64,000 bases of DNA from the NCBI RefSeq assembly GCF_006542375.1, contig NZ_CP038143.1, positions 1,798,001 to 1,862,000 of the forward strand, given 5' to 3'. Source of the stretch: Oecophyllibacter saccharovorans. GTDB taxonomy: Bacteria > Pseudomonadota > Alphaproteobacteria > Acetobacterales > Acetobacteraceae. Position numbers and translations under genes: made by a program. How positions within the stretch are numbered: position 1 is the first letter of the stretch; every line of letters begins with the position of its first letter. Under the pieces are notes generated by a model. The model ran no database searches. It was given only the letters and a program-made list of their open reading frames with translations, and had not been told where the DNA came from. Of the stretch, positions 1 to 64,000 are shown piece by piece.

Positions 1-644
1 TGGAGGGCGTTGTCGGTTAGGCCCATGATGCGGAGATGATCAGTGCTTGGATGGCCGGTGGTATTGGGCGCCATGTCCGACATGACCAGATCAGCGCGTC
101 CGCCCAGCATCTTCTCCAGGCGCTCGGGCATGTCGTCAGCCATGAAATCCCCTTCGATGATTTCTGCCCCTGGTACGGGATCAACGGGAAGAAGATCCAC
201 GCCGACAATTTTTGAACGCGGGGCGCGTTTGGCTGCAACCTGTGCCCAACCGCCTGGCGCCGCTCCCAGATCGACGATTTTCATGTCAGGCTGGAAAAAA
301 TGGAATCGGTCATCCATTTCCATCAGTTTGAAGGCTGCGCGTGAGCGCCAGCCCTGCTGGCGGGCCGCATTGACGTAAGGATCATTGAGCTGGCGCTGTA
401 GCCAGCGGACCTGCGCTGTTGTGCGGCCGCGTGCTGATTTGACCTTGACCACCTTGTTGCGCAGGGTGCGGGAAGCGCTGGTATCCTGGTGCGGATCGCG
501 CATGCCCGGAATGCGGCGGGAGCGCAGAGGCTTGCCCGGAATGCGTTTCGAGGAGCCTGTTCTGGCAGTCGGCACTGCTGGGGCGGACGCTGCTTTTTCC
601 GGCTGGTCTGTCGGGCCCTCTGCGGAATCAGGGGTGTTATCCAT
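1..644 (-). CDS. rlmE: RlmE (FtsJ/RrmJ) 23S rRNA uridine-2'-O-methyltransferase, C-terminus cut by window edge
   Basis: Predicted SAM-dependent methyltransferase that modifies the 2'-O of a uridine in the 23S rRNA A-loop during 50S maturation. The reading frame starts at 644 (ATG, preceded by GGAGGACC with good spacing) and runs off the left edge, leaving about 214 codons. Visible family features are an N-terminal basic tail of about 60 residues (longer than in enterobacterial RlmE), WRSRAAFKLMEM, the SAM-binding motif VDLGAAPGGWAQVA, GVDLLP, and the catalytic-region motif VMSDMAPNTTGH. The remaining C-terminal part lies outside. The family assignment is firm; the long basic N-terminus is read directly and probably contacts rRNA, which is inference. 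Confidence 0.93.
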   Translation of the reverse strand, partial: MDNTPDSAEGPTDQPEKAASAPAVPTARTGSSKRIPGKPLRSRRIPGMRDPHQDTSASRTLRNKVVKVKSARGRTTAQVRWLQRQLNDPYVNAARQQGWRSRAAFKLMEMDDRFHFFQPDMKIVDLGAAPGGWAQVAAKRAPRSKIVGVDLLPVDPVPGAEIIEGDFMADDMPERLEKMLGGRADLVMSDMAPNTTGHPSTDHLRIMGLTDNAL

Positions 645-884
645 GAGAGGTCCTCCAGGAAGATGGCAGAGCCCGCGCTGCTTGAGCGAGGGGCAGGAAT
701 GAAACCAGGTGGGGGAATTATTGTCTCCCAGGCCAGAGAAGGGCAAGGGGCATCCGCTGGAGCGGAAGATTATCTGGGGGTTGCGCAAGACAAGCACAGA
801 AAATCTCAGGAAAGATCCCAAAAACAGCTTGCGCTCTTTTCTGGAGGAGTCTAGAAACCACTCAACGACGCGAATGTCGCCGCT

Positions 885-958
885 TGGGAGATAGTTTAGC
901 GGTAGAACTACCGGCTCTGACCCGGTCAGCCCTGGTTCGAATCCAGGTCTCCCAGCCA
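885..958 (+). tRNA. tRNA-Gln (anticodon CTG)
   Basis: A 74-base cloverleaf with encoded CCA. The acceptor stem pairs TGGGAGA with TCTCCCA. The anticodon stem ACCGG/CCGGT closes the loop CTCTGAC, giving anticodon CTG (reads CAG, glutamine). The T stem CCTGG/CCAGG encloses TTCGAAT, and the D arm contains AGCGGTA. A strong hairpin terminator follows about 40 bases downstream. It stands alone, not in an rRNA or tRNA cluster. Confidence 0.95.
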
Positions 959-1000
959 GTTTAATGCTTAAGCGCCAATTGATATGAGTTAGAGATCCTA

Positions 1001-1029
1001 AAGCTTCGGTCATAACCGAAGCTTTTTTT
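1001..1029 (+). terminator. Rho-independent terminator after tRNA-Gln
   Basis: A perfect 10-bp stem (AAGCTTCGGT pairing with ACCGAAGCTT) around the loop CATA, followed by a run of T. It lies 42 bases past the tRNA 3' end and would terminate its transcript. The rest of the 959-1260 gap shows nothing else I can support. Confidence 0.9.
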
Positions 1030-1260
1030 GCGCTCTGTCCTCTGTGTACTCTGCGCCATTGAGCTTTTATAAACCCTGTCTCCAAATCACTGGCCGCTCC
1101 TGCTTCTTGGGTGGTAGTTGCAAGGTTTCAAAAGGTAACTGCGTCTTCGCGGCCACAGTGCTGTTGAAGAGAAGGGCGGCTGGTGGGCAGCAGGTTTATC
1201 TCAGGGTTTTCTGGGCCTATTGAAGAGAAAAGAAACGGTTTATTTCTCTCGAGGCTGCTT

Positions 1261-1878
1261 ATGAAACGCCCGGTTTCGGTCCTTGCACTGGCCTGTTCAG
1301 CTCTCCTCCTTACAGGAGAGGGGCTGCGAAAGGCCTGGAGTGTGGCTGATACGACATCCGTGCCTGGCGTGACGGTTCCAGACACCCCTGAAACGATCAA
1401 GATCGTTCCAAGGGCCTATGAAGGCAGGAAACCGGAAGCCACACTGATCGGCAATTGGACCCTGCATTTTGGAACGCTGCCTGAACTGATCTTTCAGTCT
1501 GATGGCAATATGGTGGAAGTTTACGGTCTGAGGCCCGAAGAGGATATCGTGCGGGCTTCGCTCATCGTGCACCTCGAGCATAAGCTGGCCGGATGTTACA
1601 GAGGCAAGATCTGGGTGGTATTCGGCAATGGCGACCGCTTTCCCTCCAGGGTTTCACCGGGTTGCACTGAAATACGCCTGATTGCGGCTAATTTCGGGGC
1701 TTACGAGGAAATCGGCAAGGCGATTGAAGAAGCGCTGCCCACGGCCATTGAACAGGGCAGAAATGTGATCCGGCTCAAGGCGCATGGTGTCAAGGCCGAT
1801 ATCCAGCGTTTCCGGCGCGGCATCCGACCTGTCATCGTCGAGCGGGTAACGAGTGACGGTCTGCAGAAGGCTGAGTGA
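1261..1878 (+). CDS. Exported protein of unknown function
   Basis: A 205-residue protein I do not recognise. The frame is open from GTG at 1183, but the ATG at 1261 is preferred because it gives a clean N-terminal export signal: two basic residues, then a hydrophobic run VSVLALACSALLL. The Cys in that run does not fit a lipobox and sits too early, so an SPI signal or an uncleaved anchor is more likely than a lipoprotein. The mature part (residues 60-150) looks beta-rich, with GNWTLHFG and LPELIFQSDG. Two Cys (in AGCYRG and SPGCTE) are about 20 residues apart and could form a disulfide in the periplasm, which is inference. It stands alone between the tRNA and guaB on the same strand. Confidence 0.6.
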   Translation: MKRPVSVLALACSALLLTGEGLRKAWSVADTTSVPGVTVPDTPETIKIVPRAYEGRKPEATLIGNWTLHFGTLPELIFQSDGNMVEVYGLRPEEDIVRASLIVHLEHKLAGCYRGKIWVVFGNGDRFPSRVSPGCTEIRLIAANFGAYEEIGKAIEEALPTAIEQGRNVIRLKAHGVKADIQRFRRGIRPVIVERVTSDGLQKAE

Positions 1879-2023
1879 GAGACGATGACGGTCGCATTGT
1901 TTCCTGACCGATCAGGACCATTATGGTTCTGGTCAGGACGGTTGCAAAGCGTTATGAAATCCTGCCAATGGCCCGGCGCCTCAGGGGTGAGTGGCTACAC
2001 GGACGATCGCCAGGGTACCATGA

Positions 2024-3553
<1,530 letters not shown>

Positions 3554-3638
3554 GGAAACCCCGTGCGCATGGTGCGGCGGAAACCATTGTGTGCAGAGAT
3601 GCAGAGCGGAAGCAGATCAGAAAGGTACGGTAGCGGAC

Positions 3639-4952
3639 ATGACCCCAGAAGCCAGACTCTCAGCCGCTATTGAACTGGTATGCGCCATTCAGAGTGCCCC
3701 CCGCCGTCCGGCCGATGCCACGGCTAATGCCTTTTTCCGGGAGCGGCGTTTCATCGGCGGCGGGGATCGTCGCGCCATTTCCTCCCTGGTCTGGGATGTT
3801 CTTCGCGCCTGGCGCCGGCTGCATTGGCATCTGCGTGCCGCGCCTGAAGCACGCGGCCATGATATTTCGCCGCGTTTGCTGTGCGCAGCCATGCTGTTTT
3901 TCTCCGGCACGCCCCTGGCGCAGGTCCAGGCGCTTTTCAGCGGTGAGCGTTACGCGCCTTCCCGCCTGACTGAGCGCGAACGCCTCATGCTCGATGAGCT
4001 CCAGGGCCATACGCTGACGGAAGCCAAGCAGTCTCAGGCTGTTCAGCTGGAATATCCCGACTGGCTGACGCCCTATCTCGAGCAGTCCTTCGGTGATCAG
4101 GTGGCGCCGGAAATGGAGGCCATGCTGACGCAGCCAAGCTTGGACCTGCGGGTCAACCTGCTGCGCGGCACGCGTTCCGAAGCGCTGCGTGAGCTGCGAC
4201 GTGAGGGGTTTGAGGTGGAGGAGACCGAGCTCTCCCCCTGGGGGTTGCGCATGGGCGGGCGTCAGCCGGTGACTTCATCGCCTGTCTTCCAGGAAGGGTT
4301 GGTTGAAATCCAGGATGAAGGCAGCCAGCTGGTTGCCGCGGCAACGGACCCGAAACCGGGTGAGCGGCTGCTCGATTATTGTGCAGGCGCCGCCGGCAAA
4401 ACCCTGGCGCTTGCCATGCTGATGGAAAACCGTGGCCAGATCACCGCCTGTGACGTCTCGCAGGTGCGTCTTGAAGGGGCCGTCAAGCGGTTGCGTCGTG
4501 CCGATGTCCACAACGTCTCACGTCATCTCCTGGTTGAAGGGGACAAATGGGCCAAACGGCGTGCGGGCAGCTTTGATACCGTTCTCGTGGATGCGCCCTG
4601 TTCAGGCACAGGCACCTGGCGGCGCAATCCGGATGCGCGCCTGCGCCTGACCGAGCAGGATATTGAAGAGCTTGTGCCCAAACAGGCTGAGATTCTGGCC
4701 ACCGCCGCGCGTATGGTCAGACCAGGGGGCAAGCTTGTTTATGCTACCTGTTCATTGCTGGACGTTGAAAACTCGTTGCAGCTCAAGAACTTTCTGAAAG
4801 CGCATCCGGAGTTTTCCCTTGTCTCTCCCCAAGAGGCCTCCAAATTGCTGCCGCCAAAGCTTCAGGGGCAGGGGAGCTTTTCGCTTACCCCACGCAGTGA
4901 CGGCACAGATGGCTTTTTCGTGGGCGTCATGAAACGCCGGGAAGAGGCCTGA
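3639..4952 (+). CDS. rsmB: RsmB-type 16S rRNA (cytosine-5)-methyltransferase
   Basis: A 437-residue SAM-dependent RNA m5C methyltransferase, expected to methylate the cytosine equivalent to C967 of 16S rRNA. Residues 1-130 resemble the NusB-like RNA-binding domain of this family. The catalytic domain shows the SAM-binding stretch LLDYCAGAAGKTLALA, the motif IV Cys in VDAPCSGTGTW (residue 321) and the motif VI nucleophile Cys in YATCSLLDVEN (residue 371). Both cysteines required for the covalent mechanism are therefore intact. The ATG at 3639 was chosen over a GTG at 3591, although the Shine-Dalgarno evidence is weak for both. Substrate position is by family analogy; a related NOP2/Sun paralogue cannot be excluded. 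Confidence 0.9.
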   Translation: MTPEARLSAAIELVCAIQSAPRRPADATANAFFRERRFIGGGDRRAISSLVWDVLRAWRRLHWHLRAAPEARGHDISPRLLCAAMLFFSGTPLAQVQALFSGERYAPSRLTERERLMLDELQGHTLTEAKQSQAVQLEYPDWLTPYLEQSFGDQVAPEMEAMLTQPSLDLRVNLLRGTRSEALRELRREGFEVEETELSPWGLRMGGRQPVTSSPVFQEGLVEIQDEGSQLVAAATDPKPGERLLDYCAGAAGKTLALAMLMENRGQITACDVSQVRLEGAVKRLRRADVHNVSRHLLVEGDKWAKRRAGSFDTVLVDAPCSGTGTWRRNPDARLRLTEQDIEELVPKQAEILATAARMVRPGGKLVYATCSLLDVENSLQLKNFLKAHPEFSLVSPQEASKLLPPKLQGQGSFSLTPRSDGTDGFFVGVMKRREEA

Positions 4953-5135
4953 TTTCAGCTCAGGCGCTGGCTTGCGGCACAGGCCTGAAAGCTTACACCG
5001 CACACCTTTTTCTGAGCTTTCAGGAAACAGCCAGGTTTAAAAGACCGGGCGGGCAAAGAAGGCCTGGGGAAGCTGGCGGTTAGAATTCCACGCGTGAAAT
5101 ACGTAAAAATATGAATATGTGATGAAAATGACAGC

Positions 5136-6971
5136 ATGACGGCTTTCCAGATCCTTCTCGGTATTCTCATGACGTTCGGCGCCGGCATGGCGGCGCAATG
5201 GGTCGCCTGGCGTGCTCGCCTGCCGGCGATCGTTCTTCTGTTCGGTCTGGGCCTGCTCTTCGGTCCGGCCCTGGGATTGCTGCATCCCTCCGTCACGTTG
5301 GGAGACCTGTTCCATCCGCTGGTCTCGCTGCTCGTGGCCATTGTCGTGTTTGAAGGCGGCATGGCCCTTGATATCCGCCAACTGCGCGAAGCCGGGCAGG
5401 GAGTTGCGCGCCTGACAATGCTGGCCCTGCCGGTCAACTGGATTCTGGGGTCGTTGGCCGCTCATTACGTCGGGCATTTCGCCTGGGGCACCGCTTTCCT
5501 TTTCGGCGCCATCATCGTCGTGACCGGCCCCACTGTCGTGCTGCCCCTGCTGCGGGCCGCCAAGCTCAAGCCGCGCGTGGCCTCACTGCTGCGCTGGGAA
5601 GCGATCGTCAATGATCCTCTGGGCGCCATTCTGGCAGCGGTGGTTCTGCAGGTTCTGCTTCTGGAAGGCGGGCCCCATGCCGGCCGGATCGTGCTGCACC
5701 ATACGCTGCCCGACATGGCTCTTGCAGGGCTTGAAGCCATTGCGGCCGGCATTCTTCCCGCTTATCTGATCCGCTACCTGTTCCGGCATGACCTGATGCC
5801 CGAGATTCTAAAGGTGCCGGTCATCCTTACCCTGGCCCTTATCGTGTTTCAGCTTTGCACGATCGAGCTGGAAGGGGCGGGACTTATCGCCGTGACGATT
5901 TTCGGCATGACCCTGTCCAATCTGCATATCGCCGGCATGAACGAGCTGCGGCGCACCAAGGAATCCCTGGTGGTGCTGATTGTCTCCGTACTGTTCATTC
6001 TGCTGACGGCTGATCTGCACCGGAGCGTTCTGGAACGCCTTTCCATTCCGGTGCTCTTTCTCACCCTGAGCCTGATGTTCGTCGTGCGGCCATTGGGTAT
6101 TTTCCTGACCACGATCGGGACCAACATGACCTGGCAGGAGCGGGTGTTTGTCGGCTGGATCGCGCCGCGCGGCATCGTGGCCGCCGCTGTTGCCGGTGCG
6201 GCCGGGCTGAAGCTTTCAGCTGTTGGCTATCCCTCAGCTGACATGATCATGCCGGCTGTGTTCGCGTTGATTGCCGCCACGATGATCTGCAATGGCTTCA
6301 CGCTGGGGCCGCTGGCGCGCCTGCTGCACCTGTCGCAATCAACCGAGCATGCGCTGGCGATCGTGGGGGCCAATCCCTGGTCGATCGATCTGGCGGCCTG
6401 CCTCAACCGGGAAGGGGTGCCTGTGCTGCTGGTGGACAATCGCGCCCATGCCCTGTTTCCCGCTCTCCAGAAAGGCATTCCGGTCCTGAAGGCGGAGCTT
6501 CTTTCAGAATATGGCCAGGAATCCCTTGAAGAACGACCGGTGGATTATCTGGTCGCGGTGACGCGGGACTGTTTCTATAACGGCGTGGTCTGTGCGCACC
6601 TGGCTCCGCATCTGGGCCGCCAGCGCGTTTATCAGGTCAGTCCCGGCGTGGCGCGGCTTGATTTCTATCACGGCCTCTCCCGTGATGCGCGCGGCAAGGT
6701 CCTGGGCCTGCCAAGCTGGAGCTGGAGCCTGTTTGAAACCCGCTTCCAGAAGGGGTGGCGTTTTGTGAGCAAACGCGTCACTGAGGAAAATCAGGCGAGC
6801 TTGAGCAACTGCGATCACTGCATGGATATTCTGATGACCCGGCGCGGTGATATGTCCATCTGCTCAGAGGAAGATCCTCCTTCCCTGACCCCTCAACCGG
6901 GAGATCTGCTGGTCTGCATGATGCCCAAAGAGATGGTCGAGCAAACGGAAGCGGCCCAACGCGTCAGCTGA
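5136..6971 (+). CDS. CPA1-type sodium/proton antiporter with C-terminal nucleotide-binding-like domain
   Basis: A 611-residue inner-membrane protein. Residues 1 to about 395 contain roughly a dozen hydrophobic segments and the monovalent cation:proton antiporter signatures VVTGPTVVLPLLR and EAIVNDPLGA; the ion-binding Asn-Asp pair of the CPA1 (NhaP) group lies at residues 159-160. GWIAPRGIVAAAV is a further family motif. After residue 400 a soluble domain starts with EHALAIVGANPWSIDLAACL, which looks like a Rossmann-type TrkA-N/RCK module and could make transport responsive to a nucleotide or to ion load (inference). It stands alone on the plus strand. Likely role: Na+ or K+ extrusion and pH homeostasis, plausible for an acid-producing organism. 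Ion specificity cannot be read from sequence. Confidence 0.85.
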   Translation: MTAFQILLGILMTFGAGMAAQWVAWRARLPAIVLLFGLGLLFGPALGLLHPSVTLGDLFHPLVSLLVAIVVFEGGMALDIRQLREAGQGVARLTMLALPVNWILGSLAAHYVGHFAWGTAFLFGAIIVVTGPTVVLPLLRAAKLKPRVASLLRWEAIVNDPLGAILAAVVLQVLLLEGGPHAGRIVLHHTLPDMALAGLEAIAAGILPAYLIRYLFRHDLMPEILKVPVILTLALIVFQLCTIELEGAGLIAVTIFGMTLSNLHIAGMNELRRTKESLVVLIVSVLFILLTADLHRSVLERLSIPVLFLTLSLMFVVRPLGIFLTTIGTNMTWQERVFVGWIAPRGIVAAAVAGAAGLKLSAVGYPSADMIMPAVFALIAATMICNGFTLGPLARLLHLSQSTEHALAIVGANPWSIDLAACLNREGVPVLLVDNRAHALFPALQKGIPVLKAELLSEYGQESLEERPVDYLVAVTRDCFYNGVVCAHLAPHLGRQRVYQVSPGVARLDFYHGLSRDARGKVLGLPSWSWSLFETRFQKGWRFVSKRVTEENQASLSNCDHCMDILMTRRGDMSICSEEDPPSLTPQPGDLLVCMMPKEMVEQTEAAQRVS

Positions 6972-7145
6972 ACTGGTCGGGGTCGGGCAGATCGGTCTGC
7001 GTCTGTGGCCAAGCGTGCAAGGCTCTGACATAATTTGCCGCTATACCTTTCGGGACCGTATGATCTGCCAATCTCCCTTCAGCTTGCCTCAAAGGCAGTT
7101 GGCAGGACTGCTCAGGAAACTGATCAACAGCAAACAGGAAGCCTT

Positions 7146-7859
7146 ATGACCGCCTGGCGCCCCATTCTGGTAGTCGATGATGATGATGCCCTGCGTCCCC
7201 TGCTGGCAGCACAGTTCCGTTCAGGCGGCGGAATGGCCGTGCAGGAGGCGAGGACCATTGAGGAAGCACGTCAGCTTCTGAATGCGCCTGATGCGCGCTT
7301 TGATGCCATTCTCCTGGATGTCACCCTGCCGGATGGTGATGGGCGGGATTTCTGTGCCGAATTGCGAAAGACAGGTCACCGGATGCCGATCATCATGCTG
7401 ACAGGGTCGGATGATGAACATGACATCGTTCGGGGATTGGATGCCGGGGCCAATGATTACGTTGTCAAACCTTTCCGCATGGGCGAACTCCAGGCCCGTC
7501 TGCGGGCCCAGCTCCGCTTGTTTGAAAACAGTGAGGATGTCGTTTTCGAAATCGGCCCTTATGAATTCCGGCCGGCCAAGAAACAGCTTCTGGACCGGAC
7601 CAACGGACAACGCATTCATCTCACTGAAAAAGAAACGGCCATCCTGAAATTTCTCTATCGTGCTGAAGGCGCGCCCGTCGCCCGGCAGGTTCTGCTCAAT
7701 GAAGTGTGGGGTTACAACTCTGCTGTTACGACCCACACATTGGAGACCCATGTCTATCGCCTGCGCCAGAAAATTGAGCGCGATCTGGAAGGCGCCAAGC
7801 TCCTGGTGACTTCGGGGGGCGGATATTGCCTGGCCCTGCCGCGCGAGCGGCAAAGCTGA
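7146..7859 (+). CDS. OmpR/PhoB-family response regulator
   Basis: A 237-residue two-component regulator. The receiver domain (residues 5-120) has the acidic pocket DDDD at 11-14, phospho-acceptor Asp58 in LLDVTLP, Thr86 and Lys108 in VVKPF. A winged-helix DNA-binding domain follows (about 135-235), with LTEKETAILKFLY, the recognition region THTLETHVYRLRQKI and the wing GGGYCL. The start at ATG 7146 is supported by GGAAG seven bases upstream; the frame extends further but without a better signal. No histidine kinase lies beside it in this window, so its partner must be encoded elsewhere. Signal and regulon are unknown. Confidence 0.92.
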   Translation: MTAWRPILVVDDDDALRPLLAAQFRSGGGMAVQEARTIEEARQLLNAPDARFDAILLDVTLPDGDGRDFCAELRKTGHRMPIIMLTGSDDEHDIVRGLDAGANDYVVKPFRMGELQARLRAQLRLFENSEDVVFEIGPYEFRPAKKQLLDRTNGQRIHLTEKETAILKFLYRAEGAPVARQVLLNEVWGYNSAVTTHTLETHVYRLRQKIERDLEGAKLLVTSGGGYCLALPRERQS

Positions 7860-8048
7860 GCGCCTGCAAGCGGAAAACCGGGTGGAGAATCTGATAGGCG
7901 CGCAGAAAAATTTATGGCAGAAATGCAGCGCCGGAGAAGATGAACAGGCGCGTGGCTGCTGAAGAGGCTCTGCCAGTCAGACAGCTTACCTAGGTGCCGC
8001 TTGCGGCGGAGCCCTTGGGATTGTGAACAAGACTGGAGGAGTGGTCGG

Positions 8049-9041
8049 ATTTCTCGCCGTGTTGTCAAATTGCTGATCGGGTGTCTGGTTGGCGCGGTGT
8101 TTCTGGCCCTTGTTCTGCATCATGTTGATGTTCGCAAGGTCTGGCATGAAATGCTGCGGGCCCATCCCGGGCCACTGTTACTGGCCTGTCTTTTCCTGCT
8201 GCTGGCTTACTTGGTCCGGGCTGAGCGCTGGTATCTGACCCTGCGGGCGGTCAATTCCTCCCTGGCCCGAATGGGCACGACCGGCATTTTCATGATGGGC
8301 ATTGCCGCCAACTGCATTCTCCCTTTCCGGCTGGGAGATTTCATGCGGGGCACGATGTTCAATCGGCGCCTGGGGGTCAATGCCTCGGGTGCGCTGGTGA
8401 CTATCCTGGTGGAAAAGATTATTGATCTGCTCACCATCATTCTCGCCGGCGGCATCGCCCTTATGGCGCTGCCTAAGAAAGCGACGGCGGAATTTCATGG
8501 CGTGGGCGGCGGCATCGTTCTGATGGTCGGTCTGGGGCTGGTTCTGTCGCTGTTTTTCATGAAATACGTCCGTGCCATCGTGATCTGGATGGTGGAAGTG
8601 ATCCTGCGCGCCGCTCCCGGTCCCCGTGCGCGTATTAGTGCTCTGGCCGGCGAGGCTTTTGATGCGCTTGATATGGTGGCGCATCCGAAGATGCTCCCCG
8701 TCCTGCTGGGATGGTCGGTAGTGTCATGGGGTTTGGAAGGCTGCGCTTTCTGGGAAGTGGCGCGTGCTATGCCGGTACTGGCTGACCCTTCAGCCGCCTG
8801 GGTCGCCATGCCGGTCGCGACCCTTTCCACCGCTTTGCCCGGCACGCCTGGCTCGGTAGGCACCTTCGACTTCTTTGCAGCCCGTACCATGCGGCTTCTG
8901 GGAAATTCCCATAACGCTTCAACAGCTTATGCGTTTCTCGTGCATGCGACGGTGCTGCTGGTGCCGGTAGTTCTGGGGGGCGGTTTCTTTATCGTCGATT
9001 ATCTCAGGAAACACGTTTTCCACAAAAACACTTCCAACTGA
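8049..9041 (+). CDS. Flippase-like integral membrane protein (lysylphosphatidylglycerol synthase TM family), apparent ATT start
   Basis: About 330 residues with some eight hydrophobic segments and the family-typical motifs RAERWYLTLRAV, LPFRLGDFMRG and ILVEKIIDLLTIILAGG. The family (AglD/MprF membrane-domain-like, UPF0104) includes lipid or polyprenyl-linked substrate translocases; the substrate here is unknown. The frame is open from TTG at 8001. The best ribosome-binding site (CTGGAGGA, 8033-8040) instead points to an ATT codon at 8049, which yields the short basic N-terminus before the first membrane segment that is normal in the family. TTG at 8001 or TTG at 8070 are alternatives. It is convergent with xthA. 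Confidence 0.8.
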   Translation: MSRRVVKLLIGCLVGAVFLALVLHHVDVRKVWHEMLRAHPGPLLLACLFLLLAYLVRAERWYLTLRAVNSSLARMGTTGIFMMGIAANCILPFRLGDFMRGTMFNRRLGVNASGALVTILVEKIIDLLTIILAGGIALMALPKKATAEFHGVGGGIVLMVGLGLVLSLFFMKYVRAIVIWMVEVILRAAPGPRARISALAGEAFDALDMVAHPKMLPVLLGWSVVSWGLEGCAFWEVARAMPVLADPSAAWVAMPVATLSTALPGTPGSVGTFDFFAARTMRLLGNSHNASTAYAFLVHATVLLVPVVLGGGFFIVDYLRKHVFHKNTSN

Positions 9042-9087
9042 TCCGCGTGCTGCGGCGCACTGCTGGAAGAGACTGCGCAGAATATTT

Positions 9088-9924
9088 TTACAGTGCCAGG
9101 GTTGCACAGACCGGAACGTGATCGGACGGACGTTCCCAGTCGCGCACGTCTTTGAGAACGCTGATATCGGTAAGGGCTGGTAACAGGTCTGGGGTCAGCC
9201 AGATATGATCCAGCCGTCGCCCGCGATTGGACTTGCGCCAGTCCCGGTTGCGATAGGACCACCAGGTGAACAGAGCGGTCGGCTCAGGGATGAAGTGACG
9301 CATGGCATCCTGAAATCCTGCTTCCATCCAAGCCAGGAGACGCTCGGTTTCAGGCGGGGTATGGCTGACGATCTTGAGAAGCTGCTTGTGGCTCCAGACA
9401 TCATGCGCAAGTGGGGCGATGTTGAGATCGCCTACCAGAACGCACCGTCTGGGCGGATGTTTTCTGAACCAGGCAGCTGTTTCTTCAATGAAGGCCAGCT
9501 TATGGGCAAATTTTTCGTTCTGGAGCGGATCGGGCACATCTCCGCCCGCAGGCACATAAAAATTATGCACCCGCACGGCCCCCGACCCTGTTTCCACGTC
9601 AGCAGCCACATGGCGGCAATCGCTGCGCCCGCACCAGAGGGGCAGATCCTCTACAGCCCTCAGCGGCAGCCGTGAGAGAATGGCCACCCCATTATAACCC
9701 TTCATGCCCTGGTAATGCAGGTGAGCGTATCCCAGCTTCCTGACCTCTTCATGGGGGAAGAGGGGATCGGGGACCTTTGTCTCCTGAAGACAGATGACAT
9801 GCGGACGCCGCTCAGCCGTAAGGCGTGCCAACAATGGCAGACGCAGACGGAGTGAATTGATGTTCCAGGTCATCAGCTGCAGGGCCTGGGAGTTGGAAAC
9901 GGTGTCTGTCATGTCATCTGTCAT
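9088..9924 (-). CDS. xthA: Exodeoxyribonuclease III / AP endonuclease
   Basis: A 278-residue enzyme of the exonuclease III (EEP) family that cleaves DNA at abasic sites and has 3'-5' exonuclease and 3'-phosphatase activities in base-excision repair. The active-site set is visible in order: MTWNINSLR (metal-site Asn), CLQETKVPD (metal Glu), YNGVAILSR, VLVGDLNIAP (catalytic Asp and Asn) and the C-terminal SDHVPV (Asp-His pair). The frame is open further upstream to 10107, but that stretch lacks family similarity; ATG at 9924 (or 9912) is the likely start. Convergent with the membrane protein gene on its 3' side, 46 bases apart. Confidence 0.93.
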   Translation of the reverse strand: MTDDMTDTVSNSQALQLMTWNINSLRLRLPLLARLTAERRPHVICLQETKVPDPLFPHEEVRKLGYAHLHYQGMKGYNGVAILSRLPLRAVEDLPLWCGRSDCRHVAADVETGSGAVRVHNFYVPAGGDVPDPLQNEKFAHKLAFIEETAAWFRKHPPRRCVLVGDLNIAPLAHDVWSHKQLLKIVSHTPPETERLLAWMEAGFQDAMRHFIPEPTALFTWWSYRNRDWRKSNRGRRLDHIWLTPDLLPALTDISVLKDVRDWERPSDHVPVCATLAL

Positions 9925-10120
9925 CAGGGGCCTGAGAGGTGGCGGAAAAAGAGGGAATACTTCTGGAGCGGCTGTGCCTGAGATGAAAGAAAAAAGGAAA
10001 TCACGCGTATTTCTTTTTATAACTTTGATAATTCGTTTTTCTTTCCCATCTGTATGGGAGAGCTCGGGAAAAGTAGCCAAAGGGTAGAGCGGATAAGCGT
10101 GTACCAACCATTTCCATAAA

Positions 10121-11170
10121 GTGCATTCTCTACCGGACAGGATTTTTCAGAAAGTGTGTGCAGAAAAAATGCTGACATTTGATACCCATATCGACATTTC
10201 CTGGCCCGAGCTTACCTCTGAGGGACTGCCGGCCTGGGAAAGAGAGGAAAGCACGCCTGAAGCGCAGACCTGTTTCAGTCTTCCCCAGGCGCGGGAAGGG
10301 GGGCTGAGTGCGGCCTGTCTGGTAGCCTATGTGCCGCAGGGCCCTCTGAGTGCTGCCGGGCATGAGGCGGCCTGGAAACGGGTGCAGGCGATGCTGGAGG
10401 TCATCCATGTGCTTGGCGCTCCGGGCGCACCCCATGCCCGGACTGTGAAAAAGGCCGCTGATGTGCAGGGAGCTGTGGGGGCAGGGCAGGTGGCCCTGGT
10501 GCCTGTGATTGAAAACGGGTACGCGGTTGGCGAGGACCCGGCGCGCCTGGAAGCCCTCGTTCGCCGCTTCGGGGTGCGCTACATGACGCTGACGCATAAC
10601 GGGCACAATCTCCTGGCCGATTCAGCTGTCGTGCGAAGCGGGCCGGCTGAAAGCCATGGCGGCCTGTCGGCACTGGGACGCGCGATGATTGAGACAATGA
10701 ACCGGCACGGTGTCCTGGTTGATGTGTCGCATGCGGCCAAGAGCACCATGATGCAGGCTGTGGCCCACTCATCTGTACCCGTTTTTGCCAGTCATTCCTG
10801 TGTGCGCAGTCTCTGCGACCATCCGCGCAACCTCGATGATGAACAGTTGGATGCGTTGAAGGAAAGTGGCGGGGTGTTACAGGTCACGGCCATGCCGCCT
10901 TTCCTGCGTCGTGGTGGGGGTGGGGATCTGACTGATCTGGTGCGCCATATCCGTTATGCGGTCGACCGGCTGGGGATTGAGCATGTCGGTATCTCATCGG
11001 ATTTCGACGGGGGTGGCGGCGTGGCCGGTTGGCAGAATGTAGCGCAATGCCGAAATGTCACACAGGCTCTGAAGGCAGCTGGGTTTGATGCCAGTGAGAT
11101 TGAGGCTCTTTGGGGCGGAAATATGATGCGTTTGCTGGCGCTGGCTGAACGGAAGGCTGCTGACGCCTGA
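10121..11170 (+). CDS. Membrane dipeptidase-like metallopeptidase, M19 family
   Basis: A 349-residue amidohydrolase-fold peptidase resembling renal dipeptidase and microbial M19 enzymes, which cleave dipeptides, often with D-residues, using two metal ions. Metal-ligand motifs are present: FDTHIDI, the bridging Glu in VPVIENG, YMTLTHNGHN, VLVDVSHA, FASHS and ISSDFDGGG. There is no signal peptide, so a cytoplasmic role in dipeptide turnover is likely, unlike its eukaryotic namesake. The GTG at 10121 is kept because the residues before the first metal motif match the N-terminal helix usual in this family. The ATG at 10169 is the alternative. Monocistronic in appearance. Confidence 0.88.
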   Translation: MHSLPDRIFQKVCAEKMLTFDTHIDISWPELTSEGLPAWEREESTPEAQTCFSLPQAREGGLSAACLVAYVPQGPLSAAGHEAAWKRVQAMLEVIHVLGAPGAPHARTVKKAADVQGAVGAGQVALVPVIENGYAVGEDPARLEALVRRFGVRYMTLTHNGHNLLADSAVVRSGPAESHGGLSALGRAMIETMNRHGVLVDVSHAAKSTMMQAVAHSSVPVFASHSCVRSLCDHPRNLDDEQLDALKESGGVLQVTAMPPFLRRGGGGDLTDLVRHIRYAVDRLGIEHVGISSDFDGGGGVAGWQNVAQCRNVTQALKAAGFDASEIEALWGGNMMRLLALAERKAADA

Positions 11171-11413
11171 GCTTGCGGCCTGTCAAGCCACTTGACCGGG
11201 AAGAATCGGAGAAAGAGAGAAATTTTGTCCACTATTTTTCCTGAGGAGGGGATTGACAGCTTTTCTGGGTGAGCGAGGGAATAATTTTTTCCGGATCTCT
11301 TAAACGAATATCAAAAAACCGCAGTTTTCCTAGGCTTTCGGGAAAATGCCTAAAAAACGGGCAATCTATAACCAGCATAGGCATTCCCTTTGCTGCAACC
11401 ATCTACCCTGAAT

Positions 11414-11434
11414 ATATTCACAGCTTTATCCACA
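11414..11434 (+). promoter_or_regulatory. DnaA-box-like pair upstream of uvrC
   Basis: TTATCCACA at 11426-11434 is identical to the consensus DnaA box. It is preceded in the same orientation and at 12-base spacing by ATATTCACA (11414-11422), two mismatches from consensus. Both sit in the 302-base gap between the M19 gene and uvrC, 40-60 bases before the uvrC start. Whether DnaA binds here is inference. The rest of this gap holds a TTGACA hexamer at 11253-11258 without a convincing -10 partner, and a short hairpin after the M19 gene. Confidence 0.4.
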
Positions 11435-11472
11435 GGAACGGTGGATGAGTCCCGGCCCAGGGAAATACATCT

Positions 11473-13518
11473 ATGACTGAAGAGAAAATGAGATTGGAAA
11501 ACGACGGGAAACCGGTATTTCGCGGGGTCAGAGCTATCAAGGAAGCGCTCAGGACCATTCCGTCGAATCCTGGTGTCTACCGCATGATCGGGCAGAAAGG
11601 GGAAGTGCTTTACGTAGGCAAGGCGCTGAATCTGAAAAAGCGCGTCACCTCGTACACGCATCTGCAGCGACTCCCCAATCGACTCAAGACCATGGTTTCA
11701 CGGACGGTCGAGATGGAGATCGTCGTGACGCGCACGGAGGCCGAAGCGCTTCTGCTGGAAGCCAATTACATCCGGAAAATGCAGCCGCACTTCAACATCC
11801 TGTTGAAGGACGACAAAAGTTATCCCTGGTTGGCCATTACCCGCGACGAGTTCCCGCGCCTTATGCGCCATCGTGGCAAACCGCAGAAGGGAGCTGCTTA
11901 CTGGGGCCCCTTTGCCACCTCACGTGCGGTCATGCAGACCCAGCAGGTGCTGGAACGCTCATTTCTGCTGCGCTCCTGCACGGACGCGGTCTTTTCCTCG
12001 CGGACCCGTCCCTGTCTTCTTTATCAGATCAAGCGTTGTTCTGCGCCGTGTGTGGGACGGATCTCCACGCCGGAATACCGTAACCTGGTGACGCAGGCCA
12101 AGGAGTTCCTCAATGGGGGCGCTCAGACTCTGCAACAGACCCTGACCCGTGAGATGGAAGCGGCGTCTGAGGCCATGGCTTATGAGCGGGCTGCGTTGAT
12201 CAGAGACCGGATCCGCAGCTTTACCAGCCGGATGGCTTCCAGTGCCATCAATCCCACGACAATTGATGAAGCGGATGTCATGGCCATTTCGCAGCAGGGG
12301 GGATGTAGCTGCATTCAGGTCGTCTTCATCCGTGGCGGGCGCAACAATGGCAACCGGGCTTTTTATCCGGTTCACGACGTTGATGAGACAGCTGAGGATG
12401 TGCTCGGCGCGTTCATGCTGCAGTTTTATGATGATAAGACCCCGCCCCCACAGGTGCTGGTCAATGTAGGGCTGCCTGAGGAAAAGCTCCTGGGGGAGGC
12501 CCTGTCGCTGCAGAGAGGGCGCAAGGTCCAGATCGCAGTACCCCAGAGGGGTGAGAAAAGAATGGTCACGGACCATGCCGTTCTCAATGCCCGCGAGGCG
12601 CTGGAGCGCAAGATGGCTGAAAGTGCCGGCCAGAAACAGCTTCTGGACGGCATCGCGACCCTGTTCAAGTTGCCCCAAAGCCCCAAGCGCATTGAAACCT
12701 ATGACAACTCCCACATCATGGGGCAGTCGCCTTACGGGGTTATGATCGTGGGCGGTCCGGAAGGCTTCAACAAGCGGGCTTACCGAAAATACGCCATTCG
12801 TGGGCCGGTAGCGCCAGGGGATGATTTCGGCATGATGCGCGAGGTGATGAACCGGCGCTTTGCGCATGTCGCCAAAGAAGGCGAGGACAAGGCCGCCCAG
12901 AGCCCTGACTGGCCTGATCTGCTGCTGATCGATGGCGGCAAGGGGCAGGTGAGTGCCGTGCAGAAAATGCTTGCAGAGCTGCAAGTCACTTCCGTGCCGG
13001 TTGTCGGCATTGCCAAGGGCGTAGACCGCAATGCCGGACGGGAATGGTTTCACAAGGAAGGGATGGAACCGTTCCAGCTGCCGGAGCGTGACCCGGTGCT
13101 CTTCTACCTGCAGCGCCTGCGGGATGAAGCACACCGTTTTGCCATCACCACGCACCGAGCAGGGCGCTCCAAGGCCTTCGTGCATTCAACCCTTGATGAT
13201 GTACCGGGCATCGGACCCGTGCGCAAGAAAGCCCTGCTGACCCGCTTCGGATCGTTGCGCAACGTGCGGCAGGCAGCGCTGGAGGAGCTTGAGGAAGTGC
13301 CGGGTATCAACCGTGAGACGGCCCAATCGATCTACGGGTTTTTCCACCCTGAATGGATCCGGACGCAGGGGGTACCTCTGGAAGAGGGCACTGAGGAGAA
13401 TAATGGGGGCCTGGTGGAGGAAGAAGAGATGAAATTTGGCGGGAATCGGCTGAAAAACCTGTCCAGGCTTCCTGAAGTGACAGCCGACAAAGGCCCTGAG
13501 GTTGAGGAAGCTCCGTGA
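11473..13518 (+). CDS. uvrC: Excinuclease ABC subunit C
   Basis: The 681-residue nuclease of UvrABC nucleotide-excision repair; it makes the 3' and 5' incisions around bulky lesions. Domains in order: GIY-YIG 3'-nuclease (about 30-110, with NPGVYRMIG and [12 protein letters not shown]), a Cys-rich linker ([18 protein letters not shown]), a UVR UvrB-binding motif near 215-250, the RNase H-like 5'-nuclease domain ([30 protein letters not shown]), and helix-hairpin-helix repeats near 575-635 ([28 protein letters not shown]). The acidic Gly-rich tail after about residue 640 is a lineage extension. AGGGAAA lies eight bases before the ATG. pgsA follows, a linkage also common in other proteobacteria. 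Confidence 0.97.
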
Positions 13519-13582
13519 AACGTCTTACATGCTGGAAAGACGTTGACGCTCTGCGAAGGGCGAATCACTTGGACACGAGCGG

Positions 13583-14152
13583 ATGCTGACAGATCTTCCC
13601 AATCTTCTGACCCTCTTCCGTATTGCCAGCATTCCAGTGCTGCTACTGCTGCTCGCCTGTCATACCGGTGCGACGGACGTGGCGGCTTTCTGCATTTACG
13701 TTCTGGCCTGTCTGACTGATTATTTCGATGGCGCTCTGGCCCGCCGCCGATGCCAGCATTCGGAGCTGGGTCGGATGATGGATCCCATCGCCGACAAGCT
13801 CCTTGTGGGTGCCCTTCTGATGGACCTTGCAGGTCTGGGTCGGCTGCCCTGTTTTTCGCTCTATGCGGCGATTGCGATCATGCTGCGCGAGATCCTGGTC
13901 AGCGGATTGCGCGAATATATGGCCTCCCATGGCGCCAAGCTTCCTTCCACACGTCTGGCCAAATGGAAAACGGCTTTGCAGATGATAGCGCTGGGATTTC
14001 TGGTCCTGGGCGCGCAAGGGGCGGCTGTTTTTAATGTTCCTGGAAATTTTGTGGAAAAAACTGGTGCAGGATTGCTCTGGCTCTCAGTAATTCCGACTCT
14101 TGTGAGTGGTTGGGGATATCTTCGCGAAGCATTTATCCGTATGAAAGGTTAA
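13583..14152 (+). CDS. pgsA: CDP-diacylglycerol--glycerol-3-phosphate 3-phosphatidyltransferase
   Basis: A 189-residue inner-membrane enzyme that makes phosphatidylglycerol phosphate, the committed step to phosphatidylglycerol and cardiolipin. The complete CDP-alcohol phosphotransferase signature is visible, D-x2-D-G-x2-A-R-x8-G-x3-D-x3-D, within TDYFDGALARRR and ELGRMMDPIADK. Several hydrophobic segments flank it. The N-terminus LPNLLTLFRI is typical of PgsA. It is 64 bases downstream of uvrC on the same strand and probably co-transcribed. Confidence 0.94.
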   Translation: MLTDLPNLLTLFRIASIPVLLLLLACHTGATDVAAFCIYVLACLTDYFDGALARRRCQHSELGRMMDPIADKLLVGALLMDLAGLGRLPCFSLYAAIAIMLREILVSGLREYMASHGAKLPSTRLAKWKTALQMIALGFLVLGAQGAAVFNVPGNFVEKTGAGLLWLSVIPTLVSGWGYLREAFIRMKG

Positions 14153-14310
14153 CCCGAAAATATTGTGCCTCAGGGCTGGGCTCAGTTTCCACTATGGCAT
14201 GAATGACTTTCCGGGGAGGTCCAGATTGTGTTCCTGCGAGGGTGGCTGGTATTTTGAAAACTAAAGTAATCGCTTTCCACCCGCGATATCCGCTGAGATG
14301 GGGAGAAGGA

Positions 14311-14910
14311 ATGAAAAAAATCTCCGTATTGATGCTGGGTATGGTTGTAAGCGGGTGTGCGGATTTCGGGAATTATCTCGACCAGACCCTCAATCCCTGG
14401 GGACCGGCCAACTCTCCCATCGGAGACAGCGAAACTTTTCAGCGGGTGCGTGGAAACGGGAAAACACAGCTAGCACCGCTGGCTATGGAGAATGGTGACG
14501 TCTGGCCAGGCGCTCCGGCGCCAGTGCCCAGCCTGCAGGATGTCAGCAATCCTGATAGTGTTTTCAACCTGGAAGGCGGGAAGTCCGTTTCAGCTCTCAA
14601 TGCGGACCTGCGTGAGCAGCTCGGCAATGGCGAGACCCTGTCTATCGGAGAAGAGACGGCACGCCAGCGTGGTATTGCGCGGCAGAGTGAGGCTTATACC
14701 GGCGCGCAATGGCAGCTCCCCTCCCATGTGGCAGACCGGGCCTCTCACTTCATGGAGAAAAAGACGGATGCAACGGTGGCGATTCCCAACGGGGATGGCA
14801 CCACCACTCTCATAGCGCCGGACGGCTCCATCAGGGTGATCCGGGGCATGCCTGCCGCTGTGTCGGGGGGACGCAGACCTCTTGCAGGCTCGCATCTGCC
14901 CGGCAGGTAA
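14311..14910 (+). CDS. Predicted lipoprotein of unknown function
   Basis: A 199-residue protein. ATG at 14311 has a strong GGAGAAGGA ribosome-binding site, and its product begins with a lipoprotein signal: Lys-Lys, a hydrophobic run, then VVSGC, with the lipidated Cys at position 16. No Asp follows the Cys, so outer-membrane sorting is possible (inference). The remaining sequence is polar and low in recognisable motifs; a C-terminal segment near 150-175 (VAIPNGDGTTTLIAPDG) looks like a short beta-hairpin repeat. I do not recognise a family. It follows pgsA by about 160 bases. Confidence 0.7.
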   Translation: MKKISVLMLGMVVSGCADFGNYLDQTLNPWGPANSPIGDSETFQRVRGNGKTQLAPLAMENGDVWPGAPAPVPSLQDVSNPDSVFNLEGGKSVSALNADLREQLGNGETLSIGEETARQRGIARQSEAYTGAQWQLPSHVADRASHFMEKKTDATVAIPNGDGTTTLIAPDGSIRVIRGMPAAVSGGRRPLAGSHLPGR

Positions 14911-15075
14911 AGACCTGTTGGGCGAGGAGAGCTGAAGAGAGGAAGTAAATAATCCGGCAGGGCTTGACCCGACACGGTTAAGCCCGCATTGTGCGCCCAA
15001 TTAATTGAGCAGCAGCCATAGCCCTGATTGAGGCAGAGGCGGCTTCTCGCTTGTGGCAGTCGTCAGAGGAATATC

Positions 15076-15243
15076 ATGGCCAAGACAAACGTTATTCAGA
15101 TCCGTCTCGTTTCTTCTGCAGATACGGGATATTTCTACGTTACGAAGAAAAATGCGCGTTCTGCGACTGGCAAGCTTGAAATGCGCAAATATGATCCGGT
15201 CGTGCGCAAGCACGTCGTGTTTCGCGAAGCCAAGATCAAATGA
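15076..15243 (+). CDS. rpmG: 50S ribosomal protein L33
   Basis: A 55-residue ribosomal protein of the large subunit, beginning [15 protein letters not shown] and containing the family core [11 protein letters not shown] and [15 protein letters not shown]. It lacks the zinc-ribbon cysteines, so it is the zinc-independent (C-minus) form. AGAGGA precedes the ATG. Upstream, near 14962-14985, GGCTTGACC and GGTTAAGCC form a nearly perfect inverted repeat that overlaps a TTGACC -35-like hexamer; this may be the promoter region. A bidirectional terminator follows. Confidence 0.97.
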
Positions 15244-15274
15244 ACGCGTGAGAGATCCGGACATTATATCTTGA

Positions 15275-15303
15275 AAAGCGGCTCCTTCGGGAGCCGTTTT
15301 TTT
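15275..15303. terminator. Bidirectional terminator between rpmG and divIC
   Basis: CGGCTCC and GGAGCCG pair around a TTCG tetraloop, with A residues before and a run of seven T after. This fits termination of rpmG on the plus strand. The A tract on the left also gives a T tract for the convergent divIC transcript. Confidence 0.9.
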
Positions 15304-15377
15304 ATGGCAGTTCGGGAAGCGCTTTTTCAGCAGTGCAGCAGCAACCGTGAGAGACCGCAGTGATCGGTAAAGAGTAA

Positions 15378-15707
15378 TCAGTAAAGATGATCATGATCGC
15401 CGTAGGGCACGATGATCTCATCGGACTGACTGGTATTGAGCATTGCTCTACTGCGTTCGTCGAGAATATCGCGGTCCAGTGACTGTTCGCTGAGTTCAGC
15501 CACGCGTCGCCGCCAGATATCCTGTTCCTGGTGGGCATTCTTAAGCGCAGTCTCAGCCTGCTGGCGCAGAGTGAGCTGCTCCTGGTAAGCCTGGATCCCG
15601 TGTTCTCCCCTAAGCGCATTCCAGATGAAATACCCTGTCAGCAGTAGAAATATCAGAGGGGGAAGGATGGCCTGAAGACCGCGACGGATAATCACGCCAA
15701 CTTTCAT
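15378..15707 (-). CDS. Septum formation initiator family protein (DivIC/FtsB-like)
   Basis: A 109-residue bitopic membrane protein of the divisome. A short basic N-terminus is followed by one membrane segment (about residues 12-30, LPPLIFLLLTGYFIWNAL) and a heptad-rich coiled coil (about 35-75) typical of FtsB/DivIC. AGGAGG suits the second of two adjacent ATG codons (15707) rather than the first (15710). Location next to eno is the standard alphaproteobacterial arrangement and supports the call. It is probably needed for septal assembly with FtsL and FtsQ. Confidence 0.88.
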   Translation of the reverse strand: MKVGVIIRRGLQAILPPLIFLLLTGYFIWNALRGEHGIQAYQEQLTLRQQAETALKNAHQEQDIWRRRVAELSEQSLDRDILDERSRAMLNTSQSDEIIVPYGDHDHLY

Positions 15708-15796
15708 CATAACCTCCTGGCTGCCAGTTGAAGGGAGAGGGAGAAGATAGATTTCTGCTCAACAGAGAGACTACATGCTTTTCCGGGGAAGTCAGC

Positions 15797-15859
15797 ACAA
15801 AAGGCTTCCGTCCTTAAAGAGAACGGAAGCCTTTGACGGCCCGGGCTGAAAGGGCCGTC
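15797..15859 (-). terminator. Tandem hairpins downstream of eno
   Basis: Two stems lie just past the enolase stop on the minus strand. The nearer one pairs GACGGCCC with GGGCCGTC (15835-15859). The farther one pairs AAAGGCTTCCGT with ACGGAAGCCTTT (15800-15834, 12 bp) and, read in the eno direction, ends in TTTTG. The distal stem is the likely terminator separating eno from divIC. Confidence 0.8.
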
Positions 15860-15881
15860 CAAGTGCTGAGACCTGAAAAGA

Positions 15882-17264
<1,383 letters not shown>

Positions 17265-17273
17265 TCAATTGAT

Positions 17274-17756
17274 GTGAAACCTTTTCCTGCCCTGGTCGTG
17301 GCATTGAACCTCGTGGCGGCATTCGCTGTCTTGACTTCAGGCAGCATTCTTTTCATGGCTGGAACTTTCCGCCCCCTGCCGGAAATTTCCGTGGCCCTGC
17401 TGGCTTTCGGCGGTTGTCTGGGGGCATTTGAAGGGGCGGTGCACTGGGGTTTTACCATTGATCGCCCCGATGTGATTCTCCCGCGTGCCAATCCACTGAC
17501 TGACCGTCGCCGTGCCTGGTTGGGAGGAGGGGCGTTGCTGTGGTTCTGGCTTGCGCTGTGTGTGGGGCTGCTATGCAGCTTCAAGGCTGGTTTTCTGTTG
17601 GAGGCGCTGGGGTTCGCCTTCCAGTTTGCCATTGAGCGAATCGCAGGCCGCTGGGGGCGCCTGCCCCCCGGCTACCAGCACGTCAAGCTGGCTTTCACGG
17701 TTCTGGTTGAAATCGGCCTGGTTCTGGCCGCCCTTTCGCCCCAGGGTAAAGTCTGA
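17274..17756 (+). CDS. DUF3429-like membrane protein
   Basis: A 160-residue protein with about five hydrophobic segments. GAVHWGF and the Pro-containing loop LPPGYQHVKL before the last membrane segment resemble the DUF3429 family; no function is established for that family. The GTG at 17274, preceded by GAGGT, is preferred over a TTG at 17199 because it removes a polar leader overlapping the eno start. The gene reads against its neighbours: divergent from eno and convergent with kdsA, whose stop is eight bases away. The family call is moderate. Confidence 0.65.
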   Translation: MKPFPALVVALNLVAAFAVLTSGSILFMAGTFRPLPEISVALLAFGGCLGAFEGAVHWGFTIDRPDVILPRANPLTDRRRAWLGGGALLWFWLALCVGLLCSFKAGFLLEALGFAFQFAIERIAGRWGRLPPGYQHVKLAFTVLVEIGLVLAALSPQGKV

Positions 17757-17764
17757 TCAGTCTG

Positions 17765-20304
<2,540 letters not shown>

Positions 20305-20634
20305 TCAGTGAGTGGCAGGGGTGACCGGTGTGCTGGCTGACGGCTGGGTGGCCTGGGAAGGTGCAGGGGGGGCTGCTAGGAGATCATGGCCGTTCTGGCC
20401 GCCGGAAGCGCCTTTATTCAGGACAGCCAGAAGCAGGCAGAACAGCATGAAGAGGGCGGCCAGAATGCTTGTCGCGCGTGTCAGGAAGGTTGCCGTGCCG
20501 CGACCTGTCATGAAAGAGCCGGCCCCTTGCCCGCCGCCAATGCCGAGTCCACCGCCTTCGCTGCGCTGCAGAAGAATAACAGCGATCAGGGCGAGAGAAA
20601 CCAGAATGGTCAGAATGGTCAGCAGAGTGCTCAT
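20305..20634 (-). CDS. secG: SecG protein translocase subunit
   Basis: A 109-residue inner-membrane subunit of the SecYEG channel. Two membrane segments (about 1-22 and 52-72) flank the conserved cytosolic stretch LLQRSEGGGLGIGG and FLTRATSILAALF. The tail after residue 75 is Ala/Pro/Thr-rich and poorly conserved, as usual for SecG. It lies between tpiA and pyrG. Confidence 0.94.
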   Translation of the reverse strand: MSTLLTILTILVSLALIAVILLQRSEGGGLGIGGGQGAGSFMTGRGTATFLTRATSILAALFMLFCLLLAVLNKGASGGQNGHDLLAAPPAPSQATQPSASTPVTPATH

Positions 20635-20794
20635 GCGCTTCTTCAGGCTCCGATGAGAAAAGGGGAAGGGATCCGTTTAATCTTCTTTGGGATGCGGGGC
20701 AAATTCCGCCCATGCAGCAGCTGGTATCTGTGGTTCACTTCTTTGAGTATTCAATTATTCCGGTATTCCGGGGCCTTCCTCCGGGTATTCGATC

Positions 20795-21697
20795 TCAGTT
20801 TGATGGCGCCCCTTTGCCCGTGGCCGGTTGAGAAGCAGCCTTGTCCTTGTTTTTGGCAGAGGTGGAGTTTTTGGCAGGTGAGGGGGGAAAACGTTTGGGA
20901 AGGGGTTTGCCTGACGCTTCACGTTCCGCCACGGTGGCAGCGGCCTTAATGATTTCTAGGAAGCTCTTGGCCTGCAGGCTGGCGCTTCCTACCAGCACGC
21001 CCCCCAGTCCCGGAACCGAAAGGATAGGAAGCGCCTGAGCTGAAGTGACCGACCCACCGTAAAGTATCGGGGTGTCCACATCGTCTGCCATAAGATGCAT
21101 GGGCAGCAGGGCCTGGATGAGGCGGATCTTGTGGACCAGCTCCTTGCGTGAAGGCATGACGCCGCTGCCGATGGCCCAGACGGGCTCATAAGCCAGCAGG
21201 CCCTTGAAGTCCCGGGTGAGGGAGCCTTCAATCTGCTGAGCCAGAACACTGGCTGCCCGTCCCTCGTTCCGTTCGGTCAGATGCTCGCCCACGCACACGA
21301 CCGGCACCAGCCCGGCAGCGGTGGCTGCTTTGACCTTCTGGCGCACGATCGCATCGGTTTCCTGGTGGTTCTGACGCCGTTCCGAATGCCCCAGAATCAC
21401 GTATTTCACACCCAGATCAGCCAGCATCTGCGCTGAAATATCGCCAGTAAAGGGGCCTGAAGGGGTGGGGTAACAGTCCTGAGCCCCCAGGGCCAGTTGC
21501 TGAGGGGTGAGCCGGTCCTTCTCCAGCACCGTATGGACGCCATGCAGCTGTGTATAAGAGGGGCAGATGACTGTCTGCACAGGGAGGGGCGGCAGGCTTG
21601 CCAGGCCAGAGGCGATGTCCCGGGCCAGCTGGATTCCCTGATCGTAGCGGGCCTGCATTTTCCAGTTTCCGATAACGTATTTGGAAACGGTGCTCAT
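20795..21697 (-). CDS. tpiA: Triosephosphate isomerase with C-terminal Lys/Ser/Ala-rich extension
   Basis: Interconverts dihydroxyacetone phosphate and glyceraldehyde-3-phosphate. Signature elements are VIGNWKMQ (catalytic Lys), YVILGHSERR (catalytic His), LLAYEPVWAIGSG (catalytic Glu and loop 6) and ILYGGSVTSAQA with LVGSASLQA. The canonical fold ends near residue 255. The protein is 300 residues because of an added tail rich in Lys, Pro, Ser and Ala (about 262-300), which looks disordered. The tail is in frame with no sign of frameshift. Divergent from the PpiD-like gene. Confidence 0.96.
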   Translation of the reverse strand: MSTVSKYVIGNWKMQARYDQGIQLARDIASGLASLPPLPVQTVICPSYTQLHGVHTVLEKDRLTPQQLALGAQDCYPTPSGPFTGDISAQMLADLGVKYVILGHSERRQNHQETDAIVRQKVKAATAAGLVPVVCVGEHLTERNEGRAASVLAQQIEGSLTRDFKGLLAYEPVWAIGSGVMPSRKELVHKIRLIQALLPMHLMADDVDTPILYGGSVTSAQALPILSVPGLGGVLVGSASLQAKSFLEIIKAAATVAEREASGKPLPKRFPPSPAKNSTSAKNKDKAASQPATGKGAPSN

Positions 21698-21865
21698 TCT
21701 GGCTTCCCCTGCTCAGCATCATAGAGACTGGTGAGAGACGCAGCGCAACGCTGGTCAAGTGCCGGTGAGGGCATTATGTTGGCGGCAAGTCTAACGGGCT
21801 TTGCGTGCAAGCGCTATCCTGTCCCGAGACTATCCTGCCATGAGATGAAGTGACACCTGCCCTCC

Positions 21866-23827
21866 ATGATTACTGCCCTGCGCCGATTTCTCGTTGACAG
21901 CTGGTTCGGTCGAGCCCTGATCCTGCTGTGTTTCATCGCCTTTGTCGGGTTTGGGGCCTATGCCGGCCTGAGCGGCAGTTTCAGCAGCGGGGCTGACGTG
22001 GTGGTGATCGGCCATGAGGGGATCACGCCCCAGCAGCTGGGTCGTGCGATCGACCAGCAGGTTGTGGGGCTGGAGAACAGGGGCATTCCTACCGCTGCCC
22101 TGGCCCAGCCTGGCGCGCAGCAGGAAATCGGCCAGGAGGTTCTGAGAAACATGGTGATCGGACGCGAAGCCGCCCTGGCTGCCAGGCGGAACGGCATCAG
22201 CGTCAGTGATGCGCTGATTCGCGAGACGGTCTTTTCAATGCCGGAGTTCCGCAACGCGCGCGGTCAGTTCGACCGCCAGAAGATGCTCACGCTCCTGCAG
22301 CGCAACGGGCTGGACGAGAACTACCTGATTTCCCAGACAAAACAGTTCCTGTTCACTGAGGCGACCTTGCTGGGCCTGGGGGACAGCGCGCAGGTGCCTG
22401 CCTCCCTGACAGCCATGGTGGCCCGCTTTCTGACGCAGCATTATGTGGTCGACGTGATTGAGCTGCCTTTTGAAGCCAGCACTGCTTCTCTGCCCCAGCC
22501 CACCGAAGCCCAGCTGCACCGTTTTTATGACAATCATCCCGCCCAGTTTTCAGCGCCGGAACTGCGCCATGCCCGCATTGTGGCCATGACCCCTGATACC
22601 GTCGCCGCTTCTCTGCAGGTGCCTGACAAGATCGTGCATGAAGTCTATGTGGAAAGAGCGCGTGATTATAATCAGCCGGAACTGCGCAGCGTGAAGGTGA
22701 TGGGAACCTCAAGCGCCGTGCAGGCCCAGGAGATCGCCCAGGCCTGGCACAAACACGCGGACTGGAAAGAGCTTCAGAAACGTTTCCCCCAGGCCATCCC
22801 GGTAAGCCTTGACGGGGCCCGGCGCGAAGATCTGCCTGACGCGGCACTTGCTAAAGCTGTCTTTGCAGCCCCACTTGGAAAAGTGACGGGCCCCGTACGG
22901 ACTGATTCCGGCTGGGCCGTTCTGCTGGTAAGTGTCATCACACCGCCGCACCTGACGACTGAAGCGCAAGCCAAACCCGGCATCATCGCTGAAATCCAGA
23001 AGCTCCAGGGACCTGCCTTGCTGAAAAGCCGTGCAAAAGCCTTTCAGGAAGCCGTGGCAGGCTCGACCAATCTGGAAAAAATTCCTGCCGATCTCGGCGC
23101 CGTACCCGCCTCCGGCCGGCTGGACGCCCAGGGCCGGACCGAAGCAGGGATGCCCGCGCCTCTGCCTGGCACCCCCACCATGCAGAGCGCCATCGTGCGC
23201 CAGATCTTCAGCCAGCGGAAAGGAGCGCTGCCCCATGTCGTGACCCTGGCTGACGGGAGTGCGTTTGCTGTGCTGGTGGATGACGTGGTGCCCAGCCACC
23301 CCCGGAATTTTGAGGAAAGCCAGGCCGATGTGCGCAGCGCCTGGCTCCAGGCTGCCCGCAAACGGGCGCAGAATGAGCAGGCCACCGCTTTGCTGCAGAA
23401 GGCAAAGACAGGGTCTCTGGCCGCAGCGGTGACGGCCACCCCGCTGGCACCGCAGCTTCAGAAGGATCAGGTGGTTACACATCTGAAATCCCTGCCGAAA
23501 GCCCCTCAGCTTGTGGCCAGTGCACTGTTCCGGATGAAGCCTGGTGTGCCGGTGATGCTGGAAGCGGGGGGCGCTTTCTGGCTTCTGGAAGTAACAGCCC
23601 GTGTGCCGGCCCCTGCGACAGAGGTGGAAGCGGTCCAGCGGCAGCTGACTTTGCGCCAGCAGAGAGGGATGCAGACGGATCTCCTGGATTCCCTGGGCCA
23701 GGCTTATGCGCATGAAGTGCCCCCTGAGAAGTTCAACCCCGCCCTGTTCAGGCAGACCCTGCAGAACGCTTTTCAGCAGCTTGGAATAGCTGTGCAGCAA
23801 CCTGCCCGGCAGGCAGGCACCCCCTGA
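21866..23827 (+). CDS. PpiD-like membrane-anchored peptidyl-prolyl isomerase (SurA N-terminal domain)
   Basis: A 653-residue periplasmic folding factor anchored by one N-terminal membrane segment (about residues 17-37). A SurA_N-type chaperone region follows (about 40-175: QEVLRNMVIGREAALAARRNGISVSDALI). The parvulin-like domain lies near 265-370 (ARDYNQPELRSVKVM, GKVTGPVRTDSGWAVLLV). A second, degenerate repeat of the isomerase fold continues to about 590. Such PpiD-type proteins act near the Sec exit site on outer-membrane and periplasmic clients. It lies upstream of trpE, divergent from tpiA, an arrangement common in related bacteria. Confidence 0.86.
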   Translation: MITALRRFLVDSWFGRALILLCFIAFVGFGAYAGLSGSFSSGADVVVIGHEGITPQQLGRAIDQQVVGLENRGIPTAALAQPGAQQEIGQEVLRNMVIGREAALAARRNGISVSDALIRETVFSMPEFRNARGQFDRQKMLTLLQRNGLDENYLISQTKQFLFTEATLLGLGDSAQVPASLTAMVARFLTQHYVVDVIELPFEASTASLPQPTEAQLHRFYDNHPAQFSAPELRHARIVAMTPDTVAASLQVPDKIVHEVYVERARDYNQPELRSVKVMGTSSAVQAQEIAQAWHKHADWKELQKRFPQAIPVSLDGARREDLPDAALAKAVFAAPLGKVTGPVRTDSGWAVLLVSVITPPHLTTEAQAKPGIIAEIQKLQGPALLKSRAKAFQEAVAGSTNLEKIPADLGAVPASGRLDAQGRTEAGMPAPLPGTPTMQSAIVRQIFSQRKGALPHVVTLADGSAFAVLVDDVVPSHPRNFEESQADVRSAWLQAARKRAQNEQATALLQKAKTGSLAAAVTATPLAPQLQKDQVVTHLKSLPKAPQLVASALFRMKPGVPVMLEAGGAFWLLEVTARVPAPATEVEAVQRQLTLRQQRGMQTDLLDSLGQAYAHEVPPEKFNPALFRQTLQNAFQQLGIAVQQPARQAGTP

Positions 23828-23936
23828 GCGCCGCCTCTGCGGTTGCTCACCTGGGCTGGAGAGGGATGTGTGGCCTTGTTGAGCAAGTGCCCCAACAGAC
23901 TGGCGATAAATAACAAGACAAGATGGGTATCCGGCA

Positions 23937-25397
23937 ATGAGCGAGATCGTCTCCCATATTGAATCCGCCGATCTGCAGACGCCCCTGGCAGTTTTCCTGC
24001 GCCTGTCCGGATTGGCTGAAGAAAAGGGGCAGGGACAGCACCGGCTTTTTTTCGAAAGCATCGAAGGCGGTCAGGCACGCGGGCGCTACTCGATTATTGC
24101 CCTGATGTCCGATACGGTCTGGGAATGCCGCAATGGTCGGGCGGAGCGTGACGGGGTGTTCCAGCCAGCCGGCCCCCTTGAATCCCTGCAGGCCCTTGTC
24201 GCTGAAAGCCAGATGCACCTTCCTGACCATCTGCCTACGATGATTGGCGGTGTATTCGGGGTGCTGGGGTATGACATGGTCCGGCAGATGGAAAACCTGC
24301 CCACGCCACCCCGCGATGATCTGCATCTGCCGGAAGGACTCATGGTCCGCCCACGGCTTTTCGCCGTTTTTGATACCGTGCGTGATGAGCTGATCCTGGC
24401 GGTGCCTGTCCGCAAAAGTCAGTCCCGTGCTGCAGCTGAGCAGCTTCTGGCCGAAGCGCGAGCGGCCCTGAAGGCACCGCTCCACCTGCCGGGGGAGACC
24501 CTGCCTGTCGGAACCGTTCTGCCACAGCCCCGCGCCAATATGAGCCATGAAGCGTTTCTGGAGAAAGTGGCGCGTGCCAAGGAATACATCGCAGCAGGCG
24601 ATGCGTTCCAGATTGTGATCAGCCAGCGCTTTCACACGCCGTTTCCCCTCTCCGCACTGGCTCTCTACCGCAGTCTGCGGCGTGTCAATCCAGCTCCTTT
24701 CCTCTTCCTGATGGAACTGGGGGCCTATACGCTGGTCGGATCATCGCCCGAGATCCTCGTTCGGCTGCGGGAAGGGGAGGTGACGGTCCGTCCCCTGGCC
24801 GGCACGCGCAGACGGGGCGAAAACCGCGCTGAGGATCTTGCCCTTGAGCAGGAGCTGCTGGCCGATCACAAGGAGCGGGCTGAACACCTCATGCTGATTG
24901 ATCTGGGGCGTAACGATGTTGGGCGCGTCACTGTCCCAGGCAGCGTGGCAGTGCCTGAGAAATTCATGATCGAGCGTTACAGCCACGTCATGCACATCAC
25001 CTCCACCGTAACGGGCCGCCTGCAACCGGAACTCGGCGCGCTGGAGGCACTCAAGGCGACCTTCCCTGCCGGGACCCTGACCGGTGCACCGAAAATCAGG
25101 GCGATGGAGATCCTCGATGAGCTCGAGCCGACGCGGCGCGGGCCTTATGCGGGATGCGTGGGATATTTCGGCGCGGATGGCGATCTCGACACCTGCATCG
25201 GCCTGCGCATGGCCATGCTTCACCAGGGCGAGATGTATGTGCAGGCTGGCGCCGGTATCGTGGCTGATTCCGACCCGCAGGCGGAGTATCAGGAAACGCG
25301 TGCCAAGGCCCGGGCCCTTTTCAGGGCGGCGGAACTTGCGGTGGAACAGGCAGTGGAACTTGGGAAAAGACGACCGGACAATGATACTGCTGATTGA
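23937..25397 (+). CDS. trpE: Anthranilate synthase component I
   Basis: A 486-residue enzyme that converts chorismate and ammonia (from TrpG) to anthranilate. The N-terminal regulatory part includes GRYSIIAL. The chorismate-binding C-terminus has [61 protein letters not shown] and [13 protein letters not shown]. Its 3' end overlaps trpG by 17 bases, indicating coupling. A PabB function is less likely given the trpGDC genes downstream. I saw no leader peptide with tandem Trp codons in the 109-base upstream gap. Confidence 0.96.
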
Positions 25398-25983
25398 TAA
25401 CTATGACAGTTTCACCTTCAATCTGGTGCATCACTTCGGTGCATTGGGTTTGACGTGTGACGTGCGCCGCAATGATGCCCTGACTGCAGAGCAGGCACTG
25501 GCCCTGAAGCCGGCGGCGATCGTGCTTTCTCCAGGGCCCTGTGCGCCGGATCAGGCCGGCATCTGCTGCGAACTGATCGAGAAGGCTGCTGGAAAGATCC
25601 CGCTTCTCGGCGTGTGCCTCGGTCACCAGGCGCTGGGGCAGGTTTTCGGCGCCAGGGTGGTCAGAGCGCCTGAACCCGTGCACGGCAAGACCAGTCCTGT
25701 GCAGCATGACGGCACGGGCGTGTTTGCCGGCCTGCCTGACCCGGTACCGATGGTGCGCTATCACAGTCTGACGCTTGATCCCGCCAGTATTCCCGATGCG
25801 TTGCAGGTGAATGCCCGCACGCCCGATGGGGTGATCATGGGCATCCGTCACCGGGAGTATCCCCTGCACGGGGTTCAGTTCCACCCTGAAAGCATCGCGT
25901 CGGAATGGGGTGGGGAACTGCTGGCAAACTTCGCCCGTCTGGCCGGCTTGAAAACATCCGCCCCGACAGAAGGGGCGGCATGA
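25381..25983 (+). CDS. trpG: Anthranilate synthase component II (glutamine amidotransferase)
   Basis: A 200-residue class I glutamine amidotransferase that feeds ammonia to TrpE. Starts [17 protein letters not shown]. It contains [12 protein letters not shown], the nucleophile Cys in LGVCLGHQ and the His-Glu pair in VQFHPESI. The start lies inside the trpE end (17-base overlap) and the stop overlaps trpD by four bases. TrpG and PabA are often the same protein in bacteria, so a shared role in folate synthesis is possible. Confidence 0.96.
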
Positions 25984-27077
25984 AGGAAGAAGGGGACGAA
26001 CAGGCTTTTTCAGCAGTCCTGCGTCGCCTGGTGCAGGGGGCCACGCTGACTTCTGCCGAAAGTACAGAGATTTTCGGCCAGATCATGAAGGGGTGCGTTC
26101 CCGAAAGCCAGCTTGCCGCTTTTCTGACGGCACTTGCCGTGCGCGGGGAAACGGAAGAGGAGCTTCTGGGAGCCGTAAGGGCCTTGCGGGGACAGATGCG
26201 CCCTCTCAGCCCACGGGCCGGGGCAGATTCTGCCGCCGAGCAGGGCGGGGTGGTGGATGTCTGTGGTACAGGGGGGGATGGTCTGGGGACGCTGAACGTT
26301 TCCACGGCCACCGCTTTTGTTCTGGCCGGGCTGGGCGTGCCGGTCGCCAAACATGGCGGGCGCGCCCTGTCGTCGCGAAGCGGTGCAACGGATGTGCTCG
26401 AAAAACTGGGTATACCCCCTGAAGCCGATATGAAGCGCCAGGCACGCAGGCTGGCTGAAACAGGGCTGGTTTTCCTGGCCGCTCCCTTCCATCATCCCGC
26501 CATGAAACAGGCAGCAGCTGTACGCAAGGCACTGGGGTTCCGCACCCTGTTCAATCTTCTGGGGCCTCTCTGCAATCCGGCAAATGTTACCCGCCAGCTG
26601 GTCGGGGTGTTTTCCCGCGCCTGGTGCGACCCGGTTGCCAATGTTCTTGAAACGCTGGGCAGCCATTCGGTGTGGGTGGTGCACGGTGAGACGGAAGAGG
26701 GCGGAATCGATGAACTGACCCTGGCTGGTCCCAGCTTTGCAAGTGTTCGTGAGCAGGGAAGGCAGTTCACCCTGACGCTTCACCCCGAGATGGCCGGCTT
26801 GAAAAGCCAGCCGGTTTCCGCCCTGCGCGGCGGGGACGTGCGGGAAAATGCGCGCCGCCTGGAAGCTCTTCTGCAAGGAGAAAAAGGATGTTATCGCGAT
26901 ACCGTTCTCTTCAACGCGGCGGTGGGGCTTCACGTTGCGGGTCGTGAAACTGTTCTTGCAGGTGAGGTGATTTCCCCCCATGCTTTGCAGCGAAATGTTG
27001 CCCTTGCTGCTGCTTGCCTCGATAGTGGCCGGGCCTATGAAGCCCTGCAACGCGCGCGTGAGAGCGTGCGGAATTGA
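25980..27077 (+). CDS. trpD: Anthranilate phosphoribosyltransferase
   Basis: A 365-residue enzyme transferring phosphoribose from PRPP to anthranilate. Motifs are [19 protein letters not shown] (PRPP-binding), [33 protein letters not shown] and [14 protein letters not shown]. Translation is coupled to trpG by an ATGA overlap at 25980. The frame runs further upstream within trpG, but that is a shadow. Confidence 0.96.
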
Positions 27078-27101
27078 TCTGAAGCTAGACCCAGGATTCC
27101 T

Positions 27102-28091
27102 ATGAATTTCTTGCCACAGCGACCGCTGAACACCTTTGCCCCTGACGATGGGGGCGTAGCGCCGGTTTCTGGCAAGCCCCCCGCAGATGGGGAAAAAATG
27201 CCTTCTTCCGGCACCTCTGTAGCCCCTGAAGATACCCAGGGCGGGGAGGCGTCGACAGAAACCAGTGCGTCATCGCAGCCGCTGACCCAACAGCACCCGG
27301 GCGACGTGCTGGAACGTATCTGTGCACGGGTGAGGCTGGATGTGGAACAGCGCTCACAGGTGATGCCCCTGAAGGAAATCACCACCCGCGCCCGCGAAAT
27401 GACCGAACCGACTCGCGGCTTCGGACAGGCCTTGCAGCATGTGACAGCGGACCGGCGGGTCGGCCTCATTGCTGAAATCAAGAAGGCCTCCCCCACGGCG
27501 GGCATGCTGCGCCCTGATTATGATCCCGTCGGCCTGGCGCGCGCCTATCAGAACGCCGGGGCGACCTGCCTGTCGGTGGTGACGGAAAGTTCCTGCTTTC
27601 ACGGCAGTGTTGAAGATTTCGAGGCTGTGCGCAAAGCCACCACCCTGCCCATCCTGCGCAAGGACTTCATTCTCGAAGCCTGGCAGGTTGCTGAAAGCCG
27701 GCTTATCGGGGCGGACTGCATTCTCCTGATCATGGCCATTCTCGATGAAGCCCACACGGCCGAGCTCATCGCGCTGGCCAAGGGCCTCGGCATGGATGTG
27801 CTGCTGGAAGTGCATAATCAGGAAGAACTGAACAGGGCCCTGGCTTATGACAGCTTCCTGATCGGCATCAACAACCGTGATCTCACCACGTTGCAGACCA
27901 ATATCGATACGACCCTTGAGCTGGCTCCGCTGGTGCCGCCCGATCGCCTGATCGTCTCCGAAAGCGGGATCAAGACCCATGCCGATCTGGAAAAAGTCGG
28001 CTCGGTTGGTGCAAGCGCTGTCCTGGTCGGCGAAGCATTGCTGCAGGAACTTGATCCGGGGCTTGCGGCCAGAGGGCTGCTCGGTTTTTAG
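27102..28091 (+). CDS. trpC: Indole-3-glycerol phosphate synthase with long N-terminal extension
   Basis: A single-domain TIM-barrel enzyme that closes the indole ring. Core motifs: RVGLIAEIKKASPTAG (catalytic Lys), YQNAGATCLSVVTE, LPILRKDFILEAWQVAES, GINNRDLTTLQTN and VSESGIKTHADLEKV. The protein has 329 residues against roughly 265 for the family. The first 65 or so are Pro/Ser/Thr/Glu-rich and look disordered. ATG 27102 has AGGA five bases upstream; an internal ATG at 27198 would remove half the extension. No fused TrpF domain is present. Confidence 0.95.
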   Translation: MNFLPQRPLNTFAPDDGGVAPVSGKPPADGEKMPSSGTSVAPEDTQGGEASTETSASSQPLTQQHPGDVLERICARVRLDVEQRSQVMPLKEITTRAREMTEPTRGFGQALQHVTADRRVGLIAEIKKASPTAGMLRPDYDPVGLARAYQNAGATCLSVVTESSCFHGSVEDFEAVRKATTLPILRKDFILEAWQVAESRLIGADCILLIMAILDEAHTAELIALAKGLGMDVLLEVHNQEELNRALAYDSFLIGINNRDLTTLQTNIDTTLELAPLVPPDRLIVSESGIKTHADLEKVGSVGASAVLVGEALLQELDPGLAARGLLGF

Positions 28092-28256
28092 GAAAACCGG
28101 ATGAAAGCGCTGCTGCTTTCTCCTCATATCGTCTTGAGGAAGAAGTGGCAGGCTTTCCTGTTACCGGTCTTTTCCCAGTCTGGCTAAGGTGCCTCTGAAT
28201 AGGGGCGCGCCGCCAGAACTGGAAGAGAGAGATTTCTTGTGGAGAATTCTGGTGCC

Positions 28257-29261
28257 ATGAATACGCCTGTAGATAGATCCATTGCCTCCCGCAGCCCGGA
28301 GCTGACCAAAGCCCAGATGGAGCAGGCCTATATAGACATGCTCCTGGTGCGTCGTTTTGAGGAAAAAGCCGGTCAGCTTTATGGCATGGGGGTGATCGGC
28401 GGGTTCTGCCATCTTTACATCGGTCAGGAAGCCGTGGTGGTGGGCATCGGCATGGCCATGAAAAAAGGTGATCGCTCCATTACCTCCTATCGCGATCACG
28501 GCCAGATGCTCGTTGCCGGCATGACTCCGCGCGGCGTCATGGCTGAACTGACAGGGCGCGTGACGGGATACTCCAAGGGTAAGGGAGGCTCCATGCACAT
28601 GTTCTCCAGAGAGAAGGAGTTCTATGGCGGTCACGGCATCGTCGGAGCTCAGGTCGCTCTGGGGACGGGCTTGGGCTTTGCCAGTGCTTACCGCCAGGAT
28701 GGTACGGCGGCGGTGGTCTATTTCGGCGATGGCGCTGTCAATCAGGGCCAGGTTTATGAAAGCTTCAATCTGGCTGCGCTGCTCAAGCTTCCCTGCCTGT
28801 ATGTGCTTGAGAACAACCATTACGGGATGGGCACTGCTGTCGAGCGTGCCTCAGCCTCCGACAATCTGGCCCGCAATGCTGCCCCCTGGGGGATTGCTAC
28901 CCGGGAAGTGGACGGCATGAATGTGGGGGCAGTCTATGAAGCCGCAGCTGAAGGGCTTGAGCATTGCCGTTCAGGCAAGGGGCCCTTCTTTCTGGTGGTC
29001 GATACCTACCGTTACCGCGGTCACTCCATGTCAGATCCGGCACGTTACCGCTCCCGGGCGGAAGTGGATGAAATGCGCAAAACGCGCGATCCGATCGAAA
29101 GCCTGAAGGCTCTCATGCACCAGCACGGGGTGGAGGAAGAGTTTTTCCGCAAGGCCGAGGCGGAGGTGAAAGCAGTCGTCAGGGATGCCGCTGAGTTCGC
29201 TCAGAGCAGCCCCGAGCCTGACGAAGCTGAGCTCTGGACCGATGTCGTAGTGGAGGACTGA
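28257..29261 (+). CDS. pdhA: Pyruvate dehydrogenase E1 component, alpha subunit
   Basis: About 334 residues; with PdhB it forms the thiamine-diphosphate E1 that decarboxylates pyruvate and acetylates the E2 lipoyl group. The family core is intact: LVRRFEEKAGQLYGMG, GFCHLYIGQEAV, SYRDHGQML, the ThDP-binding GDGAVNQGQVYESFN through ENNHYGMGT, and the phosphorylation-loop region YRYRGHSMSDPARYR. A GTG at 28239 is an alternative start adding six residues; GAGAGA lies upstream of it. First gene of pdhA-pdhB-pdhC-lpd-lipA, with gaps of a few bases. Confidence 0.97.
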   Translation: MNTPVDRSIASRSPELTKAQMEQAYIDMLLVRRFEEKAGQLYGMGVIGGFCHLYIGQEAVVVGIGMAMKKGDRSITSYRDHGQMLVAGMTPRGVMAELTGRVTGYSKGKGGSMHMFSREKEFYGGHGIVGAQVALGTGLGFASAYRQDGTAAVVYFGDGAVNQGQVYESFNLAALLKLPCLYVLENNHYGMGTAVERASASDNLARNAAPWGIATREVDGMNVGAVYEAAAEGLEHCRSGKGPFFLVVDTYRYRGHSMSDPARYRSRAEVDEMRKTRDPIESLKALMHQHGVEEEFFRKAEAEVKAVVRDAAEFAQSSPEPDEAELWTDVVVED

Positions 29262-29264
29262 ACC

Positions 29265-30659
29265 ATGGCCTCGCACATTCTCATGCCGGCTCTTTCGCCC
29301 ACCATGACGCATGGCACCCTGGCCAGATGGCTGAAAAAGGAAGGCGATGCCGTCCAGGCTGGCGAAGTGATTGCCGAGATCGAGACCGACAAGGCCACCA
29401 TGGAAATGGAAGTGGCTGAAGACGGAATCCTGGGCCCTGTGCTGATAGCGGACAATACGGCTGACATTGCCGTCAACACGCCTTTGGCCGTTCTGCTGGA
29501 AGAGGGGGAGACAGCCGCCCAGGCTGAGGCACGGCTGGGCGTCTCTCCCCAGCAGATGGCGCCTGCATCAGCCGGGTCGGGCTCCGCAAGTCCTGAAAAA
29601 CCCTCTGCGCCCGGTTCTCGAACGGCTTCACAGGCTGAAAGGGAAACGACCCTCCCAGGGGAAAAGGACTGGGGGGAGACGCGCGAGATTACGGTGCGCG
29701 AGGCACTGCGCGATGCGATGGCGGCTGAAATGCGTCGCGACAAGGATGTCTTTCTGCTGGGTGAAGAAGTCGCGGAATACCAGGGCGCTTACAAGATCAG
29801 CCAGGGTCTGCTGGAGGAATTCGGTCCACGGCGGGTCTATGACATGCCGATCAGTGAGCATGGTTTCACGGGGATGGCGGTTGGCGCGGCCCTGACCGGC
29901 CTGCGGCCCATCGTTGAATTCATGACCATGAATTTTTCCATGCAGGCCATTGATCACATCATCAATTCTGCTGCCAAGACGCGTTACATGTCAGGCGGCC
30001 AGATGGCCTGTCCCATCGTCTTCCGTGGCCCTAACGGGGCTGCGGCGCGCGTGGGTGCGCAGCATTCGCAGTGCTATGCCAGCTGGTATGCCCATGTCCC
30101 GGGACTGAAGGTGGTGGCACCCTGGTCGGCCGCAGATGCCAAGGGCCTGTTGCGGGCGGCGATCCGCGACCCCAATCCGGTCGTGGTGCTCGAAAACGAA
30201 ATCCTGTACGGGCAGCGTTTTCCATGTCCCGTGGATGAGGAATTCATTCTTCCGATCGGCAAGGCCAAGATCGAGCGTGAGGGCAGTGATGTGACCTTGG
30301 TCGCATTTTCGATCATGGTGGGGGTTGCGCTGGAGGCGGCGGAACTGCTGGCGCAGGAAGGAATTTCTGCTGAAGTCATCAATCTGCGCACCCTGCGCCC
30401 GTTGGACCGCGAAACCATCCTCAACAGCATCCGCAAGACCAGCCGGGTCGTTTCAGTTGAAGAAGGCTGGCCTGTGGCGGGAATCGGCGCTGAAATCTGC
30501 ACATTGGCGGTCGAGGAAGCCTTTGACTGGCTGGACGCGCCGCCTGCGCGCGTTGCCGGGCTGGATATTCCCCTTCCTTATGCCGCCAATCTGGAAAAAC
30601 TGGCTCTTCCCAAACCTCAATGGGTTGTTGATGCCGTGCGCAAGCAGTTTCGGGACTGA
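29265..30659 (+). CDS. pdhB: Pyruvate dehydrogenase E1 component, beta subunit, with N-terminal lipoyl domain
   Basis: A 464-residue protein. Residues 1-80 are a complete lipoyl domain (lipoyl Lys in [10 protein letters not shown]). An Ala/Ser/Pro linker (about 85-130) leads to the transketolase-like E1 beta domain, with [53 protein letters not shown] and [11 protein letters not shown] lipoylated E1 beta is a known alphaproteobacterial trait. The lipoyl domain is nearly identical to that of PdhC, including an exact 33-base match (29316-29348 and 30715-30747). Confidence 0.97.
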
Positions 30660-30663
30660 AATT

Positions 30664-31932
30664 ATGGCCACTGATATATTGATGCCGGCCCTGTCGCCGA
30701 CCATGAAAACAGGTACCCTGGCCAGATGGCTGAAAAAGGAAGGCGATACTGTCGCGCCAGGCGATGTAATTGCCGAGATCGAAACCGATAAAGCCACCAT
30801 GGAAATGGAAGCGGTGGAAGAGGGAATTCTCGGCAGGATATTCGTGCCTGAGGGAACGGCGGATATCGCTGTGAACACCCCCATTGCTGTTATGGTGGAA
30901 CCTGGTGAAACTGTGCCCGAGAAGCCCGTTACGGAGTCAGGAGCGCCAATCAAGACGCTCCAAGAGGCAGAAAAAGAGAAAAACGCCCAGCTTTCCCAGA
31001 CGGCGTCCAGCACAAAAGCTGTCGGAAATCAGCTTGGCCACGGAGAAGGGCAGACTGCCAAGGGGGAACGGCTCTTCATTTCCCCGCTTGCGCGCCGACT
31101 GGCTGCAGAACACGGTGTGGCTGTAGAGCAGATCAGAGGCACCGGTCCCAAAGGGCGCATCCTGCGGCGTGATGTCGAAGCTTCTCTGCCCGTTGCCCGG
31201 CCTGCTGAAGCGCCGGTTACACCGGTTACAGCAGATGCAGCACAGGAGGTGCAGCGCACGCCTCACAGTACGATGCGCAAGGTGATAGCGCGACGGCTGA
31301 CGGAATCAAAAACGCAGGTTCCGCATTTCTATGTGTCGATGGATATCGAGCTTGACGCTCTTCTGGCCCTGCGGAGTCAGCTCAACGAGGCGCTGGCTGA
31401 TGAAGGGGTGCGGGTTTCGGTCAATGACATGATGATCAAGGCCGTGGCCCTGGCACTCAGGAAACTGCCGCAGCTCAACGTGCAGTTCACCGAAACGGAG
31501 CTGCTGCAGTTTCCTGAAGTCGACATCTCCATGGCCGTTTCCATTCCGGATGGTCTGATCACGCCTATCATCCGCAATGCCGATCGCAAGTCCCTGCGCG
31601 ATATCAGCCGGGAGGCTAAAGAGCTGGTTGGGCGGGCGCGGGCAGGGAAGCTGAAGCCGGAAGAATTTCAGGGCGGGACCTTCTCCATCTCCAACATGGG
31701 CATGTTCGGCGTGCGTGACTTCGCAGCCATCATCAATCCGCCCCAGGCCGCCATCCTGGCCATCGGGGCTGGGGAGAAACGGCCGGTTGTGCGGGGAGAG
31801 GCGCTTGAAATCGCGACCGTCATGACCGTGACGCTTTCAGTTGATCACCGGGCGATTGATGGCGCGCTCGGAGCGCAATGGCTGAAAGTCCTGCGTGATA
31901 TTGTCCAGAATCCTTTTTCATTGGTGGTCTGA
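30664..31932 (+). CDS. pdhC: Dihydrolipoamide acetyltransferase (pyruvate dehydrogenase E2)
   Basis: A 422-residue core subunit that passes the acetyl group to CoA. Domains: lipoyl (1-80, [11 protein letters not shown]), flexible linker, peripheral-subunit-binding domain (about 138-172, ISPLARRLAAEHGV and GTGPKGRILRRDV), Pro/Ala linker, and the trimeric acyltransferase domain (about 200-422) with the catalytic motif DHRAIDG near the C-terminus. ATG at 30664 starts four bases after pdhB; the longer open frame upstream is a shadow of pdhB. Confidence 0.97.
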   Translation: MATDILMPALSPTMKTGTLARWLKKEGDTVAPGDVIAEIETDKATMEMEAVEEGILGRIFVPEGTADIAVNTPIAVMVEPGETVPEKPVTESGAPIKTLQEAEKEKNAQLSQTASSTKAVGNQLGHGEGQTAKGERLFISPLARRLAAEHGVAVEQIRGTGPKGRILRRDVEASLPVARPAEAPVTPVTADAAQEVQRTPHSTMRKVIARRLTESKTQVPHFYVSMDIELDALLALRSQLNEALADEGVRVSVNDMMIKAVALALRKLPQLNVQFTETELLQFPEVDISMAVSIPDGLITPIIRNADRKSLRDISREAKELVGRARAGKLKPEEFQGGTFSISNMGMFGVRDFAAIINPPQAAILAIGAGEKRPVVRGEALEIATVMTVTLSVDHRAIDGALGAQWLKVLRDIVQNPFSLVV

Positions 31933-31935
31933 CCC

Positions 31936-33342
31936 ATGGCTGATTTTTACGATCTGATCGTGATCGGAGGGGGCCCCGGCGGCTATGTGGCCGCCCTGCG
32001 GGCCAGCCAGCTCGGTATGAAAGTCGCCCTGGTCGAGACCGCTCAGCTGGGAGGCGTCTGCCTGAACTGGGGATGCATTCCAACCAAGGCGCTGCTGAGG
32101 GCGGCGGAGCTCTACAGCAATCTCTTTCACCTGCATGAATTCGGCCTGTCGGCCACCAATCCCTCTTTCGATCTCGAAAAAGTCGTGGCCCGGTCAAGGC
32201 ATGTTGCTCAGCAGATGGGACGCGGCGTTGGGTACCTGATGAAAAAAGCCGGTATCACCGTTGTGGAAGGATATGGCCGGCTGGACGGCAAGAAGGGGGA
32301 GGCCCATAACGTGCAGGTTCTGCGCGAGGGTGAGGTAAGCGTTACCCTCCAGGCTCCCCATGTCATCCTGGCTACCGGTGCGCGTGCCCGTCAGCTGCCG
32401 GGGTTGGAGCAGGACGGAAAGCTCATCTGGGGCGCGCGGGAAGCCATGACGCCTGCCAGCCTGCCAAAGCGCCTGCTGGTCATCGGCTCGGGAGCAATCG
32501 GCACGGAATTCGCCTCCTTCTACCGGGATATGGGAAGTGAGGTGACGATCGCCGAGGTTGCGGACCGTATCCTGGTGGCTGAAGATGCCGAGATCAGCCA
32601 GCTGGCGCAGAAAGCCTTTGAAAAACGTGGCATGAGAATTCATACCGCCACCAAGGTGGGGTCCCTCCATAAAAAGGACGATGAAGTCAGCACGACACTC
32701 GAAACACCGAAGGGGAAAATTGACCTGACAGTGGACCGGGTTATCTGCGCGGTCGGGGTGCAGGGCAATGTAGAGAATCTCGGCCTGGAGAAGACGGCTG
32801 TGCAGGTGGAAGGCAGCTTTGTCGTCACCGATGAATTCTGCCGCACGGGGGAAGCGGGCATCTATGCGATCGGGGACCTGGCCGGCCCGCCCTGTCTGGC
32901 CCACAAGGCCAGTCATGAAGGCGTGATCTGCGTCGAGAAGATCAGCGGACGCTCTCCCGAACCGCTCCAGATGATGAATATCCCTGGCTGCACTTACTCC
33001 CGGCCCCAGATCGCTTCAGTCGGACTGACAGAAGCGCAGGCTGCTGAAAAGGGGCGCAAGCTCCGCATCGGGCGTTTTCCCTTCCGTGCCAATGGTAAAG
33101 CGGTTGCGATGGGTGAGCCGGACGGCCTGACCAAGACCATTTTTGATGCTGAAACCGGCGAGCTTCTCGGGGCGCACATGATCGGTGCGGAAGTGACGGA
33201 GATGATCCAGGGCTTCGTCATTGCGCGCACCGGTGAGCTGACGGAAGCCGAGCTGGCTGAGACGGTCTTCCCGCATCCGACCATTTCAGAAACGATGCAT
33301 GAATCCGTTCTGGCCGCTCACGAAGGGGCGCTGCATATCTGA
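31936..33342 (+). CDS. lpd: Dihydrolipoamide dehydrogenase (E3)
   Basis: A 468-residue FAD flavoenzyme that reoxidises dihydrolipoyl groups with NAD+. It has the FAD motif [17 protein letters not shown], the redox disulfide in [16 protein letters not shown], the NAD-binding [31 protein letters not shown] and the active-site His-Glu in [12 protein letters not shown]. Its position after pdhC suggests dedication to the pyruvate complex, although it may serve other 2-oxo-acid dehydrogenases too. Confidence 0.97.
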
Positions 33343-33347
33343 CTGCC

Positions 33348-34325
33348 ATGGCCCAGCATTTCATCGTAGATCATCGCCAGCCCCGCAACGGGGCACGGGT
33401 GCGCCATCCTGAAAAGATGCACCGTCCTGACAATCCCGTGCAGCGCAAACCGGCCTGGATCCGGGTACGCGCCCCCGGTCATCCGGTTTACCGGGAAACG
33501 CAGCAGCTGATGCGTGACCATCAGCTGTCCACTGTCTGTGAAGAAGCCGCCTGTCCCAATATCGGTGAGTGCTGGTCCCAGCGTCATGCCACCATGATGA
33601 TCATGGGAGAGATCTGCACGCGCGCCTGCGCCTTCTGCAATGTCACGACCGGCCTGCCTCAGCCCCTTGATCCCCAGGAACCGGCCCGGGTTGCTCAGGC
33701 GGTGGCCCGTCTCGGGCTGCGTCATGTGGTCATCACCTCGGTAGACCGGGACGACCTGCCAGATGGCGGCGCGGCCCATATCGCTGCCGTGATCAGGGCG
33801 ATACGCCAGCAGGCGCCTGAAACCACTGTCGAGGTGCTGACCCCTGATTTTCTGCGCAAGGCAGGAGCTCTGGAGATCGTGGTGGCTGCCCGACCCGATG
33901 TTTTCAATCACAATATCGAAACCGTGCCGCGCCTCTATCCCTCTATCCGGCCGGGAGCGCGTTATTATCAGTCCCTGCGCCTGCTGGACCGCGTAAAACA
34001 GCTGGACCCGTCCATCTTCACCAAGTCCGGCCTGATGCTGGGATTGGGCGAGGAACGCGAAGAAGTGAGCCAGGTGATGGACGATTTCCGCATTGCCGAT
34101 GTGGACTTCCTGACCTTGGGTCAGTATCTGCAGCCTTCAGTCAAACATGCGCCGGTCCGGGAATTCGTGACACCGGAAGAATTCGGAAATTATGCTGCCC
34201 AGGCACGGGGCAAGGGCTTTCTTCAGGTCAGCGCCACCCCGCTGACGCGTTCTTCCTATCATGCTGACCGGGATTTCGCCTCTTTGCAGGCCGAACGCGC
34301 GCGCCGTCTGGAGAAAAGCCGCTGA
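33348..34325 (+). CDS. lipA: Lipoyl synthase
   Basis: A 325-residue radical-SAM enzyme inserting two sulfurs into octanoyl groups on E2, E1 beta and other carriers. Both Fe-S clusters are evident: the auxiliary cluster ligands in [12 protein letters not shown] and the radical-SAM CTRACAFC. Further motifs are [32 protein letters not shown] and [12 protein letters not shown] 33348 is five bases after lpd, and the 3' end overlaps the next gene by one base (TGATG). It supplies the cofactor for the complex encoded just upstream. Confidence 0.97.
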
Positions 34326-34774
34326 TGCCGACCCATGCCGAGCAGAAGATCGTTCCCTATACGGCAGAACAGCTTTTCGAGCTGGTGGCAGATGTCGGAA
34401 AATATCCGGAGTTTCTGCCCTGGTGCCTGAAAGCGGTGGTGACGTCACGCACGGAGCATGAGCTCATTGCCGAACTAGTGGTGGGGTTCGGCCCTTTCCG
34501 GGAAGCCTATACCAGCCGCGTGGAGCTGGACCGTCCGCACCGTATTGTCGTGCGCTGCATCCGCGGCCCTTTCCAGCGCCTTGAAAATATCTGGACCTTT
34601 CACCCGGTGCCGGAAGGCTGCGCAATCGATTTCTACGTGGATTTCGAGTTCCGGTCGCGGCTGCTGCGCAACGCCATCGGCATGGTCTTCAATGAAGGGG
34701 TGCGCCTGATGGTAAAGGCCTTCATGGCGCGGGCACGTGATATTTACGGCCCGCCTGTCACCCGCCTGTCCTAA
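34325..34774 (+). CDS. COQ10/RatA-like START-domain (SRPBCC) protein
   Basis: A 149-residue single-domain protein. PTHAEQKIVPYTAEQLFELVAD and KYPEFLPWC are typical of the polyketide-cyclase/COQ10 (RatA/YfjG) family. Mitochondrial Coq10 binds ubiquinone and aids respiration; E. coli RatA was described as a ribosome-association toxin, so naming by homology is ambiguous. The lipA-COQ10 pairing is common in alphaproteobacteria, and I favour a quinone-chaperone role (inference). Translation is coupled to lipA through TGATG. Confidence 0.88.
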   Translation: MPTHAEQKIVPYTAEQLFELVADVGKYPEFLPWCLKAVVTSRTEHELIAELVVGFGPFREAYTSRVELDRPHRIVVRCIRGPFQRLENIWTFHPVPEGCAIDFYVDFEFRSRLLRNAIGMVFNEGVRLMVKAFMARARDIYGPPVTRLS

Positions 34775-34950
34775 GCCAGTCACGGGTAGACAAAGGCTGA
34801 TTTGTGTTGAAAAGGATACACCTGCCTATTGTGTCTCATCTCCTGCCAGCGGGGAGGGATAAGGGGGCAGGGAAGTATTTGTTTTTGCATTCTGATCGTT
34901 CTAGAGTGCTGAGAGGTTCGCTACAGAAGCGAACGCCTGAGGAGGATGTT

Positions 34951-35295
34951 ATGAAAAAACTGTCTCTTTCCGCTTTTGCCATGTCCGGTCTGATGGCTGT
35001 GGCTGCTCCCGCTTTTGCTGCACCTGCTCATCATCATGGTGGCACCCATCATGCCCGTAAGGGTCATGCGCATCACGGCCGTCGCGGCGCCGGTGCTGGT
35101 GGCCAGCAGTCTGTTCAGGCCCAGGATCAGGGCACTGCCGACCTGAATGCGGCTTCCCTGCAGAAAGCCCAGACCCCGGTCATGCCTGCTGCTCCGGCAA
35201 TGGGCGCGCAGACCATGGGTGGTATGCCTGCAGTACCCGCAGCGCCTGCCGCTCCGGTTGCGCCTGCCATGCCTGACGTGCCCCCGGCTCAGTAA
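34951..35295 (+). CDS. Small exported His-rich, Pro/Ala-rich protein
   Basis: A 114-residue protein with a very strong ribosome-binding site (GAGGAGGATGTT) and a clear Sec signal peptide cleaved after APAFAA. The mature N-terminus has clustered His (HHHGGTHHARKGHAHHGRR). The C-terminal half is a low-complexity Pro/Ala/Met repeat. No family recognised. Histidine clusters suggest Cu, Ni or Zn binding or acid buffering in the periplasm, which is inference. Followed by a strong terminator, so it is a single-gene unit, probably highly expressed. Confidence 0.75.
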   Translation: MKKLSLSAFAMSGLMAVAAPAFAAPAHHHGGTHHARKGHAHHGRRGAGAGGQQSVQAQDQGTADLNAASLQKAQTPVMPAAPAMGAQTMGGMPAVPAAPAAPVAPAMPDVPPAQ

Positions 35296-35423
35296 GGCCT
35301 TCAAGGGCGTTCCCGGAAAAGCCGAATTCAAAATTTCAGTTTTCGGCGTTTCGGGTTCGCCCCTCCGCTTTCCAGCGGCAGAGATGAGGCCTCAGAGCGC
35401 ATCTTTCCTCTGCAAGGCGTATG

Positions 35424-35452
35424 AAAACGGCTTCTTCGGAAGCCGTTTTTTA
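35424..35452. terminator. Bidirectional terminator between the His-rich gene and slt
   Basis: CGGCTTC/GAAGCCG stem with TTCG loop, extended by AAAA on the left and a T run on the right. It serves both convergent transcripts. It uses the same TTCG-loop design as the rpmG terminator at 15275. Confidence 0.9.
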
Positions 35453-35501
35453 TTGCGGACTTATTGAGCGCTGTCGGAATATTTGTCCCGAATTCTGGTT
35501 C

Positions 35502-37454
35502 TCAAGGGGGTGAAAGCCTGTCCTTCTTAAGGGTGTAAAGACTGTAATCGGTTTCAATGTGTTCGATGTAATGACGGGTTTCGTCTGCAGGAAGCAATTC
35601 GATCCAGCCAAGCAGGTTCATTTCTTCCGGTTGGCAGAGGCCACCCGTAAAAGTGCTGCCTGGTGCCTCAGCCAGCCACTGGCGTGTCCGTCCGGGACCC
35701 GCGTTATAAGCGGCCAGGAAATAAGGGATACGGTCCTCGAAACGCCTGCTCAGATCTTGCAGGTAAAGCGTGCCGAGCAGAAGATTCGTCCGGGGGTCCT
35801 GCAGGGCGACAGGCGTGCTGGCCTGCCCGGTCCTGTGAAGCCGTGAGACCTGGCGGGCTGTGGGCGGGCGCAGCTGCATCAGGCCGTAAGCCTGCGCTGG
35901 ACTGACAGCCTTTGGGTCTCCGCTGCTTTCCTGGCGGACCAGAGCTGCAATCAGTTCGGGAGGGAGCTGGCTCTCCGGCACTGCAAAAAGCTCTGCTTCA
36001 TAAGGCAGCGGATAAGCGAGGGGGTAGAGGGTCTGGCCCTGGCGTGCCAGGGCACGCCCTGCCAGGATTGCGCCTTTGGCATTGCCGAGTTTATCGGCTT
36101 CCCGCGCGGCTTGGTGGAGTTCACCCGCTGTCTCGGTGCGCAGCACCAGCCACGTCAGAAAAAGCGATGCACCTGCCTTGTTTCCTTCAGCAGTCAGGAT
36201 TTCAGCGGCATCAGCCAGGTCCTGGCGGGCAAGCGGTGCTGGATCAGGCGATGAAAGATCCCCAAGTCTTGACTGCAGCCCTACCAGAAAATCCCTGTCA
36301 CGTTGGGAAGCGGTAAGATAAGGCGTGTGTGTCAGGCAGGCATGGGAGAACTGACCGTAAAAAGTCGTCGGATAACGGCTGGCCGCCTGCAAGGTATCCT
36401 GTGCCTTTTCCTTTTTGCCGGCTGCCGCTTCAGCCTGCGCCAGCCAGTGCAGCGCTTGGGCACGGGCTGAAAGGGAAGGGGCCGCTTGCAAGGGCTTGAG
36501 GAACTGTTTGGCACGGTCAGGCTGGTTGAGGCGCAAGGCTGCATAGGCGCTCAGAAAGCCATTGTCCTGACGGGCTGTTTCTGCGGGCGGAAGGGTGGTA
36601 TCCCCAGCCAGCTTGAAGGCTGCCCCAGCGTCGCCCTGTTGCAGGAGCAGCCGCATGAGCGCGTTGCGTTCCTTGGTCCAGGCCTTGCGGCGCGTTATAT
36701 CTTCAAGCTCTGTCTGGACCGGCAGCCCGCTCGCTTCCCAGAGCTGCAGGGCTTCAGCGGTAGCCTGGCTGCGGCGCAGCACTTGCAGGCGCAGAAGGGT
36801 CAGGGCCTCGTCACTCTGCTGCTGGGGGGACAGTTGCTGATAAAGGTCTGCAACGTCATTTCCACCTTGCCGCAGGCTGAGCCTCAGGCGCGCAAGCGGC
36901 TGCTGTTCAGGGGCCAGCTCCATGATGTGTCTGGCGGCATTCGAGAGGGCGCCATGGCTTTCAAGCCATAGAAAACGCTGCCACTGGTCTTCGGGAGTCA
37001 GGGTGGCGCCATAGTGTGCTGACAGGCGTGCGGCTGTTGCTTCATCAAGCGTATAGCGCCACAGTTTGCGGGCCTGCACAGCCCCATCAGGCAGGTAAGC
37101 CGTGCAGGCCAGCAGGGAATCCACCTGTCTCAGGGGCACCACGGGACAGAAGGCTTGCAGGACCGTTGGGTCCTGTTCATGTTTCAGGGCTTCTTCAAAG
37201 CGCCACTGAATGCGCAGCAGAAGCGGCCAGTCCGGTTTGTCGCGCAGGAAATTCCCATAACGTGCGGCTGGAAAATGGCCGCCCTGTGGCCCGGTAAGAA
37301 CCTGCCATTCCGCCAGGCGGGAGGCGAGTGACATATTCTGCGCGGGGTTTCCCTCGATCGGGGCCGCCCAGGCGGGTTGCAGAGGAGCGCTGAGCACAAG
37401 CCCGATCCCCATCAGCCTGACAAAGAGAGAGCGATTCCGGTTACGCCAGAACAT
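35502..37454 (-). CDS. slt: Soluble lytic murein transglycosylase
   Basis: A 650-residue periplasmic enzyme cleaving peptidoglycan glycan strands to 1,6-anhydro-muropeptides. A signal peptide ends near residue 30 (PAWAA). The middle 400 residues are an alpha-superhelical, TPR-like repeat region. The C-terminal SLT catalytic domain carries LIAALVRQESSGDPKAVSPAQAYGLMQL (catalytic Glu in RQESSG) and PYFLAAYNAGPGR. Its start lies inside the TerC-like gene (14-base overlap), suggesting co-expression. Confidence 0.93.
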   Translation of the reverse strand: MFWRNRNRSLFVRLMGIGLVLSAPLQPAWAAPIEGNPAQNMSLASRLAEWQVLTGPQGGHFPAARYGNFLRDKPDWPLLLRIQWRFEEALKHEQDPTVLQAFCPVVPLRQVDSLLACTAYLPDGAVQARKLWRYTLDEATAARLSAHYGATLTPEDQWQRFLWLESHGALSNAARHIMELAPEQQPLARLRLSLRQGGNDVADLYQQLSPQQQSDEALTLLRLQVLRRSQATAEALQLWEASGLPVQTELEDITRRKAWTKERNALMRLLLQQGDAGAAFKLAGDTTLPPAETARQDNGFLSAYAALRLNQPDRAKQFLKPLQAAPSLSARAQALHWLAQAEAAAGKKEKAQDTLQAASRYPTTFYGQFSHACLTHTPYLTASQRDRDFLVGLQSRLGDLSSPDPAPLARQDLADAAEILTAEGNKAGASLFLTWLVLRTETAGELHQAAREADKLGNAKGAILAGRALARQGQTLYPLAYPLPYEAELFAVPESQLPPELIAALVRQESSGDPKAVSPAQAYGLMQLRPPTARQVSRLHRTGQASTPVALQDPRTNLLLGTLYLQDLSRRFEDRIPYFLAAYNAGPGRTRQWLAEAPGSTFTGGLCQPEEMNLLGWIELLPADETRHYIEHIETDYSLYTLKKDRLSPP

Positions 37455-38046
37455 GCAGCAGCTCCCCCCCTCCCTGAAGCACGAGGCGAAGTGCTACCGC
37501 GATGATCGCTATGATTCCAAGCCAGCCGATCAGACGATAACGCCGGATCAGGGGGGCTGAAAGGGCCGTTGCCCCCAGGGTGAGGACCATGGAAAGCCCC
37601 ATGCCGATCCCCAGTATGATGGGGTAGTGTTCTGCCGCGCCGGCAACGCCGAGCACGTTGTCCAAGCTCATCGCCAGATCGGCCACGATGATCTGCAGCA
37701 TGACCTCCCCCAGTTTCGGGGCACTGTGGACCGGGCTGGTGTTGGAGGATTGCTGCAGGTCGCGCCAGCTCTGCCAGCCCATCCACAGCAACAGCAACCC
37801 GCCCAGTAGCTTGAGGCCCGGCAGGTGGAACAGCGTGCCGATGATGAGGGCCATTGCCAGCCGCAGGAGCGTGGCAAACAGGAGGCCGCACCATTTGGCC
37901 AGGTGCTGCTGGCGAACAGGGAGATTCTGCACGGCGCGCGCAATCGCCAGAGCGTTGTCTCCAGCCAGGGTCAGGTCAATCAGGATAACGGCAATCAAGG
38001 CCAGCAATCCGCCGGGCGTTAGCTCGAGAAGAAGCTGCTCTGACAT
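37441..38046 (-). CDS. TerC-family integral membrane protein
   Basis: A 201-residue protein with about seven membrane segments. Family-typical acidic residues occur within membrane helices: LIDLTLAGDNALAIA and the repeat-like VADLAMSLDNVLGVAG, the two Asp-rich DN motifs thought to bind metal in TerC/YkoY/Alx proteins. Related proteins export Mn2+ or act at the Sec translocon for exoenzyme metalation. Coupling with the exported slt is compatible with that but does not prove it. Tellurite resistance is not implied. Confidence 0.88.
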   Translation of the reverse strand: MSEQLLLELTPGGLLALIAVILIDLTLAGDNALAIARAVQNLPVRQQHLAKWCGLLFATLLRLAMALIIGTLFHLPGLKLLGGLLLLWMGWQSWRDLQQSSNTSPVHSAPKLGEVMLQIIVADLAMSLDNVLGVAGAAEHYPIILGIGMGLSMVLTLGATALSAPLIRRYRLIGWLGIIAIIAVALRLVLQGGGELLHVLA

Positions 38047-38230
38047 GCAGGGACCCTTTTACCGGGAGGAGACGGATTGAAGCTCGGATCCAGTTTAAAA
38101 CCTGAAGCGGCATATGGCACCAGAAAACGCCTGAAGACGTCAGAAAACGAGTGTCTTTCCAAGACTTACCCGAACTTCTGAGGGCCGGAAGGGCTCTGGG
38201 CAACAGGGGGGATCTTGTCTAAAACACCTT

Positions 38231-38260
38231 CTGCCGGAACAGGGCCGTCTGTTCCGGCAG
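38231..38260. repeat. Perfect 11-bp inverted repeat in the terC/purB divergent intergenic region
   Basis: CTGCCGGAACA (38231-38241) and TGTTCCGGCAG (38250-38260) are exact inverse complements separated by eight bases. No T run follows on either strand, so this is not a standard terminator. Its position 37 bases before purB and 185 bases before the divergent TerC-like gene makes an operator, or an RNA hairpin in the purB leader, possible. Confidence 0.6.
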
Positions 38261-38296
38261 CGTCCTTTACAGAGAGCGTTCAGCCGGAGTTGCTTC

Positions 38297-39631
38297 ATGG
38301 TCCCCCGTTATTCCCGTCCCCGGATGACTGCTATCTGGTCGCCCGTCAACCGCTACCGGATCTGGTTCGAGATTGAGGCCCTGGCCTGCGAGGCGCTGGC
38401 TGAACGCGGGGAAATCCCCGAGGAGGCTGCACGCACCATCCGCCAGCGGGGGGATGCGGCCATGGCGATGTTCAGTGAGGCCGACGTGGCCCGCATTGAC
38501 GAGATCGAGGCGGAAACCCGCCATGACGTCATTGCCTTCCTGACTTGGCTTGCGGAAAAGATCGGTCCCGACAGCCGTTTCGTGCATCTGGGCATGACGT
38601 CGTCAGATGTGCTTGATACCTGCCTGGCCGTCCAGCTGACCCAGGCCTGTGACGTGCTGCTTGAAGACATGGATGCGGTTCTCGCCGCCTTGCGCAAGCG
38701 GGCTCAGGAGCACAAACATACTGTCACGATCGGGCGCAGCCACGGCATCCATGCCGAGCCGACCAGTTTCGGCCTCAAGCTGGCGGGGCACTATGCGGAA
38801 TTCAAGCGCAACCGCCGCCGGCTTGAGGCCGCACGCGATGAAATTGCTGTCTGTGCGATTTCAGGGGCGGTGGGGACCTATGCCCATATCGACCCTGAAG
38901 TGGAAAGATACGTGGCTGAGAAGCTCGGTCTCAAGCCTGAAGACGTTTCCACCCAGGTTATCCCGCGTGACAGACACGCGGCTTTCTTCTGCGCGCTGGC
39001 GGTGACGGCAAGCGCGATTGAGCGCCTGGCTGTGGAAGTGCGCCACCTGCAGCGTTCTGAAGTGAGAGAAGCGGAAGAGTTCTTCCATGCCGGCCAGAAG
39101 GGCAGTTCAGCCATGCCCCACAAGCGCAATCCGGTGCTGTCAGAGAACCTGACGGGTCTGGCCCGGCTGATCCGTTCCTACGCGGGGCCTGCTCTCGAGA
39201 ATGTCGCCTTGTGGCACGAGCGCGATATCAGCCATTCCTCCGTTGAGCGCAATATCTGCCCGGATGCGACCATCACGCTGGATTTCGCCCTGATGCGCCT
39301 GGCCACGATGATCGACAAGCTGACCATCTATGCGGACCGCATGCAGGCCAATGTTGATAGCCTGGGCGGGGTAGTGCACTCCGGTGAGGTGCTCCTGGCT
39401 CTGGCGCGGGCCGGCATTTCGCGCGAAGACGCCTACCGCATCGTGCAGAAAGCGGCCATGGAAACCTGGTCGAAACTGGGCACTGGTGAGGGACGGAGTT
39501 TCCGGCAGAATCTCGAGGCTGCGCCGGAAGTAGTGGAAAAGATCAGTGCCGAAGTGCTGGATGATGCCCTTGACCCCGCCCGTCACCTGAAAGCGGTGGA
39601 CGATGTTTTTGCGCGCGTGTTCACTGACTGA
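38297..39631 (+). CDS. purB: Adenylosuccinate lyase
   Basis: A 444-residue fumarase/aspartase-superfamily enzyme that acts twice in purine synthesis: SAICAR to AICAR, and adenylosuccinate to AMP, each releasing fumarate. Signature KGSSAMPHKRNPVLSENLTG is present, as are HLGMTSSDVLDT, GRSHGIHAEPT and HERDISHSSVERN. First of the purine cluster. The 200-base gap to purC contains no gene I can support. Confidence 0.97.
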   Translation: MVPRYSRPRMTAIWSPVNRYRIWFEIEALACEALAERGEIPEEAARTIRQRGDAAMAMFSEADVARIDEIEAETRHDVIAFLTWLAEKIGPDSRFVHLGMTSSDVLDTCLAVQLTQACDVLLEDMDAVLAALRKRAQEHKHTVTIGRSHGIHAEPTSFGLKLAGHYAEFKRNRRRLEAARDEIAVCAISGAVGTYAHIDPEVERYVAEKLGLKPEDVSTQVIPRDRHAAFFCALAVTASAIERLAVEVRHLQRSEVREAEEFFHAGQKGSSAMPHKRNPVLSENLTGLARLIRSYAGPALENVALWHERDISHSSVERNICPDATITLDFALMRLATMIDKLTIYADRMQANVDSLGGVVHSGEVLLALARAGISREDAYRIVQKAAMETWSKLGTGEGRSFRQNLEAAPEVVEKISAEVLDDALDPARHLKAVDDVFARVFTD

Positions 39632-39833
39632 AGCAGCTGGAACTGAAGTTTCTGGCAGAAAACGGAGCCCCTCTATGTCCTCAGCGCCAGCGCCCCGCTC
39701 GCTTGCAGCGCGGCAATCGTGATAAGAGGACGTGACAAGAGGAAAAGCTCAAGGAAAATCGCTTCTCTGAGCAGCGCTTGCGGCGTGTGGCTGCGAGAGC
39801 GGGTTTCCACATGAATAGATGGGGATGAAGCTC

Positions 39834-40598
39834 ATGGCGCGCCGTCGTCAGATTTATGAGGGAAAAGCCAAGATTCTGTTCGAGGGGCCTGAGCCAGGAA
39901 CTATCGTCCAGTATTTCAAGGACGATGCCACGGCCGGCAACGGGGCCAAGAGCGGGGTCATCACCGGCAAAGGGGTGCTGAACAACAGGATCAGCGAGTT
40001 CCTGATGCTCAAACTCAGGGATATCGGAATCCCGACCCATTTCATCAAACGCCTCAACATGCGTGAGCAGCTGGTCCGGGCAGTGGAGATCATTCCGCTG
40101 GAAGTGGTGGTCCGCAACGTGGCTGCCGGCTCACTCTCCAAACGCTTCGGCATCGAGGAAGGCACGCGTCTGCCGCGCCCCCTGGTTGAGTTCTATTACA
40201 AGAATGATGCGCTGAACGACCCGATGGTTTCGGAAGAGCACATCACCGCCTTCAACTGGGCCTGCGCGCATGATCTGGATGATATCTGCGGCTATGCCGT
40301 AAGAGTGAATGATTTCCTGTGCGGGCTTTTTGCCGGTGTGGGGATCACGCTTGTCGATTTCAAGCTGGAATTCGGCCGCCTCTGGGACAATGACGAGATG
40401 CGCATTGTTCTGGCAGATGAAATATCTCCCGACAACTGTCGCCTGTGGGATGCCAGGACGAATGAAAAGCTCGACAAGGACCGCTTCCGCCGTGATATGG
40501 GCCGTGTCGAGGAAGCGTATCAGGAAGTGGCCCGCCGTCTCGGCATTCTGCCGGAAACGGGCTATGGAGAGAACATGGCAACGGAGAACCACGCATGA
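39834..40598 (+). CDS. purC: SAICAR synthase
   Basis: A 254-residue ATP-dependent ligase joining CAIR and aspartate. The N-terminus [16 protein letters not shown], then [11 protein letters not shown] and [28 protein letters not shown], the substrate-binding VDFKLEFG and [14 protein letters not shown] identify it. Three in-frame ATGs occur at 39819, 39825 and 39834; the last is closest to the family start and has GGGGA eight bases away. The 3' end overlaps purS by four bases. Confidence 0.96.
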
Positions 40599-40837
40599 AG
40601 GTCCGAGTGTTCGTTTCCCTGAAGGAGGGCGTGCTGGATCCCCAGGGAAAGGCCGTCGGCCACGCCCTGGAAAATCTGGGCTTCAGGGATATAGGGGAGG
40701 TCCGGATCAGCCGCGTCGTCGATCTCGACGTCCCGGCTGCCACCGCCCAGGAAGCGGTTGAAAAAGGTGAAGCCATGGCCCGCGCCCTGCTGGCCAATGA
40801 GGTGATTGAAGATTTCAGAGTGGAGGCAGCATCATGA
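40595..40837 (+). CDS. purS: Phosphoribosylformylglycinamidine synthase subunit PurS
   Basis: An 80-residue protein that bridges PurQ and PurL in the three-subunit FGAM synthase. [21 protein letters not shown] and [17 protein letters not shown] are characteristic. Coupled by ATGA to purC upstream and by ATGA to the unexpected exported-protein gene downstream. Confidence 0.96.
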
Positions 40838-41337
40838 AAAGTGGATTTCTGAAAGTCGGAGCGAAACACCGGACAGCCCGGTCAGCAATTGGTCTGGTGC
40901 TGGCAGCGGGTGCCGCGCTGTGCATGAACGTGACCGGGACTGCGCATGCCCAGCGCGTTTCCCGGGTGAACGGGAAAGGCCTTGGCGCCATGTGCAGCCA
41001 GGCCAAGAGCGTGGGGCTCTGTGATGCCTATCTTTCAGGCGTCATGGACAGTGAGGTATGGGCCCGGGACTATGCCGTCTTCCGCCATGACCCGCGCGCG
41101 CCGGTTGCCTTCTGCGTGCCGCCCAAGCAGACGGCAGCTCAGGTGCGCAATGTCGTGGTGGCCTGGCTCGGCGCACACCCGACCACCCTTGGGGAGCCTG
41201 CCGGGAAAGACGTTTATCTGGCTCTCCATGACATGTATCCCTGTCCGAGCCGCCCTGTTGCTCAGCCGGCCGGTGCGCTCACGCCAGCCCCCGCTCAGCC
41301 GGAGCCGGAAAAAAATGTGATGGAGCACGGTAAATGA
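40834..41337 (+). CDS. Exported Rap1a/Tai-like four-cysteine protein between purS and purQ
   Basis: A 167-residue protein. A signal peptide covers about 1-40 (basic start, [11 protein letters not shown], cleavage near AHA). The mature domain has four Cys in the spacing of the Rap1a/Tai immunity fold: [38 protein letters not shown] with a following HPTT, and MYPC. A Pro/Ala tail follows. Rap1a/Tai4 proteins neutralise type VI secretion amidases in the periplasm, but many relatives occur outside toxin loci. Its start overlaps the purS stop and its stop overlaps the purQ start, four bases each. No effector gene is nearby, so an immunity role is not supported here. Domain call is from Cys pattern alone. 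Confidence 0.72.
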
Positions 41338-42035
41338 AGGCTGGAATCGTCGTTTTTCCCGGCACCAACCGGGAGCGCGACATGATCCAGGCTCTGACCG
41401 GAATTTCAGGAAACACGCCGCGTATCCTGTGGCACCAGGAAGAGGCTCTGACCGGCCTCGACCTGGTCGTGCTGCCAGGCGGCTTCAGCTACGGGGATTA
41501 CCTGCGCAGCGGCGCCATGGCGGCTCATTCGCCCATCATGAAAGCCGTGCGCCGTTTTGCTGAACGGGGCGGTTACGTGCTGGGCGTGTGCAATGGTTTT
41601 CAGATCCTCACTGAAGCCCGATTGCTTCCAGGGGCCCTGCTGCGCAATGCGGGAATGCGCTTTCTGTCGCAGGACTGTTTACTGAAGGTTGAAGCCTCTG
41701 ACAGCGCCTTTACGCGGGGATGGCAGAAAGGCGACGTCTTCCGGGCTCCGATGGCCCATGGGGACGGCAATTACACAGCCGCGCCCGAGGTTCTGGACCG
41801 TCTTGAAGGGGAAGGGCGGATCGCTTTCCGTTACTGCGGGCCGACAGGTGAGGTGGAGGCAGAGAACCGCGCTTTCAATCCCAATGGCAGCGCCCGGGCG
41901 ATTGCAGGCGTGCTCAGCGAGAACCGCCGCGTGTGCGGGCTGATGCCTCATCCGGAAAACCTGACCGATCCCGCCCTGGGCCCCACAGACGGCCAACCCC
42001 TGTTCAGAAGTCTCGTGGAGACGTTCATCGCATGA
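41334..42035 (+). CDS. purQ: Phosphoribosylformylglycinamidine synthase subunit PurQ
   Basis: A 233-residue class I glutaminase that supplies ammonia to PurL. Seen: [30 protein letters not shown], nucleophile Cys in [12 protein letters not shown], and the His-Glu dyad in LMPHPENL. Coupled by four-base overlaps to the genes on either side. Confidence 0.96.
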
Positions 42036-44248
42036 ATACTGCAGTTTCAGCCCCTGTGGTCGATCTGGAGCTGGCACGGTCATTCGGCCTGACCGATGAG
42101 GAATATGCCAAGGTTCTCAAGATCATGGGCCGTACCCCGAGCCTGACGGAGCTTGGGATCTTTTCGGTCATGTGGTCGGAGCACTGCTCCTATAAGTCAT
42201 CACGCCGCCATCTGCGCACGCTGCCCACGAAAGCCCCCTGGGTCATTCACGGGCCGGGCGAGAATGCGGGGGTGGTGGATATCGGCGATGGGCTAGCGGC
42301 CATTTTCAAGATGGAAAGTCACAATCACCCCTCCTTCATCGAACCTTACCAGGGGGCAGCCACAGGGGTCGGAGGCATCCTGCGTGACGTGTTCACGATG
42401 GGTGCGCGGCCTGTCGCCAATCTGAACGCCCTGCGTTTCGGCGATCCGAACGCGCCCGATACGAAACGCGTGGTTGACGGCGTGGTGCGGGGCATCGGCG
42501 GTTATGGAAACTGCGTTGGGGTGCCCACTGTGGGCGGGGAAGTGAATTTTCACCCCTCCTATAACGGCAATCCCCTGGTCAACGCCATGACCGTGGGAAT
42601 TGCTGCCCAGGACCGGATCTTTCTTTCCGCAGCAGCGGGGGTGGGCAATCCGGTCGTGTATGTGGGCGCCAGAACGGGGCGTGACGGCATTCACGGGGCC
42701 ACGATGTCCTCAGCGGAGTTCGATGAGGAATCGGCTTCCAAACGACCTACTGTGCAGGTCGGGGATCCCTTTACCGAGAAGCTGCTGATCGAGGCCTGCC
42801 TGGAGCTGATGGCGACCGATGCCGTCGTTGCCATTCAGGATATGGGGGCTGCGGGCCTGACCTCTTCAGCCGTGGAAATGGCCAGCAAGGGCGGGATGGG
42901 CATCGAGCTTGATCTCGACGCCGTGCCACAGCGTGAAGCCGGCATGACCGCTTATGAGATGATGCTCTCTGAAAGCCAGGAACGGATGCTGATGGTCCTG
43001 CGCCCCGAGCGCACGGAGGAAGCTCGGCGCATCTTTGAAAAGTGGGATCTTGATTTTGCGGTCATCGGTCATCTGACGGAAAGTGGCCATATCGTTATCC
43101 GTCACCGCGGGCAGACTGAAGCGGATATCCCCCTGGAACCCCTGGCTGATGAAGCCCCGGTTTATGACCGCCCGGTCCAGCTGACCCCGCCGCCTGCGCC
43201 TGTGCTGGCGCCAGCCGATCCGGTCGGTATTGAAAAAGCCCTTCTGACGCTGCTTGAATCTCCTGATCTGGCTTCGCGTGCCTGGATCTGGAACCAATAT
43301 GACAGCACGGTCGGCGGCCAGACGGTTCGGCGCCCGGGCGGGGCCGATGCCGCTGTCATCCGCGTGGAAGGCACCAAGCGCGGGCTTGCCATGACGACTG
43401 ACTGCACGCCGCGCTACGGCCAGGCCGATGCCTGGGTTGGCGGCGCGCAGGCGGTTGCCGAAGCCTGGCGCAATCTGACGGCCACAGGAGCCCGCCCGCT
43501 GGCGGTGACGGATAATCTGAATTTCGGCAGTCCCGAAAATCCGCAGATCATGGGTCAGTTCGTCGAAGCGATCCGAGGCATGGGCGATGCCTGCCGGGCA
43601 CTGGATTTCCCGGTCGTGAGCGGCAATGTGTCGCTTTACAACGAAACACGCGATGAAAATGGCCAGGCGACCGCCATTCTGCCCACCCCTGCCATCGGGG
43701 CAGTCGGGGTGATTGACGACCTGGCGCATGTGACAGGCATGCAGATGCCGGCTGAAGGCACTATCCTGCTGATCGGGGAGACGCGCGGGGAGCTGGGTCA
43801 GTCCCTGTGGCTGCGAGAGGTTTGCGGTCGTGAGGAAGGCGCACCACCCCGTGTGGACCTGCACGCTGAGCGGCGCAACGGGGATTTCGTGCGTGGATTG
43901 ATACAGGCCGGGAAAATCACTTCCTGTCATGATGTTTCTGACGGCGGATTGCTGGTTGCGGTAGCCGAGATGTGCATGGCCGGCCAGAACGGCGCTTCGC
44001 TGCGTGCAGCCCCACATGGCCTGCCCGAACAGGGATTCTGGTTCGGCGAAGATCAGGGGCGTTATGTGGTGGTAGCGCCTGACGGAGAAGAAATCTTTGC
44101 AGCCGCTGAGGCCGCAGGCATTCCCGTGCGCACGCTGGGAGAGGCGGGGGGTGAGCACCTGTCTCTTCCCTCGGGGGCCGCGCTGACAGTGGCGGGGTTG
44201 CAGGAAATCAACGGGGCTTTCTTTAAACGTTTTATGGGAGAAGACTGA
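42032..44248 (+). CDS. purL: Phosphoribosylformylglycinamidine synthase subunit PurL
   Basis: A 738-residue small-type PurL, the ATP-dependent synthetase subunit converting FGAR to FGAM with PurS and PurQ. Motifs: [65 protein letters not shown] and, in the second half, [13 protein letters not shown] and [20 protein letters not shown] 42032 overlaps the purQ stop; the longer frame upstream is a shadow. Confidence 0.97.
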
Positions 44249-44249
44249 G

Positions 44250-44480
44250 ATGGCCATGTCGGCACAGGAAATTGAACGCACGATCCGTTCTGCCATTCCC
44301 GATGCCCAGATCACCGTGACCGATCTGGCCGGTGACGGGGACCATTATGCCTGCGAAGTGGTCAGTGAACAGTTCCGTGGGCTGCCCCGCGTCCGGCAGC
44401 ACAAGATGGTCTATGACGCTTTCGGCGGGCGTATGGGCACGGAACTGCATGCGTTGTCTGTCCAGACCCGCACGCCTTGA
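44250..44480 (+). CDS. BolA/IbaG-family protein
   Basis: A 76-residue BolA-type protein. The class II KH-like fold is indicated by DAQITVTDLAGDGDHYACEV and the conserved RVRQHKMVYDAF, in which the His is the likely Fe-S co-ligand when bound to a monothiol glutaredoxin. Starts two bases after purL. The next gene but one gap is grxD, its expected partner, so a role in Fe-S cluster trafficking is likely. Confidence 0.92.
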   Translation: MAMSAQEIERTIRSAIPDAQITVTDLAGDGDHYACEVVSEQFRGLPRVRQHKMVYDAFGGRMGTELHALSVQTRTP

Positions 44481-44671
44481 ACGGCGCTTTCCGGAAAGTT
44501 GGGGGAGTATGCAGGCTTCCCTCTTCAGCCAATCCCACAGGAGGGGTTGAATTCGGACAAGCAAGTTCCTTTTTATGGAAAAGACTTTGTGCCTGTCGCG
44601 CGCGAGTCGTGGAAAAGCTGCCAGGCCACAGCACACCTGCCGCTTTCAGCCTTGATCAGTAAGGAAATCTT

Positions 44672-45004
44672 ATGAGTGAAGACATCTTCAAGACCATTCA
44701 GGGCATGATCGACGCCCATCCTGTCATGCTGTTCATGAAGGGGGAGAAAAACGCTCCGCAATGCGGTTTTTCCGCCCGGGTCGTCCAGATTCTCACCCAT
44801 CTCGACGTTCCGTTCGACACCTGTAATGTCCTGAGCAACCCGGAACTGCGCCAGGGCATCAAGGATTTCTCCCAGTGGCCGACGATTCCCCAGCTATATG
44901 TCAAGGGGGAGTTCATCGGTGGATGTGACATTGTGACCGACATGTACCAGAACGGCGAGCTTGAAGCGTTGCTGGCAGAGAAGGGAATCACCAAGAAGGC
45001 CTGA
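44672..45004 (+). CDS. grxD: Monothiol glutaredoxin, Grx4/GrxD type
   Basis: A 110-residue CGFS glutaredoxin that holds a bridging [2Fe-2S] cluster with glutathione and delivers it to client proteins. KGEKNAPQCGFSARVVQIL contains the single active-site Cys; WPTIPQLYVKGEFIGGCDIV provides the GSH-binding TIP and GG-CD elements. It lies 190 bases after the BolA-like gene, a functional pair in many bacteria and in mitochondria. Confidence 0.95.
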   Translation: MSEDIFKTIQGMIDAHPVMLFMKGEKNAPQCGFSARVVQILTHLDVPFDTCNVLSNPELRQGIKDFSQWPTIPQLYVKGEFIGGCDIVTDMYQNGELEALLAEKGITKKA

Positions 45005-45184
45005 AATTTCGGGAAAAAGTGTGAGGTGGAAGAGGAAGGCCCCAAGAACCTGCCTGCCGTTAAAAGATATTTTCCGGTCCAGGACATTTTTCTTTCCCCG
45101 ACCCACTAGCCTGCCAGTGGGAAAGCTGGTTTGATAAGCCGGCTCAGACAGAGCGGGAACAGAGAAGAGTGGAGTGGGTGAAGA

Positions 45185-45505
45185 ATGGGGCGTTTCTGGA
45201 AAGCGGCAGCAGTGCTTGGGGTGGCCGGGTTGGCTGCAATTGTTGCCAAGGCTGCCTGGGCGGATCGGGTTATCTCTGATTATGAAGCCAGCAAGCTGAC
45301 CTTCAGCGCTCTTATTGCTCCTCCTTCAGCGTATCACCATCATTCTGTTGCCCGTCATTTCGTTGCCATGGCCCATCACCGCTCCTATGCCGCGCCCGTG
45401 CAGCTGGCCCGGCGCCACACAGCGCCTTCCCTGGTGCGCAATGTGGCTTTCCGGGGCCGGGTGATTGCTCCCCATGCCCGTAAGAGCCACAAGCACCGCG
45501 GCTGA
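45185..45505 (+). CDS. Small exported basic protein of unknown function
   Basis: A 106-residue protein with a signal peptide (FWKAAAVLGVAGLAAIVAKAAWA) and a mature part rich in His, Arg and Ala (YHHHSVARHFVAMAHHRS). It is strongly basic and lacks acidic residues after about position 40. I do not recognise a family. Its composition resembles the His-rich exported protein at 34951, though the two do not align clearly. A strong hairpin follows the stop. Confidence 0.6.
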   Translation: MGRFWKAAAVLGVAGLAAIVAKAAWADRVISDYEASKLTFSALIAPPSAYHHHSVARHFVAMAHHRSYAAPVQLARRHTAPSLVRNVAFRGRVIAPHARKSHKHRG

Positions 45506-45530
45506 ACAAAAAAACAGTTCTGACATCTTG

Positions 45531-45566
45531 GAAAGGGCCCGCGTTTTTCGAAACGTGGGCCCTTTC
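45531..45566. terminator. Long hairpin between convergent genes
   Basis: GAAAGGGCCCGCGTTT pairs with AAACGTGGGCCCTTTC around TTCG, a 16-bp stem with one G-T pair. It sits between the small exported-protein gene and the UPF0102 gene, which converge. No T tract touches either side, so terminator activity is inferred from stem strength and position. Confidence 0.7.
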
Positions 45567-45607
45567 TGCATTCAAGCTTGCCGACCTCCTCACGCTCCCC
45601 AGGGCTG

Positions 45608-47061
<1,454 letters not shown>

Positions 47062-47124
47062 TTACCGCCTGCCGGAAAATGGAACGTTATCCCTTTCCGG
47101 CTCAGGGGCGTGGAAGCACAGGCT

Positions 47125-48588
47125 TCAGCGGCTTTCGGGCGGGCTGGGGGGCTTTCGGGCCAGCTTGCTGTGGCGGAGGCTGTAAGTGAAGTAAACGACA
47201 GCGCCGATGAGAAACCAGCAGAAAAGCCGCAGCCAGGTCAGCCGGTCCATACAGACCATCACAGTGCCGCAGCACAGGATGCCCAAAACCGGAATGAGGA
47301 AAGTCCCCCCGGGAACCCTGAAGCGGCGTGGTAGGTGCGGCGCGCGCAACCGCAGAGCGATCACGCCGGCGCAGACGATCACAAAGGCCAACAGCGTACC
47401 GATGGAAGTGAGCTTGCCCAGCAGGCTGATCGGCAGGCACGCAGCCAGCAGGGCGGCGACACTGCCGCTCAGAAGGTGGGAAAAGACCGGGGTCTGCGTG
47501 CGTGGGTGCAGCCGGCTGAACTGGGGAGGAATGAGGCCATCCTGCCCCATGGCGAGTGCCACGCGGCTCTGGCCGAGCAGCATGCCGTAAATGACGGACA
47601 CGTAACCCAGCGTGATACCGATCTTGATCAGCGCTCCAAGCCAGGGGAGATGAATCTTGTCGATGGCAGTGGCGACCGGGTTGGGGTCATTGGCCAGCGC
47701 ATGATAATCCACCACCCCCACCAGCACAAAAGAGAAGACGGCATAGATGATCGCACAGATGAGCAGGCTGGTGAGGATGCTGCGGGGTAGGTTTTTCTGC
47801 GGGTCATGGGTATCAAGAGCGGTGGTGGAGACGATATCGAAGCCGACATAGGCAAAGAAGATCATGCCCGCAGCCCGCAGGATCCCGCTGAAGCCGAAAT
47901 GTCCGTATTCCCCGGTATTGGGCGGCAGAAACGGATGGTAATTCGCACTGTGGATAAAGGGTAGGCAGGCTGCGATGACTCCTGCGACAACCAGCATCTT
48001 GATCGTGACGATGACCGCATTGAGCCGGCTGGATTCCCTGGTGCCCTTCAGCATCAGCAAGGTGACAATAAAGATGATGAAGACACTAGGGGCATTGAAC
48101 CAGGCGCGCGCCATCGTGCCGTCAGGCATCCGGACCGGAGCAAGGCTTGGGGCCATGAAGCGTGGATCAATCCATAGCCCCCAGCTTTTCAGCAGGGAGT
48201 TGAGATAGCCCGACCAGCTTGAGGCGACCGTGGCCGCTGCCACCGTGTATTCCAGCATGAGGTCCCAGCCGATCACCCAGGCCACGAACTCGCCCATTGA
48301 TGCATAGGCGTAGGAATAAGCGGAACCTGCGACAGGCAGCAGACCGGCAAGCTCGGCGTAGCACAATCCCGCAAATGAGCAGGCTATGGCTGCCAGCAGA
48401 AAGGACAGGGTGACAGCTGGCCCGGCATACTGACCTGCTGCCACACCGGTGATTGAAAAAAGCCCTGCTCCGACTGTGACACCCACCCCAAGCGCGATCA
48501 GCTGCCAAGGACCGAAAACCCTTTTAAGCCCGGACCGGACAGAAGCAGAGCTGGAATGGGGTTTTGTGCGCCATAAGCGTCGCGGCAT
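47125..48588 (-). CDS. APC-superfamily amino-acid permease, copy 1 (most distal)
   Basis: A 487-residue inner-membrane transporter with about twelve membrane segments, resembling cationic amino acid transporter/YfnA proteins. LIALGVGVTVGAGLFSITG is the substrate-binding TM1 glycine motif, followed by CSFAGLCYAELAGLLPVAGSAYSYAYA (TM2-3), WVIGWDLMLEY and FFAYVGFDIVSTTALDTHDPQKNLP (TM6). It is one of three tandem paralogues on the minus strand (next starts 82 bases away). GGAG precedes the ATG. Substrate unknown. Confidence 0.9.
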   Translation of the reverse strand: MPRRLWRTKPHSSSASVRSGLKRVFGPWQLIALGVGVTVGAGLFSITGVAAGQYAGPAVTLSFLLAAIACSFAGLCYAELAGLLPVAGSAYSYAYASMGEFVAWVIGWDLMLEYTVAAATVASSWSGYLNSLLKSWGLWIDPRFMAPSLAPVRMPDGTMARAWFNAPSVFIIFIVTLLMLKGTRESSRLNAVIVTIKMLVVAGVIAACLPFIHSANYHPFLPPNTGEYGHFGFSGILRAAGMIFFAYVGFDIVSTTALDTHDPQKNLPRSILTSLLICAIIYAVFSFVLVGVVDYHALANDPNPVATAIDKIHLPWLGALIKIGITLGYVSVIYGMLLGQSRVALAMGQDGLIPPQFSRLHPRTQTPVFSHLLSGSVAALLAACLPISLLGKLTSIGTLLAFVIVCAGVIALRLRAPHLPRRFRVPGGTFLIPVLGILCCGTVMVCMDRLTWLRLFCWFLIGAVVYFTYSLRHSKLARKPPSPPESR

Positions 48589-48670
48589 GTCATGGAACTC
48601 CGTTGGAATGGGGCCGGGTTCAGAGGGGGCGGAGGCGTTATCACCCGGGCTCTCAAGCCTCGCAGCCCTC

Positions 48671-50149
48671 TTACTTCAGCTTGCGGGCAGTCTCTTCAGC
48701 CAGGCTGGCGAGGTGGAGGTGGCTGTGAGGGCGGGCATAGGCGAAATAGACGATTACGCCCACAAGAAGCCACAGGACCAGCTGCAGCCAGGTACGCCCG
48801 TCCATTGAAAACATCACGATGCCGCAGCTGAGGATCCCCAGGCAGGGCACCAGAAACGTGCCGCCCGGGACCCAGAAACGCCGGGGCAGCTCAGGGGCCT
48901 TGAGACGCAGCGCCATAACCCCGATGCAGACGATGATGAAAGCCAGGAGCGTGCCGATAGACGTCATGTTGCCCAGCATTTCGAGCGGCAGAAAGGCTGT
49001 CAGCACCGCAGTCAGGGAGGCTGTGACGAAATAGGAGAAGTTCGGGGTCTGGGTGCGGGGATTGACCTTCGCAAAAATGGCGGGAAGCAGCCCATCCTCC
49101 GACATGGCCATGGCTACCCGGCTCTGACCCAGCATCAGGCCGTAGATACCGGCGATATAGCCTATTGTGATGCCGAGTTTCATCACCTGGGCCATCCAGG
49201 GCATGTGAATGGCGTCCATGGCTGTGGCGACCGGGTTGGGGTCGTTGGCCAGGGCCCGGTAATTGACCACCCCGACCAGGATGAAGGAGAAAACGGCATA
49301 GATGACCGCACAGACGAACAGGGTGCCCAGGATGCCGATCGGAATGTTCTTCTGCGGGTCACGCGTGTCCTTGGCAACGGTGGAGACGATCTCGAAGCCG
49401 ATATAGGAAAAGAAGATCAGAGCGGCTGCCCGCAGGAGACCGCTGGCCCCGAACTGCCCGAACCTGCCTGTGTTTGCGGGAATGAAAGGGTGGTAGTTGC
49501 TGGCTTTGAGCACCGGTACGCACAACGCGATCACACCTATGATAATGGCGAGCTTCAGCAGGACAATCAGGGTATTGACCTTGCTGGAACCGCTGGTGCC
49601 GCTCATGAGCATGAACATGACGGCAAAAACGATAAAGACACTGGGCGCATTGAGCCAGCCATGGACCATGTGCCCGTCCGCTGTGCGCACCAGTAACAAA
49701 GGCGAAGAAAGCAAGCGCGGATCTATGCTCAATCCCCACCCGTTCAGCAGGGAATTCAGATAACCGGCCCAGCTCGAAGCGACGGCTGAAGCATTGACGG
49801 TGAATTCCAGAATGAGGTCCCAGCCGATGGTCCAGGCGGCGAACTCGCCCATTGAGGCATAGGCGTAGGAATAAGCGGAACCTGAGGCAGGTATCATGCC
49901 GGCCAGTTCGGCATAGCACAGCCCGGCAAAAGAGCAGGCGAGTGCTGCGATGAGAAAGGAAAGGGTGACGGCCGGTCCCGCATACTGGCCGGCTGCAATT
50001 CCGGTAAGGGAAAAGAGTCCGGCCCCGATGGTCACGCCCACGCCCAGTGCAATCAGCTGCCAGGGGCCAAAAACTCGTTTCAGGCCGGAGCTCTCATCTT
50101 CTTCGGTTTCACTGGTGATGGGTTTTGTGCGCCAGAGCGAGTGAAGCAT
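48671..50149 (-). CDS. APC-superfamily amino-acid permease, copy 2 (middle)
   Basis: A 492-residue paralogue of the flanking permeases, with the same twelve-segment layout and near-identical signatures (LIALGVGVTIGAGLFSLTG, CSFAGLCYAELAGMIPASGSAYS, FFSYIGFEIVSTVAKDTRDPQKN). It differs in TM6 (SYIGFE for AYVGFD) and in the loop after TM3-4 (ASAVASSWAGYLNSLL). AAGG lies upstream of the ATG. Divergence in the TM6 substrate region suggests a different substrate spectrum among the three, which is inference. Confidence 0.9.
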   Translation of the reverse strand: MLHSLWRTKPITSETEEDESSGLKRVFGPWQLIALGVGVTIGAGLFSLTGIAAGQYAGPAVTLSFLIAALACSFAGLCYAELAGMIPASGSAYSYAYASMGEFAAWTIGWDLILEFTVNASAVASSWAGYLNSLLNGWGLSIDPRLLSSPLLLVRTADGHMVHGWLNAPSVFIVFAVMFMLMSGTSGSSKVNTLIVLLKLAIIIGVIALCVPVLKASNYHPFIPANTGRFGQFGASGLLRAAALIFFSYIGFEIVSTVAKDTRDPQKNIPIGILGTLFVCAVIYAVFSFILVGVVNYRALANDPNPVATAMDAIHMPWMAQVMKLGITIGYIAGIYGLMLGQSRVAMAMSEDGLLPAIFAKVNPRTQTPNFSYFVTASLTAVLTAFLPLEMLGNMTSIGTLLAFIIVCIGVMALRLKAPELPRRFWVPGGTFLVPCLGILSCGIVMFSMDGRTWLQLVLWLLVGVIVYFAYARPHSHLHLASLAEETARKLK

Positions 50150-50203
50150 GCCGGAAACCTTGGAAAGAAAGACAGTCGGAGAAAAGGAGAAGGCGCCAGC
50201 TCA

Positions 50204-51661
50204 TCAGCCAGGGGGTTCTGAAGAGAGACGGGCGAGCTCACTGTGGCGGAAACCATAGGTGAGATACACCAGCCCGCCCAGAAGCAGCCAGAGGGCGAGG
50301 CGCAACCAGGTCACCCCATCGAGAGACAGCATGACGATCAGGCAGCTGGCCACTCCCAGTACCGGAATGGCGAACATGCCACCCGGAATGCGGAAAGTTC
50401 GCCGGGCATGGGGCTGTTTCCACCGCAGCGCCAACACGCCGGCACAGACGATGATGAAAGCCAGCAGCGTGCCGATGGAGGTCATGTTGCCCAGCTCGGC
50501 AATGGGGAAACAGGCTGCCAGTACCGAGGCGACGAGAGCGGTGATGAGGTGGGAAGCGCCAGGGGTCAGGGTGCGGGGGCTGAGCCTGCCGAAAAGGGGC
50601 GGGAGCAGGCCGTCATGCGCCATGGCCATGGTAATGCGGCTCTGGGCGAAAAGCTGGCCGTAGATGACTGACAGATACCCCACGGTGATGCCGAGCTTGA
50701 TGACCATGCCCATCCAGGGCCGGTGAATGGCGTCCATGGCTGTGGCGACCGGGTTGGGGTCGGTTGCCATGGCATGATAATTGACCACGCCGACCAGCAC
50801 GAAAGAGAAGACAGCATAGATGATCGCGCAGATCAGCAGGCTGCCCAGAATGCCGATCGGGATATTGCGCTGGGGATTGCGGGTATCCTGGGTGGTGGTG
50901 GAGATGATGTCAAAGCCCAGATAGGCAAAGAAAGCCATACCGGCCGCACGCATGACGCCGCTGAAACCGAACTCCCCGAACTGGCCTGTATTGGGAGGAA
51001 TGAAGGGATGGAAATTTCCGGGCTGGATGAAGGGTAGGCAGACAATGATGACTGCCGCAATGACCAGCAGCTTGATCACCACCACGATGCCGTTGACGCG
51101 GCTTGACTGCGTGGTGCCGCGCATCAGGAGCAACGTGATGGCGGCGATGATGAAGACTGTCGGCGCATTGAACCAGGCCGGACAGACAGCGCCATCAGGC
51201 ATTGTGACCGGTGTGAAGGTGGGAGCGGTAAGCCTGGGGTCGATGACAATCCCCCAGCTGCGCAGCAGGGAGACCAGATAGCCCGACCAGCTCGACGCGA
51301 TGACCGCTGCCCCGACAGTGTATTCCAAAATGAGATCCCAGCCGATGAACCAGGCGATGATCTCGCCCAGAGAAGCATAGGCATAGGAATAGGCAGAGCC
51401 TCCACTGGAGATCATGCCGGCCAGCTCGGCATAGCACAGCCCGGCGAACCCGCAGGCAAGGGCTGAAATAAGAAAGGAGAGGATAACCGCCGGTCCTGCA
51501 TGCTGACCGGCCGCAACGCCCGTGAGGGAAAAGAGCCCTGCGCCGATGGTCACGCCCACACCGAGCGCAATGAGATGCCAGGCGCCGAAAACTTTCCTGA
51601 GCCCGCTCTGTCTGCCTGTTCCGCCGTCGAGAGGTTTGGTTCGCCAGAAGGAAACGGTCAT
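50204..51661 (-). CDS. APC-superfamily amino-acid permease, copy 3 (promoter-proximal)
   Basis: A 485-residue paralogue; first of the three in transcription order, 54 bases before the middle copy. LIALGVGVTIGAGLFSLTG, CGFAGLCYAELAGMISSGGSAYSYAYA and FFAYLGFDIISTTTQDTRNPQRN match the family. The N-terminal cytosolic tail (about 20 residues) is the most divergent part of the three. It is divergent from glyA with about 230 bases between, which probably hold promoters for both. A link to serine/glycine uptake is possible from context only. Confidence 0.9.
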   Translation of the reverse strand: MTVSFWRTKPLDGGTGRQSGLRKVFGAWHLIALGVGVTIGAGLFSLTGVAAGQHAGPAVILSFLISALACGFAGLCYAELAGMISSGGSAYSYAYASLGEIIAWFIGWDLILEYTVGAAVIASSWSGYLVSLLRSWGIVIDPRLTAPTFTPVTMPDGAVCPAWFNAPTVFIIAAITLLLMRGTTQSSRVNGIVVVIKLLVIAAVIIVCLPFIQPGNFHPFIPPNTGQFGEFGFSGVMRAAGMAFFAYLGFDIISTTTQDTRNPQRNIPIGILGSLLICAIIYAVFSFVLVGVVNYHAMATDPNPVATAMDAIHRPWMGMVIKLGITVGYLSVIYGQLFAQSRITMAMAHDGLLPPLFGRLSPRTLTPGASHLITALVASVLAACFPIAELGNMTSIGTLLAFIIVCAGVLALRWKQPHARRTFRIPGGMFAIPVLGVASCLIVMLSLDGVTWLRLALWLLLGGLVYLTYGFRHSELARLSSEPPG

Positions 51662-51847
51662 GGAAGTCTCATCATCATGCGCATCTGGAGCGGGGAAACA
51701 GTTCTGGCCTGCCGGCTTGGAACCGGTAAAAAGCAGGTGGGCCAGGGCGCGCTGATCTGCGGGCCGTCACGGGTGATAAAGCCATGACCGGAAGAGGATT
51801 TCTGAAGCTCATGGCGAAGAGGGCAAGATAGACGGACTCAGGCTTAA

Positions 51848-51859
51848 GCACTATAGTGC
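51848..51859. promoter_or_regulatory. 12-bp palindrome upstream of glyA
   Basis: GCACTATAGTGC is a perfect palindrome 36 bases before the preferred glyA start and immediately before an in-frame ATG at 51860. It lies in the divergent region between glyA and the permease cluster. It looks like a dimeric regulator site, but no family can be named. Confidence 0.35.
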
Positions 51860-51895
51860 ATGGAGCTTAAATCTCACGCGGAGTTGAAGACGACG

Positions 51896-53191
51896 ATGGC
51901 CGAGCACGCCTCTCAGGCTGACCTGAAGTCATTTTTCCACGCCTCTCTCGGGCAGCGCGACCCGGAAGTGGAAGCTGTTCTGAAAGCGGAATTGACACGC
52001 CAGCAGGATGGAATCGAACTCATCGCTTCAGAGAACATGACGTCTTTTGCGGTAATGGAAGCGCAGGGCTCGGTTCTGACCAACAAATATGCCGAAGGAC
52101 TACCGGGCCGACGTTACTATGGCGGTTGCGTGGAGGTGGACAAGGTCGAAGCGCTGGCTATCGAACGCCTTAAAAAGCTTTTCGGCGCGGAATTTGCCAA
52201 TGTGCAGCCCCATAGCGGCGCCAATGCCAACCAGGCCGCTTTCATGGCGCTGGTCAAACCCGGCGACAAGATTCTGGGCATGAGCCTGGCGGCAGGGGGT
52301 CATCTGACCCATGGGGCTGCGCCCAATTATTCCGGCAAATGGTTCGAAGCCATTCAGTATGGCGTCCGCGCTGAGGATGGCACGCTGGATTATGAAGAGA
52401 TGGAACGTCTGGCCCGCGAGCACAGACCGCGCCTTATTGTCGCGGGCGCTTCGGCTTATCCGCGCCAGATAGACTTCGCCCGTTTCCGCCGCATCGCTGA
52501 TGAAGTGGGCGCAGCACTGATGGTGGATATGGCCCATTACGCCGGGCTGGTGGCGGCCGGCCTTTACCCCAATCCAGTGCCTTATGCGGATGTCACGACC
52601 TCCACGACCCACAAGACCCTGCGCGGTCCACGGGGAGGGGTGATCATGACCAATTCGCCTGAACTGGCAAAGAAGATCAATTCTGCCGTGTTCCCTGGCC
52701 TGCAGGGCGGCCCGCTCATGCAGGTGATCGCCGGCAAGGCCGTTGCCTTCGGCGAGGCGCTGAAGCCGGATTTCAGAAATTACCAGCAACAGGTGCTGGC
52801 CAACGCCCAGGCCCTGGCTGACGAGCTGACCCATCGGGGTTTCGATATCGTAACAGGCGGAACGGACAGCCATCTCGTTCTGGTGGATCTGCGGCCCAAG
52901 GGCGTGACAGGCAAGCAGGCGGAAGCCCTGCTGGAACGCGCCGGCATTACGGCCAACAAGAACTCCGTGCCGTTTGATCCGGAAAAGCCTTTCGTGACTT
53001 CCGGCATCCGTCTGGGCAGCCCGGCTGCCACAACGCGGGGTTTCAGAGAAGAGGAATTCCGCCAGATCGGGCGCATGATTGATGAAGTTCTTTCAGCGGG
53101 GGAAGAAGATCCGGCCACTCTTGAAAGGGTCCAGGCAGAAGTACAGGCGCTCTGCAGGCGTTTCCCCATCTATACGCAGCCCAGCGCCTGA
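51896..53191 (+). CDS. glyA: Serine hydroxymethyltransferase
   Basis: A PLP enzyme interconverting serine and glycine with tetrahydrofolate; main source of one-carbon units for the purine pathway encoded nearby. Motifs: [65 protein letters not shown] (PLP Lys), [16 protein letters not shown] and [21 protein letters not shown] 51896 (431 residues) has GGAG about 12 bases upstream; ATG 51860 adds 12 residues and lacks a visible ribosome-binding site. Confidence 0.96.
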
Positions 53192-53266
53192 ACTTTCCGG
53201 TTTTTACCGGTTCAAAGCAGGCGGCAGGGCTGAAGGCAGGTTGAAAGGGGAGACGAAGAGCCTTTT

Positions 53267-54514
53267 TCAGTCTTGAAGCGTTTCCGGCGTGACGATCCGG
53301 ATACGGTGCTGAATATGGCGTTCCACATCACGCAGCAGCCCTCTTTCCTCTGGCGTGACCAGGGAAAGAGTGCGCCCTTTCTGGCCGGCACGGGCTGTGC
53401 GGCCGATACGGTGAATATAGGTCTCAGGCGTTGACGGCATGTCGACATTGAGCACCAGCGTGACATCATCAATATCCAGGCCCCGTGCAGCGATATCTGT
53501 GGTGACCAGGACAGCCGCAGGCGTATTTTTGAAACGTTCAAGCACCTTGCGCCGCTCGCCTTGGCCCAGCCCGCCATGAAGAGCCATGGCCGTCTGGCCG
53601 AGCTGGCCCAGGCGCCGCGCAAGTGTGTCTGCCTCTTTCTTCGTGCGGGTAAAGACAATGCAGCGTCCTTTGTCAGCTGCGCCGTCAGGTCCATCTTTCC
53701 GGCGATCTTTTGCGGAGCCGCTAGAGATTTGTGAGCTCAGGAAGCGCTCCCGGAAGATTTTCTCCACCAGGGCCGCTTTGTCGTTTTCGCTGACAAACAC
53801 AGCGCGCTGGCGCAGGCGTTTGGGCGTGACCGTTTCATCCGTTCCCTCTATGGCCACCGGATCACGCGTGACCTTGCGGGCAAAGACCATCACATCGTCT
53901 GAAAGAGTTGCCGAGCAGAAAACGGTTTGCGGATGATCGGGAAAATAACGTGCCAGAGCGGTCATGGCGTCGGTGAATTCCTCGTCCAGCAGCCGGTCCG
54001 CCTCGTCAAGCACGAGATAGGAGATTTCGCTCAGGTCAAGCGCGCCTTCATGGGCCAGGTCAAGCAACCTGCCATGGGTGCCGACCACGATATCAACGCC
54101 TTCCTGAAGAGAGCGGCACTGCAGGGCACGATCCATGCCGCCGCAGAGAACACGGGTACGAATCGGCAGCTGGCGGCCGAGCTGGCGGCAGAGCGTGGCG
54201 GTCTGCATGGCCAGATCACGCGTCGGCACCAGGATGAGAACGCGGGGAGGGCGATAGCTCCCGGCCTGTTCCTGTGCCGTGTCCGCCAGCAGCTGCAGGG
54301 CCGGCAGGACAAAAGCAGCGGTTTTTCCGCTCCCCGTCTGGGTTGGCAGAAGCACATCGCGTCCTTCAAGAAGCGCCGGCACAGCGGCTTGCTGAACAGC
54401 CGTGGGGCGTTTGAAGCCTGCTTTTTCAGCTGCGCTGCATAAAAGTGACGACAGGCCCAGCTGGCTGAAGGTGGGCTGGGTGGCAGGGACGGCAGAAGAG
54501 GGATCGGTTGTCAT
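53267..54514 (-). CDS. DEAD-box RNA helicase
   Basis: A 415-residue RhlE/SrmB-type ATP-dependent RNA helicase. Seen in order: the Q motif (FSQLGLSSLL with GFKRPTAVQ), PTQTGSGKT (Walker A), PTRDLAMQ, GTHGRLLDLA, LDEADRLLDEEF (DEAD), CSATLSD (SAT), VLVTTDIAARGLDID and HRIGRTARAGQKG. The minimal two-domain core has almost no C-terminal extension, so its specific RNA target cannot be inferred. ATG 54514 has GAGGGAATC upstream. Convergent with glyA. Confidence 0.95.
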   Translation of the reverse strand: MTTDPSSAVPATQPTFSQLGLSSLLCSAAEKAGFKRPTAVQQAAVPALLEGRDVLLPTQTGSGKTAAFVLPALQLLADTAQEQAGSYRPPRVLILVPTRDLAMQTATLCRQLGRQLPIRTRVLCGGMDRALQCRSLQEGVDIVVGTHGRLLDLAHEGALDLSEISYLVLDEADRLLDEEFTDAMTALARYFPDHPQTVFCSATLSDDVMVFARKVTRDPVAIEGTDETVTPKRLRQRAVFVSENDKAALVEKIFRERFLSSQISSGSAKDRRKDGPDGAADKGRCIVFTRTKKEADTLARRLGQLGQTAMALHGGLGQGERRKVLERFKNTPAAVLVTTDIAARGLDIDDVTLVLNVDMPSTPETYIHRIGRTARAGQKGRTLSLVTPEERGLLRDVERHIQHRIRIVTPETLQD

Positions 54515-54653
54515 GATTCCCTCTTGCCATATCGTCGCTGTGTGGGGGATGGGAAAAAGCAAATGTCCCTGAAGGGATTTCCTCTACAGGGTCCATCAGT
54601 ACAGAGGACAGAGTGTGAGAGCCGAAAAAAATGGCTATGCAGGAGAATGAAAG

Positions 54654-55661
54654 GTGGAAGACTGTAACGCGATGACTGCACAGCCCGGGTGGCGGAAACA
54701 TGCCCTGATCGTGGCGGAAGATTTTGCCGGAATGCATGCTCAGGGGCAGGGCCTGGCAGAACGGGCCGCCATGAGCTGGAGCTTTCACGCTGTGCCCCAA
54801 AGAGTGAAATCCCGCCTGCCCCTGCATTGGCTCAGAGCGCAATCAGGAAGAAAAAAGGCGGATGGGTTTCATTTTGACCCTGTACCTGACCTGGTCATCA
54901 GCATCGGCGGCAGGGGAGGTGATCTGGGACGCCAGATCGGTCGGGCGTGTGGGGTGCCGGTCGTGCAGATACAGGATCCACGCCGGCATCGGCAGGATTT
55001 TTCCCTGGTGATCGCCAATGCGCATGACGCAGTAAAAGGCGATAACGTCATTGAAGTGCGCACTGCGCTGCATGACATGACCCCCGCGCGCCTGGCCGCA
55101 GCACGGGAAAAATGGGAGGCGCGCTTGCGGGTGGGTGGGGAAAAGCTCCTGGGCGTTCTCCTGGGCGGCACCAATGGACGGTACCGCTTCGGTGAACCCG
55201 AAGCCCTGGCGCTGGGAAGACGTATCAGGGTTTTCCTGGAGCGGACAGGCATGGGATGCGCCCTGGTGCCTTCACGCCGCACCAGCCCGCAGGCACTCCG
55301 GGTAATGGCTGCAGAACTGTCTGGGACGAAGTGCAGGATATGGCAGGGACAGGGGGCGGATAATCCTTATGTCGGCGTGCTAAGCTGTGCGGACATGCTG
55401 GCCGTAACCGTGGACAGTGTTTCGATGATATCGGAGGCTGTTGCCACCACCGCGCCTGTGGGGCTGCTGGCGCTGCCGGGCCGTTCCAGGCGGCTTAGCG
55501 CTTTTGCCGCAACGTTGAAGGGCCTTGGAAGAGTGCAGGATTTTGGCGGAAAGAATTTCGAAAACATGAGTTTTTCGACAGTTGCCCATGAAAGGGTTGA
55601 CGATACGAGTTTGGCGGCCCGAGAAATGTGCCGTCGTTTGTTTGGCGCGGGCTTCTCCTGA
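54654..55661 (+). CDS. ELM1/DUF1022-family protein
   Basis: A 335-residue protein of the ELM1 family, named after a plant mitochondrial-fission factor but with a glycosyltransferase-like GT-B fold in bacteria. Supporting segments: DLVISIGGRGGDLG, VPVVQIQDPRRHRQDFSLVIANAHD, LLGVLLGGTNGRYRFG, VPSRRTSPQAL, NPYVGVLSCADMLAVTVDSVSMISEA. Bacterial members are suspected to act in cell-envelope glycan synthesis; this is not established. GTG 54654 has AGGAGA eight bases upstream. The 639-residue unknown follows 60 bases downstream and is probably co-transcribed. Confidence 0.82.
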   Translation: MEDCNAMTAQPGWRKHALIVAEDFAGMHAQGQGLAERAAMSWSFHAVPQRVKSRLPLHWLRAQSGRKKADGFHFDPVPDLVISIGGRGGDLGRQIGRACGVPVVQIQDPRRHRQDFSLVIANAHDAVKGDNVIEVRTALHDMTPARLAAAREKWEARLRVGGEKLLGVLLGGTNGRYRFGEPEALALGRRIRVFLERTGMGCALVPSRRTSPQALRVMAAELSGTKCRIWQGQGADNPYVGVLSCADMLAVTVDSVSMISEAVATTAPVGLLALPGRSRRLSAFAATLKGLGRVQDFGGKNFENMSFSTVAHERVDDTSLAAREMCRRLFGAGFS

Positions 55662-55721
55662 CACTGCCTGACCGGCCCAGACGGAGAAGACTTCAACAGG
55701 CTCAACAGGAAAGAAGTTCTG

Positions 55722-57641
55722 ATGCTCGACGTCCAGACTTTCGGCCCCCAAGGCGGCAACGTGCTTTACAAGGCCCTGGCGCATCCGCTGGCAGTGGGGC
55801 CCATTCTGGAACTGCTTGCAGAGATCAAGGACAAACGGGTCGCCGTTTATGATCCGGAAGGGTACCTGCCCACCTTCCAGGGACTCTATCCCGAATTCCG
55901 GCCCAGCTTTTATCTTACCCATGACAGCGAACAGGTCGGGCTGCCTGATGGGCTGAAGGCCAGTCCGGACTCAGGAGCTACTTCCCGCAACGGGCAGAAA
56001 ACAGCGCTCGTGGATGTGGGCAGCCTGGATATCGATGCGGTGGTGGCGCTGTCCTTCGAAGAAGGAAAAATGTCCGCCCGCCTGCAGCCACTGCTGGACG
56101 GCGTTCTACTTCATACCCTGGGAAAAGCGCGCCTGCCTGAAAAATTCCTCAAGCGGGGGCGGCCTTATCTTGACCGGCACAATTTCGCAACGAATTTTGC
56201 CTTTTTCAGAGACGACGGTGTTTTCTCGACCCGTCTTGTCACGGCCAATTACTGGTCGAATTACGGCACGGAAAGACCGCTTTACTGGTTTTTGCTCTTT
56301 GATGAAGCCGGGCGTGAACTGGCCAGATGGGAAACAAGAGCGGAAAATCCTGCCTCAGGCGTGATCGTGGACAGTGCTGAAATCCGTCAGCGCTTCAATC
56401 TCGCGCCCTTTACCGGACAGCTTTTCATCCATGTTCTCGGTGCAGCCGGTCATGACGTGGTGAAATATGCGCTTGATACTTTCGGCCGGTACGGCAATCC
56501 GAGCCTTTCAGTCACGCATGACGCCAATGCCTGGCCTGCCAGGCGGTATGGCTCTCTTCCGGCACCGGATCAGGATGAGCAGATGACCGTCTGGGTGCAG
56601 AACAGTCATGGCACGCCCATTCCGGCAGGCAGCCTCTCCTTCAACCGTATGGGGACTGAAGAAGGGGCGGCAGTTGCAGAGGAAATTCCCCCATATGCCA
56701 CCCTGGCTGTGGATGTGGGGGCATTGCTGCCGGAAGTCCGCTGGCCTGCACAGCTGGAAATGCGTGCCGGCCGCCATGTCGTTCGCCCACGTTACGAGAT
56801 AACCCAGCAAGGACGGACCCGCATTGCGCATCTGAACGTCGAGCGCGAAGACCTGAAGCCCGATCCCGCAATCGCCCGGATGCCTGCCAGTCTGGGGCGG
56901 GGAATTCTGCTGCCGTTTCCCGTGCCCGATCCCCGGCACTTTGAGATCTGGCTGCAACCCAACCCGATGACTGAAACGGTGCGGAACCTGCCGGTGCGCG
57001 TTGACCTGTATGATGAGGAAGGCCGACAGACCGCCTCACATTTTCTCGGCAATCTGCCACGTGATTTTCAACAGGCAGTGCCCCTGCATGAATTGGCTGA
57101 AAGCCAGGGGCATGGGGACCTGGTTTATGACTTCCGCGATGGCGGCACAGCGGATGGCTGGCTGCACGGCATGTTGCGCTACCGTCACCGGACGAACCGG
57201 CACACGGCCGAAACCAGTTTCGGCGGCCACATCTTCAACACCCTCATGACCTGGCGCAATGAACCCCAATCCTATGCCGGCCCTCCACCGGGTCTGACGA
57301 CACGCATTTTTCTCAAACTGGGCCAGAAGCTGGAAGGGAAATTTCTGCGCAGTTTCTGCCATCTGCTTTATCCCGCTTCCCTGGAAGGGGCGCCTGATTC
57401 TCAAACCCGGCTTTATCTGTATGGCCGCGACGGCAAAGCCCTGGCGCAGCGTGATCTGTCACTGCCTGCCTGCGGGTCGCGGCTTCTGCACCCCCACAAG
57501 CTGTTCACGCCACAGGAACTGACTGAAGCGGGAGAGGGAGGGTATGTGCTGATTCGCGATCTGACCTGTCGCCTGTTCGGCTATCATGGACTTGAAAACG
57601 ATGAGGGCGCTTTCTCCCTGGACCACATGTTCGGTTTCTGA
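55722..57641 (+). CDS. Large protein of unknown function downstream of the ELM1-like gene
   Basis: A 639-residue soluble protein with no signal peptide or membrane segment and no motif I can name. The N-terminal 110 residues (VAVYDPEGYLPTFQGLYP, then KTALVDVGSLDID) look like a Rossmann-type fold. The middle and C-terminal parts are beta-rich with conserved-looking aromatic/His motifs (RHNFATNFAFFRDD, ANYWSNYGTERPLYWFLLFDEAGREL, HTAETSFGGHIFN). AGGAAAGAAG supports ATG 55722. Paired with the ELM1-like gene, so a shared envelope or glycan role is possible. No rare composition; it looks resident. Confidence 0.8.
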   Translation: MLDVQTFGPQGGNVLYKALAHPLAVGPILELLAEIKDKRVAVYDPEGYLPTFQGLYPEFRPSFYLTHDSEQVGLPDGLKASPDSGATSRNGQKTALVDVGSLDIDAVVALSFEEGKMSARLQPLLDGVLLHTLGKARLPEKFLKRGRPYLDRHNFATNFAFFRDDGVFSTRLVTANYWSNYGTERPLYWFLLFDEAGRELARWETRAENPASGVIVDSAEIRQRFNLAPFTGQLFIHVLGAAGHDVVKYALDTFGRYGNPSLSVTHDANAWPARRYGSLPAPDQDEQMTVWVQNSHGTPIPAGSLSFNRMGTEEGAAVAEEIPPYATLAVDVGALLPEVRWPAQLEMRAGRHVVRPRYEITQQGRTRIAHLNVEREDLKPDPAIARMPASLGRGILLPFPVPDPRHFEIWLQPNPMTETVRNLPVRVDLYDEEGRQTASHFLGNLPRDFQQAVPLHELAESQGHGDLVYDFRDGGTADGWLHGMLRYRHRTNRHTAETSFGGHIFNTLMTWRNEPQSYAGPPPGLTTRIFLKLGQKLEGKFLRSFCHLLYPASLEGAPDSQTRLYLYGRDGKALAQRDLSLPACGSRLLHPHKLFTPQELTEAGEGGYVLIRDLTCRLFGYHGLENDEGAFSLDHMFGF

Positions 57642-57723
57642 ACAAAGACCTGTCTCACTGGCAGTTTCTGCCTGGGCGGCTCTTGTCACTCTGAAAGCAG
57701 CCTGATAGAAATCTTCCCGGAAT

Positions 57724-57798
57724 GGGTGCGTAGCTCAGCGGTAGAGCACTGCCTTCACACGGCAGGGGTCACAGGTTCAATCCCTGTCGCACCCACCA
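57724..57798 (+). tRNA. tRNA-Val (anticodon CAC)
   Basis: 75 bases including encoded CCA. Acceptor stem GGGTGCG/CGCACCC; D-arm AGCTCAGCGGTAGAGC; anticodon stem CTGCC/GGCAG with loop TTCACAC giving CAC (reads GTG, valine); T loop TTCAATC. It directly precedes an abrupt AT-rich block, the typical position for an integrated element. Confidence 0.95.
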
Positions 57799-58190
57799 TT
57801 CTGTTTCGCGAAGAAGCTAATGATTTTTTGAAGTTTTGCTATATTTTAAGGGACCATTCAAAGATTTAGAAAAATAATTATTATAATTATTTTTGTAAAT
57901 CATTATAAATATAATATAAAAATAAAAGTATTTATCCTAAAAGTAGATATAAGTGGATACGTCTCCTTATAATTATTTTTATATAAATTTAACTGTGGGC
58001 ATAGAATAGAAGTTATTATAAGATTTTTAATTAATTCAATAACCTCTTTTCCATATAGCTAATAGTTATGTTTCTGATTCCAACAGATGCTAGACACGCC
58101 TTCAAGGAAAGAGTAATTTCAACAAAGGCAGTTTTAGACTTAAATTAAACACATTATACAAAAATTATTTATGTTCTTGGGGGTTGGCTA
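57799..58190 (+). other. AT-rich non-coding block after tRNA-Val
   Basis: About 390 bases of very low GC, made largely of A/T runs, in sharp contrast to the surrounding DNA. A 14-base direct repeat, TTATAATTATTTTT, occurs at 57881-57894 and 57967-57980. No gene, integrase fragment or tRNA-end duplication is visible. Many TATAAT-like hexamers make it a probable promoter region for the downstream gene and a candidate target for xenogeneic silencing (inference). Confidence 0.7.
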
Positions 58191-59750
58191 ATGAAGGTTG
58201 CAGTGTGTCTTGTAGTAAAAAACGAGCAAGAAGAAATTATATATTGGCTTGCGTGGTATAAAGCACTCGGATTTGATACGTTTATCATCTATGATGATTA
58301 TTCCGATGATAACACGGAAGAGGTTATTCTCTCATTAGCCCCAATACTTGATATCCGTTACATGAGAAATGCGGTCAATCATGACTTACATAATATCAGA
58401 CAAGTCCGAGCTTATAATGATGCAGTTACAAAATATGGAAAAGAATTCGAATGGATTTCCTTCTTTGATGCAGATGAATACTTAGATTTATATGGAAATA
58501 GCATAAAATCTTATCTAAGAAATTTTGATAATGCATCTTTAATCGCGTTTAACTGGTGCAATGTTGGTACAAATGGTCATGTAAGCCGTCCAGTAGGACC
58601 GCCAATTACCAATTATGAATATAATGGTAAGAATGATTTATATTGGAATCGCCATACAAAAGTGATCTTCCGCCCCGATAAATTAGCTAAGAAGATCTAT
58701 CAAGTTCATAATGTATCTGTTCATGGAGAAAGTGTGGATTCTGAAGGATTATCTGTGAAATGGGAGAATGAGCATGGGGGCTTTACCTCAAATCCTCCTA
58801 CTTGGAAAGGAGGCCGCCTTATTCATTATCAATCTAGATCAATAGAACACTATGTCAAAAGAGATAAAAATATTGAAGACGTTCGACGGGATAAAGGAGA
58901 CCCTTTACACACTGTTGCAAAGAGTGAAGAGTACAACTCGCTGTTTAATCCTGTATCCACTGTGACATTGGTAAAATTTTATGAGTGGATGTTACATTTC
59001 GCAAATCAGCAGGCACGTATTCTAATTGAAAGTTTGAGAGCTAAACCTTCTGGCTTCCTAGCAGAGCTAGCACATATAGTAACTCCATCTAATGTGTCTA
59101 TTTTCGATCCATCTTATATTCCTTTGCAACATGAAGTTGACAGAAACTGGATCTCTGAAGAAAAGTTAGAAGGAAATATCTTTAAAGACATTGCTATCGA
59201 TAATCAACCATACGTGGCTTTTAACATAAAGAATGCTTTTGGAAATTTGTTGGGAGCACATGAAGGGGAGCTTTCCTTATCTATTAATCCTGAAGAAGCA
59301 CTTATCGGGATTTATATTCACGGAAGTAGATACGTTCATCTCTTTACAAAAGATGGAAAAGGTTTTCGTATTGAAGGTGATGCGCGAATTTTACCTGCGC
59401 TAACCTTTAAAGTGTGGCGTAAGGAAGACCGTAGCGGGTTTCTTTCGCATCCTAGGACTGGTCGTTTCTTAGGGTTTACGCCACAAGGTGAATATTCGGT
59501 AAAAAAAATTAGAGCTTTAGGGTGGGAAGTACTGCATTTTGAGCCAATAGAACTACAAAATCTTCCGAAGCATATTCTTAGGGCTGCTTCTTATCTGGGG
59601 CTTGCAAATAGTTTAGCAGCTCTTAAAGAGGTGAACCCTAGTCCTGAACTTGGCGCCTTACAAATTAATGCCATTACGGCATTAGATGATGTTTCACGTG
59701 AGGTAGTTAAATTAGTTAGTAAAGGCATAATGGGGGAGCATCTTTTCTAA
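58191..59750 (+). CDS. Glycosyltransferase family 2-like protein with C-terminal beta-trefoil-like domain, AT-rich
   Basis: A 519-residue protein. Residues 1 to about 250 are a GT-A glycosyltransferase of the Glyco_tranf_2_4/GT92 type: VAVCLVVKNEQEEIIYWLAWY, IIYDDYSDDNTEEV and the metal-binding DxD at residues 93-95 in WISFFDADEYLDL. Residues about 345-455 contain repeated short strands (YVAFNIKNAFGNLLGAHEG, RTGRFLGFTPQGEYSVK) that resemble a fascin/ricin-type beta-trefoil, often carbohydrate-binding. No signal peptide or membrane segment. GC is far below the neighbours and codons such as TTA, AGA and ATA are frequent, pointing to horizontal acquisition. GGGGG precedes the ATG. Acceptor and donor sugars are unknown. 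Confidence 0.8.
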   Translation: MKVAVCLVVKNEQEEIIYWLAWYKALGFDTFIIYDDYSDDNTEEVILSLAPILDIRYMRNAVNHDLHNIRQVRAYNDAVTKYGKEFEWISFFDADEYLDLYGNSIKSYLRNFDNASLIAFNWCNVGTNGHVSRPVGPPITNYEYNGKNDLYWNRHTKVIFRPDKLAKKIYQVHNVSVHGESVDSEGLSVKWENEHGGFTSNPPTWKGGRLIHYQSRSIEHYVKRDKNIEDVRRDKGDPLHTVAKSEEYNSLFNPVSTVTLVKFYEWMLHFANQQARILIESLRAKPSGFLAELAHIVTPSNVSIFDPSYIPLQHEVDRNWISEEKLEGNIFKDIAIDNQPYVAFNIKNAFGNLLGAHEGELSLSINPEEALIGIYIHGSRYVHLFTKDGKGFRIEGDARILPALTFKVWRKEDRSGFLSHPRTGRFLGFTPQGEYSVKKIRALGWEVLHFEPIELQNLPKHILRAASYLGLANSLAALKEVNPSPELGALQINAITALDDVSREVVKLVSKGIMGEHLF

Positions 59751-59787
59751 AAGAGAGATAGTTTTTGAAGAGTATAGATCTTTCAAG

Positions 59788-61059
59788 TCATTTTTTAACA
59801 TTAAATATTTTGAAGGGGTTTAAATATTGGGCGGTTCCATGAAGCCTGGCAGGCACGCCGGCAACAGAGATGCGGAAGAGCTGGACAGGAAAGTGAATTC
59901 TCGTCTGGCCTTTGTTGAATGGCGCAGCACGGTCAAGCTGTGAAACCGGTAACCAGAGCAAACCCTGGCTGTCCAGAAAAGGTGCATCAACCCAGTGAAG
60001 TTCCGGGCTGCGGGTGAGGGTGCTGATCGTGCCGTCAGGCGCACGGACCTGCTCGGCATCCTCGCGGAGATTGCTGAAATAAAGGTTGCCCTCGGCATCA
60101 ATGGCGGTCCCGCCGACAGGTGGCAGGTTGGCCCAGGGGCTGACCTGTGCCTCCAGCTGGGCGGGGGAAAGGTCCGGGTTTTCCAAGGCGGCAGTGGGGA
60201 CTTTCGACCAGGGACCTTCCAGCGTGCCGAAATAAAGCCAGCTTCCATCCGGACTGACCTCAATCGGGTCCGTGTTGATCCGTAAAGGTTTGCCGTCCGG
60301 GGCACGAACGATGGTCGTTGTGGCGGGAATGGTGGTATCTGCACTTCCGGGAGGGGCAAAAGGCACGACAATCGGCCGGTCGGGTTGCGCAGTGGTCGCA
60401 GGCACAGCGTTGAGAACGCGCCTGGCCTGACCTGTATCCATGTTCAGGACGAGAAGCCCTGGCCGACCCGCGTCGGTCAGGAAGGCGTAGGGACCATGAA
60501 AGCGGACATCATCAATATAGCTTCCAGGCAGCGCCAGCTCCGGACCAAGAGGGTAGATGCGCCGAATCTGGCCGTTTGTCGCGTCTATACGAACGACTTT
60601 GGCGGCATTCGGCAGCGGGCCGCTTCCGAATACGGGCGTGCCTGTATCCACAATCCACAAATCGCCATCCGGCGCTATGTGGAGCGCGTTGACGTTGACA
60701 AATTTATGACGCGGGTCCTCCCCGGGACGCCAGGAATTCCAGTCTGCATCCGGCCAGGGGGTCTGAGTATCGGCCCCGGTGCTGGCCACTGAGAGAAACT
60801 GTCTGTTATCTGATGCAGGCCAGGCCCAACGTGGACCGCCAACAAGGGTGGCGCCCCGAAACCGGGCGACAGCGTTCCAGACCATGTGTCTGGTTTGCGC
60901 AACCTGCTGCAGGGGCAGCGACCCAGCTCGGGCGACCGAAGAAGCAGCGCTGCCGAGAAAAATTCCCGCCAGTACGCCGCCTACCAGACAACGTTGCAAG
61001 GGTGTACTCTTTAAGGAGCGCGGGAAATTCAGGACCGAACCCAGGAAAAAAGAAAACAT
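59788..61059 (-). CDS. Exported MRJP/yellow-like six-bladed propeller protein
   Basis: A 423-residue protein with a long signal peptide (residues 1-45, LAGIFLGSAASSVARAG). The mature part fits the major royal jelly protein/yellow family: KFVNVNALHIAPDGDLWIVDTG, AAKVVRIDATNGQIRRIYPLG, SYIDDVRFHGPYAFLTDAGRPGLLVLNMDTG, DPIEVSPDGSWLYFG, GGTAIDAEGNLYFSNL. Insect yellow proteins act in melanin metabolism; bacterial relatives are mostly uncharacterised and may be lactonase-like. The last dozen codons (NPFKIFNVKK and stop) lie in AT-rich DNA, so the C-terminus may have been altered by the neighbouring insertion. Confidence 0.78.
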   Translation of the reverse strand: MFSFFLGSVLNFPRSLKSTPLQRCLVGGVLAGIFLGSAASSVARAGSLPLQQVAQTRHMVWNAVARFRGATLVGGPRWAWPASDNRQFLSVASTGADTQTPWPDADWNSWRPGEDPRHKFVNVNALHIAPDGDLWIVDTGTPVFGSGPLPNAAKVVRIDATNGQIRRIYPLGPELALPGSYIDDVRFHGPYAFLTDAGRPGLLVLNMDTGQARRVLNAVPATTAQPDRPIVVPFAPPGSADTTIPATTTIVRAPDGKPLRINTDPIEVSPDGSWLYFGTLEGPWSKVPTAALENPDLSPAQLEAQVSPWANLPPVGGTAIDAEGNLYFSNLREDAEQVRAPDGTISTLTRSPELHWVDAPFLDSQGLLWLPVSQLDRAAPFNKGQTRIHFPVQLFRISVAGVPARLHGTAQYLNPFKIFNVKK

Positions 61060-61093
61060 ACGGGGCTTCCTTGAAGCGTTCCGGGTTCTTGAG

Positions 61094-61109
61094 GGTCTGA
61101 CCTCAGACC
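61094..61109. promoter_or_regulatory. Inverted repeat upstream of the MRJP-like gene
   Basis: GGTCTGA and TCAGACC are perfect inverse complements separated by two bases, 35-50 bases before the MRJP-like start codon. This fits an operator near a minus-strand promoter. The rest of the 61060-61563 gap, between this gene and the divergent HxlR gene, contains one more palindrome (CCATTCGAATGG, 61242-61253) and an AT-richer stretch, but no gene. Confidence 0.4.
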
Positions 61110-61563
61110 TCCCTTTTCTGTCTGGGTGGACAGGGCAAAGGCCATATTCAAGAAGCTAGGGGAAGGAACGCTAAAGATGAAACAATGACAGTCAATTTCT
61201 ATCTGACCTGAAGCAGAGTGCAATTAGGTACAAAATTGTTTCCATTCGAATGGTTTATTTAATCACTTCCTGCAATTTGAAACTTCCCGGAGATAACTCA
61301 GATTATTTTTGAAGGTTAATTATTGACTGGCTTGTGACAGGAGAAATTGAGCGCAGGTTCCCGCTAGGGGAGAGGAGAAGGGGTGTTATTGGGGCCTGGA
61401 GTACTGAAAGATTTGCTCAGCAGAAGTGAAACCGTCATTCTGATCCCAAGCTTCTGGAACGATTCGAAAATTTCAATGTATGGGCCTAACCCCGCAGATG
61501 CTGCCACGGCCCTGCCGGGGTATGAAACAGACACACGAAGAAATAGACAAAGGAGAAAGGAAA

Positions 61564-62031
61564 ATGCCTGGTTCACCCGTGACTGTTTCCGCTGATCCTG
61601 CCTCTGCTCTGCCGGCACGTCGGCGCCGTCATCCTTATCCGGCTCCCAGCCCCGCATGCGCGGTGGAAGCCACGTTGTCACTGATTGACGGTAAATGGAA
61701 AGGCGCCGTTTTATGGCATCTTCTCGGAGGGACGTTGCGCTTCGGGGAACTGCGTCGTCGCATGCCGCGCGTGACACAACGCATTCTCACCAATCAGCTG
61801 CGGGAACTGGAAGCAGATGGCCTGGTTCTGCGGGAAGTGTTTCCTGTCGTCCCCTTGCGGGTGGAGTATTCTCTCACCCCGCTTGGCAAGTCACTGGGAA
61901 AGGTTCTGACCCTTCTGAAGGAATGGGGGGATGACCATGAGAGCTACTGGAAAAAAGCCACTCAGCAGCAGTCCCTGGAGCCAAGAAGTGCAGAGACGCT
62001 GCAAGCACCGCGTTCCGTCCGTTCATGCTGA
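61564..62031 (+). CDS. HxlR-family winged-helix transcriptional regulator
   Basis: A 155-residue regulator of the HxlR/YodB (MarR-like) type. CAVEATLSLIDGKWKGAVLWHLLGG, RFGELRRRMPRVTQRILTNQLRELEADGLVLREV and VEYSLTPLGKSL form the winged helix. The Cys at the start of the domain (SPACAVE) is in the position used for thiol or electrophile sensing in many members. ATG 61564 has AAGGAGAAAGGAAA directly before it. It converges with an efflux operon, which it may control together with itself, although the palindromes lie on the MRJP side. Confidence 0.92.
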   Translation: MPGSPVTVSADPASALPARRRRHPYPAPSPACAVEATLSLIDGKWKGAVLWHLLGGTLRFGELRRRMPRVTQRILTNQLRELEADGLVLREVFPVVPLRVEYSLTPLGKSLGKVLTLLKEWGDDHESYWKKATQQQSLEPRSAETLQAPRSVRSC

Positions 62032-62085
62032 AATTCAAGTTCCAGGACGGGTCGCGCTGACTTCCAGAGTGCTCTGAGAGCAGCT

Positions 62086-63654
62086 TTACCCCTTGCCTTC
62101 CTTAAGCGGATAGCGCCATTCCCATCCCCCTCCGAGGGCCTGGTAAAGTCGTGCAACGGAAGCAGCCACATCAGCATTGGCGCGAACAAGGGTCTCCTGA
62201 GAGGCAAGCAGGGCGTTCTGCAGGGTCAGAACATTCAGGAAGTCTCCAGATCCTTCGGCATATTGGAGCTGGGCGATGCGAACAGCCTCCTTGTTGTCTT
62301 TCACCGCCGTCTGCAGGCGTTCATACTGCCGCTGAGCCGTCGCGAAATCCGCCATGGCGTCTGCAACTTCCCGCCAGGCGCTCAGAACAACATTCTGAAA
62401 CTGTAATCCGGCCTGCTGGGCCTGCTTCCGTCTGAGACGAAGCTGGCCGACCAGGCGTCCCCCCTGAAAGATGGGAAGACTGAGCGTGGGCCCGAACCCG
62501 TACTGGCGTGAAGCCCAGGAGCCGAGGCCGCTGAAATGCAGGGCCTGGATGTCCATGCTCCCCGAGAGAGTAACACGCGGAAAGAACTCCGCAATCGCAA
62601 CGCCGACATTGGCCGTGGCAGCGTGCAGTTGAGCGGCAGCCGCCCGGATGTCAGGTCGGCGCTCGACGAGCTGGGAAGGCAGGCCAACCGGAATGTCCGC
62701 CGGCACTGTGGGGACTGGTCGGAGTTTGCCCAAACGGGCTTCCAGCGCACCCGGCTCCTGGCCGATCAGATAGCTGAGCGCGTTGAGAAGATGCGCTTCC
62801 TGACGATGCAGAAGGGGCAGCCGTGCTTCAAAGGTGCTGAGCTGACCTGCGGCTTCTGCCACATCGCCGCGGGTTGCCGTGCCGGCTGCGAAGCGCAGAC
62901 GGGTCAGGGCCACGCTTCGCCGCGCTGTGTCGATGTTGAGTTTGACGATTTGGGTTTCATTCTGGACGCTGCGCAGGGAGATATAATCAAGCGCTGCGCG
63001 TGCCATGAGAGAGACCAGAAGATCGCGGCGCTGATTGGCACTGACCTGCACACCGGCATCTGCCGATTCCACCTGGCGGCGCACATGGCCCCACAGGTCC
63101 ACCTCCCATGAAGCGCCCAACCCGTATTGCGGCAGATTGAAAGGGGGCGAACCTTTGGCGCCGTCCATCTTGGAAGGGCCGAACTGCGGCGAGCCATTGG
63201 CGATAGTGGCGGGAGCGTCAGGTACAGTGGTTCCGAGCAGCCCGAGAACGCCGTTGGGGCTGCCGCGTTCGCGCATGTAGGAGGCATTGCCGGAAATGGC
63301 CGGAAACTGGATCGCGCCCGCAATGCGGCGCTCTGCCTGACTCTGGGCGAACCGGGCGCTTGCGATCCGCAGATCGAGGTTGCCGGCTGCCACCTGTTTC
63401 TCGAGCTCGGTCAGCAGGGGATCGTGATAGAGACGCCACCATTCTGGCCTGACCGTGCCATCGGTGACGTGTTTGGCGGCCGGTGGAACATTTTCATGAA
63501 AGACCTTCGGGACTTTCGCTTTGGGGGGATGAAAATCCGGCCCGACCGCACATCCGGCCAAGACGAAAGCCAGTACCATTATGCGCGGAAACGTCCGCAG
63601 GACAGAGACAATATACCGTAAAGATATCACGGCATGAGGGCCTGTATCTGGCAT
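62086..63654 (-). CDS. Outer-membrane efflux lipoprotein (NodT/OprM-like)
   Basis: A 522-residue TolC-type channel for a tripartite efflux pump. The signal ends in a lipobox (VLAGC) followed by AVGPDFHPPK, the classical NodT start. Two outer-membrane efflux repeats follow, with EWWRLYHDPLLTELEKQV, NLDLRIASARFAQSQAERRIA, ASWEVDLWGHVRRQVESA, LVERRPDIRAAAAQLHAA and FPRVTLSGSMD. Start chosen at ATG 63654 (GTG 63630 possible); the frame is open to 63834 but that part is not family-like. It follows the membrane-fusion gene on the minus strand. Confidence 0.92.
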   Translation of the reverse strand: MPDTGPHAVISLRYIVSVLRTFPRIMVLAFVLAGCAVGPDFHPPKAKVPKVFHENVPPAAKHVTDGTVRPEWWRLYHDPLLTELEKQVAAGNLDLRIASARFAQSQAERRIAGAIQFPAISGNASYMRERGSPNGVLGLLGTTVPDAPATIANGSPQFGPSKMDGAKGSPPFNLPQYGLGASWEVDLWGHVRRQVESADAGVQVSANQRRDLLVSLMARAALDYISLRSVQNETQIVKLNIDTARRSVALTRLRFAAGTATRGDVAEAAGQLSTFEARLPLLHRQEAHLLNALSYLIGQEPGALEARLGKLRPVPTVPADIPVGLPSQLVERRPDIRAAAAQLHAATANVGVAIAEFFPRVTLSGSMDIQALHFSGLGSWASRQYGFGPTLSLPIFQGGRLVGQLRLRRKQAQQAGLQFQNVVLSAWREVADAMADFATAQRQYERLQTAVKDNKEAVRIAQLQYAEGSGDFLNVLTLQNALLASQETLVRANADVAASVARLYQALGGGWEWRYPLKEGKG

Positions 63655-63745
63655 TCCCGGAAGCTGTTTTCCCGGAAAAGGCTTTCGACTGATGCGGCGC
63701 CACGCTAGGCTTTCTGACCAGACGCGGGGCGCGGGAGCGCTAAAC

Positions 63746-64000
63746 TCAATTCCAGCCATAACGCGTATCTTCAGCATGAGAGCCTTCAGGACGGCTCGAG
63801 GTATCAATGCGCACTTCCGCTGACATGCCGACACGCACGCGCTTTGTCAGAGGCTGTCCGGCATCGAAGACGAGCTTGACCGGCAGACGCTGGACAACCT
63901 TTGTGAAATTCCCGGTCGCATTGTCAGGTTGAATGGGCGCGAAGGCGACGCCTGTGGCGGGTGGGATTGAATCCACATGCGCATGAAGCGGATGGTCCGG
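63746..64000 (-). CDS. EmrA/HlyD-type membrane-fusion protein, C-terminal fragment at window edge
   Basis: The last roughly 84 codons of an efflux adaptor whose 5' part lies beyond the right edge. GVAFAPIQPDNATGNFTKVVQRLPVKLVFD and RVGMSAEVRIDT are characteristic of the EmrA membrane-proximal domain. Just before it, the frame reads HPLHAHVDSIPPATG, also typical. Its partner pump (often an EmrB-type MFS transporter) is not in the window. It is 91 bases upstream of the NodT-like channel. Confidence 0.88.
   Translation of the reverse strand, partial: PDHPLHAHVDSIPPATGVAFAPIQPDNATGNFTKVVQRLPVKLVFDAGQPLTKRVRVGMSAEVRIDTSSRPEGSHAEDTRYGWN

Follow-up and report, generated by a model that had tools for sequence, protein, structure and literature searches.

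A Probable Laterally Acquired Single-Gene Glycosyltransferase Cassette at the 3' End of a tRNA-Val(CAC) Gene in Oecophyllibacter saccharovorans

Introduction

Mobile DNA often settles at the ends of tRNA genes, and one class of such elements is that of the tRNA-associated genomic islands made by tyrosine recombinases. In the present analysis of DNA from Oecophyllibacter saccharovorans, the genomes G319 and G401 provided examples of such islands. With regard to the cargo, TarP of Staphylococcus aureus serves as an example of the phage- or plasmid-borne glycosyltransferases that alter surface polymers (PMC9650247). On the side of the enzyme itself, the nearest described groups are the Pfam families GT92 and GT2_4, together with the SunS-type peptide S-glycosyltransferases, which gave the top Foldseek match of our full-length model.

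We analyzed a stretch of 64,000 nucleotides of the O. saccharovorans contig NZ_CP038143.1 (the window), in which one glycosyltransferase gene is, with near certainty, a lateral import. Probably, it constitutes a laterally acquired single-gene cassette for a surface-glycan glycosyltransferase, placed directly behind tRNA-Val(CAC), whose 3' end tyrosine-recombinase elements use in acetic acid bacteria, with its carrier since lost. As in tRNA-associated islands, the foreign DNA begins at a tRNA 3' end, and the same tRNA has adjoining integrases in G319 and G389; unlike them, it comprises a single gene, without integrase or duplicated tRNA end. The likeness to the TarP kind lies in a single, laterally moved GT-A enzyme, of which one close copy is plasmid-borne and a distant one lies amid phage genes, whereas the β-trefoil tail and the lack of a phage setting here set the window enzyme apart. 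The protein passes both the GT92 and the GT2_4 cut-offs in its N-terminal half, and its C-terminal half, lacking any Pfam match, is predicted to be a β-trefoil. A gene import of this sort is of an ordinary kind; the locus would illustrate in detail how one surface-modifying gene can enter a small genome next to a tRNA, it identifies tRNA-Val(CAC) as a place of integration among acetic acid bacteria, and it brings forward an uncharacterized build, a GT92-type domain plus a β-trefoil, which occurred at full length only in Acetobacteraceae among the genomes searched.

The AT-Rich Block and Its Borders

A sharp fall in GC content at the CCA end of the tRNA, extending over about 2 kb and recovering inside the next gene, had been pointed out in the preliminary description and was confirmed here. 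The GC content per 300 bp is about 0.58 ahead of the tRNA and 0.23 directly past it, and its recovery to 0.55–0.62 begins at about 59800–59950; over the 1.9 kb from 57801 onward, GC is 0.352, and the lowest value of any 1.9-kb stretch elsewhere in the window is 0.539. The block runs from the CCA end (57798) to about 59830, with a GC of about 0.35 versus 0.59 for the window, and holds 0.39 kb of non-coding DNA plus one intact gene (Table 1). Over 200, 500, and 1500 bp alike, the 3' flank of this tRNA is the most AT-rich among the 42 tRNAs of the genome. On the left, the first ~25 bases past the CCA are less AT-rich and look by eye like the flank of the host tRNA-Val(GAC), so the foreign DNA may begin near 57824. 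On the right, the composition breaks at about 59830–59840, within the final codons of the MRJP-like gene, and the similarity of the MRJP-like protein to its homologue in genome G090 stops at residue 409 of 423.

Table 1. Features of the locus, in window coordinates.
Feature	Position	Strand	Basis or remark
Upstream conserved Acetobacteraceae gene, 639 aa, left flank	55722..57641	+	No Pfam match; family search
tRNA-Val, anticodon CAC, left border of block	57724..57798	+	ARAGORN; Rfam RF00005
AT-rich non-coding block	57799..58190	.	GC 0.25; first ~25 nt maybe native tRNA 3' flank
Glycosyltransferase gene, almost certainly imported, 519 aa, GC 0.377	58191..59750	+	Pfam, codon use, AlphaFold + Foldseek
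Predicted β-trefoil-coding part of glycosyltransferase gene (12 strands)	59211..59549	+	Structure model + PDB matches
AT-rich right end	59751..59829	.	Takes in last codons and stop of MRJP-like gene
MRJP-like gene, 423 aa, right flank	59788..61059	-	Pfam MRJP, 20.1 bits vs cut-off 19.8

No terminal repeat was found when the borders were checked for short direct and inverted repeats; the best direct repeat, of 9 nt (57825 and 59762), was rejected as a target-site duplication, being, on a rough estimate, unremarkable between two AT-rich stretches of 200–250 bp. An Rfam scan of the non-coding block under an E-value threshold returned only the tRNA (RF00005) above its gathering score, and a minus-strand match to HPnc0260 RNA, which overlaps the tRNA (54.2 bits versus a gathering score of 59, E 6.8e-5), was taken as chance. 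The AT-rich block had no nucleotide relatives in the plasmid or phage collections, and the flanking genes matched no phage family in Pfam.

Codon Use and Predicted Build of the Glycosyltransferase

The codon use of the gene is far from that of its host, just as the preliminary description had held: its GC of 0.377, GC3 of 0.287, and codon-adaptation score of 0.46 compare with 0.599 (sd 0.017), 0.674 (sd 0.041), and 0.695 (sd 0.039), respectively, in 36 other ORFs of the window, chosen mechanically and at least 250 aa long. Its codon-use correlation is 0.28 with the host window, 0.60–0.79 with mid-GC relatives, and 0.87–0.93 with three low-GC Acetobacteraceae stretches, a measure that mostly follows GC and points to no single donor.

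The earlier label of GT2 is more exactly given as Pfam GT92/GT2_4: the N-terminal half matches GT2_4 (PF13704) with 55.0 bits versus a cut-off of 27.5, and GT92 (PF01697) with 59.8 bits versus a cut-off of 23, over profile positions 3–182 of 249. In the predicted layout, a GT-A domain at about residues 1–230 is followed by a C-terminal β-trefoil at about residues 341–453. Residues D93, D95, and E96, with a putative metal-binding role, are invariant in all eight aligned members. The second half of the window protein matched nothing in Pfam, and when the second halves of eight members were searched, two weak matches at chance level appeared (best E 0.035). The AlphaFold model of residues 325–519 is a 12-strand β-trefoil with a mean pLDDT of 82, matching β-trefoils of the PDB in Foldseek with TMt up to 0.70; a profile search of the PDB by sequence gave no match at E ≤ 0.1. 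The best PDB matches of the full-length model, itself of modest quality, also include TarP and TarS, and membership in the SunS S-glycosyltransferases was rejected at 15.2 bits versus the cut-off of 350 of NCBIfam TIGR04195.

Relatives of the Gene and the Case for Import

Close relatives, with 46–57% protein identity, turned up only in Acetobacteraceae, where they are rare and scattered across several genera: full-length matches occurred in 4 of the 396 other genomes of a family set of 397, in which up to three candidates were scored per genome and the host is the sole representative of its genus. It had been anticipated that a protein search would name the donor lineage, and this expectation failed, the best match being Gluconobacter cerinus at 57% identity and no donor species emerging. 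One close copy is carried by plasmid pA of Commensalibacter papalotli, near ParA and a replication initiator; as a recent direct source, this plasmid was rejected at 48% protein identity, despite its similar codon use. A distant relative (35%, G072) lies among phage tail genes, and the gene itself has a weak PHROG match (phrog_13126, E 1.3e-6). More distant proteins of the same build are commoner in Acetobacteraceae, host paralogues included. We dropped the idea that the GT92-plus-trefoil build is itself rare, given that 10 genes of greater distance in the loci compared, two of them host paralogues, were likewise weak hits (E 0.002 to 2e-12) of a profile built on the C-terminal part.

In a gene tree, the window gene groups with the copies of other genera and not with the host paralogues; 7 of its 10 inner branches are open, long branches are flagged, and it names no donor. 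One subfamily of this build appears to move between genera. Import of the window gene is strongly supported by the foreign codon use, by the rare and scattered close relatives, and by the absence of the gene from the corresponding interval of G090. The reading of a mobile cassette also draws on the plasmid copy, on the distant relative among phage tail genes, and on the GC of the relatives' copies, lower than the surroundings in 12 of 12 loci compared. It is highly improbable that the gene is instead old and native and keeps an AT-rich composition, for instance because selection on it is relaxed or a silencing protein binds it. Such an origin would accord with this same low GC of the relatives' copies, which could be a trait of the family and not a sign of import, and also with the GT92-type paralogues of the host genome, one with a GC of 0.50, whose shared overall build (the C-terminal domain weakly so in two) means that the enzyme type is not foreign to the lineage. 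Against it stand the lack of the gene in G090, the rarity and scatter of close full-length relatives, a GC3 of 0.29 versus the host's 0.67, and the position of the gene in the tree.

Possible Function and Spread

The most likely substrate of the enzyme is a glycan of the cell surface, whether capsule, LPS, or exopolysaccharide, and the sugar put onto it would in turn change the surface met by phages or by an animal host. More speculatively, and with considerable doubt, the gene may belong to a roaming one-gene surface-conversion cassette of the Acetobacteraceae, a GT92-type subfamily whose β-trefoil tail would bind the modified glycan, and which plasmids, phages, and tRNA-targeted islands would carry from low-GC insect symbionts to higher-GC genera for phage escape or host adaptation. 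A literature search on tRNA islands of acetic acid bacteria, β-trefoil or fascin-like glycosyltransferases, bacterial GT92 transfer, and Commensalibacter transfer, with partial coverage at the level of titles and abstract openings, returned nothing on this gene family.

Flanking Genes, tRNA-Val(CAC), and the Route of Acquisition

The upstream 639-aa gene is present in 208 of the 397 family genomes, its own included (E ≤ 1e-20), and in 26 of the best 30 loci, again its own included, tRNA-Val(CAC) lies no more than 1.5 kb away. The MRJP-like protein is 69% identical to that of G090, and its gene opens a block syntenic between the two genomes up to about w67812. Among the matches listed, G090 is the only genome with both flanking genes side by side; the glycosyltransferase is missing from the interval, and the genome has no match to it anywhere at E ≤ 1e-10. 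The preliminary description had predicted an empty site in which the MRJP-like gene comes straight after tRNA-Val, and this arrangement was not found: in G090, the upstream gene is followed by the MRJP-like gene, with tRNA-Val beyond a block of ~8 kb. Because the tRNA has moved, the interval is not a clean empty site, and the differing position of tRNA-Val in the two genomes means that the history of the locus was not a simple insertion.

In relatives, tRNA-Val(CAC) does serve as an integration site, as had been suggested for tRNA 3' ends generally: an integrase lies within 1 kb of it in G389 and G319, the latter also having a 45-bp tRNA duplication 22.4 kb away. Equally borne out was the lack of an integrase or a duplicated tRNA end in the host. 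There is no integrase near the block, the three PF00589 matches of the genome (1632664, 687458, and 488516) all being distant; searches for a duplicated tRNA end in the window plus 19 kb gave, apart from the gene of tRNA-Val(GAC), nothing beyond chance matches of up to 20 nt, and in the whole genome at E ≤ 1 a single match of 17 nt was the sole hit outside other tRNA-like genes. In the reading that we regard as probable, an island would have delivered the cassette to the 3' end of tRNA-Val(CAC) from a low-GC relative, and would then have lost its integrase and the right att copy. That neither an integrase nor an attR nor a terminal repeat is present speaks against this reading.

A possible route, to which we give limited credence, is homology-facilitated uptake, in which the near-invariant tRNA-Val(CAC) would be a one-sided anchor for a transforming fragment, illegitimate recombination would have attached the right end to the tail of the MRJP-like gene (its 3' end), and an integrase would never have been involved. 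The tRNA gene is indeed 97–100% identical in six of the seven genomes searched, its own included (the seventh, G273, has no copy above 89%), and a left edge at the tRNA and a right edge in a gene tail, without att copy or integrase, fit such an uptake. However, tRNA-Val(CAC) with this glycosyltransferase gene behind it turned up in no other genome, and integrases do use the site in relatives.

The stretches read around the relatives' copies contain no tRNA, these members lying between ordinary genes, which speaks against homology-facilitated uptake as well and indicates that tRNA genes are not the usual setting of this subfamily, so that the adjacency here could be chance, the cassette having come by IS, phage, or plasmid recombination as at other chromosomal sites. 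We consider this unlikely. In the 490 kb examined, with 11 tRNAs, there are three AT-rich segments, that of the window included; the third, of one gene, also has no tRNA near it, in keeping with chance, while the second begins at the 3' end of tRNA-Glu(CTC), just as the edge in the window lies at the end of its tRNA, which argues against chance. Two smaller observations concern tRNA-Val(CAC) itself: G124, also counted toward its use as an integration site, has a type I restriction-modification set and a decayed 38-nt copy, with no integrase seen near, and the sequence upstream of the tRNA is, by eye, promoter-like and common to relatives.

The AT-rich block beside tRNA-Val(CAC)

Past the 3' end of tRNA-Val(CAC), the GC content per 300 bp falls from about 0.58 to 0.23, and it recovers only at about w59830, where the minus-strand MRJP-like gene has its last codons. 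The glycosyltransferase gene lying in between (w58191-59750) has a GC content of 0.377 vs. 0.599 (sd 0.017) in 36 further long ORFs of the window, from which its GC3 and codon adaptation also deviate. In a survey of 490 kb of the host genome, which was not purely random (17 even 20-kb stretches, three paralogue loci, and the window together with the neighbourhood downstream of it), the 1.5-kb average GC was below 0.45 at three places, namely the block at tRNA-Val(CAC), a place beginning at the tRNA-Glu(CTC) 3' end, and a place carrying a reverse-transcriptase gene with no tRNA near. Among all 42 host tRNAs, tRNA-Val(CAC) has the most AT-rich 3' flank at all three lengths considered (GC 0.20 over 200 bp, 0.27 over 500 bp, and 0.33 over 1500 bp), with tRNA-Glu(CTC) second in each case. 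Taken against the window ORFs, the survey, and the 42 tRNAs, the abrupt AT-rich block of the preliminary description is therefore real and an outlier.

A related genome, G090, shares both flanks with the window, the alignment ending at w57642 and restarting at w59899, and the interval between them is 478 bp in G090 vs. 2,256 bp in the window. The glycosyltransferase gene is absent from the G090 interval, which contains a 93-aa ORF having only a weak PHROG match, and the whole G090 genome has no match to the window protein at E<=1e-10. Its identical tRNA-Val(CAC), in turn, is found past the block that runs from the MRJP-like gene to an alcohol dehydrogenase, at a distance of 8.5 kb from the upstream gene (L123/L144), and given that the order of upstream gene and tRNA is widespread in the family, it is G090 that seems rearranged here. 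G090 thus supports the absence of the gene, but it is not a clean empty site; the host was the sole member of its own genus among the genomes compared.

A scattered glycosyltransferase subfamily

Among 397 Acetobacteraceae genomes (the host included), with at most three candidates scored per genome, 89 contain some relative at E<=1e-20. Full-length matches occur in four genomes besides the host (G350, G008, G061, and G299), and matches over larger parts in four more, where the G410 copy is truncated by a contig start, the G343 and G309 copies appear broken or frame-shifted, and the fourth is in G072; the remaining matches among those listed stop by about residue 305. Searched with the window protein alone, the named collection gave no match; an alignment-based scan found eight loci among 49 pattern matches, in Asaia platycodi, Swaminathania salitolerans, Acidomonas methanolica, Commensalibacter papalotli (plasmid pA), Acetobacter estunensis, an Acetobacter MAG, Gluconobacter cerinus, and, as a shortened copy, Acetobacter musti. 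The first four appear to be the same records as G350, G008, G061, and G299. Seven aligned relatives are 46–57% identical to the window protein, with G. cerinus the closest. From the class, 12 of 289 genomes match at E<=1e-10, and the nine matches outside the family end by residue 189. The phage and plasmid collections contain no record spanning 80% of the protein and no nucleotide match to the block.

Several features of the copies in relatives bear on mobility. In all 12 loci compared (eight, plus four added in a second comparison in which five rows repeat earlier records), the GC content of the gene lies under that of its surroundings, as in A. estunensis (0.41 vs. 0.58) and G. cerinus (0.45 vs. 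0.55), with only a small gap on the Commensalibacter plasmid (0.27 vs. 0.29). That plasmid copy has ParA and replication-initiator genes close by, along with two more genes that resemble glycosyltransferases. A more distant relative in G072 (35%), also present on an IMG/VR contig of equal length, has tail sheath and anti-repressor genes in its vicinity and adjoins a gene weakly resembling a tape measure. Inheritance within the Asaia–Swaminathania pair looks vertical, since these copies have, by eye, a common insertion place and group together in the tree. The tree (midpoint root, long branches flagged) sets the window gene with its relatives and apart from three own-genome paralogues (100/99), with the branching order among the relatives unsettled. 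The codon use of the window gene correlates at 0.87–0.93 with low-GC Acetobacteraceae stretches, 0.60–0.79 with mid-GC stretches, 0.28 with the host, and -0.03 with G090, a ranking that largely tracks GC. In three genomes, similar-looking proteins of about 410–423 aa without Pfam match stand beside the glycosyltransferase and are a possible partner gene; none was seen next to the window gene.

Route of acquisition

We regard it as almost certain that the window gene was imported; the weights given to the routes below are our own judgement. In 26 of the 30 best-matching loci, the host's included (top matches, not a random draw), tRNA-Val(CAC) lies within 1.5 kb after the upstream gene, and in relatives it is an integration site. 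In G319 it is followed by two integrase genes, and its last 45 bases are exactly repeated 22.4 kb downstream, giving an island of 22.4 kb (L186–L187). A type I restriction-modification set follows it in G124, in an island of about 7.5 kb (L191) with a 38-nt copy of the tRNA end, 87% identical, at 7.5 kb. G389 has an integrase 0.15–0.2 kb past the tRNA but no copy of the tRNA within the 19 kb read, and in G413 integrase matches lie 6–8 kb past it. At least two of 27 genomes (25 relatives with the tRNA located, the host, and G090) have an integrase within 1 kb. A decayed island at this tRNA would be the favoured route, at about an even chance.

Downstream in G389, G413, G022, G266, G181, G357, G085, G241, and G401, the search for a copy of the CAC tRNA end returned only the GAC tRNA gene and 11-nt matches; at tRNA-Val(GAC) itself, G401 carries an integrase together with a 55-nt repeat (54/55 identical) 17.6 kb away. 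In the host, nothing at the right border or in the next 19 kb repeats the tRNA 3' end except the gene for tRNA-Val(GAC) and chance matches (<=20 nt), and a whole-genome search brings up nothing but further tRNA-like genes and a single 17-nt match, in agreement with the earlier statement that there is no obvious duplicated tRNA end. Homology-facilitated uptake with the tRNA serving as anchor would be a tentative second route, less probable than the decayed island. The stretches read around the relatives' copies showed no tRNA. That gene and tRNA adjoin by chance in the host is improbable in our estimate. Of the initial reading, the phenomenon stands, and the interpretation was mostly right. As lateral gene gains go, the event is ordinary; its interest lies in the scattered glycosyltransferase subfamily with a beta-trefoil tail, found at full length only in Acetobacteraceae among the genomes searched.

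As a side observation, the 3' flank of the host tRNA-Val(GAC) is also AT-rich for about 0.3 kb, with a GC content of 0.26 over 200 bp.

Domains and predicted function

The N-terminal half of the window protein matches GT92 (59.8 bits, cut-off 23) and GT2_4 (55.0 bits, cut-off 27.5) in Pfam. Its full-length AlphaFold model, from an 8-row alignment, is modest (mean pLDDT 63), and its PDB matches are the GT-A enzymes SunS, TarP, TarS, and SpsA, at low TM-scores, with fascin for the C-terminal part. Modelled separately, this part is predicted fairly confidently (pLDDT 82) as a 12-strand beta-trefoil resembling fascin, designed trefoils, FGFs, and CBM92 carbohydrate-binding modules. In Pfam this part of the window protein matches nothing, and the eight members scanned yield just two weak matches there (best E 0.035). 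In a profile check on 404 ORFs of the loci examined (overlapping loci counted more than once), many more distant relatives were likewise about 500 aa, and the C-terminal profile weakly matched 10 further distinct genes (E 0.002 to 2e-12), among them the G072 gene and two host paralogues (G000:C1 near 711835 and 898688). By these lengths and matches, GT92-type enzymes with such a tail are commoner in Acetobacteraceae, and it is the close subfamily that is rare and scattered. With D93, D95, and E96 invariant in 8/8 aligned members and a reading frame free of stops, the gene probably encodes a working enzyme. It may add a sugar to a surface glycan, judging by its fold and by comparable mobile glycosyltransferases such as TarP (PMC9650247).

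Other AT-rich or mobile features of the host genome

An AT-rich single gene (GC 0.30) between GC-typical genes matches the PADLOC defence reverse transcriptase Drt2 (371 bits) and is another AT-rich one-gene import. The AT-rich segment from the tRNA-Glu(CTC) 3' end carries an HTH and ImmA/IrrE-type protease gene (PADLOC RmrA, 371 bits), and the 20-kb stretch around it shows no second copy of the tRNA end. There is also a CRISPR-like array (50 copies of a repeat of about 28 nt at 61-nt spacing) with at least one spacer present twice. Just downstream of tRNA-Thr(TGT) lies an integrase gene, and this locus is an ordinary tRNA-linked element.

Coordinates of the features discussed (L numbers, stretches read from a genome, in their own numbering)
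Feature	Stretch	Window or host position	Strand
tRNA-Val(CAC)		w57724-57798	
tRNA-Val(GAC) AT-rich flank	L062 7797-8090	about w71797-72090	
410–423-aa proteins	L150 8624-9895; L057 5321-6568; L154 11523-12755		
Drt2-like gene	L174 12246-13799	about G000:C1:742246-743799	-
tRNA-Glu(CTC) segment	L172 10059-12750	about G000:C1:540059-542750	
CRISPR-like array	L059 about 10311-13500	G000:C1 near 714-717 kb	
tRNA-Thr(TGT) locus	L202	G000:C1:488310-490900; integrase match 488516-488926	- (integrase match)
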